Shown here: positions 1 to 64,000 of the stretch, piece after piece
Layout of the letters: every line of letters begins with the position of its first letter
Position numbering within the stretch: the stretch's first letter is position 1
From: Cellvibrionaceae bacterium
GTDB lineage: Bacteria > Pseudomonadota > Gammaproteobacteria > Pseudomonadales > Cellvibrionaceae
Assembly (NCBI GenBank): GCA_002707785.1
Contig: PANW01000076.1
Coordinates: 62,001 to 126,000, forward strand
Length of the DNA stretch: 64,000 bases
Direction of reading: 5' to 3'
The notes under the pieces: generated by a model
Told to the model about the DNA's origin: nothing
Seen by the model: the letters and a program-made list of their open reading frames with translations, nothing else
The model's database searches: none
Position numbers and translations under genes: made by a program

Positions 1-798
1 GAACTCACCAAAAGGTCCGTAGACGGTAATTTTATCGCCCGGCTTCAAATTAAAGACAAACGATGACATCTGACCGGCAGGAATACCTTGAGAACCTGGA
101 GGTGGCGTTGCAATACGAATATTGAACTTAACCACACCCTTCTCTTCTGGGTAGTTCGCCATTGAATAAGCACGGATAACCGGCTCATCAACTTTAGACT
201 CAACGTTAAAGAATCCAAAACGTTCCCAGTCACCACGGTACTCTTCATCGATATCGAAGTCAGAGTATTTAACATGGTGTGCCGGCGCTTCCAACTGAAC
301 GTAACCGCCCGCGCGGAAGTCAACGTTTTCACCTTCAGGTAATTTGAGCGTTAACTCTTTAATGAAGGTAGCAACGTTTGGATTTGATTCAACAGTACAC
401 TCCCACTGTTTAACACCAAATACATCTTCTTCTACATGAATGGTCATGTTCTCTTTAACAGGAACCTGACAAGACAAACGCCAGCCTTCAGCGGCATCAC
501 GCTTGGTGAAGTGAGACTCTTCGGTGGGCAACATCGAGCCACCACCGGAGTTCACTACACACTTACACTGGGCGCAACTACCACCACCACCACAGGCCGA
601 AGGCAGGAATAAACCACCTTCCGCTAGGGTTTGGAGCAACTTGCCACCAGCCGGTACGGTAAGAGTTTTCTCACCATTAATTTCAATATTAACGTCACCA
701 CTGTTAACCAGCTTTGCACGCGCACTGAGGATAATCACCACCAGCGCAAGTACGATGCCGGTAAACATGGCGACACCCGATACGATTGTAATATCCAT
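1..798 (-). CDS. nqrF: Na+-NQR subunit F, partial (N-terminal 266 residues)
   Basis: NADH-oxidising subunit of the Na+-translocating NADH:quinone oxidoreductase in the inner membrane. It passes electrons from NADH through FAD and a 2Fe-2S cluster into the complex. The reading frame is open to the window edge, so about 140 C-terminal residues, including most of the NADH-binding domain, are missing. Visible: an N-terminal membrane helix (about 5-25), a ferredoxin domain with cluster ligands C69, C75, C78 and C110 (motif [14 protein letters not shown]), and the FAD-binding motif RAYS at 209-212. The ATG lies 20 bases downstream of the end of nqrE in the same direction, as in other nqr operons. 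Confidence 0.96.
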
Positions 799-818
799 AC
801 TTCGTAATACCTCGCTGA

Positions 819-1433
819 TTACAGATCAATGCCGCCGAACGACATAAAGCCAAGAGACATGAGACCCACAGTAATGAAAGTGATGCCTAGGCCGCGAAGG
901 CCGTCAGGTACATCGCTGTACTTCATTTTTTCACGGATACCAGCCAACGCAGTGATCGCTAGCGCCCAACCAACACCCGAACCGATACCAAATACGGCAG
1001 ATTCTGCGAGGTCATAATCACGCTCAACCATGAACAATACCGCACCCATAATGGCGCAGTTCACAGTAATCAAAGGCAAGAATACGCCCAAAGCGTTGTA
1101 CAAGGCGGGAACATACTTATCGAGCAGCATTTCCAGGATTTGAACCATCGCTGCGATAACACCGATGTAGGTAATCAAGCCTAAGAAGCTCAAATCTACT
1201 TCGGCAAAATCTGGGCTTATCCAAACCAAAGCGCCATCGGCTAACAAGTAGGTATAAAGTAAGTTGTTGACCGGCACGGTAATACCCAACACCACAACAA
1301 CCGCAATACCCAGTCCAAATGCAGCTTCAACCTTTTTAGAAATTGCCAAAAAGGTACACATGCCAAGGAAGAAAGCCAAAGCCATGTTATCGATAAAGAT
1401 TGCCCGAACGAACAGGCTTAAATAATGTTCCAT
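819..1433 (-). CDS. nqrE: Na+-NQR subunit E
   Basis: Integral membrane subunit of the Na+-pumping NADH:quinone oxidoreductase, homologous to NqrD and to RnfA. The 204 residues are almost entirely hydrophobic helices and begin [19 protein letters not shown], the usual NqrE start. The family carries cysteines that help hold an intramembrane iron site together with NqrD; C26 (in GMCTF) and a Cys in VNCAIMG match those positions. The gene lies 3 bases after nqrD, so it is translated from the same message. Length is normal for the family. Confidence 0.97.
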
Positions 1434-1436
1434 AGC

Positions 1437-2090
1437 TTAAGCCTCCTTCACAGTATTAGGACAGATCTTGAACTCTTCTTCTTCTACCTGATCAGGGAAA
1501 GCGGCACGAATGCCCCAAATGATCAAACCGATTAAGAAGAATGCACTCGGTGGCAGCAACAGCATACCGTTTGATACGTACCAACCGCCATCGGTGACCA
1601 GAGGCAGAATTTCGTAGCCCAACAACTTACCGGAACCGAATAGTTCACGAATGGTACCCAGTGCGATCAAGATGGCGCTGTAACCAAAGCCGTTCCCAAT
1701 ACCATCCATGAAGCTGGCACCGGGAGGGTTTTTCATGGCAAAAGCTTCAGCGCGACCCATGACAATACAGTTGGTAATAATCAAGCCAACGAATACTGAT
1801 AACTGCTTACTGATGTCGTAAGCCACAGCTTTCAGTACCTGATCAACCACAATTACCAAAGAGGCAATGATTGTCATCTGAATAATGATACGAATACTGC
1901 CAGGAGCATGATTTCGCACCAGCGACACAAACAGGTTAGAGAAAGCACAAACAACGGTCAGCGCAATACACATAACCAAGGTCACTTTCAGTGAGCTGGT
2001 CACAGCCAAAGCTGAACAAATACCAAGAATCTGTAAAGCGATTGGGTTGTTTTCAAAAACGGGCTTAAGTAAAAGCTCTTTCACTTTCAT
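1437..2090 (-). CDS. nqrD: Na+-NQR subunit D
   Basis: Polytopic inner-membrane subunit of Na+-NQR, 217 residues, homologous to NqrE. It opens [19 protein letters not shown] and carries the paired hydrophobic segments and the conserved Cys contexts LGICSAL and [15 protein letters not shown] expected for the D subunit. The ATG sits 2 bases after the nqrC stop, consistent with translational coupling inside nqrABCDEF. The hydrophilic C-terminal tail (QVEEEEFKI...) faces the cytoplasm in known family members; that orientation is family knowledge and is not read from this sequence. Confidence 0.97.
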
Positions 2091-2092
2091 GA

Positions 2093-2860
2093 TTACGCCT
2101 CCCCATTCTTAAGATTGTTGAGGAAACCGGCGTAGCCTTTATCGCCAAGCCAGAACTTGATCAGGTTATCAACACCGCGACCAGTCAAAGTAGCGCCCGA
2201 AAGACCGTCGATTTCATGATCAGAATCAGGATTAGCTCTGCCTTTAACAACGGTCAGACCGACATTGCCTTCGGCGTCATAGGCTTTCTTGCCAGGAAAT
2301 AGACCTTTCCACTTTGGATTGTCAACTTCACCACCAAGGCCCGGAGTTTCAGCATGCTCGTAGAAACCCAAACCAACCACTGTGTTCAGATCTGAGCCCA
2401 GTGCTAAGAATCCGTACAAGGTTGACCAAAGGCCGTAGCCCTTAATTGGCAGAATAACGGTTTCTACGCCGTTTTCACCTTCAACCAAGTAGACCTTAGC
2501 AACATTTACTCGACGTGAGATTTTAGCAACATCTTCTGCACCGGTTAACTCAATTGAGCGACCGGGGGCTTTGGACATCTTACGCTGATCGTATTTTTCA
2601 ACGCCTTCTGCGACTTCGGTGTATTGACCAGTTTCAAGATCAACCAATTTGGTAGAGATCTGTTTGAACTGCTCTTCAACGCTAACGCCTTCTTTTAACA
2701 AGCCAGCAGCTGCCAAGATATTGCGTTTGAAATCGAGTGATTTATTGGCGATTTGTGCGGGTTTGAGCATTACAGCAGCGGTCGAAACCACCACTGAACA
2801 CACGATACACAGCGCCAGTGCGACACCAATTGTTTTTCCTACCGTATCGTTACTAGCCAC
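2093..2860 (-). CDS. nqrC: Na+-NQR subunit C (covalent FMN)
   Basis: Periplasmic-facing FMN-carrying subunit of Na+-NQR. One N-terminal membrane helix (about 10-32) is followed by the FMN-binding domain. The covalent FMN site is the SGAT motif in [10 protein letters not shown], with T224 as flavin attachment residue. The frame extends upstream to an ATG at 2896, but I chose the GTG at 2860. It is preceded by a strong GGAGG ribosome site, gives the family-type start (M)ASNDTVGKT, and overlaps the nqrB stop by 8 bases. The resulting 255 residues match the usual length. Confidence 0.95.
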
Positions 2861-4067
2861 GTGACAACCTCCGCTTAATGTTCGACTGAACAACAACGTG
2901 ATCGATCAGCGGAGCAAACAAGTTAGCAAACAAAATTGCCAGCATCATGCCTTCTGGGAAAGCAGGGTTTACCACACGAATCACAACCACCATGAAACCG
3001 ATCAAGCCACCAAACCACCACTTACCTGCGTTGGTCATTGAAGCTGATACAGGATCAGTCGCCATGAAAATCATACCGAAAGCGAAACCACCAATAACCA
3101 AGTGCCAAGACCATGGCAGAGCCATCATTGGGTTGGTTTCTGGATTGCCTACGGCATTGAATAGAAGAGAGGTTAAGATCATGCCCGCCATGACGCCTAG
3201 AATGATACGCAGTGAAGCGATCTTCATAGCAACCAGAGCAACACCGCCGATCAAAATCGCCAAGGTAGAGGTTTCGCCGATAGAGCCTTGCATCTTACCG
3301 AAGAAAGCATCCATCCACGTTAAGCCCATGCCGCCAGCTTCTTTCGCTGCGCTTAGAGCATCAACACCCTGAGAAGCCGCAACTGACAGCGCGGTAGCAC
3401 CGGTGTAGCCATCAACAGAGGTCCAAACCGCGTCACCTGACATCTCTGCCGGGTAGGCGAAGAACATAAATGCACGACCAGCCAAAGCAGGGTTCAAGAA
3501 GTTCTTACCCGTTCCACCAAACACTTCTTTAGCGATTACGATACCAAAGCTAATGCCGAGAGCAACCTGCCAAAGTGGTACGTCTGGAGGACAAATCAAG
3601 GCAAACAATATAGAAGATACGAAGAAACCTTCGTTAACTTCATGTCCGCGCTTGGCCGCGAATAGAACTTCCCAAAAACCACCCACGATGAACGTGGTTG
3701 CGTAAATGGGTAAGAAGTACAAGGCGCCATGCCAGATGTTATGCAACCAGTTATTGGCGTCAAAACCAATAATGAACATGTCGCGCCAGTTACCGATTTG
3801 AGTGAGCCCCAAATCCGCCATGATGGTGTTGGCTTGCCAGCCCACGTTGTACATACCGAAAAACATCGCTGGGAAAGTGCAGACCCAAACGGTGATCATG
3901 ATGCGCTTAAGATCGATACCATCACGCACGTGCGAGGTGGTTTTAGTCACGTCATTGGGACGGAACAAACCGGTATCAATCGCTTCGTACAAAGCGTAAA
4001 ACTTTTCGTATTTACCGCCTTTATGGAAATGCGGCTCCATATTGTCGAGTAAAGTGCGTATACCCAT
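2853..4067 (-). CDS. nqrB: Na+-NQR subunit B (covalent FMN)
   Basis: Large membrane subunit of Na+-NQR that carries a covalent FMN and forms much of the Na+ path; it also binds riboflavin in characterised complexes. The 404 residues contain about ten hydrophobic helices. The flavin attachment motif reads TGAT in [10 protein letters not shown], with T225 as acceptor, where many homologues have SGAT. The N-terminus [23 protein letters not shown] is typical. It starts 3 bases after nqrA and overlaps nqrC by 8 bases, so expression is operonic. Confidence 0.97.
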
Positions 4068-4070
4068 GCT

Positions 4071-5414
4071 TTAACCCTCCTTCTCAATGCGAGTCAGGTT
4101 GTTGCGCAAAATTGGGCCGTACTCGTATTTGCCAGGGCAAACAAAGGTACACAACGCCAAATCTTCCTCATCCAACTCGAGGCAACCCAATTTCTGACCA
4201 ATGTCGGTATCACCAACAATCAGTGCACGTAGTAATTGAGTAGGCAAAATATCCAACGGCATGATGCGCTCATAGGCACCAATTGGCACCATGGCTCGCT
4301 CAGAACCGTTAGTCGTGGTATCGAAATCGTATTTCTTACCAGAGAACAAGCTAGAGATATAAATACTCAAACTTGAGAAGTTGTTAAAACCAGCACGTAA
4401 GTAATGCAAGAACGGACGCTCGCGCCCCTCTAGCAACACAGAGATTTGCTGATGGTAACGACCGATAAAAGCGTAAGCGCCAGCAGCGCTACGACCGCCA
4501 AACACTGAACCAGAGACGACACGATTGTCGCCGTCTTTCAATTGACCGGCAGTCAACTCGTCAATGTTTGCACCGACACGAGTACGAACCAAACGCGGTT
4601 GCTCAACCTGAGGACCAGCGAGTGAGATAACACGCTCGGTAGGCAGCTTGCCTGACGCAAACAGCTGACCGAAAGCGATTACATCTTGGTAACCGATAGT
4701 CCAGACAGTCTTGGTTGCGCTCACAGGGTCCAAGTAATGGATGTGGGTACCGGCGTTACCGGCAGGATGCACGCCTGCAAACTCTTCTGAACTAACACGG
4801 CTGTTATTGCCCGTCAGAACATCTGCACCTTGTGCCTTACACACATACACCTGACCTGTGGTCAGTCGTGACAGGATCGTCAAACCGTTAACAAAGTCAT
4901 CGCGTTTTTCGCTGATGATTTGCTCAGGGTTGGCGGCCAATGGATTGGTATCCATTGCAGTCACGAAAATTGAATTTGGAGTCGTCGCCGGAGCTGGTAC
5001 CTTGCTGTATGGACGTGTGCGTAATGCAGTCCACAAGCCCGAATTGACCAGATTATCTTTGACTTGCTCTTCAGTTAGCGAAGCTAACTGATCGACACTG
5101 TACTGGTTGAAAGTCTCAGCTTCGTCACCATCTACATCAATAACAACAGATTGCAGTACGCGCTTAGCACCGCGATTAATCGCGGCAACAGTACCAGCTG
5201 CGGGAGCCGTGTAACGCACCCCTTCTGTCTTCTTATCAGTAAACAACAACTGACCGAGCTTCACCTTGTCGCCGACCTGAACGGCCATGGTAGGCTTCAT
5301 ACCGTGGTAATCAGCACCAATGACGGCGACAGACCGGATCTGCGGACCATCAACGATGGCCTGCTCGGGAGCTCCGGATATGGGTAAATCCAATCCCCGA
5401 CGGATATTTATCAT
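4071..5414 (-). CDS. nqrA: Na+-NQR subunit A
   Basis: Peripheral cytoplasmic subunit of Na+-NQR that contributes to ubiquinone binding. It is 447 residues, with conserved blocks [45 protein letters not shown] and the C-terminal [13 protein letters not shown]. The frame opens at a GTG at 5432, but the ATG at 5414 gives [12 protein letters not shown], which aligns with the Vibrio protein start, so I use it. It is the first gene of nqrABCDEF; its promoter must lie in the 532-base gap before the divergent-side GAPDH terminator. Confidence 0.96.
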
Positions 5415-5773
5415 ACGTCTCTGCCTAATCACTCGTTAAATAAGTGTGGCTGCGCGGATGCGCGACCTTATATTTTTGTTCAGCTTGTGCACATACCGCG
5501 TGAAAACCGAAGAAACCGCAGCGATTATGCTCAGAAAAGGCATAAAAGCGACTAATACGGCCACTTCAAGTGTAGTCAAAGACGATTAAAATGCATCAAA
5601 CCGGGAGGTGACCCTATCTCTAGAAAGTAATAGCCTCAATATCTGCCAGATTGTGCTCCAAACAGGCACCCTGACCGATCGTTCACAGGCAAAATCACTA
5701 CCTACAGATAGCATCCCCAAATTAAACCGGCGCAATTATAAAGACGGGCGACCTCGCTGACCAGTCATTGTTG

Positions 5774-5785
5774 GCACTTAAGTGC
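5774..5785. promoter_or_regulatory. 12-bp perfect palindrome upstream of nqrA
   Basis: GCACTTAAGTGC is a perfect 12-bp palindrome, and one step further out the flanks TT/AA also pair. It lies upstream of nqrA in an otherwise gene-free stretch. It has the size of a dimeric repressor or activator site, but I do not recognise the protein that would bind it. Confidence 0.35.
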
Positions 5786-5820
5786 AAATTAACCTGAAAA
5801 AAGTCTGTATTCTCAAGATG

Positions 5821-5836
5821 TTAGACCAAGGTCTAA
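5821..5836. promoter_or_regulatory. 16-bp inverted repeat upstream of nqrA
   Basis: TTAGACC-AA-GGTCTAA has perfect 7-bp arms with a 2-base spacer, about 49 bases centre to centre from the palindrome at 5774-5785. The shape is that of an operator for a dimeric regulator. The identity of the regulator is not known from the sequence. Confidence 0.4.
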
Positions 5837-5893
5837 GTAGAAACACAGCATCGCGAACAAATTCTGACCAGCCAGCCACCAACCTCGACAACG

Positions 5894-5926
5894 AAAAAAG
5901 CCGCGGCATTTCTGCCACGGCTTTTT
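5894..5926 (-). terminator. Rho-independent terminator of gap
   Basis: A GC-rich stem (GCCGTGGCA / TGCCGCGGC on the minus strand, one wobble pair) with a 4-base loop is flanked by A-run and T-run. It lies 20 bases after the GAPDH stop. The symmetrical A/T flanks mean it could also stop transcription from the other side. Confidence 0.85.
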
Positions 5927-5946
5927 AACACGATATAGGTTGGTGC

Positions 5947-7395
5947 TTATGCTTTCGGATAGATATCGAAGCTAACCCCACACATATCCTCTAGACAACG
6001 CACAACCTGACAGCTGTAACCGAACTCATTGTCGTACCAGCAGTAAAGCACTGCGCTCTTACCGTCGACAATGGTCGCTTTGGAGTCGAATACACAGGCG
6101 TAGCGAGAACCCACAAAGTCGCTAGATACCACTTCTGGCGAGTTTGTATAGTCGATTTGCTGCTGCAGAGAAGAATGTAAAGCGGTTTCGCGCATGTAAG
6201 CATTCAGCTCTTCAGAAGTGGTCTCTTTATCCAACTGCAGGTTCAAGATAGCCATGGAAACGTTAGGTGTTGGTACGCGAATGGCGTTACCCGTCAACTT
6301 ACCTTTCAACTCAGGCAGAGCCTTTGATACCGCTTTTGCAGCACCGGTCTCGGTGATAACCATGTTTAAAGCAGCGCTGCGACCGCGACGCTCGCCTTTG
6401 TGATAGTTATCGATCAGGTTTTGATCGTTGGTGTAAGCGTGAACAGTCTCAACATGACCGTGCTTAACACCGTACTCGTCCATCATTGCCTTCAGCACTG
6501 GCGTGATCGCATTGGTAGTACATGAAGCTGCAGACAAAATGCTGTCTTCTGCGGCAATGTCACCATTATTGATACCGTAAACGATGTTTTTAATGTCGCC
6601 CTTGCCTGGTGCAGTCAAAATCACCTTGGAAGCACCCTTGCACTCCAAATGCTGACCAAGCCCCGCTTCATCGCGCCAAACTCCGGTGTTGTCGACGATA
6701 ATGGCATTATTGATGCCATAATCGGTGTAATCGATTTCAGACGGTGAGTTGGCGTAAATGATCTTAACTTCGTTACCATTCAGCACTAGAGTGTTGTTTT
6801 CTTCATCAACACGAATGGTGCCTTTAAAGGTACCGTGAACTGAATCACGACGCAGCAAGCTAGCGCGTTTAACCAGATCATCAACAGCCTTGCCCTTACG
6901 AACAACAATGGCTTTTAGGCGTAATACATCACCAGAACCGGCCTTCTCAACCAATAGGCGGGCAACCAAACGACCAATACGGCCAAAACCATAGAGCACG
7001 ACATCTTGCGGCTCGGGCAGAGGCTTGCTGTCACTGTCGATGGCATCGGCCACTTCAGAAGCAACAAAGGCGTTAACATCCGCCGCGCCCTCTTTCATGA
7101 ACTTAACCGCCAATTTACCCACATCAACGTGAGCAGGGCCAAGATTCAAATTGGAGAGAGCTTCGACAATTGGGAAGGTTTCAAATTCGGACAACTCGTT
7201 CTCTTCTACCTGACGAACACGGCGATGCGCCTTCATCAAATCAATCACAGAGCGATTCACCAGAGTGCGACCGTACATGTAGATACCTACATTGCTTTCA
7301 CGGTTCAGCTTACCAATCATTGGGATCATCGCCTCAGCGAGGGCTTCACGTTCTTTCCAATCCTTGAAAAAATCGTCTGGCTTAGGTCGGTTCAC
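5947..7395 (-). CDS. gap: glyceraldehyde-3-phosphate dehydrogenase, long form
   Basis: NAD(P)-dependent oxidation of glyceraldehyde 3-phosphate to 1,3-bisphosphoglycerate. The GAPDH core starts near residue 130: Rossmann motif GFGRIGR at 136-142, catalytic Cys292 in SAASCTTNAI, and the C-terminal WYDNEFGYS motif. At 482 residues it is about 150 longer than classical GAPDH because of an N-terminal segment (1-130) rich in charged helices. The same long form lies beside mfd in Pseudomonas, so the extension is a family trait and not an artefact. It is divergent from mfd with its own terminator. Which cofactor it prefers cannot be told here. Confidence 0.92.
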   Translation of the reverse strand: MNRPKPDDFFKDWKEREALAEAMIPMIGKLNRESNVGIYMYGRTLVNRSVIDLMKAHRRVRQVEENELSEFETFPIVEALSNLNLGPAHVDVGKLAVKFMKEGAADVNAFVASEVADAIDSDSKPLPEPQDVVLYGFGRIGRLVARLLVEKAGSGDVLRLKAIVVRKGKAVDDLVKRASLLRRDSVHGTFKGTIRVDEENNTLVLNGNEVKIIYANSPSEIDYTDYGINNAIIVDNTGVWRDEAGLGQHLECKGASKVILTAPGKGDIKNIVYGINNGDIAAEDSILSAASCTTNAITPVLKAMMDEYGVKHGHVETVHAYTNDQNLIDNYHKGERRGRSAALNMVITETGAAKAVSKALPELKGKLTGNAIRVPTPNVSMAILNLQLDKETTSEELNAYMRETALHSSLQQQIDYTNSPEVVSSDFVGSRYACVFDSKATIVDGKSAVLYCWYDNEFGYSCQVVRCLEDMCGVSFDIYPKA

Positions 7396-7778
7396 GAGTT
7401 GTCACCTTAAACTATGTTAGAAATACCAATGTGGCCAATACAACAGCAGACGGCCACGGCTACCTTCAAAAAGGAGCGCTATTATCGTGATTCAACCCTA
7501 GGCGTGCAAGGTTCTATGGCAAATCTAAGTAAATTACACGCTATCCCTACCATTAGCGGATGGAAATTTAATTCAATTAACATCCAAGCCACCGCCATGA
7601 CTGCCCCTCGACAGAAAAACCACCCCCAACCAGAGCCCCTGCACCCCCCACAAAACAAGCCTGAAAAAGACCCCTGAGAAGGACATAGGCGCAATATAAG
7701 ACCTAGACCACACTGCAAACACAAACAAACATAGCTACAATAGCGCCGCCAATAATAGCCAGTCTTGAGAGCCGCCCA
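7396..7778. other. gap/mfd divergent promoter region (no gene)
   Basis: This 383-base gap lies between divergent gap and mfd. A reading frame at 7414-7677 has no ribosome site, low-complexity Pro/Gln/Lys composition and no recognisable family, so it is not called. I see no clear operator. Confidence 0.5.
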
Positions 7779-10700
7779 ATGATTCAGCAGTCCCCCCTGT
7801 CACCGGTGCTAAACGTCAAACCCGGAAACAAACAACAATGGGGAAACTTACCCGGCAGCAGTGATGCTCTCGTACTCGCCAATGCCGCGCGATTGCACGA
7901 CAGCCTCACGCTAGTAGTCGCTAACAACACTGAATCGGCAAGACAACTGGAAAACGATCTCAAATTCTATGCCGGTAACGAGCTGACTATTCTGCACCTG
8001 CCGGATTGGGAAACACTCCCCTACGACAACTTCTCGCCCCACCAAGATATTATTTCGGAGCGACTGCAAACACTGTATCAACTGCCACAAACCCAACAGG
8101 GGATTTTGGTGGTGCCCGTTAGCACCTTGATGCACAGATTGGTCCCAGCCACCTTTTTGAACGCCAACAGTTTGATGGTCAAACCTGGGCAGCGCTTTGT
8201 TATCGCCGATATGCGCCGGCAATTTGAGAACGCAGGCTACCACTGTGTGGATACCGTCTACGAACACGGCGAATTTGCCATTCGCGGCTCTCTGGTCGAC
8301 ATATTCCCCATGGGCTGTCAGCAGCCGTTTCGCATCGACTTGTTTGATGATGAAGTTGAAACCCTTCGCACCTTTGATCCCGAAACTCAGCGCTCTATTG
8401 AACAAGTAGAAGCCATCGAATTACTGCCCGCCAAAGAATACCCGTTGGACAAAGCTGGGATTTCACACTTTCGCGACAAATGGCATCAGCGTTTCGATGT
8501 AGACCATAAGGCCTGCTCTATTTATCAAGACATTAGCTCTGGCATCAGCCCTGCGGGCATCGAATACTACTTGCCACTGTTCTTCGATGTTTGCAGCACC
8601 CTATTTGACTACCTCCCACAGACCAGTCAGGTGTTTTTGCAAAACAACATCGATCAAGCCACTGAACAGTTTTGGCGAGATTTGAGCTCTCGCTTTGACA
8701 GCCACAGCGGAGACCTACAGCGCCCGATCCTCAACCCCAGCGAGATTTTTCTATCCGCCAGCGAAGTCTTCGGCTACATCAACACCTACCCGCGAACAAC
8801 GCTCAGATCAGAAAGCCTAGAAGTCAGTGCCGGCCACTTCAATTTCGCCTGCGCGAGTACACCCGACATTACTATTAATTCTCGCGCCGAGAACCCATTG
8901 GCACAGCTAGAGAACTATCTGATTGAAACCGATCAACGCGTTCTGTTTAGCGCAGAATCTGCTGGCCGTAGAGAGAGCATTCTAGAACTGCTGGAGCGTA
9001 TTGACGTTCAACCACAAGCCGTCAACTCCTGGCAGGAGTTTGTCGACAGCAGCGAGACCATTGCCATTACCGTGGCCCCGCTGGACAAAGGGATTTCCAT
9101 CCCGTCACGCAATATTACGCTGATTACAGAATCGGAGTTGTTGGGCGAGAGAATTCAACAGCGCCGCCGCCGTAAACAACAGCAAGACCAGGGCGAGATG
9201 GTTATTCGCAACCTGACGGAACTGCGCATAGGCGCGGCCGTGGTTCACATCGACCACGGCGTAGGTCGCTACCGCGGCATGGAAACCATTGCTATCGACG
9301 GCCAAACCAGTGAATTTCTAACCCTCGAATACGCTAACGAAGCCAAACTTTACGTACCCGTCGCCAGCCTCGATCTCATCAGCCGCTACTCGGGCGCCGA
9401 CGACGGCTTGGCCCCACTGCATAAATTAGGCAGTGAGCAATGGCAAAAAGCCAAACGCAAAGCCGCCGAGCAAGTCAGGGACGCCGCCGCTGAACTGCTG
9501 GACATCTACGCTCGTCGAGCAGCACGACAGGGTTTCGCTTTTGAAGATCCCCGCGAAGCCTACCAGCGCTTCTCTGCGGACTTCCCGTTTGAAGAAACCG
9601 CCGACCAACAAACCGCGATTGAAGCCGTCTACCGCGACATGACCTCAAAACAGCCGATGGACCGTTTGGTGTGTGGTGATGTGGGGTTTGGTAAAACCGA
9701 AGTCGCCATGCGCGCCGCATTTATTGCCGCTCACAGTGGCAAACAAGTCGCCATTCTTGCCCCAACCACCCTACTGGCACAACAGCACTTTGAGAACTTT
9801 AGAGATCGCTTTGCCGACTGGCCCGTACAAATTGATGTGATCTCTCGGTTCCGCTCCGGCAAGGAGATCGACAGCGTCCAAAACAAACTGGCCGACGGCA
9901 AAATCGATGTCATTATCGGCCCCCACAAGCTGCTGCAGTCGGATTTAAACTACAAAGACCTCGGCCTGCTCATCATCGATGAAGAACACAGATTTGGTGT
10001 TCAACAAAAAGAAAAGCTCAAATCGCTGCGCTCTGAAGTCGACATACTGACACTCACCGCGACACCCATTCCGCGCACACTCAACATGGCGATGTCCGGG
10101 ATTCGCGACCTGTCGATCATTGCCACCCCCCCAGCCAAACGGCTGTCGGTAAAAACCTTTGTACGTCAAAACGACAACAACATGACCAAAGAAGCCGTAC
10201 TGCGAGAGATACTGCGCGGCGGGCAAGTTTACTACCTCCACAATGAAGTTAAGAGCATTGAAAAGACGGCACGAGAACTGGAAGAGCTGATCCCTGAGGC
10301 GCGAGTCACCATAGGTCACGGCCAAATGCGAGAGCGACAGCTGGAACAAGTGATGTCGGACTTCTACCACAAGCGTTTTAATGTGTTGGTGTGCACCACC
10401 ATCATTGAAACCGGTATCGACATTCCCAACGCCAACACCATTATTATCGATCGCGCCGACAAGTTCGGATTGGCACAACTGCATCAGCTACGTGGACGCG
10501 TCGGTCGCTCGCACCATCAGGCATACGCTTACCTACTGACCCCTCATAAGAAAGCGATGACCGCGGATGCTCAAAAACGCTTAGATGCTATTGCTCAAAC
10601 CACCGACCTTGGCGCTGGGTTTACTCTAGCCACACACGACATGGAGATTCGAGGAGCTGGAGAACTGCTGGGCGACGATCAGAGCGGTCAGATGCAAGCG

Positions 10701-11231
10701 GTGGGTTTTACCCTCTACATGGATATGCTCGATCGTGCGGTTAAAGCCATCAAAGAAGGCCGCACACCGAATATTGAAGATGCTTTCGACACAGGTATCG
10801 ACGTTAATTTACGAATACCTGCATTAATCCCCGATGACTATCTCCCCGACGTCCACACCCGTTTGATGATCTATAAACGTATCGCAGGTGCCGAGACGGA
10901 TGAGGCCCTGCGCGAACTGCAGGTGGAGATGATCGACCGCTTTGGTCTACTGCCTGAAAGCACAAAGAACCTGTTCAAGATCAGCAGCCTAAAAATCGTT
11001 GCGCAACGACTCGGCATTAAGAAGTTGGAGGCCAGCGCCACCAATGGCCGCATTGAATTTGGTTCCGTCACAGAGGTGAATCCACTGACAATTGTAAAAA
11101 TGGTGCAAAGCCAACCACAGAAATACCGACTCGATGGCGGCAATCATTTTAAATTCAATCTCGATATGGATAATAGTGATGTTCGTCTTCAACGCGTCAC
11201 TGATTTATTGCAACAGCTCAGTGCCGCTTGA
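7779..11231 (+). CDS. mfd: transcription-repair coupling factor Mfd
   Basis: ATP-dependent translocase that removes RNA polymerase stalled at DNA lesions and recruits UvrA. It is 1150 residues, the full family length. Order of domains: a UvrB-like N-terminal module (about 1-350), the RNA-polymerase-interacting CarD-like domain (about 475-560, ELRIGAAVVHIDHGVGRYRGM), a RecG-type helicase with Walker A GDVGFGKT at 633-640, DEEH at 734-737 and TATPIPRTL, then the C-terminal TRCF domain. A TTGAGAG ribosome site precedes the ATG. UvrC is encoded at 42624-44477 in this same window. Confidence 0.98.
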   Translation: MIQQSPLSPVLNVKPGNKQQWGNLPGSSDALVLANAARLHDSLTLVVANNTESARQLENDLKFYAGNELTILHLPDWETLPYDNFSPHQDIISERLQTLYQLPQTQQGILVVPVSTLMHRLVPATFLNANSLMVKPGQRFVIADMRRQFENAGYHCVDTVYEHGEFAIRGSLVDIFPMGCQQPFRIDLFDDEVETLRTFDPETQRSIEQVEAIELLPAKEYPLDKAGISHFRDKWHQRFDVDHKACSIYQDISSGISPAGIEYYLPLFFDVCSTLFDYLPQTSQVFLQNNIDQATEQFWRDLSSRFDSHSGDLQRPILNPSEIFLSASEVFGYINTYPRTTLRSESLEVSAGHFNFACASTPDITINSRAENPLAQLENYLIETDQRVLFSAESAGRRESILELLERIDVQPQAVNSWQEFVDSSETIAITVAPLDKGISIPSRNITLITESELLGERIQQRRRRKQQQDQGEMVIRNLTELRIGAAVVHIDHGVGRYRGMETIAIDGQTSEFLTLEYANEAKLYVPVASLDLISRYSGADDGLAPLHKLGSEQWQKAKRKAAEQVRDAAAELLDIYARRAARQGFAFEDPREAYQRFSADFPFEETADQQTAIEAVYRDMTSKQPMDRLVCGDVGFGKTEVAMRAAFIAAHSGKQVAILAPTTLLAQQHFENFRDRFADWPVQIDVISRFRSGKEIDSVQNKLADGKIDVIIGPHKLLQSDLNYKDLGLLIIDEEHRFGVQQKEKLKSLRSEVDILTLTATPIPRTLNMAMSGIRDLSIIATPPAKRLSVKTFVRQNDNNMTKEAVLREILRGGQVYYLHNEVKSIEKTARELEELIPEARVTIGHGQMRERQLEQVMSDFYHKRFNVLVCTTIIETGIDIPNANTIIIDRADKFGLAQLHQLRGRVGRSHHQAYAYLLTPHKKAMTADAQKRLDAIAQTTDLGAGFTLATHDMEIRGAGELLGDDQSGQMQAVGFTLYMDMLDRAVKAIKEGRTPNIEDAFDTGIDVNLRIPALIPDDYLPDVHTRLMIYKRIAGAETDEALRELQVEMIDRFGLLPESTKNLFKISSLKIVAQRLGIKKLEASATNGRIEFGSVTEVNPLTIVKMVQSQPQKYRLDGGNHFKFNLDMDNSDVRLQRVTDLLQQLSAA

Positions 11232-11334
11232 ACGAGACTCGGTCGACACAATACGCTCGGACAGATAGTGCTAGAAGCGCCGTCATAGGTTCGTCCTCAG
11301 ATGCTATTTTTTCAGGAAAACGGAATCCCTAATA

Positions 11335-12405
11335 ATGCCGACACCCGCTAGCCTAACAAAACTCTTCGCCCCAGCAGTAAGTTTACTATTGGCAGCGGCA
11401 ACGCTCGGCACCACAGCGCTCGCGCAAGTGGATTCAAACAGCGCTCAGGAGCAACCCGAGGCGGATCGCTGGTATCAAGTTGAAGTCATACTGTTCGCTC
11501 ACAAACAAACCGCAAGTGACGAAATCCTTCGCAACGACATCGCCCTCGCCTATCCACCCAACTGGATTCAATTGAAAGACCCAGAGGCGCTTGTTGAGGC
11601 TTGCGAAGCTGCCGCACAAGCGGAACAAAGCTCTACCACCACTGACTCTGCTCGCGATATTAGCGCTTTGGAGCCCACTGACAATACGGCTGAAACCACC
11701 GCAGAGACTCACGATTCACTTTGCCCACAAATGGCAGATAGCGAAGACCGCGACGAGGCAATGCGCCAGCTGGTGGATCTAGAGAGAGAAGCCTACTACC
11801 TGCTACCCAAAGCGATGAGAGCTCTCAACGAACAAGCCCAAGAACTGAAATGGTCGCGTGCGCACCGAGTACTGTTCCATGAAGCTTGGCGCCAGCCAAT
11901 TCTCAACAGCGATCGAGCCACTTCGATTCTGGTTTCAGCAGGGGAAAGCTATGGTCAACACAAAGAGCTGGAAGGGACCTTTTCAATCAGTGTCTCGCGC
12001 TATCTACACCTTCGAACCAACCTGTGGTTTACCCAGTTTGCTCACAATTACGGACAGGACAAAGGCCTGTGGCCAGACCTTCCCACCAGCCCCGAACAAC
12101 TGGATTATTCAATCACCAAGATCGAAGAAGATATCACCTCGCCTTGGGACAAAATTGAACCGCTCAATGATGAATACGATAAGATTCTAGCTCGCCCTTT
12201 TGTGCCTGAACGCATCGCACTGATCAAACAAAAAAGACGCATGCGAAGCAAAGAAATACATTATGTGGATCACCCCAATGTGGGCATAATTTTGCTTATA
12301 GAGCCCTATGAAGTGCCTGTGGAAGAGGATCACACCGAAGAGCCCAACGCGGAATTAGCCCCTTTCGATACTCAGCCCACCGAGACCAGCTCATCCAATA
12401 ATTAG
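11335..12405 (+). CDS. csiV: CsiV-family periplasmic protein
   Basis: Secreted protein of 356 residues with a signal peptide (1-30, cleavage near TALA-Q). It has the family signature WYQVEVILFAHKQ at the start of the mature part and a second conserved block in the C-terminal half (RYLHLRTNLWF...). CsiV of Vibrio cholerae is a peptidoglycan-binding protein needed for PBP1A-driven wall synthesis. The match here rests on the N-terminal signature and on the conserved place directly after mfd, as in Pseudomonas. Residues 80-140 and the tail are acidic and low in complexity. The function in this organism is inferred. Confidence 0.72.
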   Translation: MPTPASLTKLFAPAVSLLLAAATLGTTALAQVDSNSAQEQPEADRWYQVEVILFAHKQTASDEILRNDIALAYPPNWIQLKDPEALVEACEAAAQAEQSSTTTDSARDISALEPTDNTAETTAETHDSLCPQMADSEDRDEAMRQLVDLEREAYYLLPKAMRALNEQAQELKWSRAHRVLFHEAWRQPILNSDRATSILVSAGESYGQHKELEGTFSISVSRYLHLRTNLWFTQFAHNYGQDKGLWPDLPTSPEQLDYSITKIEEDITSPWDKIEPLNDEYDKILARPFVPERIALIKQKRRMRSKEIHYVDHPNVGIILLIEPYEVPVEEDHTEEPNAELAPFDTQPTETSSSNN

Positions 12406-12486
12406 GCCGCGACCTATTCAGCGGTCCCTCTGCGAACTGCGACCCCAGCGACGTAAGAGCACTAAATACTGAAAAGAAACAGGCAC

Positions 12487-12515
12487 AAAAAAGCCGGATA
12501 GTTATCCGGCTTTTT
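12487..12515. terminator. Bidirectional terminator between csiV and csp
   Basis: A-run, then an 8-bp perfect stem (GCCGGATA / TATCCGGC) with a 2-base loop, then a T-run. It lies between the convergent csiV and cold-shock genes and can serve both. Confidence 0.9.
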
Positions 12516-12531
12516 CAATAAACAATGAGCG

Positions 12532-12744
12532 TTATACGCAGTTGACGTTTTCGGCCTGTAGACCTTTGTCCCCTTCAAGGATATCAAACTCTACCGATTG
12601 CCCCTCAGCCAAAGATCGGTAACCCTCTCCCTGAATGTTTCGGTAATGAACAAAAATATCATCACTACTTTCACCGCGAGTGATAAAGCCGTAGCCACGA
12701 GCATTATTAAACCACTTCACTGTGCCAACTTCACGAACTGCCAT
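12532..12744 (-). CDS. cold-shock domain protein (Csp)
   Basis: Single-stranded nucleic acid binding protein, an RNA chaperone of the CspA family. The 70 residues form one cold-shock domain: [15 protein letters not shown] (RNP1, GYGFI) and DIFVHYR (RNP2). A GAGG ribosome site precedes the ATG. The 319-base gap upstream leaves room for the long structured leader that cold-shock genes often have. Which Csp paralogue it is cannot be decided; it is monocistronic and ends at a strong terminator. Confidence 0.95.
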
Positions 12745-13063
12745 ACTGTCTACCTCATTATTTTTATATTCGTTTCATGCTGTTAAAGCCTAATCGAGAC
12801 AAACCTCTCAACACGTGCTCTACCCTTCTAGGACGAGGGAGATCCACGATGCCTCAAGCTCGGCTTACACCCTAGCGTATTTCTCCGCGACGCTATCCCC
12901 ATAGCAAGACATACCACGTAGAAAACAGTACCTTTTTAAGACAATTTAAGAAGGCTGTCCAGAAAAAAATTAACCTTTTTGATGATATTTCAAACAACAC
13001 GGAAAAACTAAAAAAAATGAGGAACAACAGCTCACTCAGCTGAGGACGCCCAAAAATGGGGCG
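12745..13063. other. csp leader/promoter region (no gene)
   Basis: The 319 bases upstream of csp on the minus strand hold no gene. The half next to mtnP contains the hairpin at 13045-13065 and an adjacent CTCAGCTGAG palindrome; the A/T-rich block around 12950-13020 is a plausible promoter and cold-shock leader. Confidence 0.5.
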
Positions 13064-13065
13064 TC
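13045..13065 (-). terminator. Possible terminator hairpin at the mtnP stop codon
   Basis: GACGCCC and GGGCGTC form a perfect 7-bp stem around a 7-base loop that overlaps the last bases of the phosphorylase gene. No T-run follows, so its role as a terminator is uncertain. Confidence 0.4.
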
Positions 13066-13804
13066 ACTTTTCCAACGCCTGTAGCAGCACCGCTTTGACG
13101 TTGCTCATCCCTCTCTCCACAACCCGGTGAATTTCTTCGAGAGTGATTGTCTGCTCGGTCATGCCCGCTCCCCAATTCACCACTAGGCACAAGCTGGCAT
13201 AATCGAGTTTTAACTCTCTCGCCAACGCGGCCTCCGGCATCCCGGTCATACCCACTAGGTCGCAGCCATCGTTACGACAGCGGCGAACTTCCGCCGCAGT
13301 TTCCAAACGAGGCCCCTGAGTCGCGCCATAAACACCACCATCTAGGCAATCGATGCCCAGATCTTTTGCAGCATTGAGTAAGCGCTGACGAGCGGCCGGG
13401 TGATAAGGCTCGGTAAAGTCAATATGATCCAAGGGACCGGCAACACCATCAAAAAAGGAATTTTCTCGCGCACTGGTGTAATCAATAATTTGGTCGGGAA
13501 CGACCAAAGCTTCAGGCCCCATCGATGGCGACAGCCCACCTACCGCATTGACCGCTAAAATTCCCGTTACACCTATGGTCTCTAGAGCTGCAATATTGGC
13601 TCGATAATTAATCTTGTGGGGGGCAATGGAGTGATCACCGCCATGTCTCGGCAAGAAAAAAAACTCTTCAGCTTGCCCGGACAAACGCCCACGCTTTATC
13701 TCTGCAGAGGGTTGACCGAATTGTGTCTGCGGGCGAAGAGCCTCCAACCACTCAACCTGATCGAAATCGCTGAGTCCCGTCCCCCCAATGACTGCGAGCG
13801 TCAC
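13064..13804 (-). CDS. mtnP: S-methyl-5'-thioinosine/thioadenosine phosphorylase
   Basis: Phosphorolytic cleavage of methylthio-nucleosides for purine and methionine salvage. Family blocks: IGGTGL (phosphate loop), RHGGDHSIAPHKINYRAN, NAVGG, TQGPRLET, DLVGMTGMPEAALARE. The purine site reads VVNWGAG, with Asn where adenosine-specific MTAPs have Asp, which favours 6-oxopurines as in the Pseudomonas methylthioinosine enzyme. The frame runs 38 codons upstream, but the GTG at 13804 has a GGGGAG site, overlaps the preceding stop as GTGA, and starts at the family N-terminus (246 residues). It follows the MscS-like gene in one operon. Confidence 0.88.
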   Translation of the reverse strand: MTLAVIGGTGLSDFDQVEWLEALRPQTQFGQPSAEIKRGRLSGQAEEFFFLPRHGGDHSIAPHKINYRANIAALETIGVTGILAVNAVGGLSPSMGPEALVVPDQIIDYTSARENSFFDGVAGPLDHIDFTEPYHPAARQRLLNAAKDLGIDCLDGGVYGATQGPRLETAAEVRRCRNDGCDLVGMTGMPEAALARELKLDYASLCLVVNWGAGMTEQTITLEEIHRVVERGMSNVKAVLLQALEK

Positions 13805-14946
13805 TTTTGCTCCCCTTTCACCAAGCCCTGCTGTAACGCCAGTAGTTCTGCTTCGCTGTGCGGACCACTCACATCCAACCCGTCTGGAATGTGCAGTGTT
13901 GATGTAGGGAAAGCGCACTCAGCCCCACAGGAATCTATGATGTCTAGAATCCCTAGCAGAATGTCTTGTTTTATCTCATGAAAACGCACCCAGTCGGTGG
14001 TTTTGGTAAAGGTGTAGACAAAGAAATCCAGAGAAGAAGCAGCAAAAGCATTGAAGTTAACAATCAAGGTCTGCTGTTGATCAATTTCTGGATGACTTCT
14101 CAAATAGCTCTTCACCTTCTCAACGATTTCCGGCAGCTGCTTGGCGTCATCATAGCGAACACCTAGCGTTTCGTAGATGCGCCGATTACTCATACGCGAA
14201 GGGTTTTCCAGAGAAATATGAGTAAAGGTTGCATTGGGGATATAGAGCGGGCGCTTATCAAAGGTTCGTATCCGCGTGAGACGCCAGCCGATGTCTTCGA
14301 CTGTCCCTTCGATTTGCTTGTCCGGTGAACGAATCCAGTCACCGACACTGAAGGGGCGATCCAAATACACCATTAAACCGCCAAAAAAGTTTGCCAGTAG
14401 ATCTTTGGCGGCAAAGCCCACGGCAATGCCACCAATACCACCGAACGCCAACACACCAGAAATGCTATAACCCAGTGATTGCAGCAACACCAACACGGCC
14501 GTAATCATCACCGACATGCGCAGCAACTTTCCAATCGCTCGCACCGTGGTGGCATCCATCGGTTTCTCAGCGTAGCGGGGATCCATTAAGTTGTCTTCAA
14601 CGCGACGAATCAGCAACACCAGAAACCAACTCAGCAATACAATGACGGCAACCTTGCGAACCGGAACCACCAATTCCAACAAGCTGTTGTCCGCAGCCTG
14701 AGCTGCGATTTGACCAGCGATAGACAAGCCCATCAACCAAACAAACCAACGCAATGGTCGGCGAGCCGCACAGAGCAATGCATCATCCCAAAGGTTGTGG
14801 GTCGCTTCGGCTTTCAATAACAAACGATCCAAGGTAACTCGCACGGTAAGTGCGGCCACTAAAGTCATCAATACAATGACAAACACTTCGAAAATCCAGT
14901 AGTTGCCACGGCCGATCCATTCAATGACGGTTTTACTCAACTCCAT
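13801..14946 (-). CDS. MscS-family mechanosensitive channel
   Basis: Inner-membrane channel protein of 381 residues. There are four hydrophobic segments (about 17-37, 66-85, 95-115, 130-165). The last runs into the pore-helix motif GGIGGIAVGFAAKDLLANFFGG, followed by the beta domain signature FSVGDWI and the cytoplasmic C-terminal domain. It is longer than E. coli MscS, closer to the YbdG/YbiO-like subclass in size. It overlaps nagZ by 14 bases and mtnP by 4, so the three are co-translated. Gating by membrane tension is inferred from the family. Confidence 0.9.
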   Translation of the reverse strand: MELSKTVIEWIGRGNYWIFEVFVIVLMTLVAALTVRVTLDRLLLKAEATHNLWDDALLCAARRPLRWFVWLMGLSIAGQIAAQAADNSLLELVVPVRKVAVIVLLSWFLVLLIRRVEDNLMDPRYAEKPMDATTVRAIGKLLRMSVMITAVLVLLQSLGYSISGVLAFGGIGGIAVGFAAKDLLANFFGGLMVYLDRPFSVGDWIRSPDKQIEGTVEDIGWRLTRIRTFDKRPLYIPNATFTHISLENPSRMSNRRIYETLGVRYDDAKQLPEIVEKVKSYLRSHPEIDQQQTLIVNFNAFAASSLDFFVYTFTKTTDWVRFHEIKQDILLGILDIIDSCGAECAFPTSTLHIPDGLDVSGPHSEAELLALQQGLVKGEQK

Positions 14947-16006
14947 AGTCCCTTTCCTTTGCCTTATTTCTTGGCTGAGTGGTAGCTTGCTGTGAAATTT
15001 GTTCGAGTCGAGCCTGTGTAGACCGCCAGCGAGAGCTCAGCCGCAGCTCATCCGAATTGACGACTTCACGTGCCCGCATAGATTCTCGACTGGCGTCATT
15101 GCGATAATAATCGTCCAGCGCCAATTCACTCAAAACGCTCAGAGCTCCCTGACGATTATTGCAGATCAAGATCATGTCACAACCCGCCTCAATTGCCGCC
15201 TGAGCACGCTCCGTATAACTGCCCATTTGCGTGGCACCTTCCATCGTAAGATCATCACTGAAAATGACGCCACCATAGCCCATTTGTCGACGCAAAATAT
15301 CCTGCAGCCACACTTTTGAGAAACCCACAGCGGCCTCAGCGTCTACCTGAGGAACGAGAATATGCGCCGGCATCACAGCATCTAAAGACGCCTTAAGCGC
15401 TTCAAACGGTATCAAATCCTTGATTCGAATCTCTTGCAAGCTTCGCTCATCGACCGGTAGCTCTAGATGGCTATCGCCCCTCACACTTCCATGGCCGGGA
15501 AAATGCTTGCCCGTCACCGCCATGCCCGCTTCACGAGCACCTTCTATGAAAGCGCCCGCCAACAGACTCACCCGCTCAGGGACAGCCGAAAAAGCACGAT
15601 CGCCGATAACACTGCAAAACTCATCGTCCACATCAAGCACGGGGGTATAACTGTAATCAATGCCAATCGCCAAAATCTCACTGGCTAACAACCACCCGCA
15701 ATCACGAGCCAGTGCCAGTGCGTCATCCCCATTGCTCTGATATAAGCTATCGAATACCTGCATGGGAGGAATGCGAGTGAACCCCTCTCTACAGCGCTGC
15801 ACTCTGCCTCCCTCCTGGTCGACGCTGATCAACAGCTCCGGGCGCACACGGCGAATCGACACCACCAATTGTTGCAGCTGGCTGTAACTCTCTATATTTC
15901 GAGAAAATAGAATAACGCCGCCGACAGCATCGTGCTGGAGCAGTTCGACTTCCGCAGCGGTGAGTTCAGTGGCGTCTAAATCTAGGACAACCGGGCCTAA
16001 GGTCAT
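14933..16006 (-). CDS. nagZ: beta-N-acetylhexosaminidase NagZ
   Basis: Cytoplasmic glycoside hydrolase family 3 enzyme that removes GlcNAc from anhydro-muropeptides during wall recycling. Its product can influence AmpR-type beta-lactamase control where present. Catalytic signatures: KHFPGHG at 167-173 followed by DSH at 178-180, and SDDL near 250 holding the nucleophile Asp; DQEGGRVQR near 63-71. I use the ATG at 16006 (MTLGPVVLDL) because it matches the family start, although the frame opens 12 codons earlier. Length 357. It lies directly after psrA, as in Pseudomonas. Confidence 0.95.
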   Translation of the reverse strand: MTLGPVVLDLDATELTAAEVELLQHDAVGGVILFSRNIESYSQLQQLVVSIRRVRPELLISVDQEGGRVQRCREGFTRIPPMQVFDSLYQSNGDDALALARDCGWLLASEILAIGIDYSYTPVLDVDDEFCSVIGDRAFSAVPERVSLLAGAFIEGAREAGMAVTGKHFPGHGSVRGDSHLELPVDERSLQEIRIKDLIPFEALKASLDAVMPAHILVPQVDAEAAVGFSKVWLQDILRRQMGYGGVIFSDDLTMEGATQMGSYTERAQAAIEAGCDMILICNNRQGALSVLSELALDDYYRNDASRESMRAREVVNSDELRLSSRWRSTQARLEQISQQATTQPRNKAKERDYGVE

Positions 16007-16069
16007 AAAATTCTCAATATGTGGATTAAAACAGAGGTACAAATAGGTAAGAAATGGATGGTCGCTCTA

Positions 16070-16084
16070 GCCGTCATTGACGGC
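16070..16084. repeat. 15-bp palindrome between psrA and nagZ
   Basis: GCCGTCA-T-TGACGGC is a perfect inverted repeat in the short gap between the psrA stop and the nagZ start. It could be a small hairpin in the psrA-nagZ message or an operator for nagZ. No T-run follows it. Confidence 0.4.
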
Positions 16085-16112
16085 CACTCAGGAGTCTATC
16101 CAATGGCTAGGC

Positions 16113-16760
16113 TTATTTGGCATCTTCGCTGTTCAACATGCCGGTAATCGCCGGCACCAGCAACCCCACAGCGTCATCGACAGTGCTGTCTTTATCAAAG
16201 TCTGCTTTGAGAATACTGCTGATGGAGTCGAAACTCGACAGAGTAAACACCGAGGCCCCCAGCATAAAATACAAACGCCAATAAAAAACTTCCGGCTGCA
16301 CCTCTGGCATGGCCTCCCTCAACAAACCCGTGAAACGCGAATAATAGTCACCGTATTCGGCAATAATAAAGTGGCGTAAATGTTCTTGGGATTGAGTATA
16401 AGCAAGCCCGAGCAAGCGCATAAACTGATTCGGGCTTTCACCCAAGCTCTGAGTCGACGCCAGCAACGTAGAAAAAAGAGTTTCAATCAGCTCATCAACA
16501 GTCAAAGTCTGACCTGCTTTTTGCTCAATACGCTCGCTTAGCGCTCGATCAAGTTGCTCGCAAAATGGGTTTAAAAAGCGAGCAAACACCGCCTGAATCA
16601 GGGCTTTTTTCGAGCCAAAGTGGTAATTGACCGCCGCCAAATTTACATTCGCCGTACTGGTAATAGTTCTCAACGACGTTTCCGCGTAGCCTCGCTCAGC
16701 GAACAAAACTCCCGCAGCATCTAAAATTCTCTCAATGGTATCCGGCTGCCCCATTTCCAC
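16113..16760 (-). CDS. psrA: TetR-family regulator PsrA
   Basis: Transcription factor. The N-terminal 50 residues (TIERILDAAGVLFAERGYAE, then TSLRTITSTANVNLAAVNYH, then FGSKKALIQAVF) are nearly identical to Pseudomonas PsrA as I remember it, and the gene sits between nagZ and lexA as there. PsrA represses beta-oxidation genes, responds to long-chain fatty acids, and activates rpoS in Pseudomonas. The rest of the 215 residues is the ligand-binding domain. The GTG at 16760 has an AAGAGA site at good spacing; an ATG at 16754 gives a start closer to the Pseudomonas protein. A PsrA-like inverted repeat lies 29 bases upstream. Confidence 0.9.
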   Translation of the reverse strand: MEMGQPDTIERILDAAGVLFAERGYAETSLRTITSTANVNLAAVNYHFGSKKALIQAVFARFLNPFCEQLDRALSERIEQKAGQTLTVDELIETLFSTLLASTQSLGESPNQFMRLLGLAYTQSQEHLRHFIIAEYGDYYSRFTGLLREAMPEVQPEVFYWRLYFMLGASVFTLSSFDSISSILKADFDKDSTVDDAVGLLVPAITGMLNSEDAK

Positions 16761-17098
16761 GACATCTCTTTAATAAAACAAGGATTTGGAACATACGTTT
16801 AGAAGATATTGATGTCAAGCAAGCGACTAGCGCTCTAGGGCTTCGCAGTTATCGACAGCTTTAGATTAATTTGTTCTCTCGGTGCATCCTCGAATAACCC
16901 CTAGACTTAAAAGCAGCACACTCGAGCCCCAACACGAGGAAAAAACGTTTAAAAATTAGGGAGTTATTTAGACCGTCCAAAATAGACCGATTAACGCGAG
17001 TTCTAGCGGGTAATTTTGCACCTTTTCAGACCTGACAATTGGCGGTATGTTTCAGCTAGATCAACACCCTCATCAATATAACAAAAGGGATTGTGCGC
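16761..17098. other. psrA promoter region and start of DUF6763 gene (no gene)
   Basis: A 338-base gap between divergent genes. It holds the PsrA-like inverted repeat at 16789-16800, an AAACGTTT palindrome at 16943-16950, and an imperfect TTTAGAC/GTCCAAA repeat near 16969-16983. No coding frame is supportable. Confidence 0.5.
16789..16800. promoter_or_regulatory. Candidate PsrA operator (autoregulation)
   Basis: GAAC-ATAC-GTTT is a near-perfect inverted repeat with a 4-base spacer. It resembles the published Pseudomonas PsrA site (G/C-AAAC, 2-4 bases, GTTT-G/C). Its place just upstream of psrA fits autorepression, which is known for this regulator. Confidence 0.45.
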
Positions 17099-17431
17099 AT
17101 GGCTTCTGCGAACCCCGGTCGCCCGGTAGTTATTGGAAACTGGTACCAAGACGTGGTTGAAAACCTCTATTTTGAAGTGGTGGCGCACGACAGCGCCGAA
17201 GGCTCTATTGAAATCCAATATTTAGATGGTGAAGTGAGCGAAATAGACCAAGACAGCTGGAACGAAATGATCTTGAACTCCGCCCCGCCGCCCGAAGATG
17301 CCAGCGCTGCATTCGAAATGTCGATGCCCGACAACAATTGGGACAACGATTTAGCCGCGCACTACAATCCGTGCAGCGATCCGCTCAACTCCATCGAACC
17401 CGATCTATTCCAAGGCTCTGAAGAGTTTTAG
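17099..17431 (+). CDS. small acidic protein, DUF6763-like
   Basis: A 110-residue cytoplasmic protein with no signal peptide or membrane segment. The N-terminal half (PVVIGNWYQDV, then FEVVAHDSAEGSIEIQYLDG) resembles a gammaproteobacterial family I know as DUF6763, in which WYQ and IEIQYFDG are conserved. The C-terminal half is acidic and rich in Asn/Pro. AAAGGGA precedes the ATG at 17099, which I prefer over the in-frame GTG at 17093. It sits alone between divergent psrA and the convergent LOG gene. No function can be given. Confidence 0.75.
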   Translation: MASANPGRPVVIGNWYQDVVENLYFEVVAHDSAEGSIEIQYLDGEVSEIDQDSWNEMILNSAPPPEDASAAFEMSMPDNNWDNDLAAHYNPCSDPLNSIEPDLFQGSEEF

Positions 17432-17475
17432 CTGCGCAGCGCTCACGTGAATGGGTATTTCTGAGGCAGCATGTC

Positions 17476-18117
17476 TCAGGTTGCATGACTAATAATGTGC
17501 CGAATAAAGATATCCCGGGCCTGCTCTACACTATCAACCACCGTGAACAGCTCGAGCTCATCCGCCTCTATGCAGCCGTGCTCGATCATCGTTGACGTCA
17601 TCCAATCGACTAAGCCACTCCAATAGTCTTGTCCCACCAACACGATAGGAAAGGCCTCTACCTTACATGTCTGTACCAGTGTAAGAGCCTCAAACAACTC
17701 ATCCAAAGTTCCGAATCCGCCTGGAAGAATGGCAAAACCAACGGCGTTTTTCACAAACATAAATTTGCGCACGAAAAAATATCGGAAAGATAAGCTGATG
17801 CTCTGATAGGGGTTAGCATCTTGCTCTCGGGGCAAAGTGATGTTCAACCCAACGGATTCGCCACTGGCCTCAAAAGCTCCGCGATTGGCACCCTCCATAA
17901 CCCCAGGACCACCACCAGTAATCACCGGTACGCCTTCAGCAGCCAACAGTTCACCCAACCGCTGCGCTTGGGCATAGGTATCACTGGACTCAGCAAAACG
18001 AGCACCACCAAAAACCGTTACCGCCCCCTTTAATTTTATTAATTGCTCAATCCCATCCACCAACTCGGATTGAATGCGCAGCACCCGCCATGCTTCAGGC
18101 ATTTTAGCATCTAGCAT
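17476..18117 (-). CDS. LOG family protein (TIGR00730-type)
   Basis: Rossmann-fold protein of the 'lysine decarboxylase-like' LOG group, 213 residues. It contains the two signature loops GGGPGVMEGANRGAF and PGGFGTLDELFE, the nucleotide and phosphoribose-binding motifs of cytokinin riboside 5'-monophosphate phosphoribohydrolases. Related bacterial proteins hydrolyse nucleoside 5'-monophosphates, so a nucleotide-salvage or housekeeping role is likely; the true substrate is not evident. GGAGG precedes the ATG. It is divergent from lexA, and the LexA boxes lie in the shared promoter gap. Confidence 0.9.
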   Translation of the reverse strand: MLDAKMPEAWRVLRIQSELVDGIEQLIKLKGAVTVFGGARFAESSDTYAQAQRLGELLAAEGVPVITGGGPGVMEGANRGAFEASGESVGLNITLPREQDANPYQSISLSFRYFFVRKFMFVKNAVGFAILPGGFGTLDELFEALTLVQTCKVEAFPIVLVGQDYWSGLVDWMTSTMIEHGCIEADELELFTVVDSVEQARDIFIRHIISHAT

Positions 18118-18201
18118 AAAACCTCCTTAAAACAACAACTTAGAAAGGATTACTTATCAGTATAGTCAGTATTCTGAAAAAAACTTGCGCGAGCACCTTT
18201 A

Positions 18202-18217
18202 CTGTATATAATCACAT
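18202..18217 (+). promoter_or_regulatory. LexA box 1
   Basis: CTGT-N8-ACAT with an AT-rich core, one mismatch from the SOS consensus CTGT-N8-ACAG. It lies 36 bases before the lexA start. Confidence 0.85.
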
Positions 18218-18220
18218 GTA

Positions 18221-18236
18221 CTGTATAAAAAATCAG
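18221..18236 (+). promoter_or_regulatory. LexA box 2
   Basis: CTGT-N8-TCAG with an A-rich core, one mismatch from the SOS consensus. It is offset 19 bases from box 1, giving the tandem arrangement typical of lexA autoregulation. Confidence 0.82.
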
Positions 18237-18252
18237 GAAGAGTAATCACCCA

Positions 18253-18855
18253 ATGATTAAGCTCACAGCCAGACAGGAAGAAGTACTCGGTCTCATCAAA
18301 CGAAACATTGAAGAAACCGGCTACCCACCGACACGCGCAGAAATCGCTAAAGAGTTGGGGTTTAAATCCGCCAACGCCGCCGAAGAGCATTTGAAAGCGC
18401 TCGCTCGCAAAGGGGCCATTGAAATGGTCGCCGGTGCCTCCAGAGGCATTAGACTTCCCGAGGAAGTCACCGGCATCCCGATTGTTGGTCGTGTAGCTGC
18501 CGGTAGCCCAGTACTTGCCACTGAACACATCGAAGATTACTGCAGTATTCCACACGATTTCTTCTCACCCGCCGCCGACTATTTCCTGCGAGTGACAGGC
18601 GAGAGTATGAAAGACATCGGCATCATGGACGGCGATCTGTTAGCCGTTCATAAAACCGAAAGAGCCAGAAATGGCGACATAGTGGTTGCGCGAATAGAAG
18701 ACGAAGTTACGGTGAAACGCTATCAGCGCAAGCGCTCCAGCCATCAAGTTGAGCTGTGGCCTGAAAATGAAGAATTTAATGTCATTGAAGTCGATCTCAG
18801 AGATACCGACTTTGCCATTGAAGGCTTGAGCGTCGGCGTCTTGCGTCGCGACTGA
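18253..18855 (+). CDS. lexA: SOS repressor LexA
   Basis: Repressor of the SOS regulon that cleaves itself when RecA is activated. The N-terminal winged helix (1-70) includes [24 protein letters not shown]. The cleavage site is Ala83-Gly84 in RVAAGSP, and the catalytic dyad is Ser118 (GESM) and Lys155 (VTVKRY). Length is 200, the normal value. Two LexA boxes lie just upstream, so it is autoregulated. The sulA-like gene follows 65 bases later without a terminator, which makes a lexA-sulA operon as in Pseudomonas. Confidence 0.98.
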
Positions 18856-18920
18856 TCCAGCCAAATCGAAATCAATTACTGATTGTAAATGACCACCAGG
18901 TACAGTGTTAGGAGAAGCCA

Positions 18921-19367
18921 ATGTCCACCGCATTTCAACTTAACTACTCGCCGGCACATTCGGCTGCAACTGTCGCTGTACCACCCATCACGGCGCCAAA
19001 GCCACAAAAAGCCAGCTCAGACATCACCGAGCTGGTATTGACCAAACACAGCCCTGACGCCAAACAGCTATTGCTACCGATGCTGGCGCACCTCAGTCAA
19101 GATTCTGAGCGCTGGATTACTTGGATTTGCGACCACAAAGTGGATCGTAACAAGCTGGCAGATTACGGCGTCGATACCGACAAAATTCGCATTATTTACA
19201 GTAATCAACCGGAAGATACACACTGGATTTTGTGGGAAGCACTTAATGCGGGTACCAGCCACACCGTTATTGCCGCACCAGGTGATTTGAACGATGAAGC
19301 CATGCGGCATTTTGAAAATGCGGCACAACTGGGCAACAGCCGAGGTCTTTTTATTCGCTATAGGTAG
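18921..19367 (+). CDS. sulA: SOS cell-division inhibitor SulA-like
   Basis: SulA blocks FtsZ assembly during the SOS response. The 148-residue protein has a variable N-terminus and the conserved core: LLPMLAHLSQDSERWITWI, then SHTVIAAPGDLNDEAMRHFENAAQLGNSRGLFIRYR. The 'AAQLGxxxGLxIR' ending is typical of the family. An AGGAG site precedes the ATG. Its position directly behind lexA is the best support, since SulA sequences diverge quickly. It should be induced with lexA from the shared LexA boxes; I see no separate box in the 65-base gap. Confidence 0.85.
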   Translation: MSTAFQLNYSPAHSAATVAVPPITAPKPQKASSDITELVLTKHSPDAKQLLLPMLAHLSQDSERWITWICDHKVDRNKLADYGVDTDKIRIIYSNQPEDTHWILWEALNAGTSHTVIAAPGDLNDEAMRHFENAAQLGNSRGLFIRYR

Positions 19368-19743
19368 TTTTTCGAGATCAGTGTTGTGAACAACCTAACG
19401 CTCGGAAATCATCTTCACCTAAGGAGCATGCAAGCAGCCCTTTCAACCTGTTGGCTCATTTGGCCGATATAGAAAGCCCGCAACCGGCTCTCTCCATCTC
19501 CAATCCGCACTGACAGCCACATCAGAGATAGCAGTTCCCTTACGCAGACCACAAAGTGCCGAAAAAGATTGCGATCGGTATTTCCTAGTGAAAGAGCGCT
19601 ACTGGAGAATTAACTGAATCAAAGCGAACCATCAAAAAGGTTAGCAGCTGAATAGCGCAATATCAGATCCATCTATATGGGAATGGACTTGGCGCTCTGG
19701 TAGACAATTAAATTTGCTACTGAAGAGAGTCACAGGGAGGTAC
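19368..19743. other. Gap downstream of sulA (nothing recognised)
   Basis: This 376-base stretch between the convergent sulA and the 81-residue unknown holds no coding frame, no clear terminator and no repeat that I can support. Confidence 0.5.
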
Positions 19744-19989
19744 TCAATGCAGTGTGCGACGCTCAGACTCGAGTTCGAACTCAGCGCTAGACTGCTCTGC
19801 CAGCTCACCGACGGTCTCTAATCCAGCCTCAATCATCGCTTTCACAACCTCAAATCGAGAATCGTTCAAGTACTCTTCTGCTTCTTTGGAGAATTGGATA
19901 CACACCAGTGGCTCACCCTCTTCGCCGGCACGACGAAGGCCGACCCGACCGTCAGCGAGCTCAACAATTTCGAATAGGGATGATGACAT
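19744..19989 (-). CDS. conserved hypothetical protein (81 aa) near lexA/topA
   Basis: A small acidic cytoplasmic protein, without membrane segments, of a type found in the lexA-topA interval of Pseudomonas (PA3009-like by position and by the pattern SLFEIVELADGRVGLRRAGEEGEPLV). The first 30 residues look like a beta hairpin, and the rest is helical (AEEYLNDSRFEVVKAMIEAGLETVGEL). Conservation of sequence and place argues that it is real; no function is known to me. It may be cotranscribed with the gene at 20105-20557, which lies 115 bases upstream. Confidence 0.75.
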   Translation of the reverse strand: MSSSLFEIVELADGRVGLRRAGEEGEPLVCIQFSKEAEEYLNDSRFEVVKAMIEAGLETVGELAEQSSAEFELESERRTLH

Positions 19990-20104
19990 AGGTGAATTCC
20001 TCTGTGATAGCGCCTACAACCACATGAGGCACGAGCAAGGAGGAGATCCTAACTCTCGAGACTGATGCAATAACAGCTGGACGCGGATTCTACACCCTTG
20101 AGGG

Positions 20105-20557
20105 TCAGTATTCCAGAAATGACTGCCGCTGACGTTCGATCAACTCCTCTACTGACGACAGCCATCCCAGCAACAGGCGACGATCAAGATCAGATGGACT
20201 AAAGACCGCCGAAGAACCGATCATTTGACCTGCACCTACAGAGGGATTCAGGATAGCCTTCTCTGCGGCCAAAATACTGACAACAGACTCCTGAGCGGAT
20301 AGCTCTTCAACACCAACACCGCCGCTAACATCGGAGATCAAATCCTCAAGCGTAAACAGTCGCTCAGGCATAGGGTAACTAAGATTGTGCCCCAGCTCTC
20401 TAAAATACAATCGCATGGAAATCGCCAGACTCACCACGCAAGATTCCAATAGCGCCTGTTGCTCCTGACTTTGAGTGGCAGTTTGACAGAGATTCAATAG
20501 CAATCGACTGTGCGACAGCTTTTGCTGAACTCTTGAGAAGTACGGATTGGAAGACAT
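20105..20557 (-). CDS. conserved hypothetical protein, DUF6586-like
   Basis: A 150-residue helical protein between topA and the 81-residue unknown, the place of PA3010 in Pseudomonas. The N-terminal pattern (YFSRVQQKLSHSRLLLNLC) resembles the family I know as DUF6586, with a possible role that has never been assigned. The frame opens at 20611, but the ATG at 20557 (MSSNPYFSRVQQKL) fits the family start better. No signal peptide or membrane helix is visible. Confidence 0.7.
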   Translation of the reverse strand: MSSNPYFSRVQQKLSHSRLLLNLCQTATQSQEQQALLESCVVSLAISMRLYFRELGHNLSYPMPERLFTLEDLISDVSGGVGVEELSAQESVVSILAAEKAILNPSVGAGQMIGSSAVFSPSDLDRRLLLGWLSSVEELIERQRQSFLEY

Positions 20558-20690
20558 TGATCTTAGTACCTGAATAGTTCTCGGAATCGAGTTGATTGGC
20601 TCAACCAGCACGACATCGCGTTGGGTCGCGTCAGCGAATATCTGGCTCGACTGGAATAAACAATGAGAGCAAGGATTGGGATGATTACAG

Positions 20691-20735
20691 TGTGTGCGCT
20701 GATCGTTAGGCCTAAGCCCTATCGATCAGCACACA
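20691..20735. repeat. Interrupted inverted repeat downstream of topA
   Basis: A 13-base arm at 20723-20735 (CGATCAGCACACA) is complementary to 20691-20705 except for a 2-base bulge, with a 17-base loop. It lies between the topA stop and the next gene, so it may be a transcription-end structure, though no T-run follows. Confidence 0.45.
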
Positions 20736-20786
20736 GCACTCTTAGAGCTGAAAATAGAACGCTCGAGTTAACCTCGTAGCGACAAC

Positions 20787-23525
20787 TTAAGCCTCTTTTT
20801 TGGGAGCCGCTTTTTTTGCAGCGGTCTTCTTCGCTGCAGCCTTTTTCTTAGCGGGCGCCTTCTTCTTGGCCGCCTTTTTCTTCGCCGGGGCCTTAATCGG
20901 CTTTTCAGTCACAACCCAGCCGCCGTTCTGAAAGAAAGCCTTCCAACCCGTCGCCTTGCCTTCGATCTCAGACTGCACATATTGCTCTTTGGTCTTGCGA
21001 CTAAAGCGCACCAGCGTTGGGTTCCCATCGCTGTCTTCTACCGGCGCAGAAAACAAGAAGTTGTACTTGGGATCAATCTCTGACTTGTGCGGTAACAATT
21101 CCGACACTAAAGGCGCACGGGTTTCTCTGTTTTTCGGAAACTGGCTCGCCGCTAAGAACAACCCCGAAGCGCCATCTCGCAAGATATAGTGATCTTCCAC
21201 TTTGAGACATGCCAACTCAGGCATAGGGACAGGATCCATCTTGGGTGGAGCCGCTTCGCCGTTTTTCAACAGCTTGCGAGTGTTCTTACACTCTTCACCA
21301 GTACAGCCAAAGTACTTGCCAAAACGACCGGTTTTGAGCTGCATCTCTTTGCCGCACTTGTCACACTCAATCACTGGTCCGTCGTAGCCCTTGAGTTTAA
21401 AGGCTCCCAATTCAACCTCAAAACCAGAGCAATCTGGGTTGTTGCCACAGATATGAAGCTTGCGAGTCTCGTCCAACAAATAGCTGTCCATCGCGGTATT
21501 GCAGAGTTTGCAGCGACGCTTATTGCGCAACTGCTTGGATTCCGCCTCTTCATCCTCATCGGCATTAACCGCCTCATCGCCGGAAACCAAATTCATGGTC
21601 GACTTACAGCGCTCTTTCGGTGGTAACGCATAACCGGAACAACCGAGAAATACCCCTGTGGTACCCGTTCGAATCTGCATCGGACGTTCGCAGGTCGTAC
21701 AGGGAATATCCGTTTCAGTGGGCTCGTTGGGGCGCATGCCCGCTTCATCGTTCTGTGCCGTCAGCAAGGTGGCAGAGAAATCGCTGTAGAAGCTGTCCAA
21801 CAACTGATGCCATTCCGTTTTACCATCGGCCACATCATCCAGGGACTCTTCCATATTGGCGGTAAAGCTATAGTCCATTAGGTCGGTGAAGCTTTCCGTT
21901 AAGCGCTCGGTAACAATGTCTCCCATCTTGTCGGCGTAGAAACGACGCTTATCGACATGCGCGTAGCCGCGATCTTGAATGGTCGAGATAATCGAAGCGT
22001 AAGTTGACGGGCGCCCAATGCCTCGTTTTTCCAGCTCTTTAACCAAACTTGCTTCGCTGTAGCGGGCAGGCGGTTTAGTAAAGTGTTGATTGGGTTCCAG
22101 TTCTTGCAGTTGCAGAACTTCACCTACCGCCAATTCAGGCAGAACCACATCGTCGTCTTTTTTGCCAATCGGGGGCTGCACTTTCATGAAACCATCGAAG
22201 CGAATCACGCGGCCACGAGTTCTTAATTCATAATCGCCCGCAGCGACTGCAAGAGACGTACTGGTAAATTCAGCGGGACTCATCTGGCAAGCCACAAACT
22301 GCTGCCAAATTAACGTGTATAGCCTTTCAGCGTCTCGCTCCATGCCTTTGAGCTGAGTCGGCTTAGTGGTCACGGAGGACGGGCGAATAGCTTCGTGAGC
22401 CTCCTGAGCACCTTCTTTGCTGCTGTAGGATATCGCAGTGCCGGGCAGATAAGATTTGCCGTAGCTGTCTAGAATAAAATCGCGACAGGTCTCCACCGCC
22501 TCCTTGCTGAGGTTGGTCGAATCCGTTCGCATGTAAGTGATGTAACCCGCTTCATACAGTCGTTGGGCCAACATCATGGTCTTTTTCACACTGAAACTCA
22601 GACGCGTACTGGCCGCTTGCTGCAGCGTTGAAGTGATATAAGGGGCACCAGGCTTGGACTTGGTGGGCTTATCTTCTCGGCTACTGACACTGAAAGTGGA
22701 GCTGCGCAACGACTCTACCGCCGCCATCGCCTGAGTTTCGTTAAGTGGTTTAAACGCCTGTCCATTGTGACGGCGAACTTCAAACCGCACCTTATCGCCA
22801 CTCTGTGCGGCAAGATCAGCAAACACATCCCAATACTCTTCTGGGATGAACGCGCGAATTTCTCTCTCTCGTTCAACCACCAAGCGTACTGCTACCGACT
22901 GCACCCGCCCTGCGGATAAACCTCGTGCCACCTTCTCCCACAATAGCGGAGAGACCATGTAGCCCACCACTCGATCGAGGAAACGTCGTGCCTGTTGAGC
23001 ATTGACCCGATTTTGATCAATTGGGCCAGGCTGTTTGAAAGCTTCCTGGATCGCAGATTTGGTAATTTCATTGAACACAACACGACGGTAGCGACTTTCG
23101 TCCCCACCAATGGCCTCTTGCAGATGCCAAGCGATAGCCTCTCCCTCTCTATCCAAATCCGTCGCGAGATAGATGGTGTCGGCTTTCTCGGCCAACTTTC
23201 GAAGCTCATCCACAACCTTTTCTTTGCCGGGCAAGATCTCGTAATGAGCTTCCCAATCCTTCTCCGGATTGATGCCCATGCGGTTGATTAACTGTTCTTT
23301 GGCTTTTTTACGCTTGTGTATCACCTTATCCTCAGGCGATAGCTTGCGCGTAATAGCGGCTTGGCGCGCGCGCTCTTTGGGATCTACGGCCTTTTTGGCT
23401 CCGCCGCTAGTAGGCAGATCTCGAATATGACCGACACTCGACTTTACAATAAATTCATCGCCCAAATACTTGTTAATGGTCTTCGCCTTAGCGGGTGACT
23501 CAACGATGACTAAAGATTTTCCCAT
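20787..23525 (-). CDS. topA: DNA topoisomerase I
   Basis: Type IA topoisomerase that relaxes negative supercoils. The Toprim domain lies at the N-terminus ([12 protein letters not shown], then [14 protein letters not shown]), and catalytic Tyr331 is in [13 protein letters not shown]. Three zinc-ribbon repeats follow: CTTC...GCSGY with C, CKLC...C, and [21 protein letters not shown]. The last 35 residues are almost only Lys, Ala and Pro, a basic tail that binds nucleic acid in other bacteria. Length 912 is near E. coli TopA plus the tail. A GAAGGAAG site precedes the ATG. Confidence 0.98.
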
Positions 23526-23917
23526 ATCTTCCTTCTATATAAAGAATCTAGTGTCCAGCGGCTAGGCACGATGGCCTGCGAAAATACCCAATTAACCCCT
23601 AAGCCCTCAAATCGGGCCGACGGTGGTATCGGATGCGCATATATAAGGGCTGATCCTCTGAGGGTCAAGCCATCAGTGTGGATTTAAGTGGAAAAACCAT
23701 CAAAAACCAGTTTTTTATGCCCTCAAGGCCTGAAACGCCTTTTTTACAGATAGCATACAAATCACTAAATTGAAAAGCCCTACAGTAATGATCAGGTCTA
23801 GCTGGCGAGCATTGAGTTGCTATGCGACACTAAAGAAGCCCGCTGTCAGGCCGCTACTCAATAACAAGACTCTCGATCCTCAAGGCTCGTTCATCACTCA
23901 ATAATGCGTTACTCAAT
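23526..23917. other. topA promoter region (no gene)
   Basis: A 392-base gap between divergent genes. It contains a short stem with T-run (23725-23745) that has no plus-strand gene before it, and A/T-rich segments suited to the topA promoter. No operator is recognised. Confidence 0.5.
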
Positions 23918-24778
23918 ATGTCTGTTTCTGCCAGTTTAATACTGTTTTGTGCCCTCGCGGTGGTCTCATTGATTGCCGTGAGCTGGGTCAATGAGCGAGA
24001 AAAGCGCCAGCGAATTCTCACTAAGAAGCTGAAACAGATGCGCCATCAAATTGGCTCCACAGAAGAGCTGATCATCGAGATCGAACAAATGGTGGAAAGC
24101 CGAGCGATCGCCAAACTTCTTAATGATGAGATCATTGAAATGATCCATGCAATGAAAACTGCAAATCCCGAAAACGGGTATTTGGATGCCAGCCAACAGA
24201 CTGCCATCGCCCGCTCCGAAACCCTCAACGATGAGAGTATTCCCATCGCTCTCGACCGAGTGAAAGAAAGTGACGCACAGATTGCGAGAGCTCAGAAGTC
24301 ACTAGAAGAAGCGGCTGCGATTCTTCGTCGCCAACAGGCCACTGGCAAGTTATCGTTTGAAGAAATGAATGCCTTTTTATCTGAATTAAGCTGGGGCCAC
24401 CTTATGGTAGAAGTGGTGACTCATGTCGGCCAGGGCCACAAAGCGCAACGCCGCCAAGATGTTTTATCGTCTCATGCATTCTATAAAAAGGCGCAACAAC
24501 TGCTGATGAAATCCAATCATCCCGATAAGCGTCGCCATAGATTCATCAAAGAACTGTCGGAAATCTTAGCCAACAAGCGCACGGCGATCTCTGTCGATAT
24601 TATGCCCGAGACACACCTCAACCCTGAGCCCAGCAGCACCGTTTCTGCTACAGCAATGGCGGCCTCAAAGCTCGCCCTGAGAGAAAACACAGACAACGCA
24701 AACGACTCCGACACGTCAACCGCTATAGTCCCAGAAATTATCCCGGGCAACACTGAACCACAATCCAGCAAAGCGTGA
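23918..24778 (+). CDS. membrane-anchored coiled-coil protein, unknown
   Basis: A 286-residue protein of no family I recognise. Residues 5-23 form one membrane helix, followed by a highly charged helical stretch (about 25-190) with heptad-like runs (EKRQRILTKKLKQMRHQI, then RAQKSLEEAAAILRR). The tail (210-286) is rich in Ser/Thr/Asn/Glu and looks disordered. The charge pattern suggests the body is cytoplasmic, anchored at the N-terminus. It is divergent from topA and convergent with the next gene. No ribosome site stands out before the ATG, so the start is uncertain. Confidence 0.7.
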   Translation: MSVSASLILFCALAVVSLIAVSWVNEREKRQRILTKKLKQMRHQIGSTEELIIEIEQMVESRAIAKLLNDEIIEMIHAMKTANPENGYLDASQQTAIARSETLNDESIPIALDRVKESDAQIARAQKSLEEAAAILRRQQATGKLSFEEMNAFLSELSWGHLMVEVVTHVGQGHKAQRRQDVLSSHAFYKKAQQLLMKSNHPDKRRHRFIKELSEILANKRTAISVDIMPETHLNPEPSSTVSATAMAASKLALRENTDNANDSDTSTAIVPEIIPGNTEPQSSKA

Positions 24779-24792
24779 TTTCCCGCCGACCA

Positions 24793-25281
24793 CTAACCAG
24801 ACTTGATCAACTCCGAGCTCTCTTTTAACCACTGAGCAATTTCCTCTACATCGGTTTCAGAGCCAAGCTCATTCCAAAACCCACACAATCCCTGAGGTCC
24901 GCCGACGACCGCCATTACCTTTTCTGGCGCCCCCTCTAACCTGCCAAGGATTTGATTGACGTTGGGATTTTCACTCTTCATTTCCCAATCCCAGCGTCCT
25001 TGGCAATGCAATTCATGCTCATACTTTTTCTTCACCAAAGACCAAGCATGCCGTGTGTCGCGCTGATCCGTCCACGGCAAGCAATACATCGGTAGAGACT
25101 TGATATGACGAGCCACATCGGTTCCCGTAGGCGGCACCTGTAAGTGGACACGCAAGCCAAGATCTATTGCCCGCTGACGCAGGAGTGCTTCACGTCGCTG
25201 TCCCGCCGACGGTTGCATGAGCATGATTGGGCCTAGCAGTAATGCTACTGCGGCAAGACAAATAACAATGGGTAACCACAT
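24793..25281 (-). CDS. single-pass membrane protein, unknown
   Basis: A 162-residue protein with one N-terminal helix (about 3-24) and then a soluble domain with notable Trp and Cys residues (YCLPWTDQRDTRHAWSLVKKKYE, then GLCGFWNELGSE). Similar proteins with this layout occur near topA and usp in pseudomonads, so it is probably a conserved gammaproteobacterial family without a known role. It ends 14 bases from the convergent coiled-coil gene and is divergent from the universal stress gene. Confidence 0.72.
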   Translation of the reverse strand: MWLPIVICLAAVALLLGPIMLMQPSAGQRREALLRQRAIDLGLRVHLQVPPTGTDVARHIKSLPMYCLPWTDQRDTRHAWSLVKKKYEHELHCQGRWDWEMKSENPNVNQILGRLEGAPEKVMAVVGGPQGLCGFWNELGSETDVEEIAQWLKESSELIKSG

Positions 25282-25393
25282 AATATCGCGATCGGACTCC
25301 TGAAAAGCGTGGGATCAATTGATCTGGGTCTAGGCAATAAATTCCAGACGGTCTAGTATGACGGTTAACAACCAAAGGGAAAAGGAGCGGTTC

Positions 25394-25828
25394 ATGTCTA
25401 ACTACACTCATATTTTGGCGGGCGTCGATCTGAGCGATGAATCGCAACAGGTACTAGAAAGAGCGGCCAATCTGGCAGTGGCCAATCAAGCAAAACTGTC
25501 TGTGGTCCACATCGTCGAACCACTTACCTTCGCCTATGGCGGTGACATTCCAGTGGACCTCAGTGAGATTCAAGAACAGCTACACAAACAAGCGCGAGAA
25601 CAATTGACCACCTTGATTGAACCCTATCAAGTCAGCGCCGATAATCTGCACGTTTTAGTCGGACAGCCAACCACCGAAATTCACGATCTTGCCGACAACC
25701 TCGACATTGATCTGATCGTGGTCGGCAGCCACGGCCGCAAAGGCCTCGCACTGCTATTAGGCTCCACTGCCAACGGCATACTCCACGGTGCCAAGACTGA
25801 CGTACTAGCGGTTCGAGTGAAAGATTAG
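25394..25828 (+). CDS. universal stress protein, UspA family
   Basis: A single UspA domain of 144 residues. It has the ATP-binding-type motif GSHGRKGLALLLGSTANGILHGA (G-x2-G-x9-G-S/T), so it belongs to the nucleotide-binding class. The frame opens 12 codons earlier, but the ATG at 25394 has a perfect AAAGGAG site and gives the usual start MSNYTHILAGVDLS. Pseudomonas has a Usp gene at the same place before uup. The gene ends at a strong inverted repeat shared with the convergent uup. Confidence 0.93.
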   Translation: MSNYTHILAGVDLSDESQQVLERAANLAVANQAKLSVVHIVEPLTFAYGGDIPVDLSEIQEQLHKQAREQLTTLIEPYQVSADNLHVLVGQPTTEIHDLADNLDIDLIVVGSHGRKGLALLLGSTANGILHGAKTDVLAVRVKD

Positions 25829-25842
25829 AGCGCCGAACATTC

Positions 25843-25884
25843 TGCAAATTTGCTAGCCGCAGCGAGGCGAATAGCAAATTTGCA
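25843..25884. terminator. Nested inverted repeat between usp and uup
   Basis: Perfect 13-bp arms (TGCAAATTTGCTA and its complement) surround an inner GCC/GGC pair. Each arm also contains the 10-bp palindrome GCAAATTTGC. It lies between convergent genes and probably ends both transcripts, although there is no T-run. Confidence 0.55.
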
Positions 25885-25892
25885 ACAGACAA

Positions 25893-27812
25893 TCACATGG
25901 CTTCTAACTCATCCCAACGCTCATACTTCTTCTCTAACTCCGCTTGAAGCTGGGCCAATTTATCTAGCGTAACCGCGGTATTTTCATGGTCTTGCTGGTA
26001 GAACTCCGGCGCTGCGATTTCGGCTTCGACGGCTTCAACTTCAGCTTCTAAAGTTTCAATTTTTGCCGGTAATGCGGACAATTCACGCTGTAATTTGTAA
26101 CTCAGCTTTTTCTTCTTCGATACTGGATCGGTCTCTGTTTGACGATCGTCACTGTTACGATTATCTGCAGATGAAGTGGCTGTACTTTCACTACTGCTGG
26201 CCTTGCCGACTTCTTCAAACTGCCATTGACCGCCTTGTCGGAGCCAATCATCATAGCCGCCGACATACTCCTTCACTTTACCGCTTCCTTCAAAGGCAAT
26301 CGTGCTGGTGACCACATTGTTAAGGAACTCTCGATCGTGGCTCACCAATAAAATCGTACCTTTGTGCTCGGATAAAATGTCTTCCAACAACTCCAGCGTT
26401 TCCACATCCAGATCATTGGTCGGTTCATCCAACACCATCAAATTCGATGGCTTACTAAACAGCTTGGCCAATAGAACTCGATTTCTTTCACCGCCAGAAA
26501 GCGCCTTTAGCGGCGTCCGGGCACGGTCCCCAGTGAAGAGAAAATCGCTGAGATAACTGATGATGTGACGGCTTCTGTCGCCGATAGTGATGCTATCTCG
26601 ACCTTCCGATACGTTATCAACCGCACTCTTTTCCAGATCCAACTGATCGCGCAACTGATCAAAATACGCAACCTCCAAATTGGTTCCGCAGCGAACCTCA
26701 CCAGCATTTGGCTGAAGCTGCCCCAGAATAATTTTCAAAAGCGTGCTCTTGCCGGCCCCATTGGGTCCAATGAAGCCAATACGATCACCGCGAATTACCG
26801 ATGTGGTTAAATCTTCGATAATCACTTTGCCATCGTAGGCATGTTTGACATGAGTGAGCTCAGCGACCAATTTACCCGACAAACCACCGGCATTGAGCTC
26901 CATTTTTGCCTTGCCCTGCAACTCACGGCGATCAGATCGTTCCACTCGCATGGCCTTGAGTGCACGAACTCGGCCCTCGTTGCGGGTGCGACGAGCTTTA
27001 ATGCCTTGGCGAATCCATTTTTCTTCTTCCGCCAAACGCTTATCAAACAGCGCGTTGTGCCTTTCCTCTTCCGCCAACTGTTGCTCGCGAAAATCCAGAA
27101 AGCTCTTGTAATCACCGTGCCAGCTGCGGATATGACCGCGATCAAGCTCGACAATATCCGTGGCGAGACTCTGCAGCAATGAGCGATCATGCGTGATGAA
27201 CACCACAGCGCCTCGAAACTCGAGCACTTGCTTTTCCAGCCACTCAATGGCTAGAACATCCAGATGGTTAGTCGGCTCATCGAGCAGCAATAAGTCCGGT
27301 TCGACCACCAGGGCTTTCGCCAAAGCGACACGGCGACGCCAACCACCGGAAAGTTCAGCCATGGTTTTATCCGCCGGTAAATCCAAGCGGGTAATGACCG
27401 TATCTACGCGCTGCTGCAAGCTCCAACCATCGACGCCGTCGATGGCCTGCTGTACATGAGCAAGTTTCTCCAGTGATTTTTCATCATCCACCTGCCCCAG
27501 TAGATGATGATATTCGGCCAAGAGTTCACCTGCCTTTTCCAAGCCGCTTGAGACGACATCGTAGACACTTAAATCATCGGCTTCGGGCAAGTCCTGCTCA
27601 AGACGAGCAATTTTTAGCGTCGGCTGCCGCCAAACCACGCCATCATCCAATAGCACATCGCCAGCCAACACCTTCAGCAGGCTGGATTTACCGGCGCCAT
27701 TTCGCCCGATTAAACACACGCGCTGGCCGCGTTCAATGGAGAGATCAATCCCCTCCAAGAGGATCTGCGTGCCGTAGTGCAAACTGGCTTTTTTCAATTC
27801 AATCAAAGACAT
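25893..27812 (-). CDS. uup: ABC-F ATPase Uup
   Basis: Soluble duplicated ATP-binding protein of the ABC-F group. Uup acts on ribosomes and in tolerance of replication problems, and limits precise transposon excision in E. coli. Two nucleotide-binding domains are seen: Walker A GRNGAGKSS and GPNGAGKST, signatures LSGGWRRRVALA and LSGGERNRVLLA, and Walker B LLLLDEPTNHLD and LMVLDEPTNDLD. The C-terminal coiled coil (about 550-639) is the DNA-binding domain that marks Uup. The frame opens 47 codons earlier; the ATG at 27812 gives the family start MSLIELKKASLHYG and 639 residues. Confidence 0.93.
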   Translation of the reverse strand: MSLIELKKASLHYGTQILLEGIDLSIERGQRVCLIGRNGAGKSSLLKVLAGDVLLDDGVVWRQPTLKIARLEQDLPEADDLSVYDVVSSGLEKAGELLAEYHHLLGQVDDEKSLEKLAHVQQAIDGVDGWSLQQRVDTVITRLDLPADKTMAELSGGWRRRVALAKALVVEPDLLLLDEPTNHLDVLAIEWLEKQVLEFRGAVVFITHDRSLLQSLATDIVELDRGHIRSWHGDYKSFLDFREQQLAEEERHNALFDKRLAEEEKWIRQGIKARRTRNEGRVRALKAMRVERSDRRELQGKAKMELNAGGLSGKLVAELTHVKHAYDGKVIIEDLTTSVIRGDRIGFIGPNGAGKSTLLKIILGQLQPNAGEVRCGTNLEVAYFDQLRDQLDLEKSAVDNVSEGRDSITIGDRSRHIISYLSDFLFTGDRARTPLKALSGGERNRVLLAKLFSKPSNLMVLDEPTNDLDVETLELLEDILSEHKGTILLVSHDREFLNNVVTSTIAFEGSGKVKEYVGGYDDWLRQGGQWQFEEVGKASSSESTATSSADNRNSDDRQTETDPVSKKKKLSYKLQRELSALPAKIETLEAEVEAVEAEIAAPEFYQQDHENTAVTLDKLAQLQAELEKKYERWDELEAM

Positions 27813-28101
27813 AACCGTAAACAACCTAAAGACGGGGCTAAAATTCAGGCGGCAATGGTACCGACAAATTCGACTGCCGGCTAACGCTGCTTCAAATCCT
27901 GGAATGAAGAAATGACCATAGACGCCAATAAAGTCGCCATTAAGGGCTTTCAAGAGACTTTTTTTGCCCTACAATGAAAGAGTTAACGCCGGTTGTGAAA
28001 GATGTTTCTCATCATTGAGGACGTCATTAACGCAACCGCAACATTGTAGAATATGGCCACCAATCATCAGCGGCCACTTGAACTCATGGTAGCTTGAGCC
28101 T

Positions 28102-30138
28102 ATGCCCGAACGACACAGACTCACGCGTTTTAACGCCTGGCGAAACGCTTCTTGGCTCAGCACCTGCTGCGTAATACTCGCGAGCCTGTCTTTCCAGCTG
28201 TCTGCCTCTACCGAAGCACTCAAAGCCCCATACAACTCTTACTACTCGCCCCCCATACCCACTAACCCTGCACTGATCTTGCAGCACCGGCAGCACTACC
28301 TATCTGCCAAAGAAGCGCTGCGCAGGGGACAAAAAGTCAATTACAGGAAGTATCGCGACCGGTTGCATGGCTATGCGCTGGCTGACTACTTGGACTTCTT
28401 TGAGCTCAACAAACGCCTGCGTCGCTTGCCCTTTCAGGACGTTGACGCCTTTTTAGAGGCTCATCCCAACACCTATATGGGTGACAAGCTCCGTCAGCGT
28501 TGGCTTCACCAATTGGCGCGAAATAATCGCTGGACCGAATTCCTAGCTTACTATGATGCTAACGTCGCCAACACGACCTCTTTGCAATGTCGAGCTCTGT
28601 TAGCTCGGCATAAGACGGGTGACTCAACAGCTCTCGATGAAGTTGCCCCCCTTTGGACAGTCGAGCATTCACAACCCAAAGAATGCGACCCCTTATTCAA
28701 AGCTTGGATTGCAGCCGGTAGCCGAACTCAAGCTCTAAATTGGGAGCGGTTCAATCTAGCCATGTCTGCGGGCAATCGCACCCTAGCTCGCTATCTGGCG
28801 AAGTCACTCGAAGGCCAGCAAAAAGACTTGGCTCAACTGCATCTGGAGATTTACAGCCACCCGCAGCGAATTCGCCAACGCCATAGATTCCAACAGCAGT
28901 CCCCCGCCATGCAAACAATCATTTTGCAGGGACTCACCCGCTACGCTCGCAGAGATCCGATTACTGCACTCAATGAATGGGGCCGCTACGACGCCCAGCA
29001 GCTGTTCGATGACCAACAGCGACTAGCGACACAGCAGCAGCTTGCTATGCAACTGGTAAAAAAAGGCCATCAAAACTCTGCCGACAAACTGGTGGCGAAC
29101 ATCCCACAGATCACCAGCGAAAAAGTCACCGAGTTTCTGATTCGCGATGCACTTAAACAGCAAGACTGGGCCAAGATTTATCGCTACTTAAGACATTTGC
29201 CTGAGCAAGACCAGCACGCAGAAAAGTGGCTCTATTGGCGCGCACGTGCCTTGGAACAGCTCAGCATTACCGACCCAGAATTCCCCAGGCCTGAAGAGAT
29301 CTATCAGCAACTCGCCATGGAGAGAGGCTTCTACGCATTCTTGGCGGCTGATCGTTTAGGGCGCGGCTACCAACTCAGCGATCGCCCTGTCACGCCCACA
29401 AAAGACGTTCTGCTGGCCATTGCCAACCATCCCGCCACAATCAGAGCTCGCGAGCTCAAAGCCGTCAATGACCACCTCAACGCCAATCGTGAATGGCTGT
29501 ATATGACCAGCCGCTTTAATCGCGAGGAGGAGCACATCGCGGCGGCCAAACTTGCCCATCAATGGGGTTGGCACCATAAGACCATTACGTCGATGGCCTC
29601 GGCAAAGTCGTGGGATGATTTACGTTTGAGGTTTCCACTGGCCTATAACAAACAAGTATTCTCTTCGGCTCAGAAACAACAAGTGTCTCCTTTACTACTC
29701 TTCTCCATCGCCCGCCAAGAAAGCGCTTTTGCCGAACAGGCCGCGTCTCCCGCCGGTGCTATGGGTTTAATGCAGCTTATGCCAGGTACGGCTCGCTACA
29801 CCGCTAAAAAAGCGGGCATAAAATATCGCAAAAGCGACCTATTCAAAGCCGACACGAACATCCAACTTGGTAGTTTTTATATCACTGAATTACTAAACCG
29901 CTATCAAGGCAACCGCATTCTAGCCGCCGCAGCTTACAACGCAGGCCCACATCGAGTGGATAGATGGCTAAAATCATCCGCCAACAACCTACCTCACGAT
30001 GTTTGGATTGAAACAATACCCTTTAAAGAAACTCGGAAATACGTACAGAACGTACTGGCCTACTCCGTAATTTACGGCTATCGAACCGGTACCACACCGG
30101 CGATGCTGAGCCCGCTAGAGCAAAACAAAACGCTTTAA
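28102..30138 (+). CDS. slt: soluble lytic murein transglycosylase Slt
   Basis: Periplasmic enzyme that cleaves peptidoglycan to 1,6-anhydro-muropeptides, the substrates later handled by NagZ. It is 678 residues, with an N-terminal signal segment (about 15-36), a long alpha-helical superhelix (about 50-480) and the goose-lysozyme-like catalytic domain. Catalytic Glu540 lies in ARQESAF, followed by SPAGAMGLMQLMPGTA and AAAYNAGPHRV. Size and order match E. coli Slt70. It is divergent from uup, as in Pseudomonas. The ribosome site before the ATG is weak. Confidence 0.95.
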   Translation: MPERHRLTRFNAWRNASWLSTCCVILASLSFQLSASTEALKAPYNSYYSPPIPTNPALILQHRQHYLSAKEALRRGQKVNYRKYRDRLHGYALADYLDFFELNKRLRRLPFQDVDAFLEAHPNTYMGDKLRQRWLHQLARNNRWTEFLAYYDANVANTTSLQCRALLARHKTGDSTALDEVAPLWTVEHSQPKECDPLFKAWIAAGSRTQALNWERFNLAMSAGNRTLARYLAKSLEGQQKDLAQLHLEIYSHPQRIRQRHRFQQQSPAMQTIILQGLTRYARRDPITALNEWGRYDAQQLFDDQQRLATQQQLAMQLVKKGHQNSADKLVANIPQITSEKVTEFLIRDALKQQDWAKIYRYLRHLPEQDQHAEKWLYWRARALEQLSITDPEFPRPEEIYQQLAMERGFYAFLAADRLGRGYQLSDRPVTPTKDVLLAIANHPATIRARELKAVNDHLNANREWLYMTSRFNREEEHIAAAKLAHQWGWHHKTITSMASAKSWDDLRLRFPLAYNKQVFSSAQKQQVSPLLLFSIARQESAFAEQAASPAGAMGLMQLMPGTARYTAKKAGIKYRKSDLFKADTNIQLGSFYITELLNRYQGNRILAAAAYNAGPHRVDRWLKSSANNLPHDVWIETIPFKETRKYVQNVLAYSVIYGYRTGTTPAMLSPLEQNKTL

Positions 30139-30210
30139 CCGACGCCTGCGCTGAGTGAATTATACTGTGCTTAGATCGACAACGTTTCGATATGAAATCA
30201 AGGATTAAGA

Positions 30211-30792
30211 GTGACCAGTTCGCACACCAACAACGATGACATCCTAACCAGCAAGAGTGATTTACTGCATGTAAAAGAGACGATCTCCATGCTTTACTTA
30301 GCCGTGTGCCAAATAGAAGCATCGATCAAAGACAGTAACAACTCTGTCGACGCTTTAACAACTTCCTTTACCGATTTGGCGAAACACTCTCAAGAAGTGG
30401 ATGAACACGTCCAAGCAATGAACGATCTGAGCGAGTTGAACGACATTAAGCGCCAAGTCAGTGAAACCTCGACCGAGATGCAAGGTAAAATCAATCAAGC
30501 CATCACAGCTTTTCAATTCTATGACCGTGTCAGCCAGCGACTCGATCACGTGGCCCGAAATTTAGAGAAAGTTAGCGATGTGATCGGCAATCCTGATGAC
30601 ATCAATAACCCGAGCATCTGGGCCAACATTCAAAATGAGGTCAAGAACAGCTACTCGATGGAATCCGAACGCATTATGTTCGAACACATTATGCGCGGTG
30701 CTTCCGTCAAAGAAGCTTTAGAAATCTACCAACATCATTTCAGCCAAGAAGAGGTAGGTGAAGACGATGGCGACGAGGTAGAACTGTTTTAA
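30211..30792 (+). CDS. CheZ-like small helical protein (DxxxQ motif)
   Basis: A 193-residue, almost wholly helical, acidic protein. Residues 100-115 (AFQFYDRVSQRLDHV) contain D105-x3-Q109, which resembles the catalytic D143/Q147 pair in QDFQDLTGQV of E. coli CheZ. The protein ends in the acidic tail GDEVELF, comparable to the CheY-binding C-terminus of CheZ. I infer a CheY-P phosphatase-like or CheY-binding role; this is not proven, and the overall similarity to CheZ is low. An AAGGATTAAGA site precedes the GTG. The convergent neighbour encodes a CheV-type protein, which supports a chemosensory setting. Confidence 0.6.
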   Translation: MTSSHTNNDDILTSKSDLLHVKETISMLYLAVCQIEASIKDSNNSVDALTTSFTDLAKHSQEVDEHVQAMNDLSELNDIKRQVSETSTEMQGKINQAITAFQFYDRVSQRLDHVARNLEKVSDVIGNPDDINNPSIWANIQNEVKNSYSMESERIMFEHIMRGASVKEALEIYQHHFSQEEVGEDDGDEVELF

Positions 30793-30878
30793 GGGGAGGA
30801 GCCGTTCTCTGAAACAAAGAACTTTAAATGGAGCACATGACTAATCGATTTAACCCATCGACCAGCCATCGATGATGG

Positions 30879-31829
30879 CTAACGCCAATCACCGCTATCG
30901 AGTCGATGACGTAAATGCGCTTGAACCTTCTCCGCCAACTCATCAGGCTGGAACTTTGAAAGAAAATCATTACACCCCACCTTCTTCACCATCGCTTTAT
31001 TGAAATTCCCAGATAGCGAGGTATGCAGAATGACATGCAAATCTTGTAAAGCGGGATCACTGCGTATCTCATGAGTTAACCGGTAGCCATCCATTTCTGG
31101 CATTTCGGCATCGGTAACTAACATCAAGTATTCTTGCGGAACATTGACACCTTTCGCCGCTTCATCTTTCAAAAACTGAAGCATTTTCAATCCATCCTGA
31201 CGAAAAACTGTCTCAATACCGATGTTTTTCAACGTACTACTGGCCTGACGATAGGCGGTTGAGGAATCATCAGCCATCAATACCTTCACCTCATGAACAC
31301 TGGCATAATCCACCAGTTCATCATCCACCACCTCGGCAGAGACGGCTGTTTCATAGGGAATAATCTCGGCCAGTACTCGCTCAACATCGAGAATTTCAAC
31401 AATCTCCTCTTCTAAGCGTGTAATGGCAGTCAGAAAATGACTGCGCCCTGAGCCTTTCGGTGGCGGTAGAATCAGCTCCCAATTGAGATTGACGATACGA
31501 TCCACCGCACCCACCAAGAACGCCTGTACCGTGCGATTGTATTCAGTGACGATCAGATTGCAGTTCTCATGATTGCGCAGTGGCGGCCCGCCAATAGCGG
31601 CGCTTAAATCAATCACAGAGATAGTTTGATCGCGAAGGTGGGTGACCCCGACCACGTGAGGGTCACTGTGGGGTAAAGCGGTTAACGCGGGGACTTGGAG
31701 CACTTCCTGTATTTTGAATACATTGAGGGCGAATAGCTGCCTTCCAGCCAAGCGAAACATCAACAACTCGAGCCGATTTTCACCTACCAACTGGGTGCGC
31801 TGATCAACAGAATCCAGCAGTTTGGACAT
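30879..31829 (-). CDS. cheV: chemotaxis coupling protein CheV (CheW-receiver fusion)
   Basis: A 316-residue fusion. An N-terminal CheW domain (about 15-160: LMFRLAGRQLFALNVFKIQEV, then GVTHLRDQTISVIDL) couples receptors to CheA. The C-terminal receiver domain (180-305) has D187/D188, phosphoacceptor D240 in VTDAEMPEMDG, and K292 in LSKF. CheV tunes signalling by phosphorylation. No CheA, CheB or flagellar genes are in this window, so it is an isolated copy; bacteria of this group often have several CheV proteins. It converges on the CheZ-like gene. Confidence 0.92.
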   Translation of the reverse strand: MSKLLDSVDQRTQLVGENRLELLMFRLAGRQLFALNVFKIQEVLQVPALTALPHSDPHVVGVTHLRDQTISVIDLSAAIGGPPLRNHENCNLIVTEYNRTVQAFLVGAVDRIVNLNWELILPPPKGSGRSHFLTAITRLEEEIVEILDVERVLAEIIPYETAVSAEVVDDELVDYASVHEVKVLMADDSSTAYRQASSTLKNIGIETVFRQDGLKMLQFLKDEAAKGVNVPQEYLMLVTDAEMPEMDGYRLTHEIRSDPALQDLHVILHTSLSGNFNKAMVKKVGCNDFLSKFQPDELAEKVQAHLRHRLDSGDWR

Positions 31830-31951
31830 AACCCATCATCCCTCGATTAAACAACAATGTAATTGTAGTGCATCTACATGCATTACCCAGATAATTCATC
31901 GGCCGCAAACGCAGAATCATTAGTAGGCGTAAGGGATTTAAGCTCGCTGTT

Positions 31952-32200
31952 TTAGCCATGTTCAGCTTTGAGCAACTGCAGCAACTGATCTTGACTGAAG
32001 GGCCAACCAAGCCCTTCGCTGAGTGGCTCAACCGCCATCACCGGGATACGAACTCCATAGCGCTCCATCAGAGCTGGGTCATCGGCAATTTCCACCTCTT
32101 GAAGACGGTAGCCCACCTCTGACAGCAATGGCCAAGCCAGGGCCTTAGCCTCTTCGCAGAGATGACAACCCAAAGTGGTGTAGAGATAGAGTGTTTGCAT
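31952..32200 (-). CDS. glutaredoxin-like thiol protein
   Basis: An 82-residue thioredoxin-fold protein of the glutaredoxin-like family known as DUF836. The redox motif CHLC is at residues 12-15, and the cis-proline is in GVRIPVMAV. Proteins of this type are small cytoplasmic thiol oxidoreductases of uncertain substrate. It stands alone between cheV and the DUF5610-like gene, on the same strand as both. Family length is normal. Confidence 0.85.
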   Translation of the reverse strand: MQTLYLYTTLGCHLCEEAKALAWPLLSEVGYRLQEVEIADDPALMERYGVRIPVMAVEPLSEGLGWPFSQDQLLQLLKAEHG

Positions 32201-32315
32201 AGGAAGGCGCCTTGAAAATCAGGCGCCATGGTACGATAAAGCTAAACAGAATCACATATCCGGCAGGCCTGTCATTACTCACCAAACAACCAACTGCCCG
32301 ACACCTGCCTCTCGC

Positions 32316-33593
32316 TTAGTCATCGTCTCGCTCAAGAGCCGGTAAACCCTCGAGAATTTGGTTCACGGTTTTCTGAAAAGCCCCCTCTTCGGAGCGATCA
32401 AACCACTCGGTTAGACTCTCGAGTAAGGCACCAGGTTGCTGGAAATTGGATGCGGTATCGAGCGCCTCCAATACATCTCGAACGAATCCACCGAGCGGCT
32501 GCAGCCGATCTGCCAACGCAGGTGCCTCACCAATCCCTGAGTCTCTAACACCTTCATAGGCCTGGGTCACGCGCTGCACTGAGGTCTGAGACAAATTCAG
32601 TGCAAATGCACTGATTTCACTGGAATCATAACCGACTTCCAGCGCTTGTTCGAAAGCTCCTTCCAAATCGCCAGAGAAGAACGTTTCCGCCAAATCATTG
32701 ACCTGACCAAGCAAGTCATTGATCGCAGCAAGCTCTGCTTCATCCAACTCGCCAGCCACTGAAAAGGAGAATTGATGCTTTTCACTTTGCGCTTCGGAAT
32801 ACTGCAATAAAGTCTCGACACCGGGAAGGTAAGAAGCATATTGCTGAGTGACACTGGCACGCATACTACTGGCATCGATGGTCACCTTGTCACCATCAGC
32901 CGTCGTCAGACTAAATTGGAAACTGTTCTTTTGGGCGATGTCATTGCGCTCATAAGCGGAAACACTGCTTAGACTACCACTAGGCTGTGTACTCACCTGC
33001 CCAGCTCCAGCAGCATCCGTAGGAGTCTGCTCCACAGGTGCCTGCTCGTCACTGTCGATAAGTTGAGACCTCAACTCCTCAACACCCGCCAGCACCAGCT
33101 CGCGCGTTTGATTGATGTCAGCGCGAATATCATCGGACAAAAAGCCCATTTCCTCTAGTTGCTCTGCAGCTTCGGCAAATCCTTTCTCAAACCCTTCCAA
33201 TCCTGCCGCCAAACGAGATTCCAACTCTTCTTGAGTGGCGCCATCTTGTAAGTCACGCTGTAACTGCGCCTCGATGAAGCTCAGGATGTTGTTGGACGCC
33301 GTCAACGCGCCCTCTGAGGGCTGCGCCGCCTTCTGGGTTTCCGCAGGTCCGTAGAGATCATCCACACCCGTCGATATACGGTAGCTACTTTGATAAGACT
33401 CATAGCGCTCTGAGCGGATAAAAACGGCCGATGGGCTAGCATCTCGACGCGGCGAAGACTGTCCAGCATCCGAGTCGGGCGCCTCACTGGGGCGTGCAGC
33501 GGCCTGCCGGCCAAACATAAAGTCTTGGCGCGATTGAAATTGCTCCGATCGAGTGTAACTAACGTCTTGATTGAATAGCGCTGCTGGAAACAC
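32316..33593 (-). CDS. hypothetical protein, DUF5610-like
   Basis: A 425-residue acidic, Gln/Ser/Glu-rich protein without signal peptide or membrane helix. The N-terminal third looks disordered. The centre (about 100-190) is helical and acidic. The region from about 215 holds FQFSLTTADGDKVTIDASS, the beta motif I associate with DUF5610 proteins of Pseudomonas-like bacteria. The frame opens at 33638; I use the GTG at 33593 because CGGGAGG stands at proper distance before it. No function is known. A palindrome framed by direct repeats (33701-33738) lies 108 bases upstream. Confidence 0.6.
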   Translation of the reverse strand: MFPAALFNQDVSYTRSEQFQSRQDFMFGRQAAARPSEAPDSDAGQSSPRRDASPSAVFIRSERYESYQSSYRISTGVDDLYGPAETQKAAQPSEGALTASNNILSFIEAQLQRDLQDGATQEELESRLAAGLEGFEKGFAEAAEQLEEMGFLSDDIRADINQTRELVLAGVEELRSQLIDSDEQAPVEQTPTDAAGAGQVSTQPSGSLSSVSAYERNDIAQKNSFQFSLTTADGDKVTIDASSMRASVTQQYASYLPGVETLLQYSEAQSEKHQFSFSVAGELDEAELAAINDLLGQVNDLAETFFSGDLEGAFEQALEVGYDSSEISAFALNLSQTSVQRVTQAYEGVRDSGIGEAPALADRLQPLGGFVRDVLEALDTASNFQQPGALLESLTEWFDRSEEGAFQKTVNQILEGLPALERDDD

Positions 33594-33700
33594 GGTAACC
33601 TCCCGTTTTCTCGTCGACTGCCCGACTCGCTGAAGCAAGGCACATCAGGGTGAATACCCTGTTGTCGGCGATTTCGAAGAGAACTGTAGGACCGATAGGT

Positions 33701-33738
33701 TCTAAGGAGAAAGCTCCAATGCACATTGGAGTCTAAGG
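33701..33738. promoter_or_regulatory. 18-bp palindrome framed by direct repeats
   Basis: CTCCAATG-CA-CATTGGAG (33714-33731) has perfect 8-bp arms. The heptamer TCTAAGG occurs on both sides (33701-33707 and 33732-33738). It lies upstream of the DUF5610-like gene and downstream of the FHA gene, so it may be an operator or a transcript-end hairpin. Confidence 0.4.
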
Positions 33739-33863
33739 TAGGTAGCGCCACATAAAACGAGCAGAAAGCCCCGCCTCAGGAAGCCATTCACTATGGTCTT
33801 AGGTGAGTTTTAAAAAGCAGCCTTTGCAATGACTAGGTACTGCCCGTAGCCCGCAATTCTGCC

Positions 33864-34760
33864 CTACAACCAACCATTACGCATGGCGAAATACACACCA
33901 CCCGCAATAATAATCAACAAGCCCAAACCTATTAATCCACCACGCCCGCTCAAAGAGGCCGACGGCTCGATAGTTTCTACCGCTCGTGACTTCTCCGCTG
34001 GCGCTGGGCGACGCACTGTCTGGGCTCGACCCGAGGAGCGCTGCGGCGCAGCACGACCCGCTGCCGGCTTGGGATTTTTGGAAGGACTCGGTCCACCTTT
34101 GGGGACTGAGCGCACGGTGGTTTTATCAAGATCATCAGAAGGACCAATCACGCCAAAACTCAAGGTATCAAAACGCAGATCATCACCGCGCTTAACTCGA
34201 CTCTCACGAACTCTCTCACCATTGACGTAAGTGCCATTGGAAGAATCGAGATCCTTAACGTAGAGCAGACCGTTTTTAACCCGTAATTCAGCGTGACGAC
34301 GACTTAAATGTGCGGCCGCCAAAGTAATATCACACTCGTTGGAGCGGCCGACGGTATTGTTTGCTTTGAGGGCAAAAATTCGATTCGACAGCGCGGTATG
34401 GTTGGCCTTTAGCGCCCAGCCTGTGCTTTCTTCCTGTCGAGTTACTGTAGGTGCCGGACGAGATTCCTGCTTCGGATCCACCACTTGCAACTCAGTATTA
34501 CCGATTTTGAGCACGTCAGCCGGCGCTACGCGTACCGCTCGGCCAAACACAACGGGCTTATTATTGACCGCGACATTATTCGACTCGGTCAATAGTTTTA
34601 ACTCGAGCTGTTCATGGTTGACGCTGATTTCTACGTGATTGGCAGCAATGCCAGCGCCATCCAAGACCAGATCGCAGGCTGCGCTGCGACCAATAGTGAC
34701 TTTCGGTTCCACAAGCCACACCGCATTTTGTTTATTATTAGTAAAGCGGAGCTTGAGCAT
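33864..34760 (-). CDS. double-FHA membrane protein
   Basis: A 298-residue protein with two forkhead-associated (phosphothreonine-binding) domains. The first (about 1-95) has VTIGRSAACDLVL; the second (about 120-205) is closer to consensus, with VGRSNECDITL, SRRHAEL and LDSSNGTYVNGERV. A Pro/Arg/Ala-rich linker (215-265) leads to one membrane helix at the C-terminus (about 273-295), so it is tail-anchored with both FHA domains in the cytoplasm. It is divergent from a PP2C phosphatase and Ser/Thr kinase pair, which suggests it reads their phosphothreonine signals. Confidence 0.9.
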   Translation of the reverse strand: MLKLRFTNNKQNAVWLVEPKVTIGRSAACDLVLDGAGIAANHVEISVNHEQLELKLLTESNNVAVNNKPVVFGRAVRVAPADVLKIGNTELQVVDPKQESRPAPTVTRQEESTGWALKANHTALSNRIFALKANNTVGRSNECDITLAAAHLSRRHAELRVKNGLLYVKDLDSSNGTYVNGERVRESRVKRGDDLRFDTLSFGVIGPSDDLDKTTVRSVPKGGPSPSKNPKPAAGRAAPQRSSGRAQTVRRPAPAEKSRAVETIEPSASLSGRGGLIGLGLLIIIAGGVYFAMRNGWL

Positions 34761-35168
34761 AAAGGCGATATCCTCAATTCAATTGACCTTAAAGTTGAGC
34801 CGATAATGCATAAAAGACTGAGGCCGATCAATAGGTTAGGTGAAATAATTCACTTTATTCTCTAAGATTTAGCGGTAATATACATTTTGCTGTCGCTGGG
34901 GTTGATTCAAGTGGTGTTTTCATCGATAAAACCCCATCGCCTCGGCGTAATGACTCGTTTAGAAGCGGAAGGTTACTGCCAACTGTGCTTTAGTTGGCTC
35001 AACCACCGGGACGCTCAAAAGCGAGCATAGCGCGAATAACAAAAATAAACGAAAGCCATCGTATCGCCTACTCTGTACGATAAGCGGTTCGACAAGTATA
35101 GACAGCATTGCCCATAGGCCTTGCAGAATAAACCGGAAACTTGATCCGAAAACGGCCACGGACCCATT
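34761..35168. other. FHA/PP2C divergent promoter region (no gene)
   Basis: A 408-base gap between divergent genes, with an A/T-rich core around 34840-34890. It holds no supportable gene, terminator or clear operator. Confidence 0.5.
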
Positions 35169-36020
35169 ATGCCCTCATTACAATCCCATTCTTTGACCGA
35201 CAAAGGGCTCGTAAGGGATAACAACGAAGACTGCTACCTGAGCAAACCCAGCGAAGGGCTCTGGGCAGTGGCCGATGGCATGGGCGGACACGAAGCGGGT
35301 GAAGTGGCCAGTGCCATCGTCAAACGAACACTCGATGAAGCAAAGGTTAGCGGGCGCAACCTCGAAGACGCCATTCACACCTCCCACAAAGCCGTACTGA
35401 AAGCCGCACTAAAAGGTGAAGGCGCTGCCGGCATGGGATCGACCGTGGTCGCCCTCAACTGCAATGATCTTGAGTACCAAGTATCGTGGGTAGGCGACAG
35501 TCGTGCATATCTCTGGTCAGAAGAGCGCGACGGAGGACGTCTCGAACAACTCACCACCGATCACTCCTACGTACAGATGTTGCTAGCCTCAGGAGCAATA
35601 GGCCCGGACGAAGTTGATAGTCACCCTGAGAAGAACATTATCACCCAGTGTATTGGCTCGCTGGATCTTCCCCAAATAAAGGTCGATACCGTGCGCGGTA
35701 GCTGGGAAAAACAACAGTGGATTATCCTCTGCAGCGACGGCCTCAGCGATGAAGTGGATAACACCAGTATCGCTCAAATACTCTGTCATGCGCGCACACC
35801 GAAAGAGGCAACAGAACAATTAATGCAAGAAGCTCTCAACAATGGCGGCAACGACAATGTAACCGTGCAAGTCATTGAGTCGCCACTTTTTAAGCGCAGC
35901 CCAATCCACAAACTTAATGAGTGGCTACCCCGTGTTACAGGCCACCAGTGGATTGATACCAGCTTATACAGCATGGCATTACTGAGTGTTGTGTTGATTG
36001 CTTACTGGACACTGCGGTAG
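35169..36020 (+). CDS. PP2C-type Ser/Thr phosphatase with C-terminal anchor
   Basis: Metal-dependent protein phosphatase of 283 residues. Conserved PP2C motifs: RDNNEDCYL, VADGMGGHEAGEVAS (metal Asp), VGDSRAYLW, LCSDGLSDEV and GGNDNVTV. A hydrophobic segment at the very end (about 264-282) would anchor it to the inner membrane. It lies 18 bases before the kinase gene on the same strand, so the two form an operon that can write and erase the same phosphorylation marks. Similar trios control type VI secretion in some bacteria, but no such genes are seen here. Confidence 0.93.
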   Translation: MPSLQSHSLTDKGLVRDNNEDCYLSKPSEGLWAVADGMGGHEAGEVASAIVKRTLDEAKVSGRNLEDAIHTSHKAVLKAALKGEGAAGMGSTVVALNCNDLEYQVSWVGDSRAYLWSEERDGGRLEQLTTDHSYVQMLLASGAIGPDEVDSHPEKNIITQCIGSLDLPQIKVDTVRGSWEKQQWIILCSDGLSDEVDNTSIAQILCHARTPKEATEQLMQEALNNGGNDNVTVQVIESPLFKRSPIHKLNEWLPRVTGHQWIDTSLYSMALLSVVLIAYWTLR

Positions 36021-36038
36021 GAATCCGGACTCACGACT

Positions 36039-38420
36039 ATGCAAATCCCCGGCTACCGAATCATTCGCAAAATCAATCAAGGCGGCATGTCCACCGTCTA
36101 CTTGGCTATTCAACTCAGTGTCGGCCGAGAAGTTGCACTGAAAGTCATGTCGCCGGCGCTCAATGCCGACCCGGTCTTCAGCGAACGCTTTCAGCGTGAG
36201 GCCAATATCGTTGGCCAACTTTCTCATCCACATATTGTTTCCATTTACGACATTGGCCGCTTCAAGAATCTCAACTACATCGCCATGGACTACCTCGCAG
36301 GAGGGTCTATCCATGACAAAATGAGCACCGGCCTGAGCGCCAACGAAGCCCTTCGTATCACCGAGGAAATTGCCAACGCGCTCGATCACGCTCACGACAA
36401 AGGATACATACACCGCGACATCAAACCTGAGAACATCCTGTTTCGCGAAGATGAAGCCTCGGTACTGTCCGACTTTGGGGTTGCTAAAACCCTGAGCACG
36501 GCATCCAACATGACCAATGCCGGTACCGTTGTTGGTACTCCCCACTACATGAGCCCAGAGCAAGCCCGAGGCAAACCCATCGACGGGCGCTCCGATATTT
36601 ACAGCCTGGGCGTGGTGTTTTTTGAGATGCTAACCGGCAGTGTTCCCTACCGTGCGGACGAAGCGGTGGCGATTGCCATCAAACACCTAACCGCTCCCAT
36701 CCCGAAATTACCGCCGCAGTTTTCCCTGTTCCAGCCGTTGCTCAACAAACTGCTCGCCAAGGACCCCAACGATCGTTTTCAACGCGGACGCGAGGTGGTC
36801 GACGCCATTCAAAACCTACAAGGCGTCGCGCGCTCGGGCAATAGCCCACGCTACCTAACAGAGACCGAGCCCACCGCCATTCAAATCATGTCGCTGTTTA
36901 AAGCGCTGATTCTGACCAGCTATGCTGCGGTCGCCTCGCAAACTAAGACCGCTCTGCACTGGCTATTCAGCTGGCGCTGGACCCCTAAACGCGGCATCTA
37001 TCGACACCCGACCGTCACCGTCACAGAAATAAAGACCTCATCAGCCACAGCGGAAGATGATCGCGCGACCGTGGTATCTACTCGTGTCCAGAAGGCCGCG
37101 CACTATCAATCGGTAGAGAATCGAAAGATTGGTCATTTGTTCCGAGCCACTTCACTGCTTGCAATTCTTGGCATCATCTGGGGCGCCTTTAGTATGGCGT
37201 TGAATCGTATCGACATAGATGCGAAACATCAGCTCCCACAGAGCTTGTTGCAAGCCAGCAGCGCGACCGATGAGTGGATTTCCACAACACTTTTGAGCGA
37301 TGACGGCGACGATAACAACGAAGAAGATCTGACTCCAGACATCAATGAACAACTCACAAACACCGACAAAGACAACAGCATTGATCTCACCTCTTCTCCA
37401 CTAGCCGAGGCCGAAGACACGGCTATTGAAGCAACGCCGGAAGTAGTAGTTCCACCAAAGCCACCCGAACCACCGCGCTACAAATTAGCCGTCAACGCCT
37501 CCCCGATTGACGCCAGAGTGCGCATCCTCAACATTGCCGCCACCTATTACACCGGCATCCCTCTGCTGCCCGGTCGCTATCACATCGCCGTTGACAGCAA
37601 AGGTCACGACAGCCAAAAGCAATGGATTGAAATTGTCGAAGAGGATGTCGATCTATCGATTTCTCTGCGCAAAACGCCCGTGCCCGGTGCCACCTTTGCC
37701 AACACCTTAGACAGCGGTGCCAAAGGCCCCTCCATGGTCATAGTCCCAGCGGGATCATTTACCATGGGACATGTCGGTGAGGCGACCACCTCCCCCACGC
37801 GCAAAGTCAAATTCAAGCACCCATTTGCTGTCAGCCAATACGAAATAACCTTTGCCGATTTCGAGCAGTTTACTCGCGCAACCCAACGCACTACTCCTAG
37901 CGACAATCGATGGGGCAAAGGCAGTCGCCCGGTCATCAATGTGAGCTGGCAAGATGCCAAGGACTACGTTCGCTGGCTGAAAAAAACCACCGGCAGCAAG
38001 TATCGCTTGCCGACCGAATCAGAATGGGAATACATTGCGCGAGCCAAAACCGTGGGTGATTATTGGTGGGATGGCGACGGCAAGAAGATGGCCAATTGTC
38101 GCCGCAATTGCAGCAGCCAATTCAGTAATCTTTTCCGCACAAAAACGGCTCCTGTAGGCACCTACCAGAGTAACGACTTCAAGATCTTTGATACCGCCGG
38201 TAATGTCGCAGAATGGGTGGAGGATTGTTATGTCGACCACTACATTGGCGCACCTAGAGATGGTAAGGCAGTGATTGAAAGCAATTGCACAGCACACAGT
38301 GTCCGCGGTGGCTCCATCAAGAACAATCTACAAGAACTGAAAAATCATCTGCGAGATAAACGATCGCCAGAGAAAGGATACATAGACGTTGGTTTTCGTG
38401 TGGTTGTCGACCTCTACTGA
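36039..38420 (+). CDS. membrane Ser/Thr kinase with PEGA-like and FGE-like domains
   Basis: A 793-residue kinase. Domain 1 (5-265) is a complete eukaryotic-type kinase: glycine loop INQGGMSTV, K35, catalytic HRD with D127, DFG at 145-147, and GTPHYMSPEQARG. A cytoplasmic linker leads to one membrane helix (about 368-388), then an acidic spacer. A PEGA-like beta domain follows (about 480-550, LAVNASPIDARVRI). Domain 4 (562-790) has the formylglycine-generating-enzyme/sulfatase-modifying fold (VIVPAGSFTMG, RLPTESEWEYIAR, GNVAEWVEDCY, VRGGS, GFRV). Where true FGEs have Cys near the end, this reads NHLRDKR, so the domain is probably a sensor and not an enzyme. Confidence 0.92.
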   Translation: MQIPGYRIIRKINQGGMSTVYLAIQLSVGREVALKVMSPALNADPVFSERFQREANIVGQLSHPHIVSIYDIGRFKNLNYIAMDYLAGGSIHDKMSTGLSANEALRITEEIANALDHAHDKGYIHRDIKPENILFREDEASVLSDFGVAKTLSTASNMTNAGTVVGTPHYMSPEQARGKPIDGRSDIYSLGVVFFEMLTGSVPYRADEAVAIAIKHLTAPIPKLPPQFSLFQPLLNKLLAKDPNDRFQRGREVVDAIQNLQGVARSGNSPRYLTETEPTAIQIMSLFKALILTSYAAVASQTKTALHWLFSWRWTPKRGIYRHPTVTVTEIKTSSATAEDDRATVVSTRVQKAAHYQSVENRKIGHLFRATSLLAILGIIWGAFSMALNRIDIDAKHQLPQSLLQASSATDEWISTTLLSDDGDDNNEEDLTPDINEQLTNTDKDNSIDLTSSPLAEAEDTAIEATPEVVVPPKPPEPPRYKLAVNASPIDARVRILNIAATYYTGIPLLPGRYHIAVDSKGHDSQKQWIEIVEEDVDLSISLRKTPVPGATFANTLDSGAKGPSMVIVPAGSFTMGHVGEATTSPTRKVKFKHPFAVSQYEITFADFEQFTRATQRTTPSDNRWGKGSRPVINVSWQDAKDYVRWLKKTTGSKYRLPTESEWEYIARAKTVGDYWWDGDGKKMANCRRNCSSQFSNLFRTKTAPVGTYQSNDFKIFDTAGNVAEWVEDCYVDHYIGAPRDGKAVIESNCTAHSVRGGSIKNNLQELKNHLRDKRSPEKGYIDVGFRVVVDLY

Positions 38421-38602
38421 CTCGCCTGCCGACTCAAAAAAAGCAAAATAAGCTAACGCTTAACTGAGTTCCATCGCGTATATAGCCAGCGTTTGAAAGA
38501 GAGCTTTTAATTAAAAGTGGTCCCCCCAAATGGCCGTGAGGCGTTTCCATTCCCGTCGCTCAGAATCAGTAACAAACCACTCCACTAGGGCCTCATCGCC
38601 CT

Positions 38603-38845
38603 CTACTCAGGGCACGCCCCTTCTCGCCAAGAATCAACAAGAGCATTGGAACATGCACCACAGCCGTTGGAATAAGTTTTTTGCTGCCCTTCAGCGCTCA
38701 TCCCACACACCGGACGATAATCCATAGTACACATTTGCGGGCGAGGCTCAGTGCAACGAGTCATACTCTGGGCGCTATCTGAATCGGAATTCACGGCACA
38801 TCCGAAACACAATAAACTCAGCCCCATCAACACAAAACACTTCAT
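38603..38845 (-). CDS. Kazal-like small lipoprotein
   Basis: An 80-residue lipoprotein precursor. MKCFVLMGLSLLCFGC is a signal peptide with lipobox LCFGC (Cys at 16). The mature part has a Kazal-like Cys pattern: C-x5-7-C, YRPVCG, TYSNGCGAC and a final C. Kazal domains are serine-protease inhibitors in animals, and similar short secreted proteins occur in marine bacteria. The frame opens at 38917, but the ATG at 38845 has a GGGAGAG site and gives the signal peptide. Inhibitor activity is inferred from the pattern only. Confidence 0.75.
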   Translation of the reverse strand: MKCFVLMGLSLLCFGCAVNSDSDSAQSMTRCTEPRPQMCTMDYRPVCGMSAEGQQKTYSNGCGACSNALVDSWREGACPE

Positions 38846-39145
38846 AAAATCTCTCCCTAGAAAACAACAGTATTGAATTATGATACGAGCAAACCCAGTA
38901 GGCTCCTGCAGTTTCATCCCCGACTTGAAATCCCTAAGTTGCTAACACCTTCGACGACAAGCGTGCACGCATCAAACGATAGACTCTGTGAGCATAGCTG
39001 CTGCAGAAAATTTTAAGCACAAATCAAGAAACCTAATAAGTAATATTGAAGCCGAAAGATTATCTCGGATATTAAGAAGTAATGGTCGTTTAGAAAGGAG
39101 AGATAACAGCTAAAGAGACGATATCGATCAGCTGTGATTACTGAT
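38846..39145. other. Upstream of the Kazal lipoprotein, downstream of tRNA-Leu
   Basis: A 300-base A/T-rich stretch that includes the promoter side of the small lipoprotein gene and the end of the tRNA-Leu transcript. No gene or strong terminator is visible. Confidence 0.45.
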
Positions 39146-39232
39146 TGGTGCCCGGGGCCGGACTTGAACCGGCACGATCTTGCGATCGGGAGATTTTAAG
39201 TCTCCTGTGTCTACCAATTCCACCACCCGGGC
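39146..39232 (-). tRNA. tRNA-Leu (UAA)
   Basis: An 87-base class II tRNA with encoded CCA. The acceptor stem is GCCCGGG/CCCGGGC. The anticodon stem GGAGA/TCTCC carries the loop CTTAAAA, giving anticodon UAA. A long variable arm (CGATCGCAAGATCG) and the T-loop GTTCAAGTC complete it. In related bacteria it follows pgsA, tRNA-Gly and tRNA-Cys. Here a plus-strand peptidase gene with its terminator separates it from tRNA-Cys, so it must have its own promoter. Confidence 0.97.
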
Positions 39233-39568
39233 TAACAGGAAGCGCTGTTTAACGTAGAGATTGGCACTCTACGGCGGCAGATTCGAGTAAAACTCGGCAC
39301 TGCCAGAGCGGAGGGAATGCTACCCCAGAGAAGCCGGCAAAGCAACAGTAAAATCAACACCTTAGATAAGTTTTTCTAGTGATGGTTGCAGCCTAGGGAC
39401 GAACCTCTAAACTGATTTATTGAGGAGTTGACCGCGCCGCTCGTTTATACCCCTATAAGCGGCTTCAAGGCCCATGCAATTTAGGCGTAACCCCCTAATC
39501 TGCTGAGTCCTGCAAGAGCCCACTAACACTCTTAGAATAATCCACCATTCCGCTATCAAGGATTTTTT
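39233..39568. other. Divergent promoter region of tRNA-Leu and the DUF885 gene
   Basis: A 336-base gap. CGTAGAG/CTCTACG (39253-39273) is a 7-bp perfect hairpin just upstream of tRNA-Leu on its strand. The promoters of tRNA-Leu (minus) and of the peptidase gene (plus) must both lie here, but I cannot fix their -35 and -10 boxes. Confidence 0.45.
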
Positions 39569-41416
39569 ATGATCAAGCGATCACTGTTAAGCGCCTGCGG
39601 CACTCTGCTGCTGGCGGCTGGCTGTGCTGATATGAGTACCGCTCCAACGCCATCGGCTTCTGATGCTTTCTTGACCTTCACCGAGGATCAAGCCAAGTTC
39701 ATACTCAAAGAAGAGCCCCTATTTGCCACCAGCTTAGGCGTGAGTGAAGAATACGTTGGCATGAAGTTTAATCACCTGTTGGGTGATTTCTCTGTCGCCT
39801 CGATCGATCGAAACAAAGACTACAACACCGAGCTTGAGCGCCAACTGAAGAGCTTTGATCGCAGCCAACTTGAGGGTACCGCCGCCACCACTTACGACGT
39901 AATGGCAAGTACTCTGGCCATGTCGGCTAAGTTCAAGCCTTATCTCTATGGCTCTTATTCTCCATTGAGCGTTTTCACCCCCTACTCGGTGACTCAACTG
40001 TCTGGTGCTCATATTGAGCTGCCTCGCACACTACAGACTGAACACCCGCTAACCAGTGTCCAAGATGCCGAAGATTACATTAGCCGCCTCGAAGGCATGA
40101 ATCAGGCGTTAACCGATACTGCCGCCATCGTTGATCTGGAAGCCAGTAAAGGGCTGACCCCACCCCGCTTCGCTTTGCAAGGCGCTATTAATGTCATCGA
40201 CGGCATGACCAATGCCAGTCCTGAGCAACACCCGCTGAGCGTGAGTTTTGCCAAGCGTTTTGACAGCGCTGAAGGCGTCGATACTGACACCCGCAAACAG
40301 CTGCAAAACCGTGTAGACCAAGCGATCAAAGAGCAGGTTTACCCCGCCTACGATGTGCTCAAGCAGGCGCTGAAAAATGCAGCCGACAACGCTCAAACCG
40401 ACGCCGGCATCTGGGCCATCGAACACGGCGAGCACCTCTACGAACTAGCACTTCAGAACTATGGTGCAGCCGGTAAAACCGCCGAACAGGTGCATCAACT
40501 GGGGCTGAGTGAAGTCGCTCGAATCCACAAGGAAATGGACGCGATCATGCAATCCCAAGATCACACCGAGGGACCTATCATGGAGCGCTACATCGCCATT
40601 TCTGAAGACGAAAAGTTCATCTACCCCAACACGGATGAAGGACGAGAAGAGCTGCTGAATTCACTCAATGAACAAATGAGTGTGGTTGAAAAGCTGTTAC
40701 CTGAAATCCTTGTCACTCTCCCCAAAGCACCGGTGGAAGTTCGCCGCATTGCCGAGTACGAACAAGATAGCGCACCGGGCGGCTACTACACGGGTCCCTC
40801 TCTAGACGGCTCACGCCCCGGTATCTACTGGATCAATCTGAAAGACACCGCAGACTGGCCTTCGTACACCCTGCCGACTCTGACGTACCACGAAGCCAGC
40901 CCAGGCCACCACCTGCAAGTCACCATCGCACAAGAAATCAGTGACATGCCAATGCTGCGCAATATGCTGTGGTTCAGCCAATATGGGGAAGGCTGGGCAC
41001 TGTACGCGGAAAGTCTAGCCAAAGAGCTGGGGCTCTATAAAGACGACCCTTACGGTGACCTTGGCCGCCTGCAATCTGAGCTGTTCCGCGCTGGGCGCTT
41101 GGTGGTGGATACCGGCTTGCACTACAAAAAATGGAGCCGCGAAGAAGCCATTGATTGGATGCACAAAAACACCGGCGAAAGCGTTGCCGCCGTTACTCGC
41201 GAAATCGAGCGCTATTCGGTTTGGCCGGGGCAAGCAACCTCTTACAAGCTCGGACAAATTCGCATTTTTGAACTAAGAGCCATGGCCAAAGAAGCCCTAG
41301 GCACACAATTCGATTTGCGTGAATTCAATGATCAGTTACTCATCAAAGGTTCGGTGCCTTTACCTGTGCTTGAAGCCAACATTAAAGCTTGGATTCAAGC
41401 CAAAAAAGCATCTTAG
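39569..41416 (+). CDS. DUF885-family lipoprotein, putative metallopeptidase
   Basis: A 615-residue lipoprotein. MIKRSLLSACGTLLLAAGCAD is a signal peptide with lipobox LAAGC, and no retention Asp stands at +2 (Ala follows Cys). The body is the DUF885 fold with the zinc-peptidase-like motif HEASPGHH (H441, E442, H447, H448), in which HExxxxH binds metal. Activity on peptides in the periplasm is inferred. It lies between tRNA-Cys and tRNA-Leu, which are adjacent in related genomes, so it is an inserted gene. A strong terminator follows. Codon use looks like the neighbours. Confidence 0.88.
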   Translation: MIKRSLLSACGTLLLAAGCADMSTAPTPSASDAFLTFTEDQAKFILKEEPLFATSLGVSEEYVGMKFNHLLGDFSVASIDRNKDYNTELERQLKSFDRSQLEGTAATTYDVMASTLAMSAKFKPYLYGSYSPLSVFTPYSVTQLSGAHIELPRTLQTEHPLTSVQDAEDYISRLEGMNQALTDTAAIVDLEASKGLTPPRFALQGAINVIDGMTNASPEQHPLSVSFAKRFDSAEGVDTDTRKQLQNRVDQAIKEQVYPAYDVLKQALKNAADNAQTDAGIWAIEHGEHLYELALQNYGAAGKTAEQVHQLGLSEVARIHKEMDAIMQSQDHTEGPIMERYIAISEDEKFIYPNTDEGREELLNSLNEQMSVVEKLLPEILVTLPKAPVEVRRIAEYEQDSAPGGYYTGPSLDGSRPGIYWINLKDTADWPSYTLPTLTYHEASPGHHLQVTIAQEISDMPMLRNMLWFSQYGEGWALYAESLAKELGLYKDDPYGDLGRLQSELFRAGRLVVDTGLHYKKWSREEAIDWMHKNTGESVAAVTREIERYSVWPGQATSYKLGQIRIFELRAMAKEALGTQFDLREFNDQLLIKGSVPLPVLEANIKAWIQAKKAS

Positions 41417-41439
41417 GTTTTTCTCTCGTCTGTTCTTTT

Positions 41440-41464
41440 GGGGCCTATTAGGCCCCTTTTTTTT
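41440..41464 (+). terminator. Terminator of the DUF885 gene
   Basis: GGGGCCTA-T-TAGGCCCC stem (functional loop TATTA) followed by eight T, 24 bases after the stop codon. Confidence 0.93.
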
Positions 41465-41608
41465 GCATTGGATTTGCCCACCGAATGATAAGACAAAGAA
41501 CCGCCCAAAATCGACAAGGACGCCAAGCAATCAAAGGAAGACTTTGCAACTGTTATTCACAAAAGATGAATCAAGAATATACAGCTTAAAAAAAGGGGGG
41601 GGAGAAAT

Positions 41609-41682
41609 TGGAGGCGCGATCCGGAATCGAACCGGAGTACACGGAGTTGCAGTCCGCTACATCACCACTCTGCCATCGCGCC
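41609..41682 (-). tRNA. tRNA-Cys (GCA)
   Basis: A 74-base tRNA with encoded CCA. The acceptor stem is GGCGCGA/TCGCGCC. The anticodon loop CTGCAAC gives anticodon GCA, and the T-arm contains GGTTCGATTCC. It lies on the pgsA strand and is probably transcribed from the pgsA operon. The minus strand has C8-T7 just after the 3' end, which may act as a terminator. Confidence 0.97.
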
Positions 41683-41977
41683 AATCTCAAGACTTACACT
41701 GAGAAACAGTGCTTGCCTCTGCTTCGCCACTTTACAACGGGAGCCGTAAAGCTTGTGCGGCGAAATCACCTGTCGGTGAAGTGGGAGGGATTTTACGGAT
41801 ATCTCCTTTGGAGTCAAGGAGTTAATCGGGTTTCTTTTCGAGAACTCGCCGGCTCCTCACCTACACCTTAGCGAGTCACTTTAGCGAGAGCGCGGGAGCA
41901 CTAATCGCAGACCTGCCAATTGAGCCACAGGGAAGACGAACTTAGCACTCGGCATAAGATAGGCGCATGAAATAAGG
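41683..41977 (-). pseudogene. Gap between pgsA and tRNA-Cys with a possible decayed tRNA-Gly
   Basis: In E. coli and Pseudomonas a tRNA-Gly (GCC) stands here. No intact tRNA can be folded, but on the minus strand a D-arm-like piece (TGGCTCAATTGGCAG, 41913-41927) and a T-arm-like piece (GGCGAGTTC, then TCGAAAAGAAACCCG, 41828-41850) lie in the right order about 65 bases apart. No clear anticodon arm can be found. I treat it as a remnant at low confidence. Confidence 0.3.
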
Positions 41978-42541
41978 CTAGCTTTGGTGCTCATCAGCCA
42001 TGAGTTCGGGCCAAGCGGCTCGAAGATAGACAATCATTGACCAGAGCGTCAGGCCTGCAGCCACATACAAAGTCACGTAGCCGAGCTGCTTCCAAAGAGG
42101 AAATTGAGCCGGATCGAAAGCCAGCAAGACAATGATCGCAATCATTTGCATGGTGGTTTTGACTTTGCCCACCATAGAGACCGCAACACTGGCTCGCTTA
42201 CCCAGCTCTGCCATCCACTCCCGCAGAGCAGAAATAACAATTTCACGACCGACGATAATCACCGCCGGGACCGCAAACCATGCATTCGCGTGCTCGCCTA
42301 CTAGTAATACCAGCGCGACCGCCACCATGAGCTTGTCCGCCACGGGATCGAGAAAAGCACCAAAGGCCGTCGATTGGTTGTAGCGACGTGCCACATAACC
42401 ATCGAGCCAATCCGTAATCGCAGCGACAGAAAAGATTGCAGCCGATGCAATCCAGCTCCAAGCAAAGGGTAAATAGAACACAATCACCAACAGGGGAATT
42501 AGCACGATTCGAAACAGGGTTAGCTGGTTGGCTAGAGTCAT
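41978..42541 (-). CDS. pgsA: phosphatidylglycerophosphate synthase PgsA
   Basis: Inner-membrane enzyme that joins CDP-diacylglycerol and glycerol 3-phosphate, the committed step to phosphatidylglycerol and cardiolipin. The CDP-alcohol phosphotransferase signature is complete: [10 protein letters not shown], then [10 protein letters not shown] (D-x2-DG-x2-AR-x8-G-x3-D-x3-D). Several membrane helices are seen over 187 residues, the family length. It follows uvrC by 82 bases on the same strand, the arrangement of many gammaproteobacteria, and leads into the tRNA locus. Confidence 0.96.
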
Positions 42542-42623
42542 AATTTGGGCTACAGCAGCGACTATCGGATTAAATTGTACAGCTTTTGATCAGCGGTGGT
42601 GTTTGTTCTATCAGCGTGGCACG

Positions 42624-44477
42624 TTACTCGGTGTTCAGTGCACTGTAAATATCCTCGGCGATTTTTTTACTGATAAGTGGCACCTTTGCCAAGTCGTCGA
42701 CACTGGCCTTTTGAATTTCTTGTAATCCACCAAAATGGCGCAGTAGCTCGCGTCGGCGCTTGGCCCCTACCCCCGCAATGTCCTCCAAACGAGACGTTCG
42801 ACGTTGCTTATCTCTGCGATTTTTGTGGCCCGTAATGGCGAAACGGTGAGACTCGTCGCGAATATGCTGAATCAGATGCAAAGCAGGTGAATCCGACTGC
42901 AGCGTCATCTCTCCGCCGCCATTAGGTAAAATTAGGGTTTCGAAACCCGCCTTACGCGTCGTGCCCTTGGCCACCCCCAACATCAACACACCGGTGACAG
43001 CGAGCTCCGCCAACACCTGCTGTGCGCGATTGATTTGGCCTTTACCACCATCAATCAACAGAACATCAGGCAACTTGCCTTCGCCCTTCTGCAGGCGGGT
43101 ATAGCGTCGCCTCAACGCCTGCTCCATGGCGGCGTAGTCGTCGCCACCGGTGATGCCGTCGATATTGAATCGACGATAGTCGCTCTTCAAGGGTCCGTTG
43201 GTATCGAATACCACACAAGAGGCAACCGTCAGCTCACCGTGGCTATGGCTAATGTCGTAGCACTCGAGGCGCTCCGGCACACTGTCTAACCCCAACACAT
43301 CCTGCAACGCCTCAAAGCGTTGCAAGGTGTTCTGTTTGCTGTTGAGTTGGGCCTGAAGGTTTTCTTGAGCCGCGCTAACCGCTAACTGCATCCATTTCTG
43401 ACGCTGCCCGCGATACTCATCATGAAAACTCAACAAGCGCCCGCTTTGCGACTGAACGGCCTCGGCCAGCACCTCCAAACCTTCTACCTTGTGATTGATC
43501 AATACCAGCTTGGGAAAGTCCCGATCCACAGATTGCAAATAGAATTGCGACAGGAACGCCGCTAGCACCTCGCTATCCGATTCTTGTTCGGATTCCACGT
43601 AGGTCACTTTAGGGTAGTGACTCTTGCTGCCGAGAATTCTGCCATGGCGCACATACAGCACATGCACACACACCAACCCACCCTTTTGCACCAAGGCAAT
43701 CACATCAATATCAGCCGATCCACTCTCAACGATTTGTTGTGCTTGTACGCGCTTTAACGCCGCAATTTGATCGCGGTATTCTGCCGCTTTCTCGAAATGC
43801 AATTGTTCAGAAGCCGCCTCCATGCGATCAGCCAGCTCCACCACAAGATCGTCACTCTTGCCGCGCAAAAACATTTCGGCGTGACGCATATCCTCTCGAT
43901 AATCTTCTTCACTGATGAGTCCGACACAGGGGGCCGTGCAGCGGTCGATCTGATGTTGCAAACAGGGGCGCGTGCGATTGCTAAACACACTGTCCTCACA
44001 TTGGCGCAGACGGAAGGTTTTCTGCAAAAACGCCAAACTGGATTTTACTGCACCGGCATTGGGGTAAGGCCCGAAATAACGAATATTTTTACGTTTGACG
44101 CCGCGGTGCATGGCCAGACGAGGAAATTCATCTGCACTGGTAAACATGATGTAAGGGTAAGATTTGTCGTCCCGCAACAGAATGTTGTATGGGGGGCGCT
44201 GCTGCTTGATTAGATTTTGCTCAAGCAATAGGGCTTCAGCTTCGGTAGGCGTAATGGTCACTTCGACATGACAAATACGGGAAACCAACGCCTGTGTCTT
44301 AGGCGCTAACCCCGTCTTTTGGAAGTAACTGGATAAACGGTTCTTTAAGTTCTTAGCTTTACCGACATATAGAATTTTCTGATCGGCGCCGAACATCTGA
44401 TAGACACCCGCTTGACGCGTCACTTGGCTCAGAAAAGTCTTGGCATCAAAGCCTGTCGGGTTTTCCACTTGCGACAT
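42624..44477 (-). CDS. uvrC: excinuclease ABC subunit C
   Basis: Nuclease subunit of nucleotide excision repair that cuts both sides of the lesion with UvrB. It is 617 residues: an N-terminal GIY-YIG domain (GVYQMFGADQKILYVGKAKNLKNR), the Cys-rich middle (CEDSVFSNRTRPCLQHQIDRC), a UVR domain (near 205-240), the RNase-H-like second nuclease (ECYDISHSHGE) and C-terminal helix-hairpin-helix repeats (IAGVGAKRRRELLRHFGG). It works with the lesion-recognition chain that Mfd feeds. It lies between gacA and pgsA, as in E. coli and Pseudomonas. Confidence 0.98.
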   Translation of the reverse strand: MSQVENPTGFDAKTFLSQVTRQAGVYQMFGADQKILYVGKAKNLKNRLSSYFQKTGLAPKTQALVSRICHVEVTITPTEAEALLLEQNLIKQQRPPYNILLRDDKSYPYIMFTSADEFPRLAMHRGVKRKNIRYFGPYPNAGAVKSSLAFLQKTFRLRQCEDSVFSNRTRPCLQHQIDRCTAPCVGLISEEDYREDMRHAEMFLRGKSDDLVVELADRMEAASEQLHFEKAAEYRDQIAALKRVQAQQIVESGSADIDVIALVQKGGLVCVHVLYVRHGRILGSKSHYPKVTYVESEQESDSEVLAAFLSQFYLQSVDRDFPKLVLINHKVEGLEVLAEAVQSQSGRLLSFHDEYRGQRQKWMQLAVSAAQENLQAQLNSKQNTLQRFEALQDVLGLDSVPERLECYDISHSHGELTVASCVVFDTNGPLKSDYRRFNIDGITGGDDYAAMEQALRRRYTRLQKGEGKLPDVLLIDGGKGQINRAQQVLAELAVTGVLMLGVAKGTTRKAGFETLILPNGGGEMTLQSDSPALHLIQHIRDESHRFAITGHKNRRDKQRRTSRLEDIAGVGAKRRRELLRHFGGLQEIQKASVDDLAKVPLISKKIAEDIYSALNTE

Positions 44478-44583
44478 AAATCGAGAACTGATGAATCAAC
44501 GGACCCGCAGTCTACCATTATTGAAGACGTCTGTGGGACACTGCGACTTCTCAATTCCGCGCTAAACGCTCAACGACTGAAAC

Positions 44584-44612
44584 AAAAAAAAGCACCCATA
44601 AGGGCGCTTTTT
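44584..44612 (-). terminator. Rho-independent terminator of gacA
   Basis: On the minus strand GCGCCC-TTAT-GGGTGC (one G-U pair) is followed by eight T, 26 bases after the gacA stop. It separates gacA from uvrC, which therefore needs its own promoter. Confidence 0.88.
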
Positions 44613-44637
44613 CATAGACTAATAAACGCGTATTCCG

Positions 44638-45291
44638 CTAAACGATTTCCTCAACATCCAAGACTTTATGCTTAACCGCCAACAGCGTTAGCTCTACATC
44701 GCTGTTGATACTTAGTTTATCGAAAATCCGATAGCGGTAGCTATTTACCGTCTTAGGACTAACGCAAAAGGTATTGGCGATTTCCTGCGCTTTTTTACCA
44801 TTTGCGATCAGCAATGCAGTCTGTAGTTCACGCTCTGAAAGCGCCTCGAACGGTGACTTATCTTTCTTGTTGCCTGAGAAGTTCTTCAAGGCCAACTGCT
44901 GAGCAACACTGTTGCTCATATAAAGATCGCCAGCACACACCGAGCGAATAGCTTTAATCATCTCGTCTAAATCAGCACCCTTGGTCACATACCCCATGGC
45001 GCCAGCCTGCAGCAAGCGAGTGGGAAAGAGATCATCGTCGCAGGCGGTTACCGCGATTATCTTCACGTAGTCATAGACAGCGAGTAGCTTCTTGGTGGCT
45101 TCAATGCCCCCAATACCCGGCATCTTTACATCCATTAGAACAACATCAGGTGACAGCTCTCGTGTCAGCTGTATCGCCTCTTCTCCGCAGCTGGCTTCGC
45201 CAACCACATCGAATTCTTCAACATCGGCCAGCATTCTCACCAGCCCCATACGCACTAGTTCGTGGTCATCGACCACCAGTATTTTAGTCAA
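44638..45291 (-). CDS. gacA: response regulator GacA/UvrY
   Basis: Global response regulator partner of GacS/BarA; in related bacteria it drives Rsm/Csr small RNAs. Receiver domain: D8, D9, phosphoacceptor D54 in VLMDVKMPG and the Lys in YVTKGADL. The C-terminal LuxR-type helix-turn-helix reads [19 protein letters not shown], then [20 protein letters not shown]. The start is TTG at 45291 with TAGGGTGATG before it; as I recall, pseudomonad gacA also uses TTG. Length 217. It lies next to uvrC, the usual place, but is cut off from it by a terminator. Confidence 0.95.
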
Positions 45292-45482
45292 AACATCACC
45301 CTAGCCCCGAAGCTTTGCAGGGCATTTTTATCGTTGGTCTTCTTCTTATCCTTGATGTTGCGACTATATCCCTCTGAACATGAAATTTACCATCGGACAC
45401 TCACTAATCCTAGGCCAAAGTGCATAAAAAAAATGCGCTTATAACAAATAGTTACTACCGAAGAAGAGATTGATTACGAAAC

Positions 45483-45515
45483 TGTTGAAATGAGTATAGT
45501 CCGTTCATTTCAACA
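45483..45515. repeat. 11-bp inverted repeat at the 3' end of the AlkB-like gene
   Basis: TGTTGAAATGA and its complement, separated by 11 bases, overlap the stop codon of the AlkB-like gene. It may be a transcript-end hairpin; no T-run follows. Confidence 0.45.
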
Positions 45516-46197
45516 TGATGTGTCTGAAGGTTAAGTTTATTCGCGGTTGAGTGATTTTTTTCGATTTCGGTAGGCAATGCTGCCAAAAGGACTGTATAGC
45601 CCCACTCATGACCAGTAGAGATCCCGCAGGCAACAGCAATTTGAGGGTGTCTTTTGGGTCATCTTGTCGGCGACGCAGATGAAAGTAGCGTTCCTCACCG
45701 AGACTGACCGATGCAATGGTCGGATTTCGACCGAGTTCCGGCTCATCATCACTGTGCCAACCGACGCCGTCCTGACCGTCTCGATAGAGGTTGGCCAGTA
45801 CGGAATTCATAGGCACACCCAACTCTTCTTGCAGCCTGCGACGAATGCCCAGTAGATCCACATGCCAATCGTTAAGCGGTAACCGATATCCAGAATAGGA
45901 ATAATCGCAACCTTGATCGCCGTACCAAGCGTTGAGCCTAGGAATGGCCACGGTTCGGCCATAGACTTGTATTTGAGATTGCTCCCAGCACAGTTCCTGC
46001 GTGAAGGTATCGAACAATTGGTGGGATTGGTCAGGAGTAAGCCAATCATGAATGAGTGTCAGCTCACCATCGTCAATAACAATGGATTCTCGGCGAGGCT
46101 CAGAACGCCCTGATGAGACAGCATCGACCGATGAAGATTCGAGCTCAGGCTCCTCGAACAGCGAAGCTTGTACAGGCAGTCTATCTTGATCACTCAT
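45505..46197 (-). CDS. alkB: AlkB-family 2-oxoglutarate/Fe(II) dioxygenase
   Basis: Oxidative repair of alkylated DNA bases. The 230-residue protein has the double-stranded beta-helix signatures: WHSDDE (H-x-D iron ligands), YRLP/NAWYGD substrate loop, and PRINLTFRHI with the Arg that binds 2-oxoglutarate and the distal Arg. The pattern is that of the ALKBH2/3-like branch and not of E. coli AlkB itself. The ATG at 46197 has an AAAGGAGGGG site; the frame opens 8 codons earlier. No Ada-box or LexA box is visible, so its control is unknown. The gene symbol is used in the family sense. Confidence 0.88.
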   Translation of the reverse strand: MSDQDRLPVQASLFEEPELESSSVDAVSSGRSEPRRESIVIDDGELTLIHDWLTPDQSHQLFDTFTQELCWEQSQIQVYGRTVAIPRLNAWYGDQGCDYSYSGYRLPLNDWHVDLLGIRRRLQEELGVPMNSVLANLYRDGQDGVGWHSDDEPELGRNPTIASVSLGEERYFHLRRRQDDPKDTLKLLLPAGSLLVMSGAIQSFWQHCLPKSKKITQPRINLTFRHIMLK

Positions 46198-46284
46198 ACA
46201 TCCCCTCCTTTCACGACTCAATCAATCTCTAGGCCTCGGCCATTATCAATCGCCCATACGCGCAGGGAAAGCCGCGGCTCCTCG

Positions 46285-47349
46285 CTAGCTTGAATACACT
46301 CGCGGCTCAATCTCTAGCTCGACACCGTAACGCTCTTGTACATCCGACTGTATCTTCTGGGCCAGCGACAGAATTTGCTCACCGCTGCCCTTTCGATTGA
46401 TTAACACCAGTGCCTGTTGATCGTGAACTCCGACTTCGTCCTCGCGGTAGCCTTTCCAGCCCGCCTGATCGATAAGCCAACCCGCGGCAAGCTTGTGGCC
46501 GCCCGCAACCGGATAACTCACCAAGGCATCGCATTGGCGCTTCAATTGTTTATGCTGCTCGTCCGATACCACTGGGTTCTTAAAAAAACTGCCCACATTA
46601 GGGATGTCCGCAGGGTCCGGCAGCTTACTGGCACGAACCTGGCAAACGGCATCGAACACTTGGTGAGGGGTTGGGGAGTCGATACCCAAATCGCGAAAAT
46701 GGCTCTGCAAAGCGGGATAGTCGTAGCACAGCGAAGGCTCTTGGCGAAGCTTGAAAGTCACCGAGGTAATAATGTATTTATCGCGCATCTGCTGCTTAAA
46801 CACGCTGTCTCGATAGCCAAATTTGCAGGCATCACTATCAAAAGTCACCGCCACACCGCTATTGATTTCTACGGCTCGCAGCTCAGCAAAATAGTTACAC
46901 AGCTCGACGCCATAGGCGCCAATATTCTGAATCGGCGCCGCGCCCACCGTACCGGGAATCAAGGCTAAGTTTTCCAAGCCCCAGTAGTGAAACCCCATGC
47001 AGTACTCAACCCATTGGTGCCAGTTTTCGCCAGCCCCCACTTTGACCCAAAGCCAATGATCATCCTCTTCGACAAGATCGCGACCCGTAATGGACACGTG
47101 AATCACCAGTCCTGGAAAGTCTTTCGCCAAAACGATGTTACTGCCGCCACCAAGCGGCATAATCGGCAAATCCATACCCAGTTGCTTTTGCTGTTCTTTC
47201 CACCATTTCAGGACATTGACTAGGCCCTGCTCGGAATCAACCTCGCAGAAGTAAGCGGCGCGAGCGGTAACCGCCAAGGTGTTGTAGGGCGTCAAATCGA
47301 CGTCGGTTTGCATCAGCGGAGTGGCTTCAACTGTCGATGAAAAGTCCAT
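46285..47349 (-). CDS. murB: UDP-N-acetylenolpyruvoylglucosamine reductase MurB
   Basis: FAD enzyme that makes UDP-MurNAc in the cytoplasm. Signatures: PYNTLAV start of the FAD domain, GGGSNIVLA, IPGTVGAAPIQNIGAYG, YRDSVFK, and GSFFKNP with the catalytic Ser. The C-terminal IEPRV(Y) holds the Glu used in catalysis. The ATG at 47349 overlaps the phosphatase stop as ATGA, giving 354 residues; the frame opens 13 codons earlier. It ends the comEC-to-murB gene run, matching the Pseudomonas order. Confidence 0.95.
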   Translation of the reverse strand: MDFSSTVEATPLMQTDVDLTPYNTLAVTARAAYFCEVDSEQGLVNVLKWWKEQQKQLGMDLPIMPLGGGSNIVLAKDFPGLVIHVSITGRDLVEEDDHWLWVKVGAGENWHQWVEYCMGFHYWGLENLALIPGTVGAAPIQNIGAYGVELCNYFAELRAVEINSGVAVTFDSDACKFGYRDSVFKQQMRDKYIITSVTFKLRQEPSLCYDYPALQSHFRDLGIDSPTPHQVFDAVCQVRASKLPDPADIPNVGSFFKNPVVSDEQHKQLKRQCDALVSYPVAGGHKLAAGWLIDQAGWKGYREDEVGVHDQQALVLINRKGSGEQILSLAQKIQSDVQERYGVELEIEPRVYSS

Positions 47350-47822
47350 CAGAGAGTCGCCTTTATGTGCTTCAACAACTGCAGGCAAGCTGCTTCAATA
47401 AGCTCCACGGCCAATACAAATCCCTCTTCGCCGCCATAATAGGGATCAGGTACTTCGCTAACATCTGAGTAGGGATCAAAATTCAACAATAAATCCAGCT
47501 GGCCAGAATAATCAGCTGGTGCAACTGTCTGTAGATCCGATAAATTCTGAGCATCCATCGCCAACACAAAATCAAAAGTCTCAAAATCTTGAACTTGGAT
47601 TTGGCTGGCGCGCAAGACCGACAGATCAAATCCACGCTCAGCGGCCATAGCAACCGATCGCTCATCCGGTGGATTGCCAATATGCCATCCGCTGGTACCG
47701 CAGGAATCGACAAGAATCTGATCGCTGAGCCCAGCATCTTGCACCATTGCCGCAAAGACACCGTGAGCAGTTGGAGATCGGCAAATATTGCCCAGACACA
47801 CAAACATCACTTTTACAGTCAT
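47349..47822 (-). CDS. low-molecular-weight protein tyrosine phosphatase
   Basis: Cytoplasmic phosphatase of 157 residues. The P-loop CLGNICR (C9-x5-R15) and the general-acid motif DPYYG near residue 125 are intact. The frame opens 30 codons earlier; the ATG at 47822 gives MTVKVMFVCLGN, the family start. It lies between kdsB and murB, a conserved position in pseudomonads. It may act on a tyrosine kinase involved in polysaccharide export, but no such gene is in the window, so the substrate is unknown. Confidence 0.93.
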   Translation of the reverse strand: MTVKVMFVCLGNICRSPTAHGVFAAMVQDAGLSDQILVDSCGTSGWHIGNPPDERSVAMAAERGFDLSVLRASQIQVQDFETFDFVLAMDAQNLSDLQTVAPADYSGQLDLLLNFDPYSDVSEVPDPYYGGEEGFVLAVELIEAACLQLLKHIKATL

Positions 47823-47939
47823 AACGGTTTTAGCTAACCCTGACAAAATTTTTACAGTGAGTGAAAACGATTGACAACAAACGCTCCGCAGCTTCAGCTT
47901 GCACCGCCGCAACAGCCTGATCCCAGCGGATAACCAAAG

Positions 47940-48695
47940 TCACGATAGCAACAAGCGCACGCGATCGAGATCCTCTTGGGTGTCCACGCCCCCCGGCACC
48001 GCAAGAACCGATTCGGCGACATGGATACGATGGCCGTTCCAAAGAACCCGCAACTGCTCGAGGCACTCTAAGCCCTCAATAGGGGCGAGATCCCAAGTAA
48101 CAAATTGATTCATCAGGCTAACACGATAGGCATAAATACCAATGTGTCGCTGAAAGTGTTGCCCGTTAGGCAAGACATCAGTTGTTTGTGAAAAATCATC
48201 CCTTGGCCAAGGAATGGACGCTCGACTGAAATACAATGCCAAACCGTTGACGTCCGCAACCACTTTTACGATGTTGGGATTGGCAAAGTCCTGCGCCGAC
48301 TCAATGGGTTCGCTCAAGGTGGCAACACTCGCCTCTTTCGCCTGCGCCAAGTTTTTTGCCACCTGGTTGATAACCTCAGGCGGAATCAAGGGTTCATCCC
48401 CCTGTACATTGACGACGATTTCGTCATCGGCTAGAGCCAGCGTTTGTGCGACTTCTTGCAAGCGATCGGTACCGGATTCGTGCGCATTTGAAGTCATGCA
48501 CACCTCCCCCCCAAATGCCTTAACCACCGACGCAATGCGCTCATCATCGGTTGCAACCACTACGCGAGTCGCCTCACTCAGACACGCCTGCTCATAGACT
48601 CGCTGCACCATCGGCTTGCCTGCAATCTCTTTTAGTGGCTTAGCAGGCAAACGGGTGGACGAGTAACGAGCTGGGATAACGACAGTAAACTTCAT
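47940..48695 (-). CDS. kdsB: CMP-KDO synthetase KdsB
   Basis: 3-deoxy-manno-octulosonate cytidylyltransferase, which activates KDO for lipid A inner core synthesis. It is 251 residues, with [21 protein letters not shown] (nucleotide-binding start), NVQGDEP and the C-terminal [12 protein letters not shown]. The ATG at 48695 gives the family start; the frame opens 9 codons earlier. Unlike the order in Pseudomonas and E. coli, no small Trm112/YcaR-type gene lies between lpxK and kdsB: the 106-base gap is too short for it. Confidence 0.96.
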
Positions 48696-48801
48696 GTACA
48701 GATTCTCTGTATAAAACCCCACAACGGAACTCGTCGAAAGGCAAAAAAATATTCAGCGCTTTGGTGTACCGCGACGGCACACGGTCATGACCGAGATTCA
48801 A

Positions 48802-49848
48802 CTAGGAGATTAGCGCCTGTTCGCGCAGGAAATCATCCAATTGAGCCCAAAAGGCACTGGGTAAGCTGGCATCTACGGACAGATACCACCAATCCGGTTT
48901 AGCAAAGTCGCGACATTTTACCGCATCCTTGGCCGTCATCAGTAGTGGATTGTTATCCGCGAAACTTAGATCTGACGGTTTGAAGGCATGGTGGTCGGGG
49001 AATGCACGGGTGTGACAGTCAACCCCTAAACTCGTGAGAGTCTTAAAAAATCGATTGGGATTGCCGATTCCAGTCACTGCGTGATTCTCAACTGAATCTG
49101 CGAACCGCCGAGTAAACGATGGGACATCCAGCGACTTACCATCATTCAAACACTGCCAGCTATTGGGGGACAATGTCATGGTATGGGCAGAAGACAAACG
49201 ACTAGCGACCTCTGAATCCGCCGGCGATGTATCAGTCCGTTCGCCGTTGACTATAATCGCATCCACTTCTGCCAAGCGTGCGGTGGACTCCCGCAGCGGT
49301 CCTGCGGGCAAGCACAGTCCATTCCCCCATAAGCGCTCGCCATCCAACAGACACAATTCCCACTGTCTCTGCAAACGATAGTGCTGTAGACCATCGTCGC
49401 TCAACAACAAGTCGCACTGATGCTCTTCGATCAGGGCTTTTGCCGATGCGACTCTGTCAGGACCGACAACGACCGGACAACCCGTTTCCATGGCGATCAA
49501 CAGAGGTTCATCGCCACTCTCTTTGACATCGGTAGCCGCAGTGACCAAATAGGGATACGCGGGAGCAACGCCCCCATAACCTCGGCTAAGTACACCGGGC
49601 TTCAGACCCTTAGTCTGAAGATAGCGAACCATGGCGATGATGGTGGGAGTCTTTCCCGTGCCGCCCAAGGTGATGTTGCCAACGATAATAACGGGTGCGG
49701 CTAGGGTTTCTGCGGTGCGGCTCTGCTGACGTCGACGCATTGCTGCCACACCTCTCAACAAGGCGCTCAACGGCCACAGCAACCACAGCCACCAGCGCCC
49801 TTGATACCAGGCGTTTAGCCAGAAAGTTTCTGCGGAGGAGTTCGACAA
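48802..49848 (-). CDS. lpxK: tetraacyldisaccharide 4'-kinase LpxK
   Basis: Inner-membrane-associated kinase that phosphorylates the lipid A precursor at the 4' position. It is 348 residues, with an N-terminal hydrophobic helix (about 15-36), the P-loop GNITLGGTGKTPT, and the conserved DDGLQHY. The start is TTG at 49848 with GAGGAATAA before it, and it begins 3 bases after the exbD stop. LpxK and KdsB both serve lipopolysaccharide assembly, so the run from exbB to kdsB is functionally coherent. Confidence 0.96.
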   Translation of the reverse strand: MSNSSAETFWLNAWYQGRWWLWLLWPLSALLRGVAAMRRRQQSRTAETLAAPVIIVGNITLGGTGKTPTIIAMVRYLQTKGLKPGVLSRGYGGVAPAYPYLVTAATDVKESGDEPLLIAMETGCPVVVGPDRVASAKALIEEHQCDLLLSDDGLQHYRLQRQWELCLLDGERLWGNGLCLPAGPLRESTARLAEVDAIIVNGERTDTSPADSEVASRLSSAHTMTLSPNSWQCLNDGKSLDVPSFTRRFADSVENHAVTGIGNPNRFFKTLTSLGVDCHTRAFPDHHAFKPSDLSFADNNPLLMTAKDAVKCRDFAKPDWWYLSVDASLPSAFWAQLDDFLREQALIS

Positions 49849-49851
49849 GAA

Positions 49852-50283
49852 TTATTCCTCAGGCGCATCGGTCGATGGCTTGCGAGTGGTTATGCTCAAG
49901 TGAACAAATCCCAACTGCCCTGCCGCATCCATGGCCGTCACCACCGCTTGGTGAGTCGTATTGGCATCGGCGGTGATCGTCATTGGCTGAGTATTGTCAT
50001 CGCCCGCGATTTCTAGGATGGCCGCCTTCAAGGTATCGATCTTTTTATTGATCAGCGCTTGTCCATTGAGCGAATAGCTACCGTCGGCAGCCACCAACAA
50101 GTCTAGAGTTTGAACGTTTTCCGGTGCCGGAGCGCCATCGGCCTCGGGCAAATCAACTGTGAGGTGAGTCTCTTTAGTAAAGGTGGTAGACACCATGAAA
50201 AAGATCAGTAACAGAAACACCACATCGATCAATGGCGTTAGGTTGACAGATTCTTCAGTGGCACTTTGACGTTTAAACTTCAC
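49852..50283 (-). CDS. exbD: ExbD/TolR-family transport energiser
   Basis: A 143-residue protein with a short cytoplasmic N-terminus, one membrane helix (about 16-36) and a periplasmic domain. The helix contains the essential Asp in LTPLIDVVFLLLIFFM. It pairs with the ExbB-like protein encoded 10 bases upstream to use proton motive force. GTG start with GAGGGC before it. No TonB is in the window, so the outer-membrane partner is not identified. The pair stands upstream of lpxK in pseudomonads too. Confidence 0.92.
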   Translation of the reverse strand: MKFKRQSATEESVNLTPLIDVVFLLLIFFMVSTTFTKETHLTVDLPEADGAPAPENVQTLDLLVAADGSYSLNGQALINKKIDTLKAAILEIAGDDNTQPMTITADANTTHQAVVTAMDAAGQLGFVHLSITTRKPSTDAPEE

Positions 50284-50293
50284 GCTACTGCCC

Positions 50294-50920
50294 TCAAGCC
50301 GACTTCACATCGACACGACGTTCACTGTGTAAAGCGTCCACCAGTTTTATCGCTTCTTGCTCCATGGTCACCACGAGGCCATCCACTTTGCGGCTAAAAT
50401 AACGATGCGCAATCATTGCTGGAATAGCAACACACAAGCCCGCCGCCGTGGTGATCAGTGCTTCAGAAATCCCGCCCGCGAGTACACCAGCGTTGCCCGT
50501 GCCTTCCATCATGATCGCGGTGAACACCTTAATCATGCCCAGCACTGTGCCCAACAAACCAATCAGCGGCGCAATGGCGGCAATGGTGCCCATAGCGCCA
50601 AGATAGCGCTCCAGATCGTGCACAACCTTGCTGGCGGCCTCTTCAATGCTGTCTTTCATTACGTCGCGGCCATGACGTGAGTTGCTTAGTCCGGCCGCCA
50701 ATATCTGACCTAACTCAGATGAGCTCTTCAGTTCTTTTAACTTGGCCGCGTCAAGTTGGTTGTTTTTAATCCAATTCCACACCTGCGCCAGCAGTTGCTT
50801 AGGTGCAATTTTTTGCTCATTGAGCGTCCAATACCGCTCAATACTGATGGCAATTACAGCGATTGAACACAAAATAATCGGCAGCATTAGCCAGCCACCT
50901 GCAGACACTATTTCCAGCAC
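50294..50920 (-). CDS. exbB: ExbB/TolQ/MotA-family proton channel protein
   Basis: A 208-residue inner-membrane protein with three helices (about 10-30, 110-135, 150-175). The MotA/TolQ/ExbB domain is seen in LERYLGAMGTIAAIAPLIGLLGTVLGMI and ISEALITTAAGLCVAIPAM. It assembles with the ExbD-like protein to form a proton-driven motor complex. GTG start with GGGGACGAG before it. It follows comEC after 150 bases on the same strand. Confidence 0.93.
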   Translation of the reverse strand: MLEIVSAGGWLMLPIILCSIAVIAISIERYWTLNEQKIAPKQLLAQVWNWIKNNQLDAAKLKELKSSSELGQILAAGLSNSRHGRDVMKDSIEEAASKVVHDLERYLGAMGTIAAIAPLIGLLGTVLGMIKVFTAIMMEGTGNAGVLAGGISEALITTAAGLCVAIPAMIAHRYFSRKVDGLVVTMEQEAIKLVDALHSERRVDVKSA

Positions 50921-51070
50921 GTCTCGTCCCCAAATCCACTCATTTTATTGTCTATTTTCAAGGTGATAGCGAAACACCAGAGCCCCTCAACACCGACAGG
51001 GACTTTACCACAAAGCGAGCCAATGAAAACGCCTGCAACGTCGAATTCTGAGGCATTGACCCAATGAGCA

Positions 51071-53527
51071 CTAACGCCAATAGCGGCGATGAGATTCTCG
51101 ATAACCGCTAATTTTCCACCTCCCCAAGTGGTCTTGAGTGACGTTAATGGCACCGCTTTCGGCAGTAACCCAGGCCTTACTGCCCTGCTGCAGATAGCGC
51201 TGCCACACCTGACGCTGGGGGTGATGGTATCGATTTCTATAGCCCGCACTGAACACTACCCAGCGCGGGGACAATTGAGCCACCCAAGCGGCCGACGACG
51301 ACGTACCGCTGCCGTGATGGGGCGCCAGCAGCAGATCAACCGGTTGCTGCAGACGGGGATGGGCCAACAACTCCAACTCTCGACGACGCTCGATATCTCC
51401 CGGCAACAGCACGCGAAAACCTTGATACTCCAGCAGCAGAACGCAGGAGCGGTTGTTTCGCTTCTTGAACACTGGATCTATGGATGCATCATCTCCAAGC
51501 GAGTGACCGAGCACATACACTTGCCAAGCTCCGAGCTGAAAGGCTTGCTCTCGCAGGCAATCAGCGACTCCTTCTCCCAATACCTTACGTGCGTGAGTCA
51601 CTAGATCGCTCGAAAGCCACTGCTTCACATCAAACTCTCGATCGATCACCAACACACCGCCGGTATGATCATTGTCCCAGTGACTGATCACACCGACTTT
51701 CAATTGCCCCACCCCCATACCCGTCAAGAACGGTTTGACCACCGCTTCGCCAGCACTAAATAACGGCGAGAACCGCGGTCCAGTGTCGTACAACAGCACT
51801 TGATCATCGGAGCTCACAACAATCGCCAGCCCCTGCCCCACATCCAGCACATCTATATTGGGGGCTCGCGCAGCCTGAGTCGGCGACCACCATATGGCAA
51901 CCAAGATCAGCAGCGCTAGCGCCTTGGAAGGATAGGTCCAAGGCAACAAAAGCAGCGCCAGAGCCACGACCACCAACACCATTTCCAGCAATGTGACCTG
52001 TCGCGGCACCGGAAGAAGCGTTTCTACCGCCCTGTGTTCACACTGCTCGAGACACCACCAGAACAACTCAAGGCAGGTATAAGCCCCCTGCCACAACAGC
52101 AATGATCCCTCCCATGAAATGAGAGACATTCCGAGTGCTAGAAGAATCTGCGGCACCACCAACAAAGAGACGAAAGGGATGGCCACCAAATTTGCCAGTG
52201 GCGACAACACACTGACCGAGTCGCCTAAATACCATTGCAAGCAGGTCAAACACAGACACAGCAGACATTGCGTCTTGATGACCAACCACCATCGCCGCCA
52301 GCCGCTAGCCCTCTCCCTGAGCAGCAGCATAAGTACTGCCACCGCCACAAACGAAAACCAAAAACCGGGCTCGAGCACACTCAAAGGCTGGCAAACTAGC
52401 ACCACCAACATGGACCACCACCACGCCAACCAAGGGCTATAGCGCCGATAACAAAGAAACCACGCAGCCGCCACGAGCAACATGATCACCGCTCGCTGAG
52501 TCGCCAATGACAACCCAGCCACCCACGCGTAGCCCAGAGCTACCACGACACCGAACAAAAGCCCCATCCACAGCCCCACATTGGAGAGAGGCCGGAACGC
52601 ACTCACTAGTGCGCCGATACAGCGTCCCATCAGAGCGCCGAACATTGCCGCAAGCCCCACATGTAATCCCGAAATCGCTAATAGATGACTCAATCCCAAA
52701 CGCTGAATGAGCTGTTGAGATTCTTCATTCAAACCCGTGCGCTGACCAAGCGCTAAGGCCACAAGTGTCGCCACGACCTCGGGACGAGAAGAGAAATGTT
52801 GCTGCAATTTTTGCGCGACTCCCGCTCGCCACAACTGAAAGCCATTGTCCAGAAACTCGATTCTATGAGCAGGGTATTGCTCTGCAGTTTTTATGTACCC
52901 ACTGGCACCAATGCCATGGGCAAGCAACCAACGCTCATAATCGAAACTCTGCGCATTGGCAAAACCGTGCGGACGCTTGAGACGCACCCAAAAACTCCAC
53001 CCCTGTCCCGCCATGCCAGGCTCGATATCACTCTTTTCAGCTCCCCAGTCTTGTTGACCTGCGGCGGTTTGCAGATCACCACTCACCTCTGTCCCCCTAA
53101 AAATCGACGCGGAACGAAAGTCCTTTGTGGTTGTGCGACTGACTCGAACACGGGAGGGAAAATCACCTATTGCAGAGCCATCTGCCCTAAAGGCGCGCTC
53201 GACATCGATATCAAAACGCTCTCGACCAAGCATATCTCGCTTAGCAGTAAGGATTGTGCCCTCGACTCTCAGATCAAGTCCTTCAAGCTCAGACGCCAGA
53301 CGCTGCTCCAACTGCAACTTACCCCAGATCACAGCCCAACAGGCAACGACCACTAACAAGCTGAACTTTAAGAGTCGACAACGCGAATCTGCGTCAGCGG
53401 AAAAGCATAGGAGTAAAAAGAAAAGGCCAGCCCCCCAAAGAAAAGAGAACAACTGGGGCCAGTGAGGTAATTGCGGTAAAAAGGCCACCACAACAAAACT
53501 GAGAAACAGCAAGAATCGAAATAACAC
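51071..53527 (-). CDS. comEC: DNA uptake channel ComEC/Rec2
   Basis: A polytopic inner-membrane protein of 818 residues that carries single-stranded DNA into the cytoplasm during transformation. N-terminal helices and a DUF4131 region (about 1-190) precede the Competence domain (about 225-490, with LLAISGLHVGLAA). The metallo-beta-lactamase-like domain (about 555-800) has DVGQGLAIVV, HWDNDHTGG and APHHGSGTSSS. All parts are present, so the gene looks intact. GTG start with AAGGATGAAG before it. No other competence genes are in the window. Confidence 0.95.
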   Translation of the reverse strand: MLFRFLLFLSFVVVAFLPQLPHWPQLFSFLWGAGLFFLLLCFSADADSRCRLLKFSLLVVVACWAVIWGKLQLEQRLASELEGLDLRVEGTILTAKRDMLGRERFDIDVERAFRADGSAIGDFPSRVRVSRTTTKDFRSASIFRGTEVSGDLQTAAGQQDWGAEKSDIEPGMAGQGWSFWVRLKRPHGFANAQSFDYERWLLAHGIGASGYIKTAEQYPAHRIEFLDNGFQLWRAGVAQKLQQHFSSRPEVVATLVALALGQRTGLNEESQQLIQRLGLSHLLAISGLHVGLAAMFGALMGRCIGALVSAFRPLSNVGLWMGLLFGVVVALGYAWVAGLSLATQRAVIMLLVAAAWFLCYRRYSPWLAWWWSMLVVLVCQPLSVLEPGFWFSFVAVAVLMLLLRERASGWRRWWLVIKTQCLLCLCLTCLQWYLGDSVSVLSPLANLVAIPFVSLLVVPQILLALGMSLISWEGSLLLWQGAYTCLELFWWCLEQCEHRAVETLLPVPRQVTLLEMVLVVVALALLLLPWTYPSKALALLILVAIWWSPTQAARAPNIDVLDVGQGLAIVVSSDDQVLLYDTGPRFSPLFSAGEAVVKPFLTGMGVGQLKVGVISHWDNDHTGGVLVIDREFDVKQWLSSDLVTHARKVLGEGVADCLREQAFQLGAWQVYVLGHSLGDDASIDPVFKKRNNRSCVLLLEYQGFRVLLPGDIERRRELELLAHPRLQQPVDLLLAPHHGSGTSSSAAWVAQLSPRWVVFSAGYRNRYHHPQRQVWQRYLQQGSKAWVTAESGAINVTQDHLGRWKISGYRESHRRYWR

Positions 53528-53593
53528 ACTTCATCCTTGAAGGGGTTACTGAGTGGAAATGATCGCAGAAACATGCCTAACCAGCAGTCCGCT

Positions 53594-54052
53594 CTAAAAC
53601 ACCCCCATCGCCAAGCCACAGGCTAGGGTTTGACCAAACTCTCGGGCGGCCGCGAGATGCGCATCCGTTATCTCACCTTTGGCGATCAGTGGATCCATAA
53701 CCTTCTTCATGGGATACCCTTTCAAGATGCGATCACACTCCCTGACCGCGCCAGAGCCATCATTGCCTGCGGAGACAAATATTCCATAAGGTCGATTGAG
53801 TTCGTAGGGTTCTGCTGGATAGTAGGTACGATCAAAAAAATCTTTCAACATACCGCTCATATAGCCGAAATTTTCCGGCGTGCCTAACACTAATCCATCA
53901 CACCACAGCAAGTCGTCTAGATCCGCGTGCGCAGCTTGTTTTAATCTGACAGAAACGCTTTCCGCTTCAAGTTTCGCGCCGCTATTAATGGCTTCAGCAA
54001 GGCGACCGGTATTGCCCGTTTGCGTGTGATACACAATCAGCAGATGTTTCAT
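53594..54052 (-). CDS. flavodoxin-like FMN protein
   Basis: A 152-residue flavodoxin-fold protein. The phosphate loop HTQTGNTGRLAEAI (residues 9-22) binds FMN; TPENFGYMSGMLKDFFDRTYY and SAGNDGSGA contact the isoalloxazine ring. The GMLKDFFDR pattern is typical of NAD(P)H-dependent FMN reductases of the WrbA/flavodoxin type. Its electron partner is unknown. It lies after the MCP-like gene on the same strand but 163 bases away, so it probably has its own promoter. Confidence 0.88.
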   Translation of the reverse strand: MKHLLIVYHTQTGNTGRLAEAINSGAKLEAESVSVRLKQAAHADLDDLLWCDGLVLGTPENFGYMSGMLKDFFDRTYYPAEPYELNRPYGIFVSAGNDGSGAVRECDRILKGYPMKKVMDPLIAKGEITDAHLAAAREFGQTLACGLAMGVF

Positions 54053-54215
54053 GAACCTACTCTCAATAATGACGACTCAGTGTATCTGATACATCGTCAA
54101 GACCAAATAGAGAACTTGCACTGAAGGAAAAAACACCAAAACGACGAATAGAAATTCATAACAAGGGACGAGTCAAGGATCAGCAAACACAAGAATTAGG
54201 CCGCCGCGACACAGA

Positions 54216-55373
54216 TTAGAACAGATCTACGTCACCTGAATTCATCGACTCTTGCCGGGAGTCCACAGTGACGTTTCTAAAGCTTCGCAGTTGCTCCAAA
54301 AGCTCTCCCACAGCCTGCATCTCTCCTGGACTTTCTTCTGTGTGAATCAACGCCTCACTCATTAGCTGCTTCATCACATCTAGGCGCGAATTTATTTGTT
54401 GCAACTGCTGTACAGTAATGTCTTCAAACTGCAACTGAGTAATACTCTCACCGACCAAGCTATCTATCTTCTGAGCCACGTCCGACACTCTTGCCGAACG
54501 CGACTTAGCATCGCTGGCCAACGCTTCGACTTCTGCCCACATGGCCGCCACCTGCTGTTGTGCTGCGGCTTGGCCTGAGACATCAAAATTGGTCACGGTT
54601 TCCATATTCGCTCCTACGGAACGGATGGCGGTCGCCAACTCAGCCACCTTGTTACTGATTTCACCACTAAACTCTTCTGTCCGCCTCGAGAGATTTCGAA
54701 CTTCGTCTGCCACTACTGCAAACCCCCGCCCAGCCTCACCAGCTCTTGCAGCTTCAATTGCTGCGTTGAGTGCCAATAGATTGGTTTGAGAATTAATATT
54801 GACGACGTCGGCTAAGAGCACATCAATGGTCTCAATCAACTTTAGCATCACCGAGAATTGCTCACTGGCTTGGACGCTGGCGTGATGTATATCTTCAAGC
54901 GACTGCAATAGCGAGGCCACCACCTTTTCAGAGACTTCCGAGTAGTGCTCTAGCTCTTCACCATTGCTCTCTTGTTGCGCCAGTTGCACCAACTCATCAA
55001 TCAGCCCGCCCAGAATATCTTGCTGACTACTTGATGCATCGCGCAGCCCCTTCAAGCTTGAATTGAGCTGACTACTGGCATTACCCACCACCTGCTTAAC
55101 GTGACCAACATCATCAATGGCTTCATTAATTTGTAAGTAAGTAACATTAAAAACGTCTTTTAGATATTCAAAGTGCTCATCCGATTTAGACAACACCTCG
55201 GTAACCACTTCTTGCTGACTCTTTGCCCCTATGATCGACCAATAGCCCACCCCTAACCACAGCAACGCCACGATGAGAACAGGCAACACCCAGCCCGCGT
55301 AGGCGAATCCTACAATGCAGGAAGCCAATACCCCTTGAACGGCTAAAGCCCATCGACTTGCTTGAGTGATCAT
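54216..55373 (-). CDS. MCP-like signalling protein with two N-terminal helices
   Basis: A 385-residue protein of the methyl-accepting chemotaxis type without a periplasmic sensor. Two hydrophobic helices (about 7-25 and 28-48) lie back to back, then a coiled coil and the signalling hairpin tip ([32 protein letters not shown]). No HAMP domain is seen. Residues 315-322 read LQFEDITVQ, with D318-x3-Q322, and the protein ends GDVDLF, both like the protein at 30211-30792. It probably signals inside the cytoplasm; its input is unknown. Confidence 0.88.
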
Positions 55374-55655
55374 ATGTTATTTAAGCCCTTTCTATTCTTT
55401 ATCAACCATAGTTCATTCGGCTCAACTGGCCATACCATTGATCGATTGCTTCCCAGCAACAAGCACAACATGACGGGGTTAACCATTCGAAACAACCCTC
55501 CCCCAATACCAATCGCGTTCCTAACCATCTAATTCATATCGGATTTTTGAGTGATAACTTTAGTGAAAGTTATTTAAATCAGCCGAGGAGCCGTGCGTCA
55601 AACTTAGGCTTCTGATAAACTTTTTTCGCTACCCCTCTAAAGAAACTTGCGAACT

Positions 55656-56675
55656 ATGGCCACCATTGGCACCCATTACATCAAAAGCGCGCTCGGCGGA
55701 GCTACAGCCAAGGGCCTCGATCCCAAAGCGCTGTTACGCCAAGCACGCATACCTGAAAAGCCACTGAAAGACCCAAAAGCAAGAATTCACGTTGACTTGG
55801 TCGCCAAGCTTTATGACGGTATCGGAAAAGCGCTCAATGATGAGTTTATGGGATTTACCGAACGCCCGTGTAAAGTCGGAACCTTTGCGTTAATGGCAGA
55901 CTGGGTGTCCAGCAGTGAAACCCTAGAAGAACTGCTGCAAAAAGGTATTCGTTTCTACAATCAAATTACCGACGAATTGCAGATGACGCTGGAACATGAA
56001 GGCGATCACGTCTATTTAACCACCGTATTTCGACGTCCCGAATTAGATTTCGAACACTTTTATATCGAGTACTGGCACGTTATCTGGCATCGATTCGCCA
56101 GCTGGTACATTGGCAAACCCATTAAACTATTGGGCGCCTATGTCAATTATACGCCGCTCGACGCGGATGAATTTCGCGTACTCTATCGCTGCCCGACTCA
56201 CCTAAAAAGCAAATTCAACCGATTAGTCTTTCACCGCAACTATCTCACTCAACCCTTAGTAAAAAGCCAAAGAGAATTACAGGTCTTCTTGCGCCGCGCG
56301 CCCATCGACCTACTGACAATTCCTGGCGAAGACACCAGCCTCACTGCGCGCATTAATCAAATGTTACAACCCAAGGCGAACACAGTTTTACAGCTGCCAA
56401 ACTCTCAAGAGACGGCTCATCAGCTAGGAATCAGCGAACAGACGCTACGCCGTAAGCTCAGCGCTGAAGGCACCAGCTATCAACAAATCAAAGACAACTT
56501 ACGCAGTGATTTAGCGGCCAAACTACTCTCCAACCGCAGTCTGAGCATTGCCGAAATAGCGCAACAATTAAACTTCAGTGAACCGCGGGCTTTCACTCGC
56601 GCATTTAAGCAATGGTCGGGGAAAACGCCTCGCGCTTATCGAGCCGAACGCCAAGCGAGAGGTAAACTGATTTAG
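55656..56675 (+). CDS. AraC-family transcriptional regulator
   Basis: A 339-residue regulator. The N-terminal domain (about 20-200) is the arabinose-binding-like 'Arabinose_bd' type found in AraC proteins such as those controlling amino acid and lipid catabolism. The C-terminal 100 residues are the double helix-turn-helix (LGISEQTLRRKLSAEGTSYQQIKD, then LSIAEIAQQLNFSEPRAFTRAFKQWSGKTPRAYR). The ATG at 55656 is preferred over an upstream TTG in frame. It may control the catabolic operon 0.9 kb away, but an unknown gene lies between; this is an inference. Confidence 0.92.
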   Translation: MATIGTHYIKSALGGATAKGLDPKALLRQARIPEKPLKDPKARIHVDLVAKLYDGIGKALNDEFMGFTERPCKVGTFALMADWVSSSETLEELLQKGIRFYNQITDELQMTLEHEGDHVYLTTVFRRPELDFEHFYIEYWHVIWHRFASWYIGKPIKLLGAYVNYTPLDADEFRVLYRCPTHLKSKFNRLVFHRNYLTQPLVKSQRELQVFLRRAPIDLLTIPGEDTSLTARINQMLQPKANTVLQLPNSQETAHQLGISEQTLRRKLSAEGTSYQQIKDNLRSDLAAKLLSNRSLSIAEIAQQLNFSEPRAFTRAFKQWSGKTPRAYRAERQARGKLI

Positions 56676-56779
56676 GTCTCGGCTTGATAACAAACCTAAT
56701 CATAGCGATTGCTTCGCCACGCTCGTAACGACGTATGTTTAGACTTTTTCGGCAATCTGACGCTTATTGGGGTCTCTAG

Positions 56780-57211
56780 CTAGATACTCACCTTTAGTGG
56801 CCAAGTCAAAACCCCAGTCGATTCCTCAAACCCCTGCAGCAGACTGTAATCGCCTTGAGGAACAACCTTAATCGGTAGCCAACCGTGATAGGCGTGCTGA
56901 AAACGGGTGGAATCGACCTGCAGCTGGTCGCTGCTAGATATCTGCGCCAAAACAGCATTAAGCTGTGTGACTGAAACCGCTTCATCTTGGGGTAAGGCCT
57001 GCAACTGCTCTGTCATGCAAGGCAAATCCGTTGGCGCGTCATTGGATAGCGGAACAAACCACCCCTCCTGCTCGCGAACAGAGTCTGCAGACAACACCTC
57101 GTGCGCAGCATCATTCAGCCTCGAACCGACTTGGTTAAAAAAACACACACCCGCGCGGCCTTCTATGATCATTCCTGCTTGTTCCAAATTGAACAGACAT
57201 ACTCTTTTCAT
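56780..57211 (-). CDS. hypothetical protein
   Basis: A 143-residue protein I do not recognise. It has no signal peptide or membrane helix. It starts MKRVCLFNLEQAGMIIEGRAGVCFFNQ, with a beta-rich look, a middle part rich in acidic residues and Gln, and ends with a Trp-containing hydrophobic strand (VLTWPLKVSI). The ATG at 57211 is used; a GTG lies two codons earlier. It is convergent with the AraC-type gene and divergent from the carboxylase operon. Confidence 0.55.
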   Translation of the reverse strand: MKRVCLFNLEQAGMIIEGRAGVCFFNQVGSRLNDAAHEVLSADSVREQEGWFVPLSNDAPTDLPCMTEQLQALPQDEAVSVTQLNAVLAQISSSDQLQVDSTRFQHAYHGWLPIKVVPQGDYSLLQGFEESTGVLTWPLKVSI

Positions 57212-57605
57212 TTGCACTATGCTCAGTTGAAATTACCCATCAGCTAGGCGGTCACCACCCCCTATTTAAGACGGGCAGGCTACAAGGATTGACCTAAAGA
57301 CGCACTCAAAAGACCAAGAATAGACATTAATTACCACAGCAAATCACTTTATTGAGCAGGCAGCGAGCGTTTATGTCACTTTTAAATATATTATTTTGTT
57401 ACCATAAATGATGACAATTTCTATTTTTTACTTTTATATTCATAGGCTTACAGAAAATCACCCAAAGAAAAGACATCAAAACACGGGTTTGCGATATAGA
57501 CATTAGCCTTTATTATCTCACCACCTTAAATCGGTCTATTGGTAGAAATTCGTAACTCACGATTTCTCCACCGACACAATAACACTCAGCTGGAACCTTA
57601 AGAGC
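57212..57605. promoter_or_regulatory. Carboxylase operon promoter region
   Basis: A 394-base A/T-rich divergent gap before the carboxylase operon. It holds the PsrA-like inverted repeat at 57479-57490 and long A/T stretches around 57380-57450 suited to promoters. No gene is supportable. Confidence 0.55.
57479..57490. promoter_or_regulatory. Candidate PsrA operator before the carboxylase operon
   Basis: AAAC-ACGG-GTTT followed by G is a perfect 4-bp inverted pair with a 4-base spacer, fitting the Pseudomonas PsrA site (G/C-AAAC, 2-4 bases, GTTT-G/C) except for the first base. It lies 116 bases before the first carboxylase gene. Confidence 0.4.
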
Positions 57606-59285
57606 ATGACCAAAGCAACCAAGCCACAGGCCTCACTGGTCAACCCGTTTGACACGGCCGAAGAAGTTGAATTCAGCGTACCTGGCCAAGCCAGCTACGA
57701 ACCTGGTTTGTACGAAGAAACCCTGAAAAAAGGTTACGACCTCATTCAACGTCCGCGCAAAGCCGCAGGCGTTCGCAGCATTGAGCGTCAACACGCGAAA
57801 AAGCGTATGACCATTTGGGAACGCCTGAGCGTATTGACCGATGAAGACCCCACGATTTTGTTTCAAAACTGGGGCAAGAATCTCGACGGTGCGTCTCTGG
57901 TAACGGCCATTGTCAAAATCAATGGCCGCGATGTTGCCGTTTACGGTCACGACTTCACCGTGCGCGCAGGCTCTATGGATGCCACTAACGGTAAGAAACT
58001 CGCCCGATTGTTTGAGCTGGCCGGAAAACGCAAAATTCCTCTAGTCGGCATGAACGACTCCGCCGGAGCTTTTGTACCCGCCGGTGTTGGCGGTTTGGAC
58101 GGCTACGCCGAAGCGTTTACCGCACTGCGTAAAATCAGTGGTGTTGTTCCTTCTATTATGTGTATGTTTGGTTTCAACGCCGGCGGCGGCTCTTACTTGC
58201 CACGTCAAGGCTCGTTCCTGATTCAACCCAATGAGACCTTCTTCGGTTTGACCGGCCCGGGCGTTGTAAAATCCGTACTGGGTGAAGATGTTACCGCTGA
58301 CGAACTGGGTGGCCCTGGTGTTCACAGCCAAACCGGTGTCACTGATTTTGTGGTGCCCGATGAAGTATCAGCTCTGCGTAAAGTTAAAGAGCTGCTGAAC
58401 TACATCCCGGACAACAACTCGGTACTGGCCCCCTATCAAGAGACCTCTGATCCACAGGATCGCAAAACCTGGGACATCGACATCCTGCTGAAAAAAGCCT
58501 TCAACTCTCCTAGTGGTTTCAACACCCCATTAGACATCACCATCATGATCCAACAACTGTGTGATCACGGTGATTTTCTCGAAATTCAACCCGACCGCGC
58601 TCGCAATACCGTTTGTGCCTTGGGTCGTATGGGCGGCAACGTCATCGGCTTCGTCGCCAACAACTCAGCGGTAGGTTCCGGTCAGATCGATATCGATGCA
58701 GCGTTGAAAAACGCTCGTTTCATTCGCTTCTGTAACCTCTACAACATCCCAGTGATCTTCATGGAAGATACCACCGGCTTCCGCCCTGGCACCGATCAAG
58801 AACATGGCGGTGTAGTACAAGCCGGTCGCGCCATGCTCGACGCCATCATTGATCTGCGTACTCCGCGCTTTTTGGTCATTGTGCGCAACGCTTTCGGCGG
58901 TGCTTACGCCTCCTACAACAACTATCCTACCGGTGCCGACTTTGTCTGCGCTCTGCCTTCCACCCGTACTGCGGTAATGGGCCCGGCTGGGGTTGAGTTT
59001 GTCTACAAAAAAGAACTGCAAGAAATTCGCGGTAGCGTGCAGCAACGCCTTAAAGCCGGCGAAGATGCTGCAGAAGTCAGTGCCTGGCAAGCCGCTCAAG
59101 AGGCTGCCCTTAAAGATCGTTACGAAGCCGAGTTAATGAACCCCAACGAAGCCTTGAGCTTAGGTTCTATTTCCCAAATCGTGATGCCATCGGACTTGCG
59201 TGAAGTTCTGTGCAAGAACATGGAATTCCACTTGAAACACTACACACCTGAACCCTTCAATGGTGTGCAGCGAGAATTCCACTAA
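57606..59285 (+). CDS. acyl-CoA carboxylase, carboxyltransferase subunit (propionyl-CoA type)
   Basis: Transfers carboxyl from biotin to an acyl-CoA, here most likely propionyl-CoA, giving methylmalonyl-CoA. It is 559 residues with the two crotonase-like halves of the family: [20 protein letters not shown] and [11 protein letters not shown] in the first, [16 protein letters not shown] and [13 protein letters not shown] in the second. These form the oxyanion Gly-Ala/Gly-Gly pairs. Context decides the substrate: a biotin carboxylase, methylmalonyl-CoA epimerase and methylmalonyl-CoA mutase follow. The operon would feed propionyl-CoA from odd-chain fatty acids or branched amino acids into succinyl-CoA. 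Confidence 0.9.
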
Positions 59286-59370
59286 GTTGACTGAACCGAT
59301 AGACACTTAGCAACGCACTGGCTGGTTCTCACATCGAGAACCACGAAAAAATTTGAAAGAGGCTGAAGCC

Positions 59371-62250
59371 GTGAATACAACCAACGACAATTATTTGAAC
59401 AACCCTTTGATCCACGCCGATCGACGTCTGGGCAATTCCACCAGCGCCTGGGTCAAAGGTTTTGACTGCACTCACATGCGCCCCCTAATCATCTGTCGCG
59501 GACCTATCCGTAAGGAAGCGATGGATGTCTTTGATGAAATGGGCATCAATAACTACGGCATTCTGTTGTCCGAGAAAGACTCCATCGTTTATCAAAACGC
59601 GCTGGCTCCTGAGCTGCGTAAACTGACCGATCCCTCTCGCGTTCATCGTGTGCCTGACTACACCGGCGCCGACAAAGAAGAGCGTGCACAGCGCATTCAG
59701 CAAATCGTTAATATCGCGCTCACCAATGGCTACAACTGCATTTTTGCCGGTTACGGCTTCATGTCAGAAGACGCGGAAATGGTTGAAGGCATGGAAAAAG
59801 CTGGGCTCAACTTTATTGGCCCTTGCTCTTTCACGCAAAAATCTGCGGGCATGAAAGATCAAGCCAAACGCACCGCATTAGAAACGGGCGTATCCGTAAC
59901 GCCAGGCGTGAACAACGCCACTAGCTTGGCTCTGTTTGCCAAGTACGGCGCTGACGGTCTTGAAGCTTGCGCCAAAGACAACAACCTCGACGTTGACTTT
60001 GCCGCCTGCAAAGACGACGAAGAAAAAGCTCTAGCCGTGCTAGCGGCCTCTTACGCTGCGGGTATCGACATTATTGATGCCGCTGACATTGGCGCCGCCC
60101 TGCAATCTGAAGCAAAGCGTATGTTGGCAGAAAAACCCAACAACCGCTTCCGTCTAAAAGCTATCGCCGGTGGCGGTGGTAAGGGACAGCGTATTTTGCA
60201 GTCTGCCAACTCTTACGAAGGCGCGACGCAAGAAGAAAAACTTGAAAACGCGGTAGCCAATGTACCTTCTCTGGTACTGGAATGTTTGATCGAGCTGAAA
60301 ACCAACGGCGTTGGTGACAACAAGAACGTTCTGATCGAGATGAACATCGACACCACCCGCCACCAAGAGATTCAAGTGGTAGGTAACGGCGAATGGTGCA
60401 TGACCATGGGCGGTCGCGACTGCTCATTGCAAATGCACGAACAGAAGTTATTGGAAGTCTCCGTTACTGAAGAAGAACTGGAAGACGCCATCGCGGTTGC
60501 TGAAAGTGCAGATAAGACTGCAGAGGCAGAGCAGCTGAAAAAAGACCTCGTAATCTTGCAAAAGATGGAGCACGAAGGCGCGGTATTTGGTGAGGCAGTA
60601 AAACTCGACTCCGTTGGCACCTTTGAGTGTATTGTTGATGGTGAAGCTCACTACTTCATGGAAATGAACACCCGTATTCAGGTAGAGCACCGTGTTACCG
60701 AGCTGTGCTACAACCTGAAATTCAGCAACCCTGACAATGCCAATGAAAGCTTCGTGGTTGAATCCCTAGTGGAAACTATGATGCTACTGGCCGCTCACGG
60801 TCCACGCCTGCCAAAACCAGAGCGTCAGCTGCGCAGCAAAGCCTCCGTTGAAGCCCGTATGAACGCTACCAACCAAGCTCTAACACCGCACGCTGGTGGC
60901 GTCATTGAAAATTGGTCTGACGCTATCGACGGAGAAATCCGTGACGACCAAGGTATCAGCATGCACAACCCTGATACTGACGTGTTCATGAAGTACCACT
61001 TAGCCGGCGCCTACGACTCCAACATTGCCCTGCTGTTGACCGTCGGTGACGACCGTACTAATACCTATGAGCGTATGGCAGAAGTATTGCGAGTAACCGA
61101 GCTGCGCGGCAAAGATCTGGCCACCAACCTTGAGTTCCACTACGGTCTGGTCAATTGGTTCTTGGGCAACAATATTAATGCCCGTCCAAGCACCCGCTTT
61201 ATTGTGCCTTACCTGACGGCAGTTGGTTTGCTGAAGCAAGAAGCCAACAATCTGGACTTGGTTTATGCCTATAAGCAGGTATGCCAAACTCAGATCAATG
61301 CAGCCGCTGATAAAGAGGCCAAGTTGGCGCTGAAGGAAGTCCTCGAGCGCAAACAAATCCTACTCACACGCCCTATCGAAATGCTATTGGCTGAGCCGCA
61401 CATGCTGGCGGGCTGGCTCTCTGTTCAACAACACAACTTTTCTATCGAGAACGGTAAAGTCGTTTGGAATGCGAATCTAGTACGGGTGCTGTCTGACACT
61501 TATCACTTCCTGAATCTCGATTTCTGTGACAGCAAACCCGCTGCGAGCATGATTTGGGACCACGATAACGAGATACTCAGTCAAGCGGTTGCCTTCTATG
61601 ACGCACTGGAAGAAAAACTGGGCACCACCGACTACAGCGCCATTGACGCGGCCCTTGCGGGTAGTGCACCGGCTGGCATCGATGCCGAGCAATGGGCTGC
61701 TGCACAAGCTGCCCATCAAGGCTATCAAGCCGGTACGGACATCCTGAGCTTGCTTCCCTACATCGCCTCAGCCACCGATTTCTTTGCGCTGAAAGTGAAC
61801 GAAGATTTGAGCATTGAAATTCCAGAGAAGCTCACTGAAGAAGAGCTGCAAAAAACCATGGCCAAGGTACTGGTGCCACCACCGGTTGCCAAATCTGACG
61901 AAATTCTCGCGCCAACAGGCGGCATGTTCTACTCCTGCGAAGCACCGGGCATGCCACCCTTCGTTGAAGTCGGCACCCATTTCGATGCCGGCCAGCCGCT
62001 GTACATCATCGAAGTGATGAAGATGTTTAACAAAGTGAATGCGCCTTTCTCAGGCACCATCGAGGAAGTCTTGATCGAAGCCGACGGCACGATTATTAAG
62101 AGTGGTCAGCCCTTGTTCAAAATCACTCCCGATGAAAAAGTGATTGAAGAAACACCAGAGGAAATCAAAGCGCGCCGTCAAGCGGCAACCAATCGATTTT
62201 TGGAGGCTTTGCCTCAAGCCACTAGCCAACCAGAATTGGCTGAAGCCTAA
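59371..62250 (+). CDS. long biotin carboxylase/biotin carrier subunit
   Basis: ATP-dependent carboxylation of biotin, with the carrier domain fused. It is 959 residues. The ATP-grasp domain (about 60-480) includes KAIAGGGGKGQR, GGRDCSLQMHEQKLLEVS and MEMNTRIQVEHRVTE. A long middle part (about 480-830) has no domain I recognise. The C-terminal biotinyl domain carries K884 in EVMKM. The canonical RDCSxQRR motif here reads RDCSLQMHEQ. The GTG at 59371, with AAAGAGGC before it, is preferred over a TTG at 59353. It follows the carboxyltransferase by 85 bases. Confidence 0.88.
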   Translation: MNTTNDNYLNNPLIHADRRLGNSTSAWVKGFDCTHMRPLIICRGPIRKEAMDVFDEMGINNYGILLSEKDSIVYQNALAPELRKLTDPSRVHRVPDYTGADKEERAQRIQQIVNIALTNGYNCIFAGYGFMSEDAEMVEGMEKAGLNFIGPCSFTQKSAGMKDQAKRTALETGVSVTPGVNNATSLALFAKYGADGLEACAKDNNLDVDFAACKDDEEKALAVLAASYAAGIDIIDAADIGAALQSEAKRMLAEKPNNRFRLKAIAGGGGKGQRILQSANSYEGATQEEKLENAVANVPSLVLECLIELKTNGVGDNKNVLIEMNIDTTRHQEIQVVGNGEWCMTMGGRDCSLQMHEQKLLEVSVTEEELEDAIAVAESADKTAEAEQLKKDLVILQKMEHEGAVFGEAVKLDSVGTFECIVDGEAHYFMEMNTRIQVEHRVTELCYNLKFSNPDNANESFVVESLVETMMLLAAHGPRLPKPERQLRSKASVEARMNATNQALTPHAGGVIENWSDAIDGEIRDDQGISMHNPDTDVFMKYHLAGAYDSNIALLLTVGDDRTNTYERMAEVLRVTELRGKDLATNLEFHYGLVNWFLGNNINARPSTRFIVPYLTAVGLLKQEANNLDLVYAYKQVCQTQINAAADKEAKLALKEVLERKQILLTRPIEMLLAEPHMLAGWLSVQQHNFSIENGKVVWNANLVRVLSDTYHFLNLDFCDSKPAASMIWDHDNEILSQAVAFYDALEEKLGTTDYSAIDAALAGSAPAGIDAEQWAAAQAAHQGYQAGTDILSLLPYIASATDFFALKVNEDLSIEIPEKLTEEELQKTMAKVLVPPPVAKSDEILAPTGGMFYSCEAPGMPPFVEVGTHFDAGQPLYIIEVMKMFNKVNAPFSGTIEEVLIEADGTIIKSGQPLFKITPDEKVIEETPEEIKARRQAATNRFLEALPQATSQPELAEA

Positions 62251-62274
62251 ACCCAACAGTAAGAGGAAAATGTC

Positions 62275-62685
62275 ATGATCGTAGCACTAGACCACATTGC
62301 CATTGCTGTGCCGGATTTAGAAAAGGCCATCAAGCGTTTTATGGAGGACTTTGAGCTAACCTACAAAGGTAGCGAAGACGTCGCCGATGCCAAGACCAGT
62401 ACGGCTTTTTTCCCTGTACCGGAAACCAGTATTGAGTTGGTCCACCCTCTCAATGGCGAAGGCCCGATTGCCGGCTATTTAGAAAAGAAAGGCGGCGGCT
62501 TACACCACTTGTGTTTTCGCAGCGATGATATCGAAGCCGATGTTAAACGTTTGAAAGCCAAGGGCTACCAGTTCTTGTCGGACAAACCCAGCTTGGGCGC
62601 ACACAACAGCAAGGTGATTTTCATTCATCCCAAAAGTTGCGACGGCGTTTTGATCGAACTGAATCAACCGCAAGGCGACCATTAG
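62275..62685 (+). CDS. mce: methylmalonyl-CoA epimerase
   Basis: Converts (S)- to (R)-methylmalonyl-CoA. The 136-residue protein is a vicinal-oxygen-chelate fold. It begins with the repeat MIVALDHIAIAVPDLEKA (metal His7), has ELVHPL and GGGLHHLCF in the middle, and ends with GVLIELNQ (metal Glu). An AAGAGGAAA site precedes the ATG, 25 bases after the carboxylase stop. Its place between the carboxylase and the mutase supports the assignment. Confidence 0.95.
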   Translation: MIVALDHIAIAVPDLEKAIKRFMEDFELTYKGSEDVADAKTSTAFFPVPETSIELVHPLNGEGPIAGYLEKKGGGLHHLCFRSDDIEADVKRLKAKGYQFLSDKPSLGAHNSKVIFIHPKSCDGVLIELNQPQGDH

Positions 62686-62748
62686 TAGGTCGCTGCCCTG
62701 TGGGGTAAACAAAACAAATAGACAGCAAGATAATCCATCATTTAGCCA

Positions 62749-62836
62749 ACACTCTCAATCCAGCTAAGCTTGAGAGTGTGTTTAGATAGCGGATTACCTC
62801 CAAAAAATACAATGCTCAAGCGCAATCGACTTGAGC
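62749..62836. repeat. Two successive hairpins between mce and the mutase
   Basis: ACACTCTCAA/TTGAGAGTGT (62749-62758, 62770-62779) is a perfect 10-bp stem. GCTCAAG/CTTGAGC (62814-62820, 62830-62836) is a perfect 7-bp stem. The second reaches the ribosome-binding region of the mutase. They may set the mce to mutase expression ratio. Confidence 0.5.
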
Positions 62837-62857
62837 GAGACCATGAGAGCAATCTTT

Positions 62858-64000
<1,143 letters not shown>

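Follow-up and report, generated by a model that had tools for sequence, protein, structure and literature searches.

A conserved Q-x2-D-x3-Q module with a common C-terminal tail in a free and a receptor-like protein, associated with chemotaxis genes and CheD

Profile comparison of their sequences shows that the C-terminal modules of two proteins, P1 and P2, encoded in the window (the whole 64,000-nucleotide stretch of Cellvibrionaceae DNA analysed here) are homologous and share a common ancestry. The module carries a conserved Q-x2-D-x3-Q stripe at the predicted surface, shows an association with CheD as well as with che genes in general, and has a C-terminal tail that is common to both proteins. 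In our reading, to which we assign a probability of roughly 0.6, P1 and P2 are free and receptor-fused auxiliary phosphatases of a chemotaxis receiver, probably that of a CheD-type system, and the tail is a docking peptide. The features are given below, with positions counted from the first letter of the window.

30211 to 30792, plus strand: P1, 193 amino acids, GTG start; helical, with a predicted hairpin of helices 9-68 and 73-126, shorter helices and a low-confidence tail
30514 to 30549, plus strand: polar stripe of P1 (Q102, D105, Q109, H113), with D105 and Q109 as the putative catalytic pair
30769 to 30789, plus strand: C-terminal tail of P1, GDEVELF; pLDDT below 50 over residues 182-193
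30879 to 31829, minus strand: CheV, a CheW-receiver fusion (PF01584, E 2.9e-34; PF00072, E 2.3e-12), convergent with P1
54216 to 55373, minus strand: P2, 385 amino acids; MCP signalling domain with hairpin tip (PF00015, E 3.5e-24), followed by the DxxxQ module
54408 to 54431, minus strand: Q315, D318 and Q322 of P2, invariant in 9/9
54219 to 54236, minus strand: C-terminal tail of P2, GDVDLF; pLDDT below 50 over residues 366-385

The first-pass annotation had pointed to D105-x3-Q109 and the C-terminus of P1 and to D318-x3-Q322 and the C-terminus of P2. The translation of P1 confirms the first pair of elements and also contains Q102; the second pair was likewise confirmed, with the minus strand as an addition. 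The D-x3-Q spacing was present in 26 of the 51 window genes of at least 100 amino acids (greedy, non-overlapping ORFs), which places the motif alone at chance level, and D-x3-Q by itself was therefore dropped as evidence. Q-x2-D-x3-Q was found in 6/51 of these genes, and both Q-F-x-D-x3-Q and a C-terminal [DE][IVM][DE][LF]F were confined to P1 and P2. Conservation is a stronger test than such motif counts.

Homology between the two modules was examined by hhalign, for which all E-values are pairwise. The P1 family aligned with nine P2-like proteins at a probability of 96 and an E-value of 4.3e-9, with the six rows obtained from the P2 search alone at a probability of 96 (E 3.1e-9), and with 19 receptor-like tails at a probability of 98.5 (E 1.8e-15). 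Three receptors in the nine-row P2 alignment, L028, L031 and L039, were also matches of the P1 search (L039 as L027); without them the link between P1 and the receptors was unchanged (E 3.1e-9). The 19 tails were chosen by a regular expression that contains the stripe, and their constant Q, D and Q are for this reason not counted as evidence. The receptor-like L090 carries the stripe though a filter in this selection missed it, and the receptor-like L367 has the tail without the stripe. In the reciprocal search, the receptor-tail profile recovered P1 in 25/25 P1 genomes (E 4.7e-15 to 2.8e-7) and some form of the module in 44/97 genomes. Q-x2-D-x3-Q was kept in all 30 loci of this search, 19 of which lay outside the profile, while the residue after the first Q varied (F, S, T, Y). 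Several receptor tails also have a P1-like Y-T-[MT]-x2-[EQ]-R segment between the stripe and the end. These comparisons support the earlier proposal of a single family with soluble and receptor-fused members. Other carriers of the module are the short proteins L203 and L206, with the C-termini IDLF and VDLF, and the large proteins L207, L208, L209, L215 and L221 (ORFs of more than 1100 amino acids) from one distant family of small genomes, in which the module (LQNIDRVxQRL, YVMEEER) lies close to the end of the sequence examined. Two copies of it occur in L221, together with long acidic repeats.

The P1 family is unnamed and widespread. P1 matched no Pfam or NCBIfam family over the cut-off, its weak matches being generic coiled coils, and gave nothing at E 0.01 in PHROGs or on plasmids; the best PDB sequence match (E 0.029) was coiled-coil noise. 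The 24 aligned family members gave only scattered coiled-coil matches against Pfam. In 97 related genomes, 28 had a P1 match at E 1e-3, and 25 were counted as carrying a full or near-full P1. Q102, D105 and Q109 were invariant in 24/24 family members, P1 included, collected by whole-protein search with no motif; they belong to 16 invariant columns of the alignment, which also include the final F. The most distant of the 24 (L026, 27% identity) ends in DDELF instead. A scan of named genomes with a peptide pattern returned at least 590 stretches, 564 of them encoding a P1 relative, from which the best 80 were retained; by their titles these come from gamma- and betaproteobacteria. Among P1 and these best 80 of at least 564 relatives, Q102, D105, Q109, W137, Q141, Y148, F157, the final F and some other positions were invariant, with Q102, D105 and Q109 kept in 81/81, H113 in 80 (one unread), and a C-terminus of the form [IV][EDQ][LF]F in 81/81. 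The count for Q102 and D105 is partly built in, because 77/80 relatives also match the one of the two search patterns that contains QFYD; the three that do not match it still keep both residues, and the counts for Q109, H113 and the tail are free of this bias.

An AlphaFold (AF2) model of P1 built with 24 sequences had a mean pLDDT of 71.6 and a pTM of 0.54, with the long hairpin followed by short helices. In this model Q102, D105, Q109 and H113 are placed on the second hairpin helix, on the face opposite to the hydrophobic moment (138-218 degrees on the helical wheel). Positions 95, 116 and 120 on the same polar face are variable (22-37% majority), and position 98 is less so (73%). In the prediction both residues of the D/Q pair lie on the polar, solvent-facing side. 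The model of P2 was poor (mean pLDDT 63.7, pTM 0.32) and was used for helix limits only. The N-terminus of P2 is hydrophobic by eye, and Q315, D318 and Q322 were invariant in 9/9 receptor-like proteins from a whole-protein search. The source genome also holds two near-identical receptor-like genes of 382 amino acids, L371 (G000:C38:300500-304500) and L372 (G000:C93:29500-33500), with LQFADIVSQ and the C-terminus EADLF; they reflect a recent gene duplication or, alternatively, a sequence duplicated in the assembly.

The gene neighbourhood links the module to chemotaxis. In the window, P1 adjoins CheV, which is a possible substrate or partner, and lies outside a che operon with cheR or cheD. Such placement occurs in relatives: L155, L157 and L166 have the order P1-CheR-CheD-CheB, with no CheV within the stretch examined, and G091 has P1-CheY-CheA-CheW-MCP-CheR-CheD-CheB. 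The P1 relative in a full che operon is L026. In L239 a P1-like gene stands amid CheY, CheA, MCP and CheW genes, and in L238 the gene of a module protein of the distant small-genome family, incomplete because the contig begins inside it, stops immediately ahead of cheY-cheA. On a plasmid of Vibrio sp. THAF191d the order is MCP-CheR-CheD-CheB followed by a P2-like receptor with LQFTDIIVQ (MCP, CheR and CheB named by eye), and the C-termini of the MCP, CheD and the P2-like receptor are WEEF, DVELF and EVELF. Of the best 80 of at least 564 named P1 loci, 28 are flanked by a CheV gene and 32 by an HDOD gene. The window has a lytic transglycosylase-like gene (by eye) upstream of P1 at 28102-30138, a homologue of which was in the flanks of 23 of the same 80 loci. 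Genes for a DUF5610 protein and, as named by eye, for an FHA-like protein and a PP2C-like phosphatase lie at 32316-36020; several relatives have homologues on the corresponding side of P1.

The source genome has an operon of its own with CheY, CheA, CheW, MCP, CheR, CheD and CheB on contig C38 (tblastn), which we call F7-like on the basis of its gene content. Its MCP ends in EWEEF and its CheD in GDVELF. Within this operon no CheZ match was found in the genome sequence, which is 87.6% complete; the sole CheZ found in the genome (C38:201900-202550) sits next to a different cheY, some 16 kb distant. P2 is located away from the operon, on contig C75.

The association with CheD was quantified across the 97 genomes. 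CheD was found in 48 of them, namely in 42/44 genomes with the module versus 6/53 of the others (Fisher 1.8e-18, with shared ancestry ignored), so that six CheD genomes are without the module and two module genomes are without CheD. Restricting the comparison to CheZ-positive genomes gave CheD in 40/41 with the module versus 6/32 without it. When genomes with P1-only module hits were counted as negatives, a recount that moves six genomes, one of them without CheD, the values were 37/38 versus 11/59. For P1 alone, CheD was present in 24/25 P1 genomes versus 24/72 others. CheZ is a weaker partner of the module than CheD (41/44 versus 32/53), and CheW was found in 95/97 genomes, so general chemotaxis does not explain the association between module and CheD. 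CheZ was also present in 23/25 P1 genomes; P1 is therefore rarely the sole DxxxQ protein. Neighbourhood and co-occurrence with CheD together support the chemotaxis role put forward earlier.

From the conservation, the model and the genomic context we infer a putative phosphatase activity, its substrate and the partner of the tail. The module consists of a helix with the Q-x2-D-x3-Q stripe, followed by an acidic, flexible tail that closes with [IV]-[ED]-[LF]-F, and most likely acts like the DxxxQ end of CheZ. The aspartate and the glutamine would enter the active site of a chemotaxis receiver in its phosphorylated state and accelerate the loss of phosphate, and the flexible tail would dock a partner. 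P1 would be the free form, while P2 and its kin would place this activity at the array of receptors. As target, the CheY of the CheD-type (F7-like) system would be likeliest, since no CheZ was found in its operon in the source genome, with CheV, the neighbour of P1, as a second candidate. Several observations speak against this reading: P1 falls into CheZ by no profile, most P1 genomes have a CheZ as well, P2 stands apart from the F7-like operon, and the one P1 relative within a full che operon (L026) is the most distant.

The first-pass annotation had likened the tail to the CheY-binding end of CheZ. As a copy of that end it was not borne out. The tail extends beyond CheZ-like proteins, since CheD has it too. 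Among the 30 best CheD loci, all 29 readable proteins have [IV][ED]LF, which is terminal in 22 and followed by 1 to 10 more residues in 7; these tails are present with or without P1 in the genome. The DNA pattern for [DE][IVM][DE][LF]F-stop was run on 24 hand-chosen genomes, 18 with CheD and 6 without it. It matched 87 places versus 42 for the reversed pattern. Ends of ORFs of at least 70 amino acids accounted for 51 of the 87, and the other 36 were 21 short frames and 15 places in which the last codon is no stop. The 51 ORFs comprised 14 CheD, 13 P1, 7 receptor-like proteins, a receiver family with 7 and a GGDEF family with 5 members, 3 small DUF2175-like proteins, 1 protein without a family and 1 metabolic enzyme (L351, by eye), and none of them was in the six CheD-negative genomes. 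These families were grouped by BLAST, and 4 receiver, 3 GGDEF and 2 small proteins were scanned against Pfam, one receiver and one DUF2175 match being below the cut-off. The tail is thus common to CheD, P1, P2, a diguanylate cyclase family and a receiver family.

Members of the receiver family (L355, L359, L360, L366, L369, L370 and L343) are about 410-440 amino acids long with an N-terminal receiver, weak in L343, and an [IV]ELF tail; the four scanned in Pfam matched no other family over the cut-off. The small proteins (L373:2090-2356, L356:790-1134 and L364:1914-2219; frames of 89-115 amino acids) have a CxxC...HxxC arrangement and are DUF2175-like, with the same tail. L350 (1477-2208), of 244 amino acids, ends in DIDFF and matched no Pfam or NCBIfam family; it has an ELGN stretch (by eye) that we take to recall the CheC/CheX phosphatases.

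The presence of the tail on CheD, an unrelated enzyme, gives some weight to the explanation that P1 and P2 are adaptors with no enzymatic activity, in which stripe and tail attach to some part of the CheD-type array, be it CheR, CheB, CheW or a polar organiser, and so tether P1, P2 and CheD. The adjacency of P1 and CheR in L155, L157 and L166 points the same way, as does the receptor-like L367 with its tail and no stripe. The tail also recalls the receptor pentapeptide, seen as EWEEF at the C-terminus of the source-genome receptor, and the DXXXQ protein CheT of Sinorhizobium meliloti is reported in complex with CheR (PMC12654446). An adaptor, however, would have no need for an invariant D/Q pair at the spacing of CheZ and CheT. 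Moreover, in Pseudomonas aeruginosa McpA a valine at the second position of the tail is reported to block binding to all four CheR homologues (PMC7184735), which lowers the standing of the tail as a plain CheR-docking pentapeptide. We regard the adaptor explanation as unlikely.

An explanation centred on CheV would make P1 a CheV-P phosphatase that tunes flagellar chemotaxis, with the CheD correlation as incidental. It draws on the CheV genes in the flanks of named P1 loci and on the convergent pair in the window, and McpA-like receptors are reported in the F6 array (PMC7184735). Against it, the module tracks CheD even among CheZ-positive genomes, and P1 lies in CheD operons in L155, L157 and L166, where the stretch examined has no CheV. 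The co-occurrence with CheD thus lowers P1-CheV as the whole story, and we consider it decidedly improbable. That P1 and P2 are ordinary coiled-coil proteins with D-x3-Q in common by chance, as the frequency of this spacing in the window and the coiled-coil character of the weak P1 Pfam matches might suggest, can be dismissed in view of the 24/24 invariance, the profile homology, the success of the reciprocal receptor-tail search and the co-occurrence with CheD.

CheY may be proposed as the partner of the tail. The C-terminal ends of FliM and CheZ bind CheY. The tail resembles both ends in the source genome, SQDEIDALL for FliM (named by eye) and DDVDDLLSSLGF for CheZ, and this resemblance is the ground for proposing CheY as its reader. 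A tentative extension, possible though doubtful in our judgment, is that the tail serves as an address code for the phosphorylated CheY of the CheD-type (F7) system, joining adaptation through CheD, signal termination through the putative phosphatases P1, P2 and the McpA-like receptors, and outputs. If this is true, the outputs would be the diguanylate cyclase family, the receiver family and the DUF2175-like small protein, and F7 systems would gain their missing phosphatase and a c-di-GMP output. A precedent for a link from CheY to a cyclase is the reported interaction of Shewanella CheY3 with diguanylate cyclases (PMC7666153), although the CheY3 concerned is the chemotaxis regulator of the flagellar rotor, to which it binds. 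A tail common to several proteins of one signalling system hints at a hidden wiring code. For species in which the flagellar system is separate, the function of F7 has been termed yet unknown, and a role described as important yet unclear has been ascribed to the conserved C-terminal end of McpA-like receptors (PMC7184735); the DxxxQ module, together with a tail common to CheD and diguanylate cyclases, makes both directly testable. The literature background also included PMC7534058 and PMC10579534. Among the matches listed in the literature search, which covered titles and abstract openings and left subscription journals largely outside, we found no description of this module, and within the same titles and abstract openings no DxxxQ stripe in McpA-like receptors and no shared tail.

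How does the module relate to known chemotaxis phosphatases? Neither P1 nor P2 matched the CheZ profile (PF04344 / NF041271) or the CheC, CheX and FliY profiles at E up to 10. Membership of P1 in CheZ was rejected on the profiles, and the family search of the source genome found only C38:201900-202550. As regards HisKA_3 kinases, which also have DxxxQ, no dimerisation or ATPase domain was among the P1 and P2 matches at E up to 10. The short P1-like protein L239 gave a sub-threshold NCBIfam CheZ match (E 0.0077). By hhalign, the E-values against CheZ were 0.18 for P1 (not significant), 0.032 for the P2 family and 1.4e-3 for the receptor tails (probability 17), and all three alignments were in register, with D on D and Q on Q. 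The receptor tails aligned with CheT at E 4.4e-4 (probability 33), with stripe and C-terminal GDFEAF both in register; P1 against CheT was not significant (E 0.1) and out of register. As controls, the receptor tails were compared with 22 unrelated families (minimum E 0.042) and with column-shuffled CheZ, CheT and P1, 60 shuffles apiece (minimum E 0.014); reversed decoys gave 0.24 for CheZ, 0.18 for CheT and 0.0025 for P1. At E 1.4e-3, the strongest link to CheZ thus has only a small lead over a reversed-sequence decoy at 2.5e-3. Given these control values, the links of the module to CheZ and CheT are suggestive, not established. Foldseek of the P1 model against the PDB returned 563 matches with E up to 10, of which not one reached 0.001. 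The 50 fold matches listed per search (Foldseek and VIA-align) were generic helical hairpins, PI3K iSH2 and IpaB being examples from VIA-align, and none of these was labelled CheZ, an outcome that proves nothing.

P1 resembles CheZ in its D-x3-Q, which the model places at a solvent-facing site on the second helix of the predicted hairpin, and in its flexible tail. The two differ in the type of tail: whereas CheZ has VDDLL..LGF, with L264, G265 and F266 invariant in 16 CheZ, the P1 family ends in [IV][EDQ][LF]F. They differ also in that the module tracks CheD more than CheZ. CheT of S. meliloti, reported to dephosphorylate one CheY (PMC12654446), is alike in being a small DXXXQ protein (124 amino acids). 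It is encoded downstream of cheD in a che operon, a setting that P1 has in the relatives L155, L157, L166 and G091 and not in the window. The operon sequence is that of CP090106.1, whose annotation lists the gene following cheD as hypothetical, and its assignment as CheT is based on gene order and the account in the review PMC12654446. Q-x2-D-x3-Q was invariant in nine aligned CheT-like sequences, six of which end in D-x-[ED]-x-F. The CheT search matched 11 of 398 genomes of the phylum at E 1e-3, five of them strongly, with the source genome not among them; at least one weak match, L234, is an unrelated enzyme by eye.

The McpA-like receptors of F7 systems (VCA1088, PA0180/CttP) resemble P2, a likeness drawn from their published description as membrane MCPs with a conserved C-terminus and a valine second in the tail: P2 has an MCP signalling domain, a hydrophobic N-terminus by eye and V as the second residue of the tail. 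Genes for McpA-like receptors are described directly after cheB (PMC7184735), the very place of the P2-like gene in Vibrio sp. THAF191d, and P2 of the source genome differs in not standing beside the F7-like operon. The available account of these receptors in PMC7184735 makes no mention of the DxxxQ stripe. Taken against these known systems, the module most likely combines a chemistry of known type with a family and an architecture that are both new.
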